Shown: piece by piece, positions 1 through 64,000 of the stretch | Layout: the number at the start of each line of letters is the position of its first letter | Position numbering within the stretch: the stretch's first letter is position 1 | Origin: Apostichopus japonicus | Lineage: Eukaryota; Echinodermata; Holothuroidea; Aspidochirotida; Stichopodidae | DNA length: 64,000 nucleotides | Assembly: GCF_037975245.1 (NCBI RefSeq) | Contig: NC_092583.1 | Coordinates: forward strand, 14,423,264 to 14,487,263 | Reading direction: 5' to 3' | Made by a program: the position numbers and the translations under genes | Notes under the pieces: generated by a model | Databases searched by the model: none | What the model saw: only the letters and a program-made list of their open reading frames with translations | What the model was told of the DNA's origin: nothing

Positions 1-1436
<1,436 letters not shown>

Positions 1437-2329
1437 ATTTTTCAATGGATATTGATTTCGTCTACTGTTCTACGTTTTAAGGGCCTTCTAAGCATCAGTT
1501 AGATGTAATTATGCCCTAACTGACATGTTAAAACCGTGCTTAGAACAGCCTTTATACTGCAGTATAGAACTACAGGCTATGTGCTTGAGTTATATACAGA
1601 AGACTGCCAGAGACTACATGCATGACACATTTCTCGTCGGGGTTCAACGATTTATGGCAATTTTTCCCATAATTCGAGGACCCATCGTTTATCAATCGTA
1701 AAATCGGTACGTTAGTATATATGTCTTCTTCTGAATGACTTATCTCGGAGAAAATTGATGGCTGAAAAATTGAAAATACATCGATGTTATTTCTGTCTGC
1801 CTTCTGTGCCTTGAGCTTGACACAACACTGAAACGACTCTGTAAGAATTCACGAATCGCACGACCAGATAGATATTCGTTAACATGCTAGGTAATCGCTA
1901 CATTAAATGCTAGAGCGATATAAGGGCTTTTGCGTCAGTGCGCAAAGAGCTCCAACTTATACAGAGTGAAAGGGAGGGACTGGACCGCGGATCAATAATT
2001 ACCTACATACTGTTCTTGTCCATTTGACCGCTGACACACTGTTAAACGTCTCCATCTTGTCATGATATGACGGGACCAAATGATTTTGTGTGGCACCTTC
2101 GCCGCTGTAACTTGGCATCTGTTGTGGGGACAGTTCTATGCTCACGTCCACTGCGCATGTAATGAAACGCGCCAAAGGCGATATCCTTGAACTCAGCGCG
2201 ATAACGCACGTGTCCCATAAAGATCAGCGCATAAGTTTTGAAAATAACTACATGATCGTATAGTCTAGCTATTGATTTGGCTTTTTGTATTAAATATCTT
2301 TATACTAATCATGTTCCAAGGATATAATT
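1437..2329. promoter_or_regulatory. Divergent promoter region between SOSS-B and the membrane-protein gene
   Basis: This spacer of about 0.9 kb separates two start codons pointing away from each other, so it probably holds both 5' UTRs and promoters. Visible motifs are an E2F-like GCGCCAAA at 2169-2176 and a palindromic CACGTG E-box at 2207-2212, in a CpG-containing stretch close to the plus-strand gene. There is no clear TATA box. The motif calls are string matches only; function is inferred from position. Confidence 0.35.
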
Positions 2330-6050
<3,721 letters not shown>

Positions 6051-9000
6051 TATGTTCAGAACTAATTGAGTTCAATATCCTTTACCCTGGTATTCAAAGT
6101 GGGGTGGGGGGGGGGGGGTCGCGACCATTGACAGGGCGGTAAAAAGATTTGGAGATTTACTGAATGTCCCAAAGTTGCTTGTTTTGACCAGCCCCCCATT
6201 TTGCAACTAAGCATCCTTAACCAAATACATCTTTTCTCAAAGCGGAAGAGATATAGGAATGGGGAAGGGATAGACCTACCTCTTCCCGGCAGTAGACTCC
6301 TGCCCAGGCCACTACAACCGCCACTGGCCTTGAGGATGAGATGCATGATGAAGGTGAAAATGGGGGTGAAGAGGGGGCAAAGCTTTCAGAAACAGTAGCG
6401 CTTTATGATACATTCATGAGAGGAAGAGAGGATGAGAGGGGATGGGGTGTTACTTGTTGAGTCAGGGAGTACAATTTGCAACAACAACGGGGGAGAGATA
6501 CACTAATCGCCTTTAAGAAATTTTGTTGACAAATTATGCAAAATGGCTTATACGTGGTTCATTTCTTCGCTAGGATTATCACGGCGTAGAATGCTAATTC
6601 TTAGTTTTAAAAGGATACTTTAGAGCTTAAAAAGGCCAATTAAGCTTGCTGTAATCGAATCCGATTTAATTATACTTATATGCTTTGTTCCGCTTCTTAT
6701 TTTGCAAGTAAGGAGGATTATAATTACTACACGTATACGCGACGATCGACCGCATTAAAAAATAATGGAAGACATCGTTAATCAAACTAGCGGCTGTTTT
6801 TAGTCTAATTGGGCGTTCTCTGGTATAATTTTTCATATTATTTACTACTATACTTCATCGTGTCAAGTTTATAATCTTTGCATATATGTATGACTTTTTA
6901 TTCTTCGTTTGGTTCAATCTTGATGATATTGAAGAAATATATACCATAACATAATTAAGTTCGAGCGCCGTCTTCTCATTTCTGAAATTAAGGGCGAAAG
7001 TAGGAGGAATTGCTTCATGAGTAATGAAACGACGCGTTGAATTCATCATTAATACTCCGATAAGGACAGATTACTTAAAATATTATTTTCACGATAAAAA
7101 TATCTGCTAGAAATTTGCTTCATAACATTGAGAGGGAGGGGGAGGGGGTGTTGGGAGGGAGTCGTTTAGTCGATGGACCTTTTCACACTCAGTGGGGAAG
7201 AACCAGACCACTTCTTCATACCAGGGACGTCCTCAGGCACGGATCCAAGGGTGTGGGGTGCCCCCCCCCTCGCCCATTTAACATCAAGTATTCATTAGAA
7301 CAAACTTGCGTTTAGACCCAATTTCATTGTCTAAACTGTTAATTCTTTCTAAAGGGAGGACCCTCAGAGTCCCATCCACCCCCTCTATATGCAAGTCGAC
7401 TTTAACGACCACAGTCATTTATAAAATCCTGGATACGCCCTGTGGTATTTCATGCCGCTACCTATATGTAAGTTTAGGGGTTAGTCGGGAATTTAGAATC
7501 CGCCCCCCCCCCCTGCCCGCCCACTATTGCAATGTGCACGTCACTGGAGTGTGGTCGAATAAATTGTAACATAACCGTGATCGACACTGACGTTGCTACC
7601 AAATTTGAGTATACGTTCTCCCATACTCTTTCTGTGTTGGGGTTTAACGTGGTATAGATTCCCGGGTAAATTTCTACATTAAAACAAAGCTCTGACTACA
7701 TTCGCTCCCAACCTACATTTCCATTTTTTCAGCCGCGGACTGGAGGCCGCAAACTGGGTTCGCTTCCTGCTAGATATGTCACACAGAACGGTTTTGTTTT
7801 CCCTTGTTAATTGCATTTCATGGTAATGTTATTTTAGTACTTGTATCAGAAACACCACAACTTAGAACTTACAGTATCATCAACATGGGGTACACAAAAG
7901 GGGTCAACATTTAACAGGAAATTTAGCGAGGCAGCACAGGGTGACTTGTTAAATCCTTCAAAGAGACATGAATGGCCACACTGTCATGGTGGTTGACAAA
8001 ATGTATCTTACAGGGAATTGTTTTCCTTTTCTTTCGTTTTTCTTGTCTTTTATTAAAAAAAAAAAAAATTAATTTGTATGAGAATATCAATGTAATGACT
8101 AGAAATTTCTGCACCTTTGAATACAAAAAAAAAAAAAAAAACCACACACACACAAATATTAATCACCCTACACAATCACCATTATTACTATTACTATTAT
8201 TATATTAAATATCACCCCACGTTTTTTTTTTCAATTCTAGTAGAATCGTTTAAACTTTTTGAGAATTTCAATGAACTCCTGCTCGTTACCATAAAACAGT
8301 CTATGAAATGTTTGCAAAAACTGGGAGCTTGTTCCTTTAAGTAACTGCTTTTAACCGATAACTAACGGATGTTATTATGCTTTGAGACTTTTGAGGGGGG
8401 GGGGGGGGGTACAAGAGCAAACAAGAAGAGCCATGAGCATTTGTCTCTAGATATCAGCCTAAGGGTGACGCTGAGGCACAAAGCAATAGCTATAACAACA
8501 AGAAAGCATACCGCTTCATTAATTGGAAGAAACAAAGCAAACTACAAGAAATGACAGAGAGGTCGAAATGGTTCGGTTTCTACGAGTCTCTTTGAATATA
8601 TTGCCTTTTAACTGTTCTTTTCATGTGTCAAACTGTTACAGAGTAATTGGAAAAATGATTTCAACATAATATATTATTACGCAATTAGCTTTCAACAATT
8701 CAGCTTTATCATTCAAAGATCATCTTTATTACCACAGACAGATAAATGTACTTCTTTTAAGGAAAGTTACCTAAGTTAAGAGCCTGGGCACTAAACAACA
8801 GATCCACTCTCAACACCCCAGTCCCATTGCCTCGAAACTATTGTGACCGTGTGATGGTGAAGATGTTACGTCAAATGTGAATCACGAGTCCCTTGGAAAG
8901 AGTACAGTGAGTACACATGATCGTATCAGGATGTTATCCCAAAGTTACCAAATTTATAGTTTTACTCCAACAGGCTCTGAAAGACACTTCTAAGATGGGG

Positions 9001-11195
9001 GCGGAATAGTTAGGTCAAAGGTCATTAGCCCAAAATATGCTAGAAAGGCCAATAATGGTCACACATGCTCAACCTTCAACACTCCTTTCACTGCCACACT
9101 CTTAACATTGTTCCTCGCTGGGATATTTAAATCCCTAATTGGATGATCTAATCCCTTATTCCTGGGATTAAACCGGAGTGTCAGTACATCCACAAAGGTC
9201 CTTAAAAACTGTAGACAAGTTAGCGTGTTAAAATTTGGGGACGATACTGATAACTTTCATAACATTATTCAAAATGCAATAACCTTCTCCTCTCTTTTCT
9301 TTCTTTCTTTCTTTCCAATTTTTTTTTTCCAAGACTCATCTATAATTTTTTCACAAATTTTGCACTGCTTCTGTAGTCAAGTTTATGGTGATACACTGTA
9401 GCTTTCAGTAATTCTGGTAGTTCAGTCAGTCACTCTATGTAATTTGCAATAAAACACATCATTTCACCTGATAAGCACCTATAAAACAATTTAAATCAAC
9501 TCTCTGAAAGAAAAAGAGGGTATTTCTTGATTTTATGATTGATTCCAGCCTTATCTACCTGAAACTTATATCTAACTTTTTTCCCGTCCCTACTCATAAA
9601 GATTACTGCCAGCATATCTTGTATTGTCCCGCAAAAAAATTGTATATGGGCCGAACCCAAAATGTCTACTGTAAGAAAGTGACCCCCCCCCAAAAAAAAA
9701 AAAAAATGCCCTTTTGGGGAAGAAAACACAGTTCCACTAAGAATCAATTTCTTCACGGTTAAATTTCATAAAGAATGAAGACCGACATCAATGACCTTCA
9801 AGGCACTTTGTTCAAATGAAAAAAAAATGAAAAAAATATGGAAATGTTTAAATGATGGCAAAGTATGAACAAAAACACAGGAAAAGGTGGAAACAAAATG
9901 ACCACAGCAAGGGCTGAGCCTTACATAAGAAACCGTGAAATATCTCCATCTTTCTAATACGACTTATAATCTTTCAATATTTTCTAAGAAAACTTTGTTA
10001 GTCTCTTATTAAATGAAAGTAGATGTCAAAGTGGAAGGCATACACCGAAACTGTTCAGCAGATGCTCTCCCTTTGTATAATGATAACTCTAAGATATGAA
10101 TATTCATTACATTTATTGATTATCACTTAGCTGATTGGTAGGTTTATGGGAGAAAAAAGTATGTCTGTCTTTGCGGATTTTTGTTTTCCATAGACAAAAT
10201 TGTGGAAATACTATTTCAACAGCCACCATCTTGAAAGTATTTATGCCGCGTGGTTTGGCAACTCTGATGCGATTGCAAACCTTTTTATGTGAGGTATTAA
10301 TGGATTGGACAATTTTGACAAAAGTTCAACAGTAACCTGGTATTTATATGTGTCCATATCAAACAGCTACAATACAACAACATGATTACATAATATTACC
10401 TTATACCAATCCAGCTGCAAATATACAGAGATGTTCAAAAAAATTCATCTTTTTTTGCATCTTATCTTTACATTCTACGTCATCTAGAATCCCAAACTAT
10501 TCTACATTTCCAAAATAAGAAATTGCATGATAAGATTCTTCGCCCCCCCCCTTTTTTTTCCTGTTCCAGATTAAACAGGAACATCTGCAAAGATATACTC
10601 CAAAGAGAATAATGACTTTCTTTTTATGGACAAATCTCAGCTTAGGAGGTATCAAAATAAAATTCTTTGAAAAGAACGAGTAATACCTAAACCATCACCA
10701 AATATATTTTACTATTGGTGAGGACCTTGTGCAACTTCAACAGAATTGCGACACCAACTGAAAGGCTCAGCATTTAATACCAATAAAATATGCTTGTAAA
10801 AGATTGCTTGCTTTCAATAATTGTTTATCAACCCCAACCCCCCCCCCCCCACCCTTCCTCATCCATGGTATATGCAATGACACTTTCACTTTAAAGTTAA
10901 AGAGGTAAGCTCATATTGACTTTCAATTTATCCAGTTATATTCCACAATGATTCTTACCATTTCCCCATCATTTTCGTTTTTTGGTTTTCTTTTCTTCAA
11001 AAATGTTAACGAGAAAACTCTCTTACGTAACCCTCTCTCTCTCACAGGTAATTGAATTAATTAAAAAAAAGAAAATGTAAACAAAGTCTGTGGGGTACTT
11101 TTCTACAGCAGAGTGAATTTATAGTAATATCAAAATGTTCTAAGAGTCATCCTTTGACCTCTACAAAGGTAACCTTTGACCTAGACTAGGCCCGC
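6051..11195. other. Intergenic region with no supported gene
   Basis: This is about 5.1 kb between the convergent membrane-protein and ARP3 genes. I find no ORF with a recognisable family, no splice-linked exons and no RNA gene. It holds poly-G/poly-C and poly-A tracts (near 6105, 7260, 7500, 8055, 8125, 8395, 9690, 10840). Minus-strand AATAAA signals lie at 10117-10112 and 8730-8725 and could end a long ARP3 3' UTR. A plus-strand AATAAA at 7559-7564 could serve the upstream gene. None of these ends can be confirmed from sequence alone. Remnants resembling the CAGGnnCGnATCC-type transposon ends occur near 7225 and 7425, too decayed to delimit. Confidence 0.5.
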
Positions 11196-14100
11196 CTATG
11201 TCATCATTCCAAAGACCGGATTGTGTCGGCTGATACTGGGTCCTATCTCGTCATACTGAGCTTTCGTGTGACATGCTCCATAAAATTCAGGCTGAAAAAA
11301 CAAAATGTGAACAAAATGTTACCAACATAGTCAGGACTGCTGATGTCATGTATGCGATCTGAAGAAGGTTTATGTCCATTCGTTGCATTAAAATATAAAC
11401 TATCTACTATTTTAAGTTGAGTACATCCCAATTGTTACAAACGGAGCATGAAAATTTGTATGCTTTGTATGAACTGTAAAAATTAGTGTATCACAATATG
11501 TTAAGATATAAGCTCTAATGGCATTACTACAGCTTCTTGACTTGGTGTTTTGGTTACTTTTTGGTCTTGTTTTATACTATATTCTCATATCAGTAGAGTT
11601 CATTAGCAATAACCGGTTGGATTCCACTTCATTTAGTGGAGTTAAATCCAAAAGTTTGAAAATTCCATTTCCTTTGGATGAACCCTTAAATTTATGCCCA
11701 TCAGTCAATGATGTGTAACAATGTAATGAATATTCATAGTCTTACCGTAGATGCCAGCATACTTCCACCGAACCAGACAGCGTAGCGTTGCATGTGGTGA
11801 GAGATGACCTCTGTTTCGATTGGTTTAGGCTGAGACAGAAATGACAAGAGAAATAAAACAACGTATGAAAAGAAGAGGACATGATTGTACCTCAGATCTT
11901 AAAGGGGAATTGAAGGCAGCACCCAATCATGATCCTAATTGTCGATTTAAATATAAGCTGAACCACTTCTTGATCCCAAGAACTTATCTAAAATTTAGTA
12001 CCGACCTTTTGAAAGTTGAGGATTATAGCTAATTCACATTTCAATTGTGGCCCCCATGTTCCCGGGGTCGCGTCGTTATAAATGTTAATTATCTCAGGTA
12101 GGAAAGGAGTGTGGTTGATATGGTTTTGTAATATTCGTCTTTTGAGTGGGGAAAAACAATTAGAAATGGCTTAATGTCTTGCCTTCAATTCTCCTTTAAG
12201 TTTCAAAAATTTCTGTAGAAAGCTGCTTCGAGTTTCCATAATAACTTCTGCCTCGTAAATATCACAACATCACACATCAAAATCATGGGACAGTCTCAAG
12301 CTTTTCCAAAAGGAACGGCAAAACTTAGCAGTCAGTTTGGAGATACCGATTTACAAAACTCACTGCAGTATTGCAAACAAATACACCACAACTAGGTGTT
12401 TTCTAGCCATGTCTGACCCACATAGCTATCATATACAGTAGTCTTAAAACAACAAACTACCTTTGTTCTGGTTTTGTTTATGGTTGATAAACAGGCGCGT
12501 ATCCAGGATTTTCTAACCCGGGGGGCGCGAATTACTATCTAAGCGGAGCGCCACCATCGGTTGGCGCGCAGCGTACAAGAAAATTTCTGGTTTTGATACC
12601 CCCCAGATCACCGGAAATAGCACTTCTCGGGCTTGAAAATGAGCAACCAGATGTAGACTTTTGCCTGAGAACCAAGTATTTCCCCAAAGTTTTTTCCATC
12701 CATAACCTTTTTGAAGATTGTCACCAGTCACACATCATGTTCGACCTGATTGCATGTCCTATGGATCATTGCTTTTGTAGGTGATTGTACGTCACGGCCC
12801 ACAATATCCGAAAGCCCCACTTTTGAAGGTTTTAAGCCCATTATTTGTTGAGAATTTGAAAATTCAGATTTCTCGTGAATAAAATCACTTGAAAACATAC
12901 CCATAATGTTGCACAAAATTCAATCTATGGACAAGCAATATAGAAAAACCTCCTTGAACCCCTAACAAACAGGTCAAAGTTGCACGAGTAGAGGAAAGTA
13001 TGATGAAGAATGTTGGTGAGGAAATTTTGGAAAATTCTGACACAGTTAATTTATTGGTGTAGAAATATTGCAACCTCTTATAATGGCTATTATAAAACTT
13101 GGTTGAAGGAAATGAAAAATAGCAGATATTTCCGATATCAGGTTTATCGAAACCGAACACTACACACATAGGCGTAGGTCCCGTAGGAGGCGGTGGCTGC
13201 AGCCCCCCCCCCCCCCCCCCGCAATCAAATTTTCCCCATCTTTTTCGGGCACCTACTGAAAGAAAAATAAATAGCAATGAATAGCTTAAAAATGATCTCC
13301 TTGGTAATTAAAATAAAGTTGTAAGCTTGGCCGACATTACTACTGTAAAAGAGAGTTTTGTCATAAATGGATCTGTATGATTTTTCTCCATCTACATAAG
13401 ACAGTTGGTTGTTTACATAGCATCCAGCGGTATACTGTGCAACTTTCACGGACTGTGCGGTACACGATGCCATGCACTGTAATGACCGATGCTTGCTTAT
13501 ATGATATTGGCATTGATATGTTGTACGCGCGCTTAGCGCGCGAAAAATTTTAGCTTTCTTTCGGGCAAGTCATTACAGCCCCCAAATCCAATTGGGCTCC
13601 TACGCCTTCAACTACACACATAGACAGTTTTTGAGGCTGTTCATAGTGGAACATGCATTTCAATGCTTACTGATATGATGTTATATCTGCTATTTGCTTT
13701 ACAAATTCGAACAGGAGTGTAGCGAGTAATTGCCAAGGGAGGGGCGAAGGCTGTAGGCAAACTACCTAAATGTGCTTTTATTAATGTGCTCTTTACTACT
13801 CTGTGTTTACCTTGAGTCTTCCTCCACTCAGCTGTTCACTCAACTTCAAGCGAGCATCGACGATACGTTTCACGTCTCGCTTCAGTCGTCTTCCGAAATC
13901 CCTGAACATGGTAGATCCTCCAGAGAGGACAATATTCTAGATATGAATGAAATGGAAAGAAAAACCTATTTGAGATCTGTAATTAATTGTGGTTTATTTT
14001 CATCGTTCACGTCTAGACTCCATCCATGTTACATTTGCGTTCATGCTCTTGTCATTTGTTGCTTTAAAGCACCGTTTATTGATTATTTTGACCTTCGAAT

Positions 14101-17100
14101 TAGATTCATATAACTTTCGACATTATCAGATTCACTGCTCTTGCTTTGATGAGACCGGCGTATCCAATGGCTCACATTCCTTCTGATAATGAATACATTT
14201 AAAGCAAATTTTTCCCTTTGCATTATAATAATGCCTTTTGCTGTCATGCAAATATATTTGGGTGAATTTTGAATGGCGGCATAACTGAGTTGGGTAGAGT
14301 ACAAAACTTGCAATACTGGGTTCACCGGTACCAATGTCATTCCAGCCAGCTTTTTTTGCTCTTTCAAAATATATTACCATTTCCAAGCCTGTTCTTTCCT
14401 TGTAGTAAAGAAAAACAATCCACAGTTTGTGGTTTTTATGATCTCTAGCTGGCCTATGACGTGATTTGCAATGCTAAAGGTTTCAGGCACAGGCCTCTCT
14501 ATCCATCAACAAGCTACCATACATCATAGGAACAGTACCAACTCCCATCCACGTACCTTATACAATGGTCGCCTTACATCAATCGGACAATTCTGGATGA
14601 CATTGTCCACAATTTCTGAGATTGGGAGAGTGAAATCTGGGTTGGAAAACTGTAAGAGAAAGCCAAATATAGGGATTCAAAATCAAACATGCAAATACAC
14701 ACTGGAGAAATAATTTATCTGTAAACAGATGGGTCCATCAGCAACTACCAAAATGTATAGCATTAGTTGCACATCAAATCCAGCATGGAATCCTGAGGAT
14801 TCCATTCAATCCTGATTTACTTTGGGAGGGGGGAGGAGAGGGAAAGTGGTGAAAACTAAATGGAAGATAAATAAAGCAAGAAAATCACGGTAAAGAAGAA
14901 TACCTCTGGGTGAAAGAAGATCTCTGGTCCAAGGAAGCGCTCATAACCGACATCGACGGCAAACGATTCTTTGGTAATGGCATTAGCGCCCTCGTGTTTC
15001 TTTATCCATTTCACAGGATCTGTGTCGTACTTCTCAAACTCTTTTGAGATGTCAGGACATATGTAACAGTACTTCTCCTGCATAGAAAAAAGAGACAAAG
15101 ATAGTTAGATTTTCGGTCAACAAAAAAAGTTGCCTTCTTAAACCATTTTATTGTTTCTCTGGTTGGTGTAAATCTTGAAAATTCTCTGTTTGTTTGTTGT
15201 CCATTCTTATGTCATAATTCCCAGAATATGAAAAATGAAAATTTGTTGGAATTGACTTTGGCTTAGGAATAGACACAACAGTCCTCGATTTGGACGAACC
15301 TTGATGGCTTTGGCCGTTTCCAGCGACTGTTCTGGTGGAATGCCCAGTTCCCTCTCTCTTAGGAGTTGTTGGATGAAATAGGTAATGTCTCGTCCGGCAA
15401 TGGGTATGTGCTTGATACAGCTTCCGATAACGTAGCCCTCCGCCTGTGAAGGACAGACAAAAGAGTCATTGTTAGAGGAGGAGGACAAGATTAATCCATC
15501 GACACAATTGCAACAAAAAGTAGGATATAATTCTAAAAGGGAAAAAGTTTACTACTACTAATCTCATTTGAAGAGAAACTATTTATGCAAAGCTGCCTTT
15601 GAGGTCATCATTATGACTTGGATATTATTATGTAATAAAAATTTCCAAAAAATGATTAGGTTAGGTCAAAAGTTTTGAAAAAGGTATATAAACTATTAAG
15701 CTTTAAATGAAACAGCAGGTTACAAACATTGAACTTTCCAATGGTTAAGTTTGTACCTTCTTATCAACAACAACATAAAATATAAAAAAACACTGTTAGC
15801 TAGTGTCTTCATAAATACTGTGTGGTGTTTCTCTTACCACTGGTATAACGTGCGTGACACCATCCCCACTGTCAATCACAGTGCCTGTCAGTGTCCTCTC
15901 TCCTTGCTGACGAGATGTCCAAGAGGCAGCCAGAGCGAGCACAGCCTGGCAAAGAAAACATCGCAATGAAGGCAAAAATAAATAGAAAGAAACAAACCCA
16001 TACCTTCTGGTTAACACTTTCTGATGCGGTTAATTACAAATGCAAGCAGAGAAATCAATGTTCGTTTGTAGTCATTTTACAATGAGTGACAGATTGTGTG
16101 TTGTCCACTGAACGATTACAGAGAGAACACACTACAAGACATAACTTGTGATAACATTTCGTTTTTAACTCTGGACTTGTGAGAATCGTGACATAACTTC
16201 GAGAAAGTTCCATTCCTCAAACAAGTTTCTGTTCGGACAACCGTAATCAGTTTTGGCCGTTTTCCAGAGGACGTCTAGTTGTTAACATTAAATTTCAGAT
16301 CAAATCAAAAAGTAAAGTCCCCCCAAACAGGTAGAATAATAAATTGGGTATCCCCCTACATCACTTTGGAGATACTGAACTAAAAGAACACTGATGGTAG
16401 GCCTATGTACAATACTACTGGCCCAAGATGGTTCTAATCACCAATCCTACACATCTCTCCTACCATGCTAATATTGGTGTTCTAATCACCAAACCTACAG
16501 ATCTCTCCTACAATGCTAATATTGGTGTTCTAATCACCAATCCTACACATTCTCTCCTATAATGCTAATATTGGTGTTCTATATACCAATCCTACATATC
16601 TCTCCTATAATGCTAATATTGGTGTTCTAATCACCGATCCTACACATCTCTCCTACAATGCTAATATTGGTGTTCTATACACCAATCCTACACATCTCTC
16701 CTACAATGTGACATATTGGTGTTCTAATCACCAATCCTACACATCTCTCCTACAATGTACATATTGGTGTTCTAATCACCAATCCTACACATCTCTCCTA
16801 CATTGTACATATTGGTGTTCTAATCACCAATCCTACACATCTCTCCTACTATGCTAATATTGGTGTTCTATTCACGGATCCTAAACATCTCTCCTATAAT
16901 GCTAATGTTGGTGTTCTATAAACCAATCCTACACATCTCTCCTACAATGTACATATTGGTCATTCCTTGTTATTAAGTAAGACCTGGTCGTCCGAGGAAG
17001 CCTTGAAGATTTTGTTTTAATTTTTGTTTGAATAAAAAGTGAATGTGCACATTAGAATCACAACTTGGTGGCATATGGATTTCTGCCAAAAATGACAAAT

Positions 17101-20100
17101 ATCACACAGGAGGTTAAGCTGAAAGTACAGTTTTAATAAGGTCCACACCAAGGCAAAGGTTTGTAACTTATAACTAATCGATGGTATTCATGTACCTGTA
17201 CTGCAATATATAGACCTGGCACATTGAAAGATTCAAACATTATTTCGGCTAAGTATTCTCTGTTCTCAGGAGTATTCAGAGGCGGTTCCGTCTGAGGAAG
17301 AAAAAATGATATAAATTTGGTATTATTCTTGTTATCGCTTTTACAGAGCCCCATAAAAATGTCATGTGTGACATTTTGTTTTCCTCCAAACAACATTGAT
17401 TATGACAATATCTGGCACCATCGTATTCAAATTGCTTCTTCCATTTTAATTTCATACTACTTATATATTGTTTTTTTCCTGAGGTGAAACTACAGGAAAC
17501 TACCGCTGCATATTAAGCTAGCCATCACGATACACAAATCTGAACCTACAGAGAGATTAACCTGAAACCTGTAAAAAAATTCCTCAAACTTACAGAGTAA
17601 GTAAAACCACACAGTTATCTTTTGGACCATGTAAAAGAGTCGTTACTACAAATGTTTACTTAGTGCGGTGTTGCTGTAGATATTCTTCCTAAAATAGTAC
17701 AGTAAAATAGTACAAGAACAGTACCCCTGACAGAAGTCTGAGAAGGGAGCCGGGGAAGGGGGGGGGGGCAGAATCACAACATCGCTCAGTGGAGTTTAAG
17801 TTGTCACCACTGGTTGTACAATGTCTACGTGGAACTCACTAAGTACAATCACCCCCCTCCCCCCCCCCCCACACACCTTGATGTCAAGGCCCTTAATAAT
17901 ACATATGTAATGTAATACAGGACTAGTTATACACATTCTTTAAACATTACGTTATGTTTTGAATGTAAAAAAATCATTGTTATGTTGTGTGTTCCTGTTT
18001 GAATCAGCCTGCTGAAAGGCATGAAGGAAAGCAAAGAGAAGTCTTTTATCAGACAATTTTTTTTCTTATCTCAAAAAATAAGAAGACAACTTGATTCTTT
18101 AAACTGTTTACCAGCAGAAAGTAATGATCTTCTGGTTCTGCTCTTAAGTACTTGAAGATGACTTGTTCAAGAAAACGCTCCATAAGGTCCCAGTCCTCGA
18201 TGATGCCATGCCTGACTGGATACTATGAAGAATAAGTTATGAATATTAATTGAGTTTTCACTTATAAATTCATATATCTTCAAGAGAGAAATAAAAAAAG
18301 TGTGTAGCTTTTAATGTGGCATTACAAATAGAAGAAGATGAAGACATTACATGACATTATCATGCAGAAAACAATATTCCTTGGGATCAGTTCTGTTAAG
18401 GTACCAATTTTCAAATCACTTGCATTACAATAAACTGTGTTTTTTTCAAAACATTGTCAAGGAGGAAGTTTGACACAAAAAATTAATTAAATTATTATTA
18501 TAAAATTTACAAATTTATTCTCTAACTTACTATATTTGACCACATCAAACTTGAAACACTGCAGTAGATTAACTTTGAAGAAATGTGGACCCTCTTGATA
18601 TTCATCACAAGGAATTTAATAAGTGATTGCTACCACTCGTTCAGATTTAGGACGAGAGTCGTTCTGAAAATATCTCTCGCTGTTACATGAGAGATGTAAT
18701 ATGTGAATGGGTGAATGTGTACTTACTTTACAGGCATAGTTCGGTTTGTCTATGGCCTCATCTCCAATAAAGAAATCTAGATCATCCACACCCTTTCCTA
18801 ACCTCCTCTGACTCCTATCTCCAACTTGAGCAGACTCTTTGATTGCGATCGCTGCAAAGGGGGGGGGGGGGAGGGGAGGGGGAATAATTGAAATTTCATG
18901 ATGAGAGCAAAAAGAAATGAAAATACTATGCATGATATTAATAGCTCATTAAACCTCTTTTAACTCAGAGCTTTGTGTTGATATACACTCACTAATTTAA
19001 CCAAAACAATCACAGAAATGAGAGTTATCAATAGTACAGTAGACTTTCAACAGCTTTTAAAAAGTTATTTCATTGTAGGAATGGTCAACTGAGCTTGCTC
19101 TATAAAGTGTTGTTTCTCATTTTGCTACATTCCAAATGTGAAAATTGTTATTTTCCCTCAGCCCGAAAAAAAGCTAACAAAATGTCACTTAACTATTGAG
19201 GTGCTAAGATTTGGATCAGAACAAAATTATAATGAATGGGAAGGATGCACATACAGTATGAAGAACCTGAAAGCTTTTCCTGTCTCCTACTTGATATTAC
19301 CACACACACTCACACGTATCTATATCATGGGTCACACCATCAAAGATGTCATAGTTTTCAAATACATGGATCAAGAAAAGAACAAATACTGTTTAGTTTC
19401 CTCACCTGATGGAATAATGAACTGTGGCTCTGTGTTTCCTGCAAACCCTAATTTTGTGTACCTGAAAAAAAAATTTAAAAAGTGATTTACATTAACATTA
19501 CAATATATAGCCTAGCAGATTCTTCCCATCATTCTTGAGTCTTTGAAATAATTTCAGAAAGTAGACAAAATGTTTGAGAGAAATTCTTCTCTAGTTCTCC
19601 CAGCTTGGGTTGTGAATGAATTCAATGGATTGCATGAGTTGGCTGTCCTTTCTTAAGTTTAAATGGCTTGATGAATGTTTTGAACATTTATTTTAAGAAT
19701 GGCAATAGGACTAAAGGTTACTGTTGTCGATGTCAGTAATGAATATCACAGCTTCCTCTTATTATGTAGGCTCAATGAAAATGACTTGACAGTGTTACAT
19801 CAAAAGACTACCTTGATATCAACAAATCAATTTGTCTGGGACTAGGCCTAACCTAACTTAGACAATACAGTACCTTAAATTTGGCTAGACTGTTTTGAAG
19901 TTACCTAAGGTTATACTAGGCTAGGACTCTAGGACTAGGAGGTTAGGCTTGTACTGACTATTTACTAAGTACTGTGGAGAGACTAACTACACCTTCAGAG
20001 GGGTTGTCCAGAAATGAAACTAACGTTTATAGTCAAATATTATATTCGAACAAGTCCATTTGACGAACAACTTTACAATGAAATCACTTTGGTAACGGGG

Positions 20101-20329
20101 AAATGGTGTTTGACTACATGTATCTCCCGGAAGTAACTTACGGTCAGCATTGTGCAGACATTACACATATCCTAGTGTTACGTCCTAACACTAGCTTCAA
20201 AATATAATTTCGTTCAGTGTATACGCCCCACACTTGCTACCTGCAACGACTACCTCACTATCAGAAACTTGTTGATAACTCTTACCCTGTTCCAGGATCT
20301 ACAACACATGCGGGCATCCGACTCGCCAT
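11196..20329 (-). CDS. ACTR3: Actin-related protein 3 (ARP3), complete, twelve coding exons
   Basis: Coding exons on the minus strand are 20329-20286, 19461-19406, 18851-18727, 18222-18112, 17291-17196, 15945-15838, 15443-15300, 15077-14904, 14649-14557, 13936-13811, 11829-11746 and 11291-11196 (TAG). Joined, they give 418 codons plus stop, the same length as human ARP3. ARP3 is a nucleotide-binding subunit of the Arp2/3 complex, which nucleates branched actin in the cytoplasm. Diagnostic segments are the N-terminal [19 protein letters not shown] phosphate loop, the ARP3-specific [19 protein letters not shown] insert, [38 protein letters not shown] (phosphate loop 2), [29 protein letters not shown] and C-terminal [10 protein letters not shown]. 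Exon 7 uses a weak donor, GTTCGT. No key residue is missing. It is divergent from HD-PTP; the largest introns carry a 48-bp minisatellite (intron 5), and two nested repeats (intron 10). Confidence 0.97.
12492..13711 (+). mobile_element. Interspersed repeat family X, copy A, split by a hAT-like insertion
   Basis: The segments 12492-13166 and 13611-13711 together match copy B at 54655-55263 plus 55819-55900 at high similarity, from a CAGG.GCGTAT.CAGGATTTTC start to a shared TTTGCTTTACAAATTCGAA end. It carries no coding capacity that I can see and no clear target duplication, so its class is open (probably a non-autonomous transposon). It sits in ARP3 intron 10. Orientation is arbitrary. Confidence 0.8.
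13167..13610. mobile_element. hAT-like non-autonomous element, 444 bp, inserted in repeat X copy A
   Basis: The ends are CATAGGCGTAGG and CCTACGCCTTCA (inverted GGCGTAGG core). It is flanked by a perfect 8-bp direct repeat ACTACACA at 13159-13166 and 13611-13618. The matching stretch of repeat X copy B (around 55235-55250) has the uninterrupted site, which confirms an insertion. Inside are a long C/G run and a GCGCGC palindrome near 13525. The 8-bp duplication is the signature of hAT transposases; no transposase is encoded, so it would need to move in trans. Confidence 0.88.
16420..16965. repeat. 48-bp minisatellite with internal inverted repeat, ARP3 intron 5
   Basis: About eleven units of roughly 48 bp are present. 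The consensus contains ATTGGTG, a 7-bp spacer, and CACCAAT, a perfect 7-bp inverted repeat, followed by CCTACACATCTCTCCTA. A few units vary in the arms (for example CACGGAT or CACCGAT). It lies entirely within the intron between exons 5 and 6. Confidence 0.93.
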
Positions 20330-21360
20330 TTTTATGCACACTTGGTAGATCTAGCAGGTTATCTTGGACCTAAAATGCAATAGTTGTCATGAAGAACTTG
20401 GCTTTCCTGATCACTCGCGGAAGTGGCTGTAACTCATCTATAGAGATTCTTCTACGAGAGCCGACAGTTTTTTCGAGAGGGCGTCGTTCCAAATGATCAA
20501 AATCCGAGATCCTGTCTTAGCAGCACTGCAGTACTGAGCTGACGAAAGAACATGAGAGACATTTCCGCTTGAAGAAGGTAGATTAGAAATTATTGAGGTT
20601 GGGAGGGTGAATATAGCGTGCGCACACATAAAGGTGTGGGGGGGGGGGTGACAAATTTCCCCCGACTGTTGTAGGTATGGGCTTTGCGGAATGACCAGAT
20701 GCGAATCAAGTCTTTGATAACTGGAGGGGGTTCTGCACTAGCTAGGGTCACTGAAGCGGATTCCCTTGACGGTTGGTCTGGTGATCCTCTCTCAGAAAAA
20801 ATATCTGCATATGATGCATAAATTGATATCTATATAAGTAGCTCTAAACGCAAGGATGTGCCAATGAATAATTTGTGTGAGGTTGAAAGGGGGGGGGGGG
20901 AGTGGGGGGGGGTACCATTGTAGTGGTCTAATTCTTCCAGACTGAATGCAAAATATCATCCGACTGATGGTAGGGGCATGACTTGCCCCTAACTCGGGGT
21001 ACGCCACTGGGGAATTAAGGCCGTACAAATTCACATTTGGCATGTTTTACAGCAAGTGTGATCACTTATTTGTATAACATGTCTACAGTCATGATTCACC
21101 CGCAACTTTCACTTTGACCACTTTTCATGATTGTGCTCATTTTCTTTAATTACTCTAGTTATGTTTAACTTAGCTCTTATAAATGATGGATACCACATCT
21201 AATGAGCAAAATTTGCCAAATTGAACAACATAGCTGTAATATATAGTCTACTGATAAATTAGAAAGAAGCATTAAACAGTAAGAAATTCACAAAAAAAAA
21301 AAAAAAATGTCACCACCGCCTTGACTGACACTGCAAAAATAAATATCATGGTAATCATAC

Positions 21361-21425
21361 ATACATATATACACCCTTACATACACACACACACACATAC
21401 ATACACGCGAACACACATACACGCA
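21361..21425. repeat. (CA/TA)-rich microsatellite
   Basis: Alternating purine-pyrimidine ACATACATAT and ACACACAC tracts run together, with ACGCG interruptions. It directly precedes the LINE fragment. Confidence 0.7.
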
Positions 21426-21481
21426 TACGCGTAATTCGGGCCTCGAACTTGCAAGTTGTAGTTAAGCAACATACGCAGTGG

Positions 21482-21862
21482 GTTAGGCCTCATCTGGAGT
21501 ATGCTGTGTAGGCTTGGAACCCATTATTTGCTACGGATAAGGTAGTACTCGAGGAATTCCAGAGGAGGGCTACTAGGATGATTAGTTCCTTACCATAGGC
21601 GGTTACAGCTGCTGAATCTCATCACACTGGAGCTTAGGGGGTTACGTGGTGACTTGATTCAGGTTTTCATGATTATGTATGGTTTTGACAATTTATCCTT
21701 CACTGACTTTTTCATGGTTGCTAATAGTAGTTGTAACAGAGGTCATTATTAAAACTCCAGAAGTTACTAAGTAGGATTAATATTCGGCATAACTTTTCTC
21801 TAATTGGGTTGTGAATGAGTGAATGGGTTTAAGAATGCTTTGAAAAAGCACTTGAAACATTG
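21482..21862 (+). pseudogene. Decayed non-LTR retrotransposon (LINE) reverse-transcriptase C-terminal fragment
   Basis: Translation across frames gives VRPHLEYAV, then a stop codon at the usual Gln, then AWNP, KVVLEEFQRRATRMISSLP, LRGDLIQVF, MYGFDN and, at the 3' end, FKNALKKHLKHCNR. These are the conserved tail motifs of Jockey/CR1-type reverse transcriptases (VRPhLEYa.qaWnP, lE.vQRRaTkmI, RLRGDLIevFKi). Stops and frameshifts show that it is dead. It is a 5'-truncated copy, as is normal for LINEs. Confidence 0.78.
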
Positions 21863-22405
21863 TAATCGGGTCTGACTTTTGTGTCTTCAGTTAGTGTTTT
21901 CCCTCTCCCATAGGGTCTTTGATGGGGACTTGATTGTCTCTACTGATCCTTTCTCTCTGCTAAACAAAACTAAACTAAAACTAAGCCCTGATATAGTTAT
22001 CTTTTGTATCGTCATACTATGTGGTGTATGGTCAGTAGCAGTTCCCTGATGTAACTACGAAGACATTTCTGTGCATCGTATTTCACATATTTATCATATT
22101 CATGTATGTTTGAAGTACTTCCGTAAATTCGATACAGTCACACTTCATTATTATCAATGACGTAATGTTTTGAGATGGCGCTACAACTGTTCAATGAACA
22201 TGGGTGCCATAACGTACACAGTCCTTGTTCTAAGCTTCTGCATACACCTACCTACTTGATCATATCAGCCACTGTGTGTGCGACGATGTACAGTAATTGT
22301 AAAGGCTAATGGAGTTTTAGCCTATTTCTATACACCGAATACGAGAGAATCGTTCCCACAGAAAATGTACTAAATCGAAAAAAATACCAAGAAAACACAA
22401 CCAGT

Positions 22406-25400
22406 ATGGAAGCAGTACCAAGAATGTTCATGCTCAGTCTTGAGCTGAAGGATACAGCAGACCGGGCAGATTTTGGTCCAGAAATTAAGAGAGTGAGACG
22501 CAACAGATTAAGGCATACATGAGTTAGTCTAACTAAAGCTAGGCTCCCTAGGAAAAAGAGTAACGTTACCTCTAGTCTAAGTGAGGCTACAATACGCCTG
22601 GATTGGTCTGTGTCTGTATTGGCATGGAACCTCCTACAACTGGAGCAGGGTAAACTAAACTGGCCTTAGTTATAGGCTACAGTTTTACACCCAGCGGTAG
22701 GCCTAAGTTAGCATAATGAGCAGGCTAGGACTACATTAGCCTAGGCCCAAACTAAAGACTGTTGCTGTAGGCCTAGACCAATGGCCTTACACCAGCACTC
22801 CACACAGTTTTTGTTTTGTTACTATATCAAAACTTAATGGAAATTCAAGAAGCTGACCGAATAATAGGAAACTAGCCCTATAGTACTACTACAATGGTGA
22901 CTTCGAAGTTCGGACACTTAAGACTTAAAACACCCCAAAACTAAATCTTCTGGTATAAATCATTTGAAAATATACTTCATATGGTGGGAGAATTTTGTTA
23001 TAGTACGATACACGGCCAAACTTTCTTTCCTGCAAACTGTTTTCACGTTGTTTTCCAAGAAGATTCTTCGTGATTGTGGAACTGGTATTTCTTTGCTAGA
23101 GTATTGCGAAGTTCGGACACGCAACCCACAGTGTGGCGCTGGTGATAAAATTGGTGGCGCAGTTGCTCTTTCAGTAATTATAAGAGACTTCATAGATCTT
23201 CGTCATTTTATTGACAAATATGTAAGTAATTTCTTGCACACGGGTCATTTTGGAGAGAAAATAACTGTAGCTTCGTACTTTTTGGTGAAATTTGACTCTT
23301 CCTGTAGATTTTCATGGTGAAATCGTGTATTTCTTAGGGTGTCCGAACTTTCGCAGTATGCCGAACTTCGCAATACTGACTATACTAGTAGCAGGGGTGT
23401 GGGGAGTGAGTTTCCATCCCAGTTTATTTCCTGTTATTCCTTGTTAAGCTTAAGATTGTTCAAACCTGAAACTCACATATCATTAACCTTTCTTGGTAAC
23501 ACATTGCCAGTCAAGTTGTCACTGTCAGCCAGCTAGTCTTATGTATGTCGGTTAATCTCTCATGGACACACATTTAAATGGATAATCTGTAGTAAGGGTG
23601 TATCAAAACAATAACTTAAAGGGTGTGAAGACTCGCACACAAAGAAACGTCTCATGCTGGTAATCTGACCTAGTTTCGACTGCGGTGAAACAGAAGTGTT
23701 ACACCACCATCAATCCCAGAAAATACACACACAGCTCGCTACCGTAGGTAGTTAGATATAGTGTACAGTCACTACATGCAGCTACGGTCAATACCCATAA
23801 CACAGTGTACATAGCAGCGATGGACATCTCAGGTCCAGATAAAAGATAACAAGGTATCATGTTTCATTACTGTCTGCATTTTGTAGCGATAAGAAAAATA
23901 CTTCACTTGCAAGCAACGGAAAATTAACTTTTTCACAGGGCGGCACACGGTTTGGGGGGAGTCTTCAATGCCTTTAAACCAGTGGCGTAGGAAGGTACTT
24001 TTGAGTGGGGGGGCTGAAGACTGATGGCCGGCCTGAGGGAGGGGTCTAAGGGGAGGGGGTGTCCCCCTCCCCTTTGGATTTTTTTTGCATTTCCAGGTGG
24101 CCTCAGATGCAATTTGGTGCAATATAGCACACTTCAACACCCACTCCATTTTGTAAATAATTTTGCATTTTCACCTGGCCTTAGATGCAATTTGGTGCTC
24201 CAAATGAGATTTTTTCTCATTTGGAAATGAAAAAGGGGTTTTCTGACTTGCGAAGCGGGGGGGCGGAATGATACTTCCGCCCACCATATTTTTCACTGGG
24301 GGCTGGGGGCCCCCCCCAGCCCCCCGGTCCCTACGCCCTTGCTTTAAACCACAATACCAACAGGTGCATTGATATCATAAGCAATTGTTAATCCATTAAT
24401 ACAAAATGCGGTATACTAGTCTCTCAAGATTATTGCATCAGTTAATGGCTTGGGTTGTCTTTGATGTTTCAGTCAGACTATAAGTAAAACAATGGTTCAA
24501 GGATATTACTTTCTGTATTAATGTTTCAACCATTCACTTGGAACAAATGCTCTGTAAACGGATGTAACAGCTTCTTTACTACAAAAAGAGAATGTTAATC
24601 TTGCATGTCCATCTTTACTTTATATATTCCTTACAATAAACATGCAGTATCTTCCTTACCTAATCAGAAACTGGAAGTTCCTGCCATAGAAAAAGGTGCT
24701 TTATGCCCTTGGCAGTTGTAACCGTGTTCACCCGTGTAGTTATTCATCTCCAAGCAATGTTTTTTCTCATCTTTATTTATTGACTCTGTCTTTTATCCCT
24801 TGTTAAGTAGCAAAGCAGCATTTTAAGTAGGTTTTGATGCTGATTAATTTGTAGTTGTAGCCTCAGTGATTTAATACAATGCTAGTCAACAAAGAATCGA
24901 CCCCAGCGTAGATTTTCCAATACTCTGCCAGTTTTATCTTTATTTTGTGGTTAATTCTCTTTGTGTTAGGTGTATAATTTAAGTCTTTTATCTTAATTTC
25001 AGTACATCAATCAAAATTACATGGAAGATGGAGAGAAGTACAATGAAGAGATCAGACAAATAGAGCAATTTAGAACTGTAAGTAATTTGGTTCTCATTCT
25101 TCAGAATTCATGGTTTAAAAAACTAGTCCAAAGGTTTTTCATATTAAGGATAACCCCCAACCCCCATATATAGATAACCCCCAAAATACAAACAAACACT
25201 TCACCAACCGTTGGAAGTAACCTAGGCCTATACCCCATTGTGTGGTAGCATGTAGTAGATTTATGTAAGATTTGCATATTCAGAGAACAGTTTATAGTAT
25301 TTGCACGTTGAGCAACTTTGAGGTCTGAAACGGTTGATAGAATCATAAACTACTGAGAAAACAGCAATTTGGTGTACAAACACACTATGCATCATTTTTG

Positions 25401-28400
25401 CATAGCAATTGATAAGGTTCTGCCAGGTATGTTGTTACTATAGTAATCATAATTATACATGCATCACTTTGTATGCAATTGTTTGTACATTGTTAAGGCC
25501 TACATGTTTTATAGTACATTTGGTAAAGACAGGGCTGTATGCAGACCTTTGCAACCAGTGGAGGTCATATAATTGCATAATGTCAGAAGAACCTGTCATT
25601 ATGTCATATAGGTACTGATGTCGTTTAATTACATGTGTTCACAGTTCTATGTAGCTTTTAATAACATCATGTAAGTGTTGCAATCAGTGTTAATTATTTT
25701 TTCACTTATTCTTTTTAACATACTGTATCTAATATTGTGTTCTGTATAACAAATCAATGTTGCAAGTTATTGCTGTACAATTCTCATATATTTAACATTT
25801 CATCCCTGTCCTAGTATTATATTTACTGTATCTCTTTAATAGAGTCTATATACGATGTGTAAATCAAATTTGGAAATGCCTCTAATAAAACGTCTCTTCA
25901 ACAGAATGCTATGAATGCTAGCAGGGATTTTAATGGTATCAGCACCTTGAAGAAATATTACGGCCAGCTACATAACCTTGCGAGCAGATTCCCCATGGAG
26001 GAAGGTGGAGAGGCTGCTATTTATTTTTCATGGTTAGTTAGTTTTCATGACGACTATCAAAAGAATAAAGCAACCATTAATGCTCTGTTGCAAATGAGTT
26101 GCCTTTTGTTTTTGATTGCTATTTTTGGCCATATAACTCTGAAAGTTTAGAGTTATATAGAATATGCTGTTATTAATTGTAATTTCATCAGTACGATAAA
26201 GAAATGTTTTAAAAATGTCTCTTGAAGTCTTGATTGATCTGTATTAAACTTTGGAGGCTGATGTACCCTGCCTACCTCCTGGCACACGATGTTGTATAGT
26301 ATCAGGTCATCCATTTTGTGCATTTCCAGACTTTTTTAGGGATTGATGCATTGATGTAGTCTATAAGACTGGAGTTGACCTTCTGCATATTGATATATTT
26401 TGATGTGATTTTATTCATGCTACCCTTTGCAAAGGATTGACACATTTGATGAAGAACCGTTCACCCACGCTGACATCCGGTTTGAACAAGCCTGCATCCT
26501 GTACAACCTCGGAGCTCTCCACGCAGTCCTTGGAGCCAGAGAGAACAGAACCTCGGAGGAAGAGATGAAAGTTGCATGCACCCATTTCCAATGTGCAGCT
26601 GGTATCTTCACTTACCTCAAAGAAAACTTTCAATCCGATACAAGTCCCGATATATCTTTTGAACTCATGGCTATCTACATACAAACAATGTTGGTAAGTC
26701 TCATGGTAGAGTTTGAAAATAGAATTAATGTTTTTACTAATAAGGGCAAAAAAAGATGGAAGAGTATATATGCATTAACAAAGGTTTAAGCTTCTGCAGT
26801 TGTTTATTTTTTTGTCAACATGACAACATTTTGGATTATTTAATTTATATTTATGCCTCTATTTTCAGTGTCATCAAGTTATTAATAATATGCAGGACTG
26901 AATGAAAATGTTTTTTTCTCATATAAACAGCTGTGAAAATTGTCACAGAATTGTTTTAATATTTCACGAATGCTCGCAAACAAATCTCCTTCCGCAGGGT
27001 CAAGCTCAGGAATGCCTGCTTGAAAAATCCATGCAGGATAATCGTAAGAGTTCTCTGGTAGCGAGAATCAGCACCCAGGTGATGGATTATTACCAGCAGG
27101 CATTGAGAGGACTGGAGGACATCAATATCACCAGTCTGCTCGGCTCCAGAAGAACTAAACTCTGGAAGAGAACACTGACCGTTAAGATGCTTCATTTTTC
27201 AAGCATTTCTTACGTAAGTAGAGTGCAATTTTAAAGATACATTTTGTGATCTTTGTAAGTTGCAAATCTGGCGATAGCATCGTCAACTGTTAACAAAAGA
27301 TCAAGGCAACTGAAAAACATGGCATATTACTTCAATCCACCAAAATCACACACTGCACGATGATAATTAAGCCCAAAAAAATCAGAGGCTTGGAATTTAT
27401 CAAATTGAACGTTAGAAGAAAGGGATGTTTCTGGTGGCTGCAGTCGATGTTCTTTACAAAAAAATGTTGGAAATTTTCTGTAGCTTTGAGGTCATAGCCA
27501 CATCCTCATACCATTTTTTTTTATGGTTAAGATATAAAGTTTTCAAATTTGGTGAAATTTTGGTTTTTGCATCTGGCAACAATGGATTGAATGATGCCAC
27601 CACGACATTTCAGCAGATAAATTTTGGCAGAATTGAGAAATTTAAAGGTAAATAAATAGCCAATAAATAGTGAATTGGTCGTGGCATGTATATCCAGTTA
27701 TATGTGCATATTGAATCATGACTTGTTCAATGTCACAACCCATTACAAACTATAAATGTCAAGTGACGCTTTTTGTCAAATTATATATTTAACTCGTTGC
27801 TTGTGAAACTTTTTGGAAAGATCTACCAAAGAGGTTAAGTTTCAGACTTTTTGAGGAAAAAGCAGTTGATGGAACAGTGTGTGGAAATTCTTCTAAATTG
27901 TATTGTTTAAGATAACCTCAAAAGGAGACATTATTTGGTAAGATTACTTTGTATGAAGTAGAAATTGAAAAGAAGTATCCCATGTAAAATTGACAGGAAT
28001 GTATTAAATATTTATACTTCGCTAAATCACTTGAACTTTGACCTCTTACAGTTGTACATGAGTAACCAATCAGAGGAACAGCAGAAGTTTGGTGAACGAG
28101 TAGCATACCTCCAAGAGGCAACAAACAAACACAACGAAGCCATGAAAATGTCCAAGGTAAACAGCTGATCATATGATTTCAAAAAAATGAGTGAAATGAA
28201 ATTTTGAAACAGTGCACAGAGAAATTATTCAAGAGGCTTGAATCAGAATAAATGACCTGCTGGAAGCAAGCAGCAACTGAAGCCTGGATAAGTCAGTTAC
28301 AAGAAAATAGGAATAGTTACAAGAAAATATGAATCATGTTAACATCAATGATTGTGTCTGGATAAGGACAGCTGCAGTGTTATATCAAGTCAAGACGTGA

Positions 28401-31400
28401 GTCGCCAAAGTTTATATGACAGGAACTTGAACAAATCTGTGAAGATCTTAAGGTCACTTTCCCAGAGATCCATCCTTACCCATACCCTGGGCCCCCATAC
28501 TTGACCCTGGGTCCTTTGGCTGTGCCCCCCCTGTCCCTCCCATTAAATCATCAGGCCCATTCATAGCTGACAGCTTGAATCAAAATATCGTAGCTGCAAT
28601 AGTTAACAAGCCTAAACTACTTTGCAAAAGAAGCAGGGCTGAAGTAGCTATTTGGTCTCATAAGTAGAGCTTGTTGGACAAGAGTTTTATAGACTTCAAA
28701 ATTTCTCCAGCAACTTGATTGAATCTGGTGAAATGTGGCATATGATTACTAAAGGCAATAAGCTGCTCTAAGTATGCATTGTGTATTCTTCCATTGCACA
28801 GGGTCAACATGAGTCAGTTTTAGAAGCCTTGAATTTCGCTAAAGATGTCATCATCGGGAAATTTCAATCAGCAAAGAAGGATAACGACTTTGTCTATCAC
28901 GAAAAGGTGCCAGATGTGGACAGTTTACCCGAAATCAAAGGTAAAATTTAATTTATAGAATGGAATAAACCCGCTTTATGGAAGATGTGTCTACCATGGA
29001 TATTGAAAGGACTGATGTATGAATTGAAGGATTTTGCAAAAGTTAAGAAAATGCCAGCATACAATATGATGTGAACACCTGGTTCTTCTTCAGCATTCTA
29101 TCAACCCCTGATTAACTGTGCTGTACACAAGATAGAACTCTCCAGTGGCCCAAATCCCTGGCCAACTGGGGCCATGGACACTGATGAATGGTTTAGTAGG
29201 CTAAAAATGCTGGCCCACTAGTCTGTGGACACAGATGCACTGCTGGTTGGGCCTACCAATGAAGATTATCTTTGGTTAGGGGAGAAACAGAGTCTGAATT
29301 AGCCCTAACTGCTGCAATCCTTCTTAACCTTTTCATTTTAGCATCAGGAATGTATTCGAGAATGTATTCGAGAAAGTTTTTTGCTTGGTAGTGTAAAGAA
29401 GAGAAATAAACTGTTGTGTTTAGACCACAAGGAAATGAAAGAGACAAATAAATACTGGATCTCCATACCTTCCTTTCTGACTCACAACATGAAAATCACT
29501 GAATGACTGAAAGATATTCACTGAATTCTGACTCTCAAAATGTATTTATATATATATTGTTATTTGATGCTTCGGACAGAGAAACCATCTTCTTCCATAA
29601 GTAGGTGTTAACTTGATTGCTGTTGTATTTCCCTTTAAGTCCTTTCACTGCACCAACTGATATCTTCTGGCCTTCCTTTCTTTCAGGTGCTTCTTTGGTC
29701 AAAGCTCTCGTCTTTCAACCGTACGATGAGAGTGTCGCAGGACCCGATGTGTTTCGCAAACTCGTCCCTATGGAGGCTCACGAAGCTTCATCTATGTACA
29801 GCGAGGAAAAAGCCAAATTGCTGCGAAAAGTCGCCGGGGAGATTGAAGAGAAGGATGGTGAATTGGAGTGAGTAAATGGATATCCAATGAATATTCAGAC
29901 ATTTACAAGCTTCCAAAATGATTATATTTCTACAAATTATCTTAAATAATAAGGTCAGCAATATTTGTGATGATATAAATCAAACTTGTAAGTGTTTCTT
30001 TTATTGCAATTATAGGTTCGGAAAAATAAATTCAATTCTTTTAAGTACCGAAGGGTTTTAATTCACAGCAGATCTGAGTTACCAAACTAAATCAGGTGTA
30101 AGACTGGATCTGTTTCTAAATTATTTTGAGGTTTCTGGTCCATTGAAGGTAACCTGCATTGGGCTAAAGCTTATCCTTTAGACAAATTTGAGAAAATATC
30201 TCCTATGAAGAGTAAACTTACTTGCCTAGTACAACAATCCATTGGCAGTAAAGGTTCTAAAAGTAATAAACTTTTGGTGTTTTGATTTCCATCAGGACCA
30301 TTCTAGTGGCAAACTGACAAAGTTGCAAAAATGCAAAACAAGAAGAACAAATTGCCAGGTTACTTTGTAAAGTGAGCGTATGGATGGCACTGAACTGTCG
30401 AATAGATGCTGGCTGGCTTTAAGTTATTGTTGTTGCTAGATTGAAGCTAGAATCGTGAGACTTCATGTAGAAAAGACAAAAGCTACACTGTATTATCAGA
30501 AAGTGGGGATGGTCATCGCGTCCATGGATATATACGGATATGTGTCCGTAGGAATGGTGTACATTTCTGTGTCATCGGTTACATTTACATTGTGAGTAAA
30601 GAATAACAGTGAGGGTGTTCATTAGATGCTTTGTATTTACTTTATGTGGACATGTAACAATGAAACCATTGTTACAATGAAACCATTGTTCACAGTAAAG
30701 TTAGTAAACACCCAGTGATATGTAATAACAGTGAGGGTACTAGATACGTTTAGTCCTGTGGATTTTTTTGTGCCCAGTATCAGCCCTGTATCTGCAACAT
30801 TTCATCTTGTTTCTTAATTATTCAGGCAGTACATGAGCGCTTTACAAGTGGAACAGCTGAAACTAGGAGATGAAGAACCAGAGAGATTACCGCAAATATT
30901 ACTAGAGGTTTGTGCTGCAATCAGCGTCAAAGAGGAACCAATAAAGACATTAGTCACTTCTATGCAAGGTGAATTAATTTCTTTGTCACTTTCTTTCCAC
31001 TGTTTAAAATAACCATGTGTAAAAGTAAGTTGGGCTGACGTTTAGATCCTAGCAGGATCCTCTTCAGAGGCTAAATGAAAAGTAAAAGTAACAGAAGGGA
31101 CAAAAACATGCACAAAATACAGACAGGTTAATGAGCATGGTGAACACAATGAGATAGATGTAAGGGGATTAGTAAACAAGGAATGGAGAGAAGAAAGCAA
31201 CAGGGGAAGAGGAGATGTAGGAGATAAACAGTGGAGGGACAAAGAGAGGATTAAGGGAATGGGGTAGGGAAAAATAATCAGGGTCAATGTTTTACTTGAC
31301 TCACCCTATCAGCAAATACCAAGACGTTTAGCCTACCGTATTTATCCCTTCAATGAATATATCGGCACTCAGCAAGAAAAGTTATTACTGAAGTTGTTAC

Positions 31401-34400
31401 CTCACAAATAAAAGGTCTGAAATGAGAAGAACCTTTTCCAGAGTGCAAAAAATTTGCCGTTTGGCTAAAGGGTAAAAAAAATGCTGGCACCATGTTTACA
31501 AATATTATCATTAAGACTGGTAAGCTTAAGAACAAATCTAACCTGGTGCCCTTTTAATTTGTTTAATTCAAATTGGTTGTTCTGGAAGTCGTTGTCCGTG
31601 CATTTTTTAATACTTTTTTTATTTATATTTTATGATTCTTCAATAGATTTATCGACAGTGGTACTGGATGTGGATAGTTCACTAACAGATATTGCTGACA
31701 TTCTGGAAGAGGAAGAAAAAACTGAGAAACAATTTCAGGTTTGCATCTTATTAATTCTCGACTATTATTTTAACAGCCTCTCTTGAATCGTTTTCCTTTC
31801 ATTGAGACATTTTAACCCACTCCTCGATGATGTCTTGGAGTAATTTTGAGGTTCAGAACCGCCAGGAAAGAAAGTATTTTTGAAAAAAAAGTTTGGACAA
31901 TCTTGGGCCTATTGGAGAATCAGATGTAATACCGGTGACCTGTGTATAAACAGGTTGGTTTTGTAGGACAGGTCTAAAAGGGCAATTTACATTTTTGAAA
32001 AAGTAGTGTCTGGCTTGATCAGCTGATCGAAGAATTAATTGATGAACCAATATTTTAATACATAAACACAGGTGGTTTAATACATTTTCAGCTCTGATAT
32101 GCTTGAAACAGATGCTATATTTTAGTATGGTGTGTGGATAATCAGATTATAAGAGATTATTTACTAATATTGGGAATATGTAATCACCGGATATCTGGTC
32201 CGGCCAGATAATCTGGAATTACACAGCTTCATCTGAATCTGAATTTGTATTCGATTCATCCCTCATTAAAAAGTTCTCTTACATTAAACAGTTATTAACA
32301 GCCAGGCTCACTTTCATTGTAGTGTTGCCTAGCCTTAGTCATCTATGTATACAAGAATCAGGTAGAAGTTGTCATTGTCAATAGACATTTAGGCAAGCTA
32401 TGGACTAATTGCAACTACAAGGGCGTTGTGGTCAAGTGGTTAAGGCAGTGGACTTGTGATCTAAGGATTACAGGTTCAAGCCCTGGCCAGATCATTGCGT
32501 TGTGTCCATGGGCAAGGCACTTTATCTCCATTGCCTCTCTTCACCCAGGTGTATAATTGGGGACTTGCGAGGTGACTTGTAAATATAGTTGCGTGCGCCG
32601 GTTTGTGGCTGCACCCTATGGGAAGTCCCCCAGGGGACATGTGGTGCACTGTGGTGCCCCAGGAGAGATTTGTTTGAATTGTACACACTTTGGTGTGTAG
32701 GTGTGACAAGTTACCAATGACTAGGGTTAATTACAGCACGGCGAGACTTTATTGAGCTATATAAGAGCTGTTAATTATGATGATTATTATTTCCTGTTCG
32801 GAATAAATGAAAAACTTGATAGGCATTACAGAGATCATTGTGTATCTGTTCAAGAATTCTAATAGAGTTATGAAAGACATCCCGCTACCACAAACAGCTG
32901 GGTACCAGCAGAGTTGTGGTACAAGTACAACGTAATGGGTACGAGTATAATTCCACCTGGTAGGGAATATGAGTAAGATTAGAAGGCTCTAGTCATGAGT
33001 ACAAGAACTTCATTTTGTACAAGATTTCCAAAATGCCCATATTACCAGTCGGAGTACCAATGGACAAGGTAGAGTATCAGAACTGGTGGTACAATTTGAG
33101 TACAGACTCACCACAAGTCAGAGTACCAGCCTGTCAATGCTAGGATGATTATTTCCGGATTACACCAGATTTGCACTTCTGTCGAACTTTCACAGAAGGA
33201 TTTCGGTCCACGGTCCGCAAGAAACTATGACGAGATTAAGAAGGATCTGACCAAATGTAAAGAACTTCATTCCAAAGCCAGCCAGTCCAACACAGAGCTG
33301 AGGAAAGCCATGGGTACACATATGGAGAATATCAAGATCCTAGCATGCCCAATAGAAGAGATACAAGCTGCCCTGCCGTCTCTAAGAGCTGCAGAATGTA
33401 AGTCATCCCTTTAGTGAGACATCATCTGCCATTTGTGGTGATGTTATCTCCTCCAAATCCCAGGCATTTCTGGGAATCCTCAGTTAGCTCAAACTGCAAT
33501 TTGTGACATTAAAATGGGGAGCATAATATTGCTTTTCTAATTCATTTTCATTTGATGGAAAATATCTAGAATGGATGTTGATTTGACTACCTGTGCACTT
33601 TGAATATAATCTGCTATAATTGATCAGATGTTTGTATTTTATCGTCTTACTCTGTAGCGTCTGTTGATAAAGATGCCGAGGCGAACCTGAAGAGGCTACT
33701 GGTAAAAGTTGATGAGATGAAGAAACAAAGGAAAGAGCTGGAACAGCAGCTGAGGGAAAGCATACAGAAAGATGATGTTACAAATACTATTGCGACCCAA
33801 CAACAAGGGAACCTACAGGTATGTGACCTTTGACCTCTCATGTCCAAATTACTTGTAGTACAAAGGATGACCCACTAACAGGAAAGCTTATGGAATGGTT
33901 ATCTTATGTCTCTCAAGGTACCTCATGTCCAAGTTACCTCTCATGTCCAAGTACAAGGGTGACCCACTAACAGGAAAGCTTATGGAATGGTAACCTCATG
34001 TCTCTCAAGGTACCTCATGTCTCTAAAGGTACATCATGTCCAAGTTACCTCTCATGTTTAAGTACAAGGGTGACCCTCTCATGTTTTAGTACAAGGGTGA
34101 CCCACTAACAGGAAAGCTTATGGAATGGTAACCTCATGTCTCTCAAGGTACCTCATGTCTCTCAAGGTACCTCATGTCTCTCAAGGTACCTCATGTCTAA
34201 GTTACCTCTCATGTCCAAGTACAAGGGTGACCCTCTAACAGGAAAGCTTATGGAATGGTAACATTATGTCTCTCAAGGTACCTCATGTCCAAGTTACCTC
34301 TCATGTCCAAGTACAAGGGTGACCCACTAATAGGAAAGCTTATGGAATGGTTACATTATGTCGCACCAGGTACCTCATGTCCAAGTTACCTCTCACCTCC

Positions 34401-37400
34401 AAGTACAAGTGTGCAACATGAATTGCTACTCATGTCACAGAATTTTAACCGTTCATGTTATAGCAATTAATTTCTCTTATTATTACTAAAACCCCCCAAA
34501 AATTTTCCATCTCCATTTCCTGCACCACCAGGCATTCTTTCAGCAACAGCTTGAGAAACACTCACCGCTGGTCACCTACCTATCACAGAATTTAGGAGCT
34601 CAAGATAACATCCTGCGAGCCCTAACAGACGCTAATGCATCCTACGCTGATTCTAGGAAAGTCACCTCAGACACAAAGCAAAAGTAAGTTTACAAAAGTC
34701 TGATTATGAAAAACCTTTCTAGACTATTTGGAAATAATTTGGTCTGAGATTTTTTATCCTGCTAGGATCTTCTTCAAATGGACACAGTTTGCCTTTGAAG
34801 AAAAAATGTCAAAAAAATGTCAGGCTGTTTAATTTGTACATTTTCCCTACACAGGCTATTTTGTAGTACTTGGGCAGTTTGTTAAAAAAAATTCTCTTTT
34901 GAGATATTTTGTGTGTTACCGTGTTACTAACAACAGCTAGTTTTGATTGAACAGAGTTTTTCTCCTCGTGTGTAAAATATCTTATCACAAAACATTTCAT
35001 TGTTATATTAGCACCAATTTTGAGTGAAGTGCATCGGTATTGGCTAAACATTTCCTGCATGTTCTAATCTGCCAGGTAATTAATTCAATCAGACATTGGG
35101 AGGGTTAACTTGTGAACCCTGTATGTTTGAGCATTAGTGACCATTTTTAGACTGTCTAGCATATTTTGGGCCAGTATTAATTATCTTTGATGCATGAAGT
35201 AAGTCTATACCTTGTCTACATTAAGATAAGTTACATCGCCTAGACCTGCATCAGATTCTTTGCAGACAAACTTTATCCTAAATTATGAAACATCCAAGTT
35301 GAAATACTTGTCATGAATAGTAACCCAAATTAGCAATATGTATGTGCATTAAGTTTTAAGTTTGCTGAATTTGCATAAATTTTTGTTAAAGTAAATATTG
35401 TATGAACATGATCTAAATAAAAATAGATGTGTTACATGATAATTTCTTCCATTCTGAAGAGTTCGCAGATGAATTGAATCACAAAACTGACCAAATCATC
35501 TAAAGTTTTTCAAGTATTATTGACTTCAGCCACAGCAATATAAATATTTATTATCAATGGCCAAAGTTTATATGCCCTGAGAGCAGAATTTGAATATTAA
35601 CATTCCTGTGGTCTAAAGAGAAGGCTAGTATGTAAATGATCCGAGTAAAGTGTAGAAATTTAACGTAATAATTTCCTTTTTACATTTAATTTCTGTCCTC
35701 CCATGAATATTCACTCTTTTGTTTATTTTGCAATGTCATTCCTTCAGGAGGGAAGACAAAATACAAGAGCTAATTACATCCTACACAGTTTACGATGATT
35801 TGATCGCCAAGTCTCTGAAAGGGATTGACTTTTACAAGAAACTGGAGGGCACCGTTACAAAGCTCTTGGCAAAGACGAAGGAATTAGTCGAGGGTTCTCA
35901 AAAAGAACGCAGTAAGAAGATCAGTACCTTAAGAGGTAGGTCGACATTGTCTTCACCAATATTTTGTTTTTATTGAAATCAACGGGAAGAACTATTCTGA
36001 ATGTAATTAAAGAAGATTTGTGGTGATGATAAGAAGGGAGTTTTGCTAACAGCATCTGGCTGTTGTTCCAACATGTAGCCGTTTCTCGAATAGACTTGAG
36101 ACCAAAAAAAAGACTGAAAATGATTAAATTTGTGAAATTAAGATCACAAAACTTCTCTAATGACTTGATTATGGATGCAGCATTTTAATTATACATTGTG
36201 TAGTACCATTGTCAATTTTCTACAGCAGATGTGCAGAAAATAATGTTTTAAAAAAGACATGTAATGCACATTATGGAGACTTTGTACGTTATTTGGAGAA
36301 AAACTAGCTTGATTGGAAATAGTTATAGTATTTTAAAGATAGTCAGCAACAAAAGACTTGTCATGCATATTCATGTATCTATGAGTCATATCAGCCAATC
36401 ATGTCTCCTCTTATCTTATTCCATCTATCACACTGTTTGAAACATATATGGACTGTTTAGAACACTAGCTCATTTGCCTTTGGAAAAATTTGAGCTATGA
36501 AGTAACTGTGTTTCCCCTAGTAACAATTAAAAAAAAAAAAAAAAAATCAAAATTATTCGCTCAAAAGAATGTTATCTTGTTTTAAAGTCCTTAAGATGAT
36601 TGAGCTTATAAATACTATTTAAGGCAACATGTCAAAAAGATAAGCTGCAGCAGCTGCAAACTACCCTGCAGCAAAGCTGCATCAATATCAAACAATAGAG
36701 ATTATCTCGGCAGACCAGCTGGGCCTATTGTGTGAAACTGCAGAGAACAAAATATCTCTGACACATCATGGATGTACGATTAGCCGTGCCCCTCGGCATC
36801 CTACTTTTGACACAATCGCCTTATTTGTATTAAACAGTATGCCTCATATTACCTTGAATTGGTATGAATTAGTGAATCCTCCTATTGTCGTTATTTAAAT
36901 TTCAGCTCCCCAGAGACCATTTGCACCAAAACCAGTTGCTCCAGGTCCTGAGGTACCACAGGGTCCAAAATTATCAGACTTCTGGAAACCTAAATCATCT
37001 CCAGATAGGAAAAGGGAAAGAAAAGACATGACTTCCACCCTTCCAGGTACTCCATCTGGGTACATGGTATCTGCTAGCACTGGAGTACCAAGCTCAATGG
37101 GTCAAGGACAAGGCCCTTTACCCTCGCTAGTACCCATGCAGTATGGTCATATTCCTTCACAAGCAGGGCCAGTGGCTTCTCAAACTCCTCAGATGCCACC
37201 CGTCTCAAGTCATTTGCCGAATCCTCAATTACCGCATTCAGCTCCCAATGTCATGCATACCATGCAGCCGACGTCATTACCACACGAGAACCTGACTGGT
37301 GCAACTCATGGAAACAGACCCCCGCAGATCCCAACTGGACATCAAGTATTGCCCAGTTCGATGAATGCGCCTCAACAACACCCAGCAGCGGCCATGCAGA

Positions 37401-40400
37401 CGAGTCAAGCTGCTACCCTCCCACAACAGAATACAACTCCTCTACCCACTAGTATGCAACCACCTGGAGGTCTTCCTCCTTCCACACAGATGAATCAACC
37501 ATCATCTACCATGGTGCATCAGACGGGCCAACCACAGTCATTGCCTACAGGATCTGCGTCCTACCCGGCCGCTCAACCATCATCTCTGCCACCAATGGGA
37601 CACCCACATCCTGGCGTCGCAATTCCAGGAGGGGCTCATCCTCTAGCTGGCCAGTCTCCATATGGTACCAATTTGCCAAATCAATATGGGCAAAGAGGTG
37701 CGCCTCTACAAGGATTCCCTGGGGAATCTCAAATCCCAGCAGTTCAACAGAGTAGTCCATCACCACACAGCCAAAACCAAAACACATTGGCTCAGAGACC
37801 AACCACAAGTCCAGCTAATTTAGTCGGTCATCAGCCGGATGTAACTCAGCCATTACAGTCGAATATTAATCGACCAACTCCTGTCCATCAACAACACACC
37901 CAACCCATCAATCAACAACCCATCAATCACCAACAGCAGCCCCTGAACCAACAACAGTCTCTCAACCAACAACATACCAACAGCCAACAACATCCCAACA
38001 GCCAACAGCAGCCTCTCAACCAGCAGCAGCCTCTAAACCAGCAGCAGCTCTTTAGCCAACAAGGACGACCACCTGGAAATCAGTCAGCATTCACTGTACC
38101 ACCACAACTTCCTGTTAGCCAGTTTCAATCTGTTGATCAACAACTACCATCTAATCAACAGACAAGACCATCTGGTAATACTCAAATGTACAACCAACAG
38201 CAGCAACAACAGCAGCAGCAACAGCAGCAGCAACAGCAGCAGCAACAGCCTCCTTTCCAACAGCAGCAGACATTCAGTCATCAACAGCAACCCTCTGGTC
38301 ATCAAGGTCTGTATTCTCATCAACAGCAGGCTGGCAGTCAACAGGTACAACACAGACCTAACCAACAGGTGCAACCCACCACTGGCAATCAACCTATGGC
38401 AGGTCAACAAGTACCACCAGTGAGCCAACATCAAGTTTTCAACCAGCACCATCCTGCTGTCGGTCAGCCGCAGGCGATAAATTCTCATACACAACCGCAT
38501 CCGCATGGTCAGCAACCGACCGTTGGGCCACAGATACCAAGCAGTAAATCACAGAACGCCAGCCAGCAACAACAGCATGTAGGGCAACATCAATCTATCA
38601 GTCAAGCTCAATCTGTAAACCAGCAGTTCTACAATCAACATCCAAGCAGTCAATCCTTTGCTGGTAGTCAACAAGCGGTGACCCCTAGAAACGTCGGTAA
38701 TCCACAGACCTCAATGCCCAACATGAATCCAGTTAATTTCTCACCCCAGCGTCAACCATTCCCACCTGTCAGTACATCTGTGACCAATCAGCCTCCTAGT
38801 AATCGTGTACCACAAGGGTACCCTCTGAGGATGCCCTCAGGCCATATACAACAATCAACAACACCACCTTCAAGTCAATATCAACAATCTACAAATGTTC
38901 CTCGACAGCCGTCGAGCCAAAGCTTTGGATCACCAAGTCATCTACAACAATCACAACAACATAGGTTTTCGCAACCTGGATCTTCTCAGTACCAAGTAAG
39001 ACAGACAGGGCCATCTCAAACTACACCTGTATCCCAATATCAGCAACAACCATACCACCAACAGGAGCCACGCCAACCGTCCTCCCAGGGTATGCCGCCA
39101 CATGGATACCAGTCACCTTCAAAGGTACCTCACCAGCAAGGTCCACCACAAATGCCAAGATACCCAGTAGCCACATCGACCGGACCTCAGCCGGTATCCG
39201 TGGGTCAAAGTTACCCGACTAATCAATCGGTCAATCCCGTGACCAACGTCAATATGAGATTGAAATCCGAGCAACAGAACCTTCCGGAACCGACATTACG
39301 GCCTACGAAACTCACAAAGGATTTGTTATCATCCAGTCCAGAAGGAGGGAGCCCTTTGAGGCAATCTGACATCTTGGCACCTCAAAACGTCAAGTCTGAT
39401 CAGACATCTGCAGTAAGAGAAGCCGAGCCAAAGCCAGTGGCGACGGATAGTCAACCACAGAGCTCAGTGGAACTTCTCAGTGGTCTCCAGCAAGGACTCA
39501 CTCCTGGCTTACAAGAAACGACTAGCACTCGCACCTCTCAGTCAAATCTAGCTATATTATCACAGCCTGTATCCAGCAGTGGCGTAAACGCCGCTACAGT
39601 TCCTCCAAACTCTAACTTAGCTATATTGTCACAGCCTGTGGTCAGTGGTGACCCCAGACCACAGCCAGTAGGGGCCATCAACAAACTGGACGTAGTGACG
39701 AGGCAACAACCGGTGGGTGCGTCGGATGGGGAAGACCCGTACTTGGATAAAGGACTGTTGGATCGGTTTGTGGATGAGGTCGAGAGGCTTGAGAAGTACG
39801 TGGAAGGGTTGAACCGCCAGATGCTCAGTGGACCAACCGTCCTGGACGGTGTCTGGAAAGTAAGTATTAATAGTTTATCTTTTGTACAGTATTCGATGTG
39901 ATGTGTTGAACTTGTAGTAATGTTCTACATTAGACAGTAATAGTGTGTAATGTGGTATGGTAATGTACTGTGTGACATAATTCCTTTGCAGTGTTTTTGA
40001 ACCTTCGTCAAAAATGCCCAGTATAAAAGGATAAACTAATAATAGTGCTAATGATGGTGAACTGTGTTCTGTTGTAGATTATGAACACTTCGTAATGTTT
40101 TATGTTATGTGTTTAACTCTTAATTCTTAAAAATGTGAATTGGTTAACTCTAAGTAGGCAGTAGTGGTGAACTCTCAATAGTGTTCTGTGTGACAGTTTG
40201 AACTCTTTGCAGTATTCTATCAGATTTTATGAACTCTTACAAATGTTCCAATTGAATTGATTAACTTTTAATAGTTAGAACGGTGGTGAACTCTGAACAT
40301 TGTTCTGTGTGACATTTTGAACTCTTTGCAGTATTCTATCAGATTTGAGGAACTCTTACAAATGTTCCATGTGAATTGGTTAACTCTTAATAGAGAGTAA

Positions 40401-43400
40401 AAAGTGGTGAACCCTCAACAGTGTTCTGTGTGACAGTTTGAATCCTTTGTAGTGTTCTCTCAGAGTTGTTGAACTCTTTAACATTGATTTGTATGCAATG
40501 AATGGTTAGCTCATGTGTAAAGTGGTGAACTCTTAACTGTTAGGCAGTTTGAACTTTGTCATCTTATAATTATTTTGTTTTCATCTCAGGATGTCAACGA
40601 CGACCAAGATAGAGAAACGAGGCAGTTTTCGATCTCCGTAGCGAGGTGTTACCCAACAAAGAACAGATACCCTGACGTCATGCCTTGTAAGTATATATAT
40701 AATTAATATTAATTAATTAATTAATTAATATAATTATTATAATAATAATAGTTGCTATGATTCTAATTACAAGGCATCACAAAGCAGGTTTCTAAAAACA
40801 AACATTACATATGAAGTCGTGTTTACAATGTTTCTTTTTCAATTTACTTCATCTTCTGTAAATTCTGCACTTCTCTACTCAAGGTCCTTCTCCCTTACGT
40901 GTATCACACTGCTTATTGCTGGGAATAATAAATGAAGATCGCATCGCAGAAATGTAGGAAACATAGTATTTTATAAGAGACAAAATTTGAACACTAAATT
41001 ATTCCATGTGTTGTGTAGTGGTATGATAAGTCCTTCACCCCAATACTAGATGTGTATATATGTGATAATGATAATATATGTGATAGTACTATAGTGTTAT
41101 TGTTTGTAGAAACCTGGACACTGGTTGAATATTAGTCAATAAATGCAAATTTTGACAGGGTACAGTTTATTCAGAATAACATAGAATAAAAAAAAATGGT
41201 CAAATTACTAAACAAGTGCAAAGATAGACAACACATTTTTGAAGTCAGATTCAAAAGTATTTTCCATTTTTATGATGAATATATTAACAAAATGCTGAAT
41301 TCTTCTCTTTTAAATAATGTCATAAAGCTTGTCATTCACCGGCTGGATCATTACAAGTTGAGAAATATGAATATCTGGTTAAGGATTTATTAATTTTGTT
41401 GAGTGAAGTAGGGTTCTCTAAGTGCTGCTGGCGGTGACAGGTTGCTGCGAGAGTTTTCACCGAATAAATAAATTAGTTATAAAAATGATGACAGATTATA
41501 AACAGGTGTTTCTGGATGAATTGATTAAGAAAAGGAGAATGAAACGGTTTTTTTAGGAGAGAAATAAATCATCAAACTGTAGATATCCATCCTAGTTATG
41601 TAAACTAAGTGATTGTACCTTTTGGGTCTGCTGTATTGCACAATACTTTGCACTGGCTTTAAAGGGATGGTCTCATGGCAGAGTTTAACAACTCTGTTAA
41701 GGTTTTTACTGCTATGAAGAAGTAAAAATCCAATCAAAATGCTACAAATTTAATGAAATAGCATGAATGCACCTGGCAACAGTGGTTCAGATAGTATCCT
41801 CACTGTAAATGAGGTTCAAGAGCTTTCGATTAAAAAAAAAACAAAAAAACTTGCAAATTATTTTATCGAGAGAGGTGAGTAATTAAAGTAGAAGACATAT
41901 GAAAAATGCAGTTTTGACATTTAGGTCATAAAAATAGATCATGGGCTTTTGATAAACATTTGTCATTAAATTATGAAAGTTAACCAAGTTAACTTTTTTG
42001 TTATGTGCATTACTTTCCAATGGAAGCCTTTGATGGTGATTTATCCTTGAAACAAGAAATACAGTGATTGCTTAGTAATCAATATTTCAACCCATATATT
42101 AACACAATTTCATCAAATTGCAACTTTATTTTTTTTTGCTCTGTGAATAAATTGTTTAATTATGATGAAGACAAGCAATTTATGTATTTTCTCAGTGGAA
42201 TTGCAACGATTACATCATTCTCAACTGTTGCCAGATGCATTCACAAGATATCACCAAATAAAAAAAATATTAAAAAATTCATATATCTTAGCCATACATA
42301 ATGCTATTAGGGTTTGATCTAAGAAAGTTGCAGAAAATGTTCAACAATTATGTAAAGAAATCAAGTTTAGCAACCAGAATATTCCTTTAAAGGTTCAGTA
42401 TCGCATCCATTTTTTTTTTCATGTTCTTTTTGACCCAGTTTTCTTTTCATAAGCATATTGGTCAAAAATCTTACATTATTTCTCTTCCACAGACGATCAC
42501 AACAGAGTCATGCTTAAGACGTCAAAAGACGACTTCATCAATTCCAGTTACATTAGAGATCTGTCGCCCTCTACGCCCACCTTCATCGCTACCCAGGCGC
42601 CGATTCCTACAACAATGGAGACATTCTGGCAAATGATATATGAACAGCAAGTTTTCCTGTTGGTTATGCTCGTCTCGTCCAAGTCAAAGGTACGTCATAC
42701 ATTCTTACCGGAGACACGAATCCAGCATCATATATTTGGCTCCTGTGATAGAGATGGCATTGTGGTCGTTGTGGTCAAGTGGTTTAGGCAGTGGACTTGT
42801 GATCTAAGGATTACAGGTTCGAGCCCTGAAGAGATCATTGCGTTGTGTCCTTGGGCAAGGCGCTTTATCTCCATTGCCTCTCTTCACCCAGGTGTATAAA
42901 TGGGGACTTGCGAGGTAACTTGTAAATATAGTTGCGTGCGCCGGTTTGTGGCTGCACCCTATGGAGAGTCCCATGGGGGACACGTGGTTGTGGTGCACTG
43001 TGGTGCCCCAGGAGAGATTGATTGAATTGCGCACACTTTGGTGTGTAGGTGTGTCAAGTTACCAATGACCAGGGTTGTAAAGTCGTGTGAGATGGCCTTG
43101 GCCCTGAACAAGACCCTAAAGAACAAGAACAAGGCCCAAGAACAAGGCCCTAAATAATAAATAAAAAAATTTAAAAAAAGATCTTTGTGAAGAAGAACAA
43201 CATCCTCACACAGCGAGGGACATAAACCCAACCATCATTAGCTTATTTGACATAGATCTTTGTGCCGATCAGTTTCGAAAAATTCTTGCTCCATTTGGGA
43301 GATATCCCAGTTTATATGTCGTATTTGGGGAATACATGCATAGAGTTGTGCCCTCGTTAAAGATGACGATGACAAAAAAAATGAAAATATGAAGAAAAAA

Positions 43401-46400
43401 AAGAGATTGTCAACTTTAGTGTAGCAGGTATTGGCTTCAGTGTGTAATCCAATGGTCAGAATGAGTAGGAACTAGCATTTTTGTTGTTGTAAATCTGTGA
43501 TATCATAGTACCGCTAGGACCTAAACCCAATAGCTTTCTCTACTTTTGTCATTTTTTAATCTATTTTCAAGGTAGAATGTTAAAAGTGTTAAATATACTG
43601 AAATCAATGCCATCATTAAGTCTTGTTCAAGAAACTTGAATATTCAAGATTCAGCATAAATTGCAAATCCCATCTTCATACCAGAAAATAAATATTTTAC
43701 TAAAGAAAGAAAATAAAAACCTTAAGAATTTAAAGCAGATGTGGCTCGATGATGTCATATTTAGACTTGATCAAGCCTTCAGCCTGGTGTAGGAAAGTAC
43801 AGTAAATGTACTGTATGATATCTTCCAAGTGGAAAAGATTCTTCCTAGTTACCTCTATCACATAGATGAATAATGATGATCGGGTTTTGTGTTTCCTTCA
43901 ATTCTATTTTTGGTGATGAAAAAGCTGGTAATTTTATTTTATTCACAAGTCCTTTATGAAAGTGTATCAAAGAAGAAATAAAGAGAGGACAACCATTCAG
44001 TAAATTTTCGTTCGAATAATAAATAAACTCTATTGAAGCAGATTACAAGTAATTCTAAATTAGCTTAATTTGCTCAAACTATCAAGAAGCTTTAAAAAAG
44101 TGGATGTTTATCGTTGGGAGATTCTACTAAACTTGCAGGACATAGGCATATTTATACCATTTTGTAGAAATTTGTGCAATTATTGTTATTATAGTTTTTC
44201 CATGATTTTTAATTATGTTCCTGATTTGTGTTCAAAGGCTCATTCATTTTTTGCTAATCTTCAATGTTTTTTTATATTCGTCACTAGTTTCCTTTGTACA
44301 TAATATTTCGTCTATGTTCGTCTCAGTTATTCGTCAGCACGTCTCCAAGTTCCATTTAGTATTTACTGTGACTAGTGTTACTTTGTTTTTTTTTTCGTTT
44401 TTTAACCATTCTTTAGGGTACCAGTGAGTTTCACCAGTACTGGCCTTCAGAGAGGGGACAATCTCAACGTCACGGGGCGTTCTCTGTGACCCTTCGAAGC
44501 TCTAAAAATACAGAGTTTCACATTGAGAGGTTTCTGCAGTTAAGACACGTACCGACCAAGCAAGTCCGAACTGTTCTTCATATGCAGTTCACAGCTTGGC
44601 CAGAATTGTAAGATTTTTTTGGTGATTAATCTGTTGCTTTCCTAATGAAATAAGCTGCAGTTTGTCATGTCTGTATCTTTGTGCACCTGTTTGTCTTTCT
44701 GTGTGTGTGTTTGTTTATATTTAAGCTCACTAAACTCCAGATGTGAATATTAAGCAATAGTAAAGGAGACTAAGAAGTTTACCAAGGTTGGCAGTCATGC
44801 AAATGATTGGTCACATATTTTAAGTTTTGAAATTGTTGAGACGTGACATAAAAATTACTCACATTTGAGCACATTGGACTGGTTTTGTCTACATTTTTTT
44901 TTTTTTAACAGTCACAATTTCTGAAATATAAATGAAACCCCTTTATCTTACACAATTAGTAAGATTTTAAAAGTAGAATTCATTTTATGAAGTTTTTTCA
45001 TGAAACAATAACTTCATCAGAAAAGATAAGTTTGTGATTGGTCAGATATTAACAAAGCTTAAGTGCAAATTTACAGACAACAAAAGAAAATAAAAATTAA
45101 TAGTTGGATGCAAGTATTCAGGCTGGAAAGGGGTTTCTGATGGCTGAAGTTGAATGATTAAGCAAAGTTGCTAAAATTTTCTGAATCTTTTGGCAAAAAA
45201 CCCCATCCTCATAACATTTTGTATTGCAAAGATATGAATTTTTCAATTTTGTTGTGATATTTTGTTAATGCATCAGGCAACATCAGAATGGATGGTATCT
45301 CTCAGTCACTTTGGCTGAAAATATCTTTGACCTTTTTAATAATATTTTTAAAATCTTTTATTCGAAGAGGAAAAGAATATTTCTACCAAAAAGATTTAGG
45401 TCAAAGTTCTCAGTACAGAGAACATTGACAGACTCACAAATATTCCAAATATATCAGGTTTCAAAGACAAAGCAAATAATAAATTATAATATCCTAAGTA
45501 AAGCTTCCAAAGAGGATTTGCCCAGATGACATCACAGACCCCCCCCCTCCCCCTACTTTGATCCAACTTTCCGGAGTAGTTGAAGGTTAAACTAGTTAAA
45601 ATTAAGTTACATTCAAGCAACCAAATCTGATAAGAAATTGAGTTGGGGTTTCAACTTGCAGAGTGAAATACTTTCCTCTTCAATAAGAGTTATACATTGT
45701 TTGTCACTAGAAAATCTTATAAATTAATTTAAAAAAGAGCAGATATTAAAGTCATTAGCCACATCAGACGACAGTTTACTTGATAGCACGTCATAAGTTC
45801 TTTCAAAGAAAGTGCATTTTGATTTTGAGGTAAACTACCAGTATTTTGTGTAGTTTGAGATTTATAGTGTTAACATGACCACATAACCTAAATTTTGCTG
45901 ATTTTATTATTGTGATGATATCTTCCAATCTGTTGCAGTGGTATACCTGAGAAAGCCTCAGACCTTCTACAGTTTGTCAGTCAAGTCCAGAATTATCACC
46001 TTCAACAGAAGCAACTCACTCTACCTATAGTGGTCCACTGCAGGTAATAAACCATTTACTGAACGTTGACCCACTTTATCTATAGCGGGCCACTGCAGGT
46101 AATCTACCATGTACAAATTGATGACCCACTTTATCTATAGTGGTCCACTGCAGGTACTAAACCATTTACTGAAAGTTGACCCACTTTATCCATAGCGGGC
46201 CACTGCAGGTAATCTACCATGTACAAATTGATGACCCACTTTATCTAAAGTGGTCCACTGCAGGTACTAAACAATTTACTGAAAGTTGACCCACTTTATC
46301 TGTACAACTACCAGTGGTGTACAGGAAATACCATGTAGTTAGTATGACTCACTTTACCCATGGTGGTGCAGTGTAGGAAAATACCATGTAGTTAGTGTGA

Positions 46401-49400
46401 CTCACTTTACCCATGGTGGTGCACTGCAGATAATATCATACATGTAGTTTATGATGGCTCACATTACCCATGGTGGTGCAGTGTAGGAAATACCATGTAT
46501 TTATTAGGACTAACTTTACCCATGGTTGTGCAGATAATATCATACATGTAGTTTATGATGACTCACTTTACCCATGGTGGTGCAGTGTAGGAAAATACCA
46601 TGTAGTTATGATGACTCACTTTACCCATGGTGGTGCACTGCAGATAATATCATACATGTAGTTTATGATGACTCACTTTACCCATGGTGGTGCAGTGTAG
46701 GAAATACCATGTAGGCTATTATGACTACATTTGCCTACTGTGATGCATATTGGAGTGTGTTCATATGGTTGTCTATGATGGAGTAGTTTGTATAAGACAG
46801 GAATTGAAATATTTCCAAGTTTTACCTGTTGCTGCAAGGACACAAACCAACCCTCCCCCTTCTCCCTCCCTTCTGACCTCTGACTCACATTTTCATCCAT
46901 GTTGCTGTATAAATTGTCTTCCATAATATCCCATGCTTCTTCTCTTCCAGTGGTGGGATTGGCCGTACAGGTACATTCTGTACGGTGTATTCAGCAGTAC
47001 AGGACATCAATAGTGGTAGAGGCATTACAGATATACCGAAAGTGGTGAAAAATCTACGAACACAAAGGAAATGGATGGTGTCTGAAAAGGTGAGACATGC
47101 TACCTCCTTGTTCCTTTCGCTTATGATGTTCAACTTCTTCCCCCTTACACTATTAACCTATTTGCCCCACAGTACCATTCCTTGCCTGATCATCATTCTT
47201 ACTCTCTCATCCACCCTGGGCATGTATCTATCCCCCCCTCCCCTTCCCCTCCCCTCCCCCACAATACTGGTGGTGAATATTTCAATGTTCATATCAGTGT
47301 CAATGGGCAGAATCAGGGATGTAAGTCTTCCGGATTTTTACGGAAATCCGTTTTTTTTTTTAATTCCAATAAGTCTTCCGTATTTTTACGGAAATCCGTT
47401 TTTTTTTTAAATTCCAATAAAGTTCCACAAAATTGTTCGAATATCAAAGACAAAACGCGGCAAAAATGCCTGGCCCGTTGTAGCAAGCTAACTTCAATTT
47501 TCACTCATCGATCACTCAAAATACCATTTCCAGTTTCGCATCATCGCATGGCACTGTACAACATTGTGCCATGTGAATATCGTTGCGTACGTGCGAACTT
47601 CAAATCGCTATAGCTCATTTCTGTCGTTGAAAAACCTTGCCTATTCATGTTGATTGGACTGCTAATTAATATCTTCGTAACTGCTGGTGCTCGACATAAG
47701 TTTTGGAATTAACGCTTGTGATATTTGTGAGCGGCGGAAATCTACGGGATACGCATATGAAAGTCGATATTTGTGATCGCATTCGAATGTGAGACTGTTT
47801 TTTATTCCGTAGTTCGTTGCGACGTATTCGTAACTTTGAGCTAGCCTAACATAACGATAGTGTGTAAGTAGTAAGAACTAGGGGTGAGATGTGTTAGCGC
47901 TAATACTTCTGAGCTAGCCTAACATAACGATAGTGTGTAAGTAGTCAGAGCTAGGAGTAGGATGTGTTAGGACGGCATTCACCTGGGGTCTCCGAATATT
48001 TTTTCCGGTTTTTTTTGGGGGCTGCACTTACATCCCTGCAGAATGAATATAGATTCCCTCCTCTACTAAACCTGTCCCCACCTCTACCCATCACCTCCTA
48101 GACATGTCCTCTCTACCTCTCTTACATACTGGACATGTCCCCTTCTTCACACATGATATCATGAACACGTCACTCCCTGAACCAATCATGTACCGACATT
48201 TCCCATCGTCCTCATCACATGCTGGATGTGTTTCCTCTTCACCACCACATACTAGAAATGTCCTATGTATCCTAACACATACTAGAAATGTCCTATCTCT
48301 CCTAACACATACTAGAAATGTCCTGTCCCTCCTAACACATACTAGAAATGTCCTGTCCCTCCTAACACATACTAGAAATGTCCTATCTCTCCTAACTCAT
48401 ACTAGGAATGTCCTATCTCTCCTAACACATACTAGAAATGTCCTATCTCTCCTAACACATACTAGAAATGTCCTATCTCTCTTAACACATACTAGAAATG
48501 TCCTATCTCTCCTAACACATACTCGACATGTTCCTTCTTTCTCATTGGTTAAGAGACATGTCCGGTACTTCACTTCTCATCGTATGATAGGCATGTACCC
48601 CTCTTTCCTTCCACTCATCACATGCTAAATATTCCCCATCCTCCCCAATCAAGTACTATATTTTATCTTATATACAAACATGAAAATCAAGAAATGAACA
48701 AAAACTTTTTCTTTGTGTATTTTTTTTTACAACCAGGAGCAACTAAAGTTCTGCTATGAAGCTGTACTGTGCTATGCACATCAAGTTCTTGCCAAACGTA
48801 AGTAGCAGTTGCTGCCTTTTACTTTGTTTCATCTTGCATTTCTGTAAACTGTTGAAAATGATTATTTGTCAAACCTGTAATCCATCAATGCTGTCAAGTC
48901 AAGCTGTTGCTAATTTATCAAAATTTTCTCGACTCGTTAGCAAACGCAAGGGCTCAGGTTTTAAACAAAAGCATATATGTGCCTGTCTGTAAAACCTGTT
49001 TTTTTTATGAAGTCAATGTATACTTCCTTTTGAAAGGAAGTCTTTTTGTTTAATTTGTTTTGTTTTGGGTCTTTTGGGAATGGTTTTTTTTTTTTTTAGA
49101 TTAGGGGGAGATTTATTAAGTTTGGTTCTGGTAAGTTGAGATAAATATCAATCAATGAGAGAATAACTCCATATTTAATATGGATATGATTATTTGGTTG
49201 GTGATCATGTTAGAGTGATGAAAAAAAATATTACTGAGAAATAAATAAATAAATAAACAAATAAATAAATAAACAGACAGACAGACACAAACAAACACAC
49301 AAACTAGGAAGAAGAAATGAGCAAAACAGATTCTTAAACAGGAGACCTAAACAATCCCAGTTCAACAGGAAAAACTAAAAGAAGAAACAGTTCAACCTTC

Positions 49401-50704
49401 TTGCAAAAGGATTTATACTTTATTTAATAAATGAAATATTATAAAAAGCTTCTATTTCAACAAGAGAGAGAGGGAGATAGATTGACGGTTTATTGTACTC
49501 ACCGTTGTTTCTAATATAATAATAATAAATGCAAATTTATACAGCGCCATTATCCAGAGGAAACCAATGCTCAGTGGCGCTAATTGCTCAGGGAAGGCAG
49601 TCAAAAATAGATAAGTTTTGAGTCTGTTTTTGAAAATGTTAACGCTGGGTGCTGACTTGATGTGCAGTGGAAGTGAGTTGAAAAACTGTCTGTTATTCTA
49701 TCTGTTATTGTCTGAGCATGTACGCAGGACAGTCAAATATTTCTTTTCACATAGAGTGAAATTTGACGTCCCTCTTAACACTCCAGAAGTCCTACCCGTC
49801 AGCCCTGGCACTCTTGAATCTATTGACGGTCAGTGATATAGTGCAGGGAGAACACTTATTTCAGCTGTGTAGGCTTCTGAATGTGCACAGAAAAAAGGTA
49901 GACATCATATCTTTCACTTTTGTCAATTTCCCTTTAAACTTTTGATTTTTTTGTCCTTCAGGCGGTATTTTCACTAAAATGGCAGGCACCATGTCCCCAC
50001 GGCCTGCTAAGAATGCTCCGTCTAGACTCAATTCCTTTGACGTCATCATGGGAGCCGATTCCGTTCAAAGTCTACAACACAGTATCTCAAAGCTCAGCGT
50101 GAAACCGACAGAGGTCAAAGTGGACCCCTCCGGACAGGAAGAGGGTACCACTGCAGAAGGAGAAGACGGAGGAGGAGGAGGAGCTGCCTCTCTCAGTGAG
50201 GAAGTGTTTAGTACACCAGAACCTGGAAATGTTGACCCCACTGTTCCCAACCAGGAAGAGGTATCTGTAAATGTAGCGGGTAACCACGAAAGTGAACCCA
50301 ACGAGATAGAACAGATCTCAGAGCAGGATATCCAGGCATTAGCTCCAAAATCGACATCTGTCACTGAACTGCTTGCGAGTAATTTGGACGATTTTTCCGT
50401 AAATGCGCAGAGATTCGTTCCTCCCGACGTCGTGGAGTCAAACACCATCCCGCAGAGTGCGCAGCAGGCTGCCAGCGAGGTCGACAGTAGCGGTGTCTCG
50501 CAGAGTGTGCTGCCCTCTATACTGGAAGATTTGACCCCGCAAAACTTTTCAATCAAGGACGAGGAGAAACAGAAAACGAAAAAGTTTACTAAAGAAGATT
50601 TTGACAATAGGAAGAATAATCTGGGTGCACCGGAAGGTGGCTTAGGCGATCCGTTTAACTCTCTGGATCCTCTTTGGTCGATGAAAGGTCCAACGGAGAA
50701 GTGA
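22406..50704 (+). CDS. PTPN23: HD-PTP / PTPN23, Bro1-domain tyrosine-phosphatase-like protein, complete, 22 exons
   Basis: Exons: 22406-22492, 25003-25077, 25905-26032, 26435-26693, 26998-27213, 28052-28156, 28802-28940, 29687-29867, 30826-30968, 31647-31738, 33196-33397, 33658-33818, 34532-34683, 35748-35935, 36906-39859, 40590-40686, 42493-42689, 44417-44607, 45939-46043, 46951-47089, 48737-48797, 49962-50704. Phases agree throughout and give 2204 residues. Start MEAVPRM equals that of human PTPN23. Order: Bro1 domain (about 1-390; EQACILYNLGALHAVLGA, GQAQECLLEKSMQDNRKS), coiled-coil V domain (about 391-705; MEAHEASSMYSEEKAKLL), Pro/Gln-rich region (710-1694), PTP domain (1695-1957) and tail ending NSLDPLWSM. 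In the family, HD-PTP binds ESCRT-0/-I/-III and drives endosomal sorting of ubiquitinated receptors, with little phosphatase activity. The protein is longer than the human one (1636) mainly in the linker. Introns carry satellites, two SINE copies and transposons. A poly(A) signal AATAAA lies at 51368-51373; another at 53625-53630 could extend the 3' UTR. Confidence 0.97.
22903..23377. repeat. Inverted-repeat (foldback) element in HD-PTP intron 1
   Basis: AGTATTGCGAAGTTCGG at 23100-23116 is matched by its perfect 17-base reverse complement at 23361-23377. A second, slightly diverged reverse copy (GTGTCCGAACTTTCGCAGTAT) lies at 23339-23359, and another forward copy of TTCGAAGTTCGGACAC begins near 22903. 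So one motif occurs four times, two in each orientation. No target duplication is visible. It may be a foldback or decayed MITE. Confidence 0.65.
23980..24341. mobile_element. hAT-like non-autonomous element (MITE), 362 bp
   Basis: The element begins CAGTGGCGTAGG and ends CCTACGCCCTTG, imperfect inverted ends. It is flanked by a perfect 8-bp direct repeat CTTTAAAC at 23972-23979 and 24342-24349. Inside are G/C runs and two copies of a CCTTAGATGCAATTTGGTGC-like segment about 80 bp apart. It has no coding capacity. It lies in HD-PTP intron 1. Confidence 0.92.
31020..31280. repeat. Dispersed repeat fragment with GATCCTAGCAGGATC palindrome
   Basis: A GGGCTGACGTTTAGATCCTAGC start followed by AGGATCCTCTTCAGAGG resembles the edges of common invertebrate interspersed repeats. 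The core ATCCTGCTAGGATCTTCTTCA recurs at about 34758-34780 in another intron of the same gene. The class is not established. Confidence 0.4.
32421..32760 (+). mobile_element. tRNA-derived SINE, copy 1 (HD-PTP intron 10)
   Basis: The head carries a perfect RNA polymerase III A box, TGGTCAAGTGG, and a B box GGTTCAAGCCC about 40 bp on, in a tRNA-Ser/Leu-like context. A tRNA-unrelated body of about 240 bp follows and matches copy 2 at 42757. The 3' end diverges after about 32727. It is in sense orientation to HD-PTP. Confidence 0.85.
33830..34440. repeat. Complex tandem repeat in HD-PTP intron 12
   Basis: A unit of roughly 80-110 bp containing CTCATGTCCAAGT, ACAAGGGTGACCCACTAACAGG and AAAGCTTATGGAATGGTAAC is repeated about six times, with shorter reiterations of CTCTCAAGGTACCTCATGT inside it. 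It begins almost at the exon 12 donor (33819). Confidence 0.88.
36906..39859 (+). CDS. PTPN23: PTPN23 exon 15: giant Pro/Gln-rich linker exon
   Basis: A single 2954-bp exon encodes residues 710-1694, about 45% of the protein. It is low-complexity Pro, Gln, Ser and His, with an 18-residue polyglutamine tract (mixed CAG/CAA codons, 38195-38248, Q1140-Q1157). Before it lie many NQQQ/LNQQQ and PINQQ reiterations. Near the end, TKDLLSSSPEGGSPL (from about D1515) matches the DLLSSSPES segment before the PTP domain of human PTPN23. The vertebrate linker is Pro-rich and binds ESCRT and endocytic proteins; the strong Gln expansion here is a difference. The human-like start APQRPFAPKP marks the boundary with the V domain. 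Confidence 0.95.
39930..40570. repeat. Tandem repeat in HD-PTP intron 15
   Basis: A unit of about 115-125 bp (GTGGTGAACTCT, AGTGTTCTGTGTGACAGTTTG, AACTCTTTGCAGTATTCTATCAG, GAACTCTTACAAATGTTCC) is repeated three to four times with divergence and ends just before the exon 16 acceptor at 40589. Several units contain TTTGCAG, which resembles a splice acceptor. Confidence 0.85.
42757..43182 (+). mobile_element. tRNA-derived SINE, copy 2 (HD-PTP intron 17)
   Basis: It has the same head as copy 1, with A box TGGTCAAGTGG and a canonical B box GGTTCGAGCCC. The body is nearly identical through the GCCGGTTTGTGGCTGCACCC and CCCCAGGAGAGATT segments. It continues into a TGAACAAGACCCT/AACAAGGCCC repeat and an A-rich tail at 43155-43182. 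It starts about 65 bp downstream of the exon 17 donor. Confidence 0.88.
45939..46043 (+). CDS. PTPN23: PTPN23 exon 19: phosphatase-domain exon ending at the catalytic Cys
   Basis: It encodes GIPEKASDLLQFVSQVQ and onward to LPIVVHC, where Cys1890 is the nucleophile position. The intron splits the next serine codon (AG/T), so the signature HCSGGIGRTG spans exons 19 and 20. The previous exon ends in WPE (W1853-E1855), which occupies the WPD-loop position. The last 25-30 bases of this exon plus the donor are the seed of the tandem array in the next intron. Confidence 0.95.
46030..46290. repeat. 55-bp tandem array derived from the exon 19 3' end and splice donor
   Basis: The string TATAGTGGTCCACTGCAGGTA, partly inside exon 19, recurs with small changes. 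The CAG-GT junction appears at GT positions 46044 (the true donor), 46099, 46154, 46209 and 46264, an exact 55-bp period. Alternate units differ (GCGGGCCACTGCAG versus GTGGTCCACTGCAG), giving a 110-bp higher-order unit. Confidence 0.93.
46300..46720. repeat. Second tandem array in HD-PTP intron 19
   Basis: Units of about 50-60 bp carry ACTCACTTTACCCATGGTGG, then TGCA(C/G)TG(C/T)AG and ATACCATGTAGTTA. The ACTTTACC...GTGGTGCACTGCAG core is visibly related to the exon-end-derived array just upstream, suggesting that one expanding array has diverged. Confidence 0.88.
46951..47089 (+). CDS. PTPN23: PTPN23 exon 20: P-loop remainder of the phosphatase signature
   Basis: It completes HCSGGIGRTG (H1889-G1898) with the phosphate-binding Arg at 1896, followed by AVQDINSGRGITDIPK and LRTQRKWMVSEK. 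Classical active phosphatases have Ala two residues after the Cys; this gene has Gly, and human HD-PTP (from memory) has Ser. The next exon continues EQLKFCYEAV, keeping a Gln in the Q-loop position. Weak or absent catalysis is expected but not shown. Confidence 0.95.
47314..48038. mobile_element. DNA transposon-like element, 725 bp, with 13-bp perfect inverted ends
   Basis: The ends are CAGGGATGTAAGT and ACTTACATCCCTG, a perfect inverted repeat, flanked by direct repeats CAGAAT (47308-47313 and 48039-48044). Inside, a 60-bp segment containing the hairpin CGGATTTTTACGGAAATCCG is duplicated in tandem at about 47325-47425. A segment of about 78 bp (GAGCTAGCCTAACATAACGA and onward) is duplicated at 47837-47970. 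It has no transposase. It lies in HD-PTP intron 20. Confidence 0.85.
48225..48535. repeat. 30-bp minisatellite in HD-PTP intron 20
   Basis: About ten units of CACATACTAGAAATGTCCTA plus TCTCTCCTAA repeat with period 30. Because 30 is a multiple of three, one frame stays open and reads as THTRNVLSLL repeats. I read this as an artefact, because no splice signals or family support a protein. Confidence 0.93.
49500..49850. repeat. Probable interspersed repeat (ATTTATACAGCGCC type)
   Basis: The segment starts with an AATAATAATAAATGCAAATT run and TATACAGCGCCATTATCCAG, a beginning shared by a widespread class of marine-invertebrate interspersed repeats that I know in general form. Only one copy is in this window, so it cannot be confirmed internally. 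It is in HD-PTP intron 21. Confidence 0.35.
49962..50704 (+). CDS. PTPN23: PTPN23 exon 22: C-terminal tail
   Basis: It encodes the last 246 residues. DSVQSLQHSISKLSVKP corresponds to the DVPISSIQATIAKLSIRP segment of human HD-PTP. A long acidic Ser/Pro/Glu-rich (PEST-like) stretch follows. It ends in DPFNSLDPLWSMKGPTEK, matching the human DPLSLLDPLWTLNKT terminus. Conservation of both ends argues that the tail is functional, not read-through. Confidence 0.95.
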
Positions 50705-53700
50705 AGAAAAATACTGTCGTTATTAACAGAAAGGCCCAACAGAGAAGTGAACAATACTGTCGTTATTGACAGAAAGGTCCAATTGAGAAGTTATTTACAG
50801 AGCCATTTCACTTTGAGTGGATTGTGTAAAATTGACACACCTCTAGTGGAAGAGAGTATCCTGACCGTTGTACCGTATATATCTATAATGGGTTAATTGT
50901 GTGTCAAAGTTCATTTGGCCATGTCCAGGTATATTATGTTCTGTTTTTGACTTTCTGATCGTAGATACTAAAAACAAACGTTCAGGGTCATCTTGCTTGT
51001 TCCCCCCCCCCCTTTTTTTTTCTCCTCATTCTTCGTTCAATACCCTACATGCCATATGCTCCATTGTTATGAAATTTTTTTTTCTATATTCACACAATCT
51101 GTCGCAAATGCCAACTCATCATGAAGCAGGGGCAAGGGCAAGGGTTGAGGGATGAGGGGGGAAGGATGGTGGTTATGCAGGGGAGGGGGGGTGGGGTGTT
51201 GGTCTTCAGGGTTTGTAAAATGTGCATATACTGGATGAGTATATTAATACTGTTCTGAAAGGAACAATGGCATTTTTAAAGAATGAGTAAAACAGCATGT
51301 GTTTTTTAATTATTTAATTCTTGAAAGATTTTAAATATAAAAAAATATTGATCAGTTTAGTTGTTAAAATAAAAGTAAATGGCTGAAAGGAGGATATTGA
51401 ATTCAAGAACGTTATCGGAGACATTACATTGAGTTGTGGAAAAGTTTTTTTTAAATTTTATATGTTGATGAATCCTCCAAGAATCATTGTTACTATCATT
51501 GGAATGTTTGGTGTCTCATAGAAATGAAATACACAATTTATATATCACTGTATCTCATGTAAAAAAATGATTATTTTTTTGTACGCTGTACTTTGGTTGT
51601 GATTTGGTGATGTTATGGTTAGGTATGCTATATGTATATGGAAACCTGTATCAGAGCATGTAAATAATTTAAAGAAATGTTTTTGTTTTTTTGCTCAAAA
51701 TGTATTTCATCAATGCTGCGCACTAGAGTTAAGGATCTTTAGAAAAGCAGTTCCAGCTTCTATTCGAGGATTGCTTAGTTTGACTTTGCCTCTGTCCAAG
51801 TCTTATGTTTTAGAAATGAAATATGTAAGGTTGTATCTGAATGTTTGACAGTCTTATACTTTCATCTGTCTGTGTGAATGAAGGGATCATAAAGGTTTGC
51901 CTTCTTAAGAATGGTCCACTATCGGTACTCAAACATGGCACCCTAGTGGTACTCAAAAATGGCACCCTAGTGGTACTCAAGCATGGCTTCCTAGTGGTAC
52001 TCAAACATGACCCACTAATGGTGCTCAAGCATGACCTACTATTGGTGCCCAAGCTTGGCTAGCTTGTGGTACTACTAAAGGCCACCTATTCTACTCTAAC
52101 ATGGCTTCCTAGTGGTACACAAACATGGCTCCCTAGTGGTACTCAAATATAGCTCTCTATTGGTACTCTAACAGCTCTTGTGTGGTACTCAAAACATGGC
52201 TAGCCAGTGGCAATCTAGCATTGCCCATATAGTTGGTACTGAAAAACGGTTCATGAGTGGAACTCAAAACATGGCTAGCTAGTGGTACTCAAACTGCTCT
52301 ATTGTGGCACTGAAACATGGCTCACTAGTGTCACTCAAGCATTGGCCCTCTAAAGTGTGATTTTTTAAGTTGGTAAGATGCAAAGATGGTTCCATGTAAT
52401 GTTAAGCCTGTTAGATTCATAGGCAATGGAAAAGAAGGGGGAACAGAAAAAAATTGGGGGGTTGGGGGAGGGGGGAATTAGGGTACTAGACTATATGGGT
52501 ATATCAATTGTTGATTGCTTTGGTCATTTCTTTACATTGCATAAATAGCCTATATGGGTCACCGGAACAGATTGTATTCTATTTATCTTTATGGAAGGAA
52601 AGACAATGAAACAAGAAAGAATCCCAGTCAGTTACACAGAGTTATAACATGGGATAAAATTACATCCTCCATATTAAAGGAAATGTCGGTTGATGTCGCG
52701 GAATCAGTAGTATAACCAATTCAAGAAGGGTTGTGGGAATGGGAATAGGTCGAGCCGTATTTTGTTGTGTAGGAGGGGGAAGAGGGGGGACAGAGCTGAA
52801 GGAAAGAAAGATGATGGAACCATGCAGCCACCCCGCTTTGGTTTTGCTGTTGAAAAAGGCATGATGGCTGGCATACCAATGTTATGTACTTCTCTGTCGA
52901 TAAAGGAATCATTTGGTCACTTAATGTGCAATAATCCAGTTACACATACAATTATCTTTGGATATTGGAAATATTGTTTATATAATCATATCTAAACGGG
53001 GATAAACATTTTAACTTTTGTATGGCTAGTGTGTATTATCTGCTTTGTAGCCCAGTAAGGGCAGTGATCTCAATAAGCATCCAAAGATAATCAAATTCGA
53101 TTGTTTGATTTACATGTTTCTGTTTTACAAATTTGTTGATTGCTAACCATACCCACTAAACTATAAAGACGTACGGGTACCATTTTTGCCACTTGTCACT
53201 GGTTTTACCTTCCCTGCCCATCCTCACCCTCCCACTCTCCTCCATTCCAATCCTATCCCCTCATCCTGCCCTACCCCCCCCCCGCCACTGTCACCAGCCC
53301 CACCCCTTGCTTAATTGAAAAGACATTTATCTTGTTGGTTAAGCGGTCTTGCATGCAGTATTTGTGCATCTGAAGAGGATGCTACATCCACATACGTAAG
53401 ATGTGTTGAGGTATGGGCGGAGGTGGAGGGGGGGGGGGCAGTGGAGGGGTGATAGTTGGGTTGGTGCACTCTATTCCCAGCTTGCCCTCCCATTTACCCG
53501 TTCATCATATCATGTCTGTTGTTCAGTGGCCTCAATTTTACTGACGAAAGATTAGCGATTATTTGACTCAGTGTCTGCAAATAAATCGTGTAGAGTATAG
53601 CATATGCTTCAAATACCATCAAAGAATAAAGTTTGTTTGTAATTAATCAAAATGAGCGTCATTTTACGGGCTGAGTTATTTACTTAACTACGGCTTAAAT

Positions 53701-53830
53701 GATTGGGTACTTTATTAAATTTATTAAATTTTATTAAATTTAAGAAACAAGCTAAAGCAAGTAAGGAACAAACAAGAAACACCAATTAAATGCAGATGTT
53801 GGTAATTACAGGGAAATTCACTACATGTGT
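50705..53830. other. HD-PTP 3' UTR and spacer to the fibrinogen-related gene
   Basis: No gene is seen. An AATAAA at 51368-51373 gives a 3' UTR of about 0.65 kb; a second at 53625-53630 is possible. The stretch also holds the CTAGTGGTACTCAAACATGG tandem array and several G/C runs (51002, 51180, 52465, 53275, 53430). Confidence 0.5.
51905..52350. repeat. Tandem repeat, about 25-30 bp unit, downstream of HD-PTP
   Basis: The unit CTAGTGGTACTCAAACATGG with short spacers recurs about fifteen times with substitutions and small indels. Confidence 0.88.
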
Positions 53831-53833
53831 TCT

Positions 53834-53941
53834 TATAAAACGCTCAAACGTCGGATGAATTCTTTACATTCAAGATTTTCCGCTCTCAACAGAAGTTAGC
53901 GAAGAGAACTAAACGTTGATCCAGCGATTGATTTTTTTAAG
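53834..53941 (+). promoter_or_regulatory. TATA box and probable non-coding exon 1 of the fibrinogen-related gene
   Basis: TATAAAA at 53834-53840 is followed by a 100-bp stretch ending TTTTTTAAG before a strong donor gtaagata (GT at 53942). The start of transcription would be near 53865. A matching acceptor, gttcgtgtccag, lies just before the ATG at 56674. This is an inference from signal spacing; cDNA would be needed. Confidence 0.5.
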
Positions 53942-54654
53942 GTAAGATAAGTCATACTATTGCCCTTTAGTAAATGGGAACCAAGGAAGTAGGGTAGGGT
54001 GGTAGCGGAGAATGAGGGGGTCATGTTGCTATCATTCATTATTTACGAATAAATCGAACTGATTTAACTAGGTGAATAATATACACCGTGCGCAGGAATC
54101 TGAGGAAAAAAAAAAGATATTCACCGATCAGTATGGTAGGAAGTCATAGCAAAGATAGAAAAGCTTGTACAGCACCAACCTATCATTGCATAACGTAGAT
54201 TTGAGCAGGCCCGGAATATCCTCAGCAGACTGAAAAGATGGCGGTATTTACATTTTTAGGTCGAGAAAAAGTTTCCTTTTTGAATTCTAATATATTTCCA
54301 TAAACTGATATTTTTGGGGGGTGGGGTGGGAGGGGGATTTCCAGCTTTTTCTATCGTCGTTAGAATAATTATTCTTTCTTCTGTTGAAATAGGACCGCGT
54401 GTGATAAATTTCTTATGATTTTGGTTTATAGGTATAACAAGTAATCGCCAGTGGCGGAGATTTCTTGTCAGAAGTGGGGGGGGGGGGGGGGTTGCAGGCC
54501 ATTGATGAAATAAAAAGTCATAACTGCTGGCTCACTATCTAAGTGGAGCGCCACCATAAGTTGGCGCGAAGTGCACAAGAATTTTTTGGCAAATATTGCC
54601 TCCCAGATTGCAGAAAATGGCACTGCACAGGCCTTGAAAAGCTGCATTTAACCA

Positions 54655-55900
54655 GGGGCGTATGCAGGATTTTCTAACCCGGGGGGCGCGTATTACTATC
54701 TAAGCGGAGCGCCACCATTGGTTGGCGCGTAGCGTACAAGCAAATTTCTGGTTTTGGTACCCCCAGATCACCGGAAATGGCACTTCTCGGGCTTGAAACT
54801 GACCAACCATATGTACACTTTTGCCTGGGAACCAAATATTTTTCCAAATACTTTTTTTCTCATCTATAAACTTTTTGAAGATTGTCACCAGTCACACATC
54901 ATGTTCGACTTCATCACATATCCTGTGGGTCATTGCTTTTGTAGGTGATTCTTCATCGCGGCCCACAATATCCGTCAGCCCCACTGTTCAGAATTTGAAA
55001 ATTCACAATTCTCGTGAATAAATTCATTTCAAAACATACCCATAATGTTGCACAAAATATCATCTATGGACAACCGATATAGAAAAACCTCCTTCAAACC
55101 CTAACAGACGGGTCAAAATTGCACGAGTATGATGAAGTATGATGAAGAATGTTGGTTAGGGAATTTTCGAAAATTCAGACGGCTACTAAAAAATTTCGTT
55201 GAAGGAAATAAAAATATACCAGATATTTCCGAAACCGAACACTACACACATCGACAGTTTTGACCATGGGCGCAGATCAGTCTTGGATAATGGTGGGGAC
55301 GCGTGTCTGTTCTATGACACAAAGCGAAGCGCGACCATGGGTTCGCGCGTAGCGTACGATTTTTGGGGGCAAATATACCTCCCAGATCGCCGGAAATAAC
55401 ACTTCCCAGACCTAATGATGCTCCTAAACCTCCATAAGTTTTAGATCTCATGGCTTAGAAATTTAGTTTGGAGAAATACATGGGCGTCTGCAGAAAGAAA
55501 ATCAGGGGACAAATAATCCAAGTAGACTTTTCTATATACGATGGGTCTGGGGTCCTCTCCCAGAAAACAAATATGACTGCCGCAAATGCGATTTCCGTCC
55601 TATATTTAACAACTGTGGATAAAATACAATAAAATGAGAACTGCTGCATGTCATTTGCACAATGCTGGATCAAACTGCGCCAACGTTCAATACAGGGGAA
55701 CTTGAAATGCAGCTGTTGGTCAAGACAAATTGGTGGGGACACGGTATATCATGTCCAAACTACTGAAAAAGTTGGTGGGGACGCGTCCCGCTGTCCTCAC
55801 CAGGATCTGCGCCCATGGTTTGGAGGCTGTTTATCGTGGAACGCCATTTTCATGCTCACTGATATGATGTGATATCTGCTGTTTGCTTTACAAATTCGAA
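54655..55900 (+). mobile_element. Interspersed repeat family X, copy B
   Basis: It is the close match of copy A (12492-13711), interrupted at 55264-55818. Shared landmarks are GGATTTTCTAACCCGGGGGG, the CGGAGCGCCACCAT motif, CACATCATGTTCGACNT, CATACCCATAATGTTGCACA and the ACAAATTCGAA end. The unbroken CCGAACACTACACACAT near 55230-55250 is the empty site for the hAT-like insertion in copy A. Confidence 0.8.
55264..55818. mobile_element. Nested DNA element, 555 bp, with 15-bp perfect inverted ends
   Basis: The ends are CCATGGGCGCAGATC and GATCTGCGCCCATGG. Copy A of repeat X has the intact site (GACAGTTTTTGAGGCTG), whereas here the flanks read GACAGTTTTGA and TTTGGAGGCTG, an imperfect duplication of about 6 bp. 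Internally it holds a diverged GCGCGACCATGGGTTCGCGCG segment related to repeat X. Confidence 0.85.
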
Positions 55901-56673
55901 TAATTTTGTCACTGTTCCTCTTTCTCTTCCCGTTTTCTTGCCGTATTTTCTACCCCATCCTTTTCTCTCTTTCTTCTTTTTCTTTTCCTTCCTTCACCTC
56001 GTTGAAGTTGGCAAGTGTGTACAGTTCCAAAGCTATTCAACAGCAACAAAACATCATTTTGTGTATGTCTGTTGTGGGGTGAAGTTAGCGCTATGAGCTA
56101 CAAGTTCCAATGCGCAAGGTGGGGAAAGGGCTAGAAATAATGTGTGGGTCAATTCTAACTCGGTTTTCGGTCGTTAATTGTTGATGTAGCCTACCAGGTA
56201 AAAGGTTGAAATGACTTTAACAATTTCAAATTTAATAATTTGATTTATTATGCCATTTGGAGCACATAACATAGGCTATAACAGAACATTACTGGCAAAA
56301 ATTAGGGGGGGTTGATTGTGTGGGCCAACCCCCCCTCTTCAAAAAGTGGGGGGGGGGGGGGGTTAAAACCCCCCCAACCCCCCTGTTTCTCCGCCACTGG
56401 TAATCGCTCTAAGGTAGTCAATTCAACGGTGACTGATTAATTGCTCTCCATTGGACTAAAATTCCGATCTAAGCAACATATTTCTATTCATTAACTGTTT
56501 ATCAGTCTATTATTCATTCTAGTCACTCTAGTTTATTTTTCATTACTAATGTGTCCCCATAATCGGTTACATTTCTCTCGACATTCTATAACTTGTGAGG
56601 ACATTGGTTAAGTCTCCCATACTTGTTCTAATAACATAATAGTTCGTGTCCAGGCTGTGCCGGGAATTCCAAG

Positions 56674-59600
56674 ATGACACACCTAGCGAGTTTTATCTTC
56701 GTGGCGTTTATCGCTGTCAGTCATACTGCATCAGTGATGGAGACATCTCCCGAAGAGCCAGAGCTAAGCAACTTCATCTCCAGAGAGTTCGAACCAATCA
56801 TGTACATCTATGATGAAGGGGACGCTCCTGTGGACCAAGAGGTAGATTCGGACGCTGTTGACCCTCAGGTCAACGCTAAGATGGTTATGGAGGACTTTGA
56901 AGTTCCACAGGAGTTAATCGATAAAGCAAAAAATGCTGTAAGTGGCAGCTGTCGTTACATGTTTTACTATTGGCTTTGACAAACTTAGGAATATAATCAA
57001 TCCAAGGGCGGCGGAAGCACTTTTAATCTGGGGGGCAGCAACGTCGAAGGGCACTTTGCAGAAATTCGATTGGACTGATGCAGCCTGATATTTAGCACCC
57101 TTCATAACTCTTATTGTATTATCTTATTTGCGTATACACATCACTCCATCAACGCCCCCCCCCCCCCCCCTCCTCAAGGAAACAATGCATACTAGCACTG
57201 CAATATCTAATGTGCAAATTGGGAAAGAAGGAACAAGTTTCCTTTGGATACAAAATGAGGTGAAATCATTATAAAGTCCAAGTCCCTGCACACGCGATCG
57301 ATACATGCACGAAAGCAAATGAAATATGTGAAAATACGAAAGGATGGGGTAGGGTTATGTGTTTTTGAATGGTTAAAGTGATATTATTATGATCATTATT
57401 ATTGTAACGACTTTGCCAATAATTCTAACCAATATGGAAGTGTAATAACACGGCACATGATTGTATGTTATTGGCATGCGATGTAATAACCTTTGCATGC
57501 CTATATGATATGCACATATGATATGCATAACATGTTAAACGCGCGCGGAGCGCGCGAAAAATTTGGATAATATTATTCGGGCAAGTCGTTACAGCCCCCC
57601 AAATCAAATTGGGCTCCTTTGCCTATGGTAGTAAACATTTAAAACTTCCCGAAATATTTAATTCGACGTGGGTTTCGCTTTGTAAACTCTTTTTTTATTT
57701 AGAAATTTTTATGTAGAAAAAGGGCACATTTTTAACCTGAGGAAAAGTGGGGGGGGGGTACGTGCCCCCTGTGCCCCCCCGGTTCCGCCGCCCTTGAATC
57801 AATCTGTCCTCCAAATATGCTAAAAAGTTTTAAGAAAACCATTTGGTCACTAAAATATTTAACGTGATTGACAATGTGAAAGTACTGTTCTACACAGAGA
57901 AATGTATAGAAATATTCTCAAGGATATAAAATTTCCACCTGCAGAAAAGTAATTATGGAAATTTTTAGCATATGGGGCAAAATACTGATGCCCCAATAAT
58001 TTGCTTTCACCTCAAAATTCCCGTTTCCATTTTGGTTGTGATGATCATACGTTTTATTTTTTCCGCTGTGACCGGCTTGTGAATCAAAATAGTTCGACGT
58101 AGAGTGTAGGAGGATTGAGAAGAGAGTGTGTGGAGGGCGGGGAGGGAAGGGGTGTATGTCTGGGTGAAGGGGTGGTTATAGTGGGGGGGGGGGTTGCTTC
58201 ATTATCACCTCACCAATCGTCCTTTCACATTTTGTTTTAAAACACAGTCCTCTATAGCTTTACGGGATTGAACTGATTTCAATTCTGTAACGTTCCCGTT
58301 TCTCCTTCGCGTTAATATCGCGATGTGAAGGGATTGATATATTGCCAGTCGCCTTAATGAAAGATTGTAATGACTTTTATCTAACAGACCATACCTGATG
58401 ATATCGACTTCGAAAAAATCGCGAATGAATACGGCGATGATTTAAAGAAATTCAAAGAAAACTGTGAGTAAACTTAATTTGTACATATTACTTTCTTCAC
58501 TCGTTTAACGATCTGTAACCTCACAAACTCCACCTGTAACACCACTGTAACCTTACAACCCCACTGCGCAGCACCACTGCAATCTTGCAATTCCATTGCA
58601 ACGCCAATGTGACTTCGCAACACCGCTTTAACCTCGCAACAGTTCACTCCTCTCCATCCTTACTTCCGTCCGTTCGACTCATCGGGACGTCCTGTACTAA
58701 CATTATTATAATGACGTTCTCTTCTTTTGCTACATAGTTGTACATATCACTGAAAACGCCACGTCCACGACTTCCAAGAGTTACACAGACTGTCAAAAGC
58801 TTTTTGAGGACGGTAAGCGGTACAACGGAGTTTATGAGATCTTGCCGAGTAGGTCATTAAATGCCTTCAATGTTTCCTGTGACTTTACTACTGATCCGGG
58901 ATATGGCTGGACGGTAAGAAAACAACCTTCTCCTTCCCCTCCCCTCCTCTCCCACCCCTTTCACCTCCCCATCCCATCCCCTCCCCTTCCTCCACCTCCC
59001 CTCCCACTTACAGAAATAACTACTTCAATTTACCAAAATTTAGTCGGATTTCGTTCCCGGTATACCTGAATGTCAAATTAGGTCTTGTCAGTTTCCATTG
59101 GGATTGGAGGGGCTGACGTTATGGGGCGAGGGGGTAGCAGAAGAAACCAGGGTGAGGAAAAAGCATTTGAATCATCTCTGGCGTGGGGGAGGGGTGTGGT
59201 GGTAACACATACTGCTTTTGAAATATCATCTGTATTGGTTCCAAAGTTTGGCATCCTTAAATTGCTAGTCGTTTCCAAATGTACATTTCCTAGAGGATCT
59301 GATCGTTCAAATTATTTCTAGCCCTAAGTGGAGGATTACGTCACCAGGCCCTCAATTTGTACTGTTGATACATCCCATATTTTCTCGCCCCTCCAACTTT
59401 TCTGGGTCCCCAAATTAACACCGGGCCCGGGGCGGTAGATCGACCCCTGACCGCTCTAGTCAGGCTTGCCTCTTGTGACAAGAGGGTGGAGGGTTGGTAG
59501 AGAGGAGGCTTTATAGGGAGGTATAATGTCACACATTATCTGCTAAACAGTCGTTCTTGCCAAAGTTTCATTTGGGTTTTATGGGAAGCCGTTCGGGCCA

Positions 59601-60815
59601 GTGTAGAGTATCAGCTCTCCTTCCTTAATATATATATATATATATATACAGCTGATTCGTTCTAAATTTCTTCTTCAAATAGAATATAATGCGACGAACC
59701 CACGGCGACCTGTTTTTCTACCAAAACTGGAACCTTTATCGTAACGGCTTTGGCGGCTTAGGCTTCGATCATTGGTTAGGACTAGATAAGATTAAATATC
59801 TCGCAAACCAGAGACCGAGTACACTTCGGATTGATCTCTACGATTGTAACGGACAACATCGATTCGCAGAATACGATTACTTCGCCCTTGGAAATGTCGA
59901 TACCGACTATGAGCTTCTCCTTGGAGTATATAGCGCAGGAGATGCAGGTACGTGTATATTAAATATTATTGACACAATATTGATGAACAAACAAGTAATA
60001 ATAATAGTAATAACTGATAGAAATGGAAAGCTCAGTAGAGGAAGATCTTTGAGAATGAACAGCTTTTCTTTTCAAACAGCTAAGAAAGATCTTGTTCCGT
60101 TTGTCAAAGTGAGATATCCTTAGTTTAAAAAGTCGTGTCCGGGGCTGTCATTTTTGCAATATGTGGGATGATTGTGTAGTGTAATAAACAATAACAATCT
60201 GCCGAAAGAACAGAATTAAGAAATTTTATAAATTGATGGTGAGTCTATGATTTTAAGGGTTTGATCGCATCTTCGTAATCAGACACTTTATTGGAAAGGT
60301 CAATATTGTTAAGTATCTGCGAACGCACGTTATATGATCATTGTTCTGTCATCCTTTCGTTTAGATGCCACTACTAAGCGTTCAAAATGATTAAATTTAC
60401 TTTTCGAGAAAATAGTCTATACCCGAAGGACCATGCGTATACTTTTATTTTATTTTTGTCTCGTTGAAGGAGGGGGTGAGCACCACCACGCCCATTGATC
60501 CGCACCCGATACGGATTAATGATGGGTTTTGCATTTCTTTTCTCTCTTCTGTTTCATGTAGGTGATTCTCTTTCTTTCCATCGCTACCAGCCGTTTTCAA
60601 CGTATGACCGAGATAACGATGCATTCAGTGGAAACTGTGCTTCGCTGTACAAAGCGGGTTGGTGGTATAACGACTGTTACGAGTCTAACTTGAATGGTCT
60701 TTACTTTGAATGTAGTACTCCTCCACCGGGTCACACTGGTATTACTTGGAAGACTTTTGGTGGTTTCAGCAGCTCTTTGGAACGTGTAGAGATGAAGGTA
60801 CGACCAAAGGATTAA
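56674..60815 (+). CDS. Secreted fibrinogen-related protein (FReD), 344 aa, five coding exons
   Basis: Exons: 56674-56937, 58388-58463, 58738-58913, 59683-59947, 60562-60815, all GT-AG, ending TAA. A signal peptide (about residues 1-19, core FIFVAFIAV) is followed by an acidic, mostly unstructured stretch (20-130) with a sequon at N120, then a fibrinogen C-terminal domain (about 129-344). Domain landmarks are YTDCQKLFEDG, VSCDFTTDPGYGWT, DLFFYQNW, FWLG-equivalent FDHWLGLDKI, the calcium-loop TYDRDNDAFSGNCA (D276, D278) and GWWYNDCYESNLNGLYF with the C286-C299 pair. Such proteins bind carbohydrate or acetylated ligands outside cells; roles in invertebrates include pathogen recognition and clotting. 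No collagen or immunoglobulin region is present, so it resembles short echinoderm fibrinogen-like proteins. Two hAT-like elements sit in its introns. The exact ligand is unknown. Confidence 0.92.
57003..57796. mobile_element. hAT-like element, 794 bp, in intron after the signal-peptide exon
   Basis: Ends CAAGGGCGGCGGAA and TTCCGCCGCCCTTG form a perfect 14-bp inverted repeat, flanked by a perfect 8-bp direct repeat AATCAATC at 56995-57002 and 57797-57804. A segment at about 57535-57625 (GCGCGCGGAGCGCGCGAAAA, then GGGCAAGTCGTTACAGCCC) matches the 3' part of the element at 13167-13610, so it probably holds a fragment of that family. Confidence 0.92.
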
Positions 60816-62284
60816 AACGACTGGAAGCTATCTTAAGCAAAAACATAAATTAATTCATGCTACACGAATGATACGAAAATTACAAAACGTCTAAATAATT
60901 TTGCTTGCTATTTATTTAATTGGAATTACTGGAAAAAAACACAAAATCAAGTCAACACATGAACAGGAAAAAGATTTGACATCACATGCTGTCCAAAAAT
61001 TAAGTAAATATGTAATCATAAATTTGTCCATGGTAATATTCGGTGAATTTATCATTAACAGGAACATTTTGCTTGTAACAAGAAAGATAAAAGTAGTAAT
61101 TCGTATTATGTTTTGTTGTTGTTCTCTTTGCATTAATCAGATGATATATTTGTCTTCTATAAAAATTACCTTAATCCGTATGTGTATAGGGGTTCAAACT
61201 TATAGGCCGCTAATAACCAACGATATCAGAAATATTGTATATGCGAACATCAACACATGCGCAAACAAAATCCGTTTTCTTTTGACGAAAATAAAACAAG
61301 ATTCTGCAGATAAACTCCCATAAATTACGACTAGACTCATATTAAACATGCATGAAACTTATTTCTAAAACTTTGCTTCTCGAAGAATCGTTTCAAATGT
61401 TACGAAGTATGAGTTCACAGTTTAACAGTAGTCTTCGCTGGGTTGTCTAAGGTTTGCTACAAGAGATTTGTTACGCATGCGCAGAGGTCAATGTTTACCT
61501 TTGACGAGCGCATACAAATTGTATTATTATTTATAATGCATGCTTTGATAATGAAGGATTTTAAGGTTGAACCTTTCAGTCCTGATCGAACGATAATGTT
61601 AATATATTAGTTTCTAGAAGAGTAAGAATACTGCAATTGACCTTCACCCCTCCTCCGCCCAACACCACCCCTCCTCCACCCAACACCACTCCTCCAGCCT
61701 CGAACACCATTTCTTCCCTCCAGCAGTATTACAAAAGAGCTACACTAAATCACAACCTTCCGCACCGGTGGAAAAATATTAATATTAAGGCTAAGCTGCT
61801 CTCCGTCACCTCTAAAACTAAACTTTTCTTCTAACCATATAATGCTTCCGTAACCACGAGTATATATAGAACAGGCGAAAATTGAATATGCATAAGAACT
61901 GCATGAAAGTTTTAATGTTCATTTTAGGCAGAAATTTAGCTTTGATATGTTACAATGTAATCGAAAGGTATCAAATAAAATATCAATAAAACTTGTAATG
62001 TTTTCATAGCAATCGCGGTTTTCAAGATATTGAATAATATCCAACAATATTTGTCCTTTGATTATTGTTTTAAAGTAATTCGTTTGAGACCATAAATTTT
62101 GTTTTCTTAATTGAATGTGTGCTAGACTAGTTTGCACAACCAATTTAATCGATTAATGGATAACGGTTAATTATCTCAATAAAAATAATCTAATCAAAAA
62201 CAGAGGAATATAGAGCTAATTGTGAGGAAAACAACATAGCATATCATTTGTTTATGCCTGTTGTCACAGATGAACAGAATGTTA
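60816..62284. other. Spacer between two convergent genes
   Basis: It is AT-rich with no recognisable gene. A plus-strand AATAAA near 61290 could end the fibrinogen-related transcript. A small CCTCC/CAACACCA reiteration occupies 61645-61700. The 140-codon open frame at 60901-61323 has no family resemblance and lies in AT-rich sequence. Confidence 0.5.
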
Positions 62285-62829
62285 CTATATGGAACAAACA
62301 GCACATGTTACTTCATACCCGTCGGTGTAAGGTGGACATATGCCACCGTTTGGAGATTTCATGGCTTCAACAAGAAACATCTCCGAGTTAAGGGAGTCCC
62401 CTTGTGGTGTGGATCTCGATGTTGGATACCTATCGAGACAGACAAACTCGGTACGGTAGTATGTATACTTATCTGCTACGATAAAGCCATTGTATTCTAC
62501 TTGCCAGCCGTTTGGACACGAATATCTTCCAGGAATCATCAACACAGTGGTGCGTTCACGTGCTCTGCATACAGCACAGGGTACGTCGCTGTTGTCCAGA
62601 TAATCATAATGAGAATCAGCCAACTGATACTCAACACTGTATATCCGGCTCCTATCACCTTGTTGACCTGCAAAAGGATCTATATATTCGGGTGATGATG
62701 AGAGACATATGTAGTTACTGCCCCCACCACGCTCATCATGGCGTGGGCCAGCCGCAATTCCAATATAAACCAAATCCGAAGAGGGAGGGCATAAAGCTCG
62801 CCCCCATCTTACGTAGACCCCTCCACTCC
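62285..62829 (-). CDS. Short-chain collagen C4-like protein, terminal exon, partial
   Basis: The exon starts after acceptor ctcctttgcag (first base 62829) in mid-codon and ends TAG, giving 180 residues. It opens GSGGVYVRWGRALCP and contains LVYIGIAAGPRHDERGGGSNYICL, a PCAVCRA motif, SCPNGWQVEYNGF, RTEFVCLDRYP and a final EVTCAVCSI. These are hallmarks of the Cys-rich non-collagenous domain of sponge short-chain collagen C4 and its many invertebrate relatives, which follows a short Gly-X-Y stretch. The upstream exons with signal peptide and collagen repeats are not in the remaining 1.2 kb and presumably lie beyond the right edge. The open frame continues upstream past the acceptor to 62905, but that part reads like intron polypyrimidine. 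The protein is probably extracellular; its role is unknown. Confidence 0.85.
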
Positions 62830-63581
62830 CTGCAAAGGAGGAATAAAGAAAAAATAGTGACACTCCACACGGAATCGAAAGAGAATGGAAATGCACGTCA
62901 CTCATCGTCCATTCATTGTTCGGTCACTGATATTCGCTACGACATTATGTAGATCAGCTTTGTCTGTTCTTTTCAACAGAAGGTACAATACTGTGCATCA
63001 TAGGTAGGGGGGGGGGAGGGAGCTATTTGTTCAGATTGTCCATGCACGACGAAAGACTTGTTTTGACGCAATACGTGTGCCATTGTTGACCTTAGCTGTC
63101 ATGGACATCTGAAGGGCGTAGACAAGTAATGTAATGTTGGGATAGAGATATTGATATTTTCAGGAGTGTTGAATATGATCGTTTCATAGTTTAGCGTGGC
63201 GGGGATAACATCCCTGGCTACTAACTTTTGGCGTAACAAGGACCAACAGGCACCCGTGCAGTATTTTAGAAATAAGCCCACAAAGGAAAGTCCACATTCA
63301 CAAAAGCTCAACTATGGTGAACAATATTTGATTTTTGTCACTTTCAGACTCTCAGACTTTGAGGATAGGAGTTCGTTTGAACTCCATGTTTGGTCGGTAA
63401 AAACTTCACCTCCATGTCAAGTGATACAGGAAATCCTGATGAATTAGTTACTTATAGGAATACGTTGGAGAGTAAATGACTTATCGTATACTTCCATGCA
63501 ACAGCTTAGACAAATAAAATGCTACAGAGAAACTAACTAAAACAAATAAATATTAAACATATATAAAATATAATATATATA

Positions 63582-63650
<69 letters not shown>

Positions 63651-64000
63651 GCCCGACCAGCACGCTCAATTACCGACCGCCACAATCTGCCTGAGTGCCT
63701 TTTCCGACCGGCACTTATTTTCGATAGGAACTCCAAAAAACAGCTCCATAGCCGAAGGGTCGAACGTACAGAAACAATCTGTTTGAGACTAGGGGAAATC
63801 CAGTTCATAACTGTTCAAAATGTCCAACACATCACAGTGTCATACTTAGTAAAAATTACCAGAGTTCCGCATTCCAGACCAATGACTGTTTTCCGTTTCC
63901 AACTCCCGATCGTACTTTTGATAGTTTCATATATATCTATTTTTATCGCGCGAGACACATGCACTATCCAGCTAGCTAGTACACATACTGCCGTTAACCT
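62830..64000. other. Right-edge segment, probable intron of the C4-like gene
   Basis: No Gly-X-Y coding exon or other gene is seen on either strand. It holds a G run near 63007 and a long AT microsatellite. It is presumed intronic because the C4-like exon needs an upstream exon. Confidence 0.4.
63584..63648. repeat. (AT)n microsatellite
   Basis: An almost pure run of about 32 AT dinucleotides, preceded by a degenerate AT-rich stretch from about 63540. The antisense frame reads as Tyr-Ile repeats, an artefact. Confidence 0.95.

What the first reader, a model, noticed from the sequence alone, without database searches (positions are those of the whole stretch)
45939..46290. Splice donor and 3' end of the catalytic exon amplified into a 55-bp array of decoy donors
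The last bases of HD-PTP exon 19, encoding PIVVHC, plus the intron start are copied in tandem. CAG-GT junctions fall at 46044, 46099, 46154, 46209 and 46264, spaced exactly 55 bp. Use of a decoy would add 55 bases or multiples; reading on from the true donor meets TAG within the first added unit, so any decoy use would truncate the protein right after the catalytic Cys. The array could sequester U1 snRNP, reduce full-length message or be neutral. A coding sequence seeding an intronic satellite is unusual.
Basis: partly seen in the sequence, partly recalled or inferred. Interest (0 to 1): 0.72.

Follow-up and report, generated by a model that had tools for sequence, protein, structure and literature searches.

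The report
Splice-donor minisatellite in HD-PTP intron
The end of one exon of an animal HD-PTP gene, with its splice signal, has been copied over and over into the neighbouring intron, making four look-alike splice sites that would cut the protein short if used; similar cases are known and this one is most likely a tolerated by-product of repeat growth.

Summary
CAG|GT lies at 46044 (true donor), 46099, 46154, 46209 and 46264, exactly 55 bp apart, in a PTPN23/HD-PTP gene.

The array is larger than reported: 13 units plus a degenerate one, 46014-46779. The inner block U1-U5 keeps the donors. U6 is a hybrid without one. The outer block U7-U13 has lost the GT in 7 of 7 units (AGGT to AGGA or AGAT). 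The exon-derived part is 30 nt.

Any decoy use, or intron retention, reads ...VVHCR and stops at TAA 46045, not TAG. Two decoys equal the true donor in predicted U1 pairing; two are weaker.

Pooled outer-unit differences from the exon fall mostly at third codon positions (6 of 7), inner ones do not (1 of 7; Fisher p 0.029, post hoc). This fits two rounds of seeding from the exon, but the evidence is thin.

Donor-bearing minisatellites and AGGT duplications have precedents (IFI6, fission yeast, potato): a new member of a known kind. No RNA, reads, species name or relatives were available, so splicing effects are untested; most likely neutral with at most rare unproductive splicing.

The parts
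45939..46043 (+).
46044..46045 (+). true splice donor, CAG|GTAATA, +5 is T
   Evidence: phase fits exon 46951-47089 (SGGIGRTG...)
46045..46047 (+). TAA stop met on read-through of the true donor (VVHCR*)
46023..46045 (+). 23-nt quasi-palindrome across exon end and donor (18 of 23 positions self-complementary)
   Evidence: 29 of 63,977 window 23-mers reach 18 (array copies included)
46014..46069 (+). array unit U1: 30 nt of exon plus intron start
46070..46289 (+). inner block U2-U5, four 55-bp copies as 110-bp dimers; donor copies at 46099, 46154, 46209, 46264
46290..46347 (+). U6, hybrid between inner and outer unit types, no CAGGT
   Evidence: hybrid nature read from the alignment by eye
46348..46724 (+). 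outer block U7-U13, alternating C and D types; GT lost in 7 of 7 (AGGA or AGAT in place of AGGT)
46725..46779 (+). U14, degenerate last unit (38-60% identity to the others)
46951..47089 (+). next HD-PTP exon (SGGIGRTGTFC...), acceptor AG at 46949-46950

Best explanation
A tandem duplication spanning the last 30 nt of an HD-PTP exon and about 25 nt of the intron created a donor-bearing minisatellite. It grew by unequal exchange or slippage into the intron only. An older outer block came first and a younger inner block was seeded later from the exon. The authentic, exon-proximal donor is still the one used. The decoys are tolerated and at most give rare transcripts ending VVHCR*, expected to be removed by NMD. 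Shown: the array, its homology to the exon end, its block structure, the truncation on paper. Inferred: direction of growth, two rounds, use of the first donor, neutrality.
For: Each listed unit match covers the same 30 exon bases and nothing upstream in the exon. Inner dimers are 96-98% alike between repeats (U2/U4, U3/U5) and inner and outer units separate in the tree, support 0.91 for the inner group. Outer-vs-exon differences are 6 of 7 at third positions, inner 1 of 7, Fisher p 0.029. Seven of 7 outer units have lost GT and 2 of 4 inner decoys carry a weaker +4 C. Arrays of period 10 or more cover 5.9% of the window, and exon-edge overlaps (2 of 28 listed edges) match chance, 1.7-2.7.
Against: The codon-position test is small, was chosen after seeing the data, and units are not independent; for the four changes shared by the outer units it is weak (3 of 4 third-position, p 0.11; 3 of 4 synonymous, p 0.07). 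Decoys 46099 and 46209 are as strong as the true donor by U1 energy and score slightly higher by the recalled matrix, so appreciable decoy use is not excluded. No RNA and no relatives were examined, and the own-genome search did not complete.
Confidence: 0.66

Rival explanations
1. Active decoy array: the donor copies compete for U1 or are spliced at a steady rate, giving unproductive VVHCR* messages or intron retention that lowers HD-PTP output.
For: Two decoys equal the true donor in U1 energy, -8.3 kcal/mol, within the best 1.2% of 3,652 window GT sites. All four decoy products and the retained intron carry the same early stop, 51-216 nt before the decoy junction. The two weaker decoys are predicted more accessible than the true donor. 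A cryptic donor can cause intron retention in minigenes (PMC8706089, abstract and passages). IFI6 repeat units serve as donors (PMC4526556, passage).
Against: No RNA evidence. Seven of 7 outer units lost GT and 2 of 4 inner decoys are weaker. In PMC8706089 donor motifs placed at other positions did not cause retention, so the effect depends on context. The authentic donor is first and adjoins the full exon.
Confidence: 0.2
2. Structural masking: the quasi-palindromic unit lets neighbouring units pair and hides the true donor and decoys 46099 and 46209, slowing this intron's removal.
For: The inner block folds more stably than 100 shuffles, z -2.9; the outer block does not, z +1.4. The true donor is the least accessible of 12 donors scored in the gene, 0.00018; deleting the array in silico gives 0.0041.
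Against: With the array shuffled or replaced, the median is only 6-8 times higher and 3 of 30 and 2 of 30 controls are as closed as native; joining straight to the outer block leaves it closed, 0.00025. The inner minus strand folds as strongly (z -3.3), so the signal is not specific to the transcript strand. Prediction only.
Confidence: 0.06
3. Assembly artefact: true copy number is lower, or the array is absent.
For: Short tandem copies up to 98% alike are prone to misassembly (general knowledge); no reads could be seen.
Against: Units carry distinct variants in ordered types and the outer block is diverged.
Confidence: 0.05

Closest known systems
Human IFI6 (6-16, G1P3) minisatellite providing multiple splice donor sites (Turri et al. 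1995)
   Same: Repeat units of a minisatellite serve as splice donors: a passage of PMC4526556 says IFI6 isoforms use two downstream repeat units as donor sites, citing Turri et al.. The original is not held.
   Different: Recalled: the IFI6 unit is 12 bp and the array sits at an exon end. There several donors are used; here use is unknown and any use ends at TAA.
Intron gain by tandem duplication of AGGT segments (Rogers 1989; ATP2A1; fission yeast 24-bp arrays; potato RdRp)
   Same: Tandem duplicates carrying AGGT, in fission yeast several copies; in potato the duplicate crosses an intron-exon boundary (PMC4974935, abstract and introduction).
   Different: Those make a new intron. Here a donor end is multiplied inside an existing intron; its AG|GT sites have 9-10 of 16 pyrimidines upstream against 14 of 16 at the real acceptor.
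Variable internal tandem repeats changing human gene structure (PMC2812944; Zhuo et al. 2007 in its reference list)
   Same: Minisatellite-sized arrays altering exons and introns (passages).
   Different: Those are recent paralogues in segmental duplications compared with transcripts; here there is no transcript evidence.
Cryptic or decoy splice sites causing intron retention (PMC8706089)
   Same: Extra donor motif near an authentic donor, with RNA structure as the competing model.
   Different: There the decoy is a near-consensus exonic site and was assayed; here decoys are intronic, lack +5G and are untested.

Membership tests
Donor-bearing minisatellite (IFI6 type) | tandem array that includes an exon's 3' end and its donor (feature as I recall it) | tested here: met
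Donor-bearing minisatellite (IFI6 type) | several repeats carry donor motifs like the authentic one | tested here: met
   4 downstream CAG|GT copies; 2 of 4 equal in U1 energy
Donor-bearing minisatellite (IFI6 type) | repeat donors used in mRNA | not testable with these tools
   no RNA data
Intron gain by AGGT tandem duplication | duplicated segment carrying AGGT | tested here: met
Intron gain by AGGT tandem duplication | AG of a downstream copy has acceptor features | tested here: inconclusive
   only pyrimidines were counted: 9-10 of 16 at four AGs against 14 of 16 at the real acceptor; branch points and other AGs not scored
Intron gain by AGGT tandem duplication | a new intron absent from relatives | not testable with these tools
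   no animal genomes in the collections on hand
HD-PTP (PTPN23) | BRO1, ALIX-type V domain and PTP domain in order in one locus | tested here: met
   splicing of all parts into one message not shown

The most novel reading that the evidence does not exclude
The intron is a stratified fossil record of the exon: the exon has re-seeded the array at least twice, outer units preserve an earlier codon version (LTLPMVVHC), exon-derived halves are kept more alike than intron-derived halves by repeated copying, and the surviving donor copies tune HD-PTP output through unproductive splicing.
Probability: 0.1. Interest if true: 0.62.

Novelty: new member of a known kind. Interest (0 to 1): 0.36.

Why it matters
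It is a natural test of how splicing tells a true donor from near-identical copies 55 bp apart. If the outer block is an exon fossil, it also orders past exon changes and shows that coding edges can repeatedly seed intronic minisatellites without destroying a gene.

Tried and rejected
A search of the window's own genome for further copies did not complete, so whether the unit occurs elsewhere in the genome is unknown. Within the window, outside this intron, only two 20-base matches of the array at one place (E 0.14) were found. The viral, prokaryote, phage and plasmid collections were not scanned, as they are not expected to hold relatives of an animal gene.

A second array in the same gene (33820-34413), starting just after donor 33819, was tested as a second donor-derived case: homology of its unit to the donor region is not above shuffles (206 of 500 reach it). 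Rejected.

A structured-RNA reading: no Rfam match at E up to 0.1 in 45900-47100, both strands. Structural masking of the donor: controls too close.

Loss of GT in 7 of 7 outer units as selection against decoys: considered. The losses trace to one change in each of two unit types, so they count as about two events and prove little.

A coding role of the array: + strand frames run through outer units (up to 68 aa stop to stop); no homology was sought; not pursued.

Full report
Observation. The array goes on past 46290: TRF reports a second array, 46326-46726, with periods near 53 and 110. Aligning all units gives U1-U13 plus a degenerate U14, 46015-46779. U1-U5 form an inner block with the donor intact. 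U6 is a hybrid without CAGGT. U7-U13 alternate between two types, C (U7, U9, U11, U13) and D (U8, U10, U12), and 7 of 7 lack the GT (AGGA or AGAT). Blastn of the exon against the window (E up to 1) finds 9 matches besides itself, all in this intron and all to the same 30 exon bases 46014-46043 (E 2.7e-6 to 0.017), and none to the rest of the exon.

Gene. On the + strand BRO1 (26-30 kb), ALIX V domain (33-35 kb) and Y_phosphatase matches (42.5 kb and 46.9-47.1 kb) follow in order. The best PDB matches to the BRO1 and V-domain exons are PTPN23 chains (that they are human is recalled). The exon 45939-46043 gave no Pfam match alone; joined to 46951-47089 it reads GIPEKASDLLQF...LTLPIVVHCSGGIGRTGTFC...WMVSEK and aligns along its length with PTPs, best with receptor PTPs; no PTPN23 chain is among the 60 shown of 239. 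The number 'exon 19' was not verified.

Consequence on paper. Using any of the four decoys adds 55, 110, 165 or 220 nt. In each case, and on intron retention, the frame reads ...PIVVHCR and stops at TAA 46045-46047, 51-216 nt before the decoy junction. At least one more exon junction lies downstream (donor 47090), so NMD is expected (general knowledge of the 50-55 nt rule; not tested).

Donor strength. Predicted U1 pairing is -8.3 kcal/mol for the true donor and for decoys 46099 and 46209, and -7.3 for 46154 and 46264. Of 13 exon cores I scored the likely donors of 12 (the core at 29680 gave none in reach and was dropped); apart from 46044 I took the best-scoring GT near the exon end, a choice that favours +5G. 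Nine of the other 11 have G at +5 and this one does not. By matrix score it is at the low end; by U1 energy it is fourth of 12. So two decoys cannot be told from the true site by the core motif.

History of the array. Within the exon-derived 29 nt compared codon by codon, the pooled differences between the exon and outer units U7, U8, U9, U11, U12 and U13 are CTA>TTA plus six third-position changes (ACT>ACA, CCT>CCC, ATA>ATG, GTC>GTG, CAC>CAG, TGC>TGT). Those between the exon and inner units U2-U5 are mostly at first and second positions (1 of 7 at third). Fisher p is 0.029. Four changes are shared by those outer units: three are synonymous and one is I/M; three or more synonymous of four has p 0.07, three or more at third position of four p 0.11. 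The simplest reading is that the outer block copies an older exon (TTA CCC ATG GTG GTG) that then changed under coding constraint, and that the inner block was seeded later from the newer exon. The test was devised after seeing the alignment, the numbers are small and units are not independent. U6 (hybrid), U10 (with a deletion) and U14 (degenerate) were not in the codon table; U10 read by eye adds two third-position changes.

An unexplained pattern. Exon-derived halves are more alike than intron-derived halves between inner types A (U3, U5) and B (U2, U4), 90% against 63%, and between outer types C and D, 92% against 66%. B against C shows no such gap (70% against 71%), nor does the exon unit against the inner units (84% against 80%); inner against outer as a whole is 73% against 62% (U6 and U14 left out). 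For the six single pairs tested Fisher p is 0.017 (U2/U3), 0.06 (U1/U12), 0.07 (U3/U12), 0.12 (U11/U12), 0.37 (U2/U12) and 1.0 (U1/U3). Local conversion or repeated copying from the exon could give this; so could misalignment of gapped AT-rich halves.

Is it surprising that an array overlaps an exon edge? Merged arrays of period 10 or more cover 5.9% of the window and 9.5% of the gene region 24900-50900. Of 28 approximate edges that I listed (14 exons, not all exons of the gene; the last, 49966-50703, was not shown to be an HD-PTP exon), 2 lie in arrays, 46043 and the coding end near 50703; 1.7 and 2.7 are expected at random placement over window and gene region. So it is not.

Structure. The exon end and donor form a quasi-palindrome (46023-46045, 18 of 23; 29 of 63,977 window 23-mers reach this, array copies included). 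The inner block folds more stably than 100 shuffles (z -2.9), its minus strand too (z -3.3), the outer block does not (z +1.4). The true donor and decoys 46099 and 46209 are predicted closed, the weaker decoys 46154 and 46264 more open. The true donor is the least accessible of the 12 donors, 0.00018; with the array deleted it is 0.0041, with only the inner block deleted 0.00025; with the array shuffled or replaced 3 of 30 and 2 of 30 controls are as closed. I give masking little weight. Rfam shows nothing up to E 0.1.

Known cases. [quoted passage not shown] PMC2572611 has that paper in its reference list and PMC3618361 cites it for minisatellites interfering with splicing. The original is not held. 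The introduction of PMC4974935 (read) describes the AGGT tandem duplication model, ATP2A1 and fission-yeast genes with multiple copies of a 24-bp AGGT segment; its own case crosses an intron-exon boundary (abstract). PMC2812944 (passages) treats minisatellites changing human gene structure. PMC8706089 (abstract and passages) shows by minigenes that a cryptic donor can cause intron retention, depending on its position. Hence 'new member of a known kind'. Two further literature searches, on VNTR at exon-intron boundaries and on tandem-duplication introns with minisatellites, returned 0 papers; I claim no absence from print.

Limits. No relatives, species name, reads or RNA were available; the own-genome search did not complete. 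All functional statements are inference.

Noticed in passing
50683-50791: A 43-bp array (2.5 copies) spans the last codons (...KGPTEK) and TGA stop of the open frame 49946-50701 and runs on past the stop: a second coding edge caught in a tandem array. Whether the frame is an HD-PTP exon was not tested.
   Followed up: partly
33820-34413: An array of about 92-bp units with 19-bp subrepeats starts about 10 nt after HD-PTP donor 33819; its units carry AAGGTACC, but homology to the donor is not above shuffles.
   Followed up: yes
46033-46043 and 46951-46972: PTP motif 9 reads VHCSGGIGRTG: residue C+2 is Gly, neither the Ala of other PTPs nor the Ser that inactivates human HD-PTP (S1394, PMC2661844 passages).
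   Followed up: partly
46015-46724: Exon-derived halves of units are more alike than intron-derived halves between the two unit types within both the inner and the outer block.
   Followed up: partly
2707-3002: Long TCA trinucleotide array, 98 copies.
   Followed up: no
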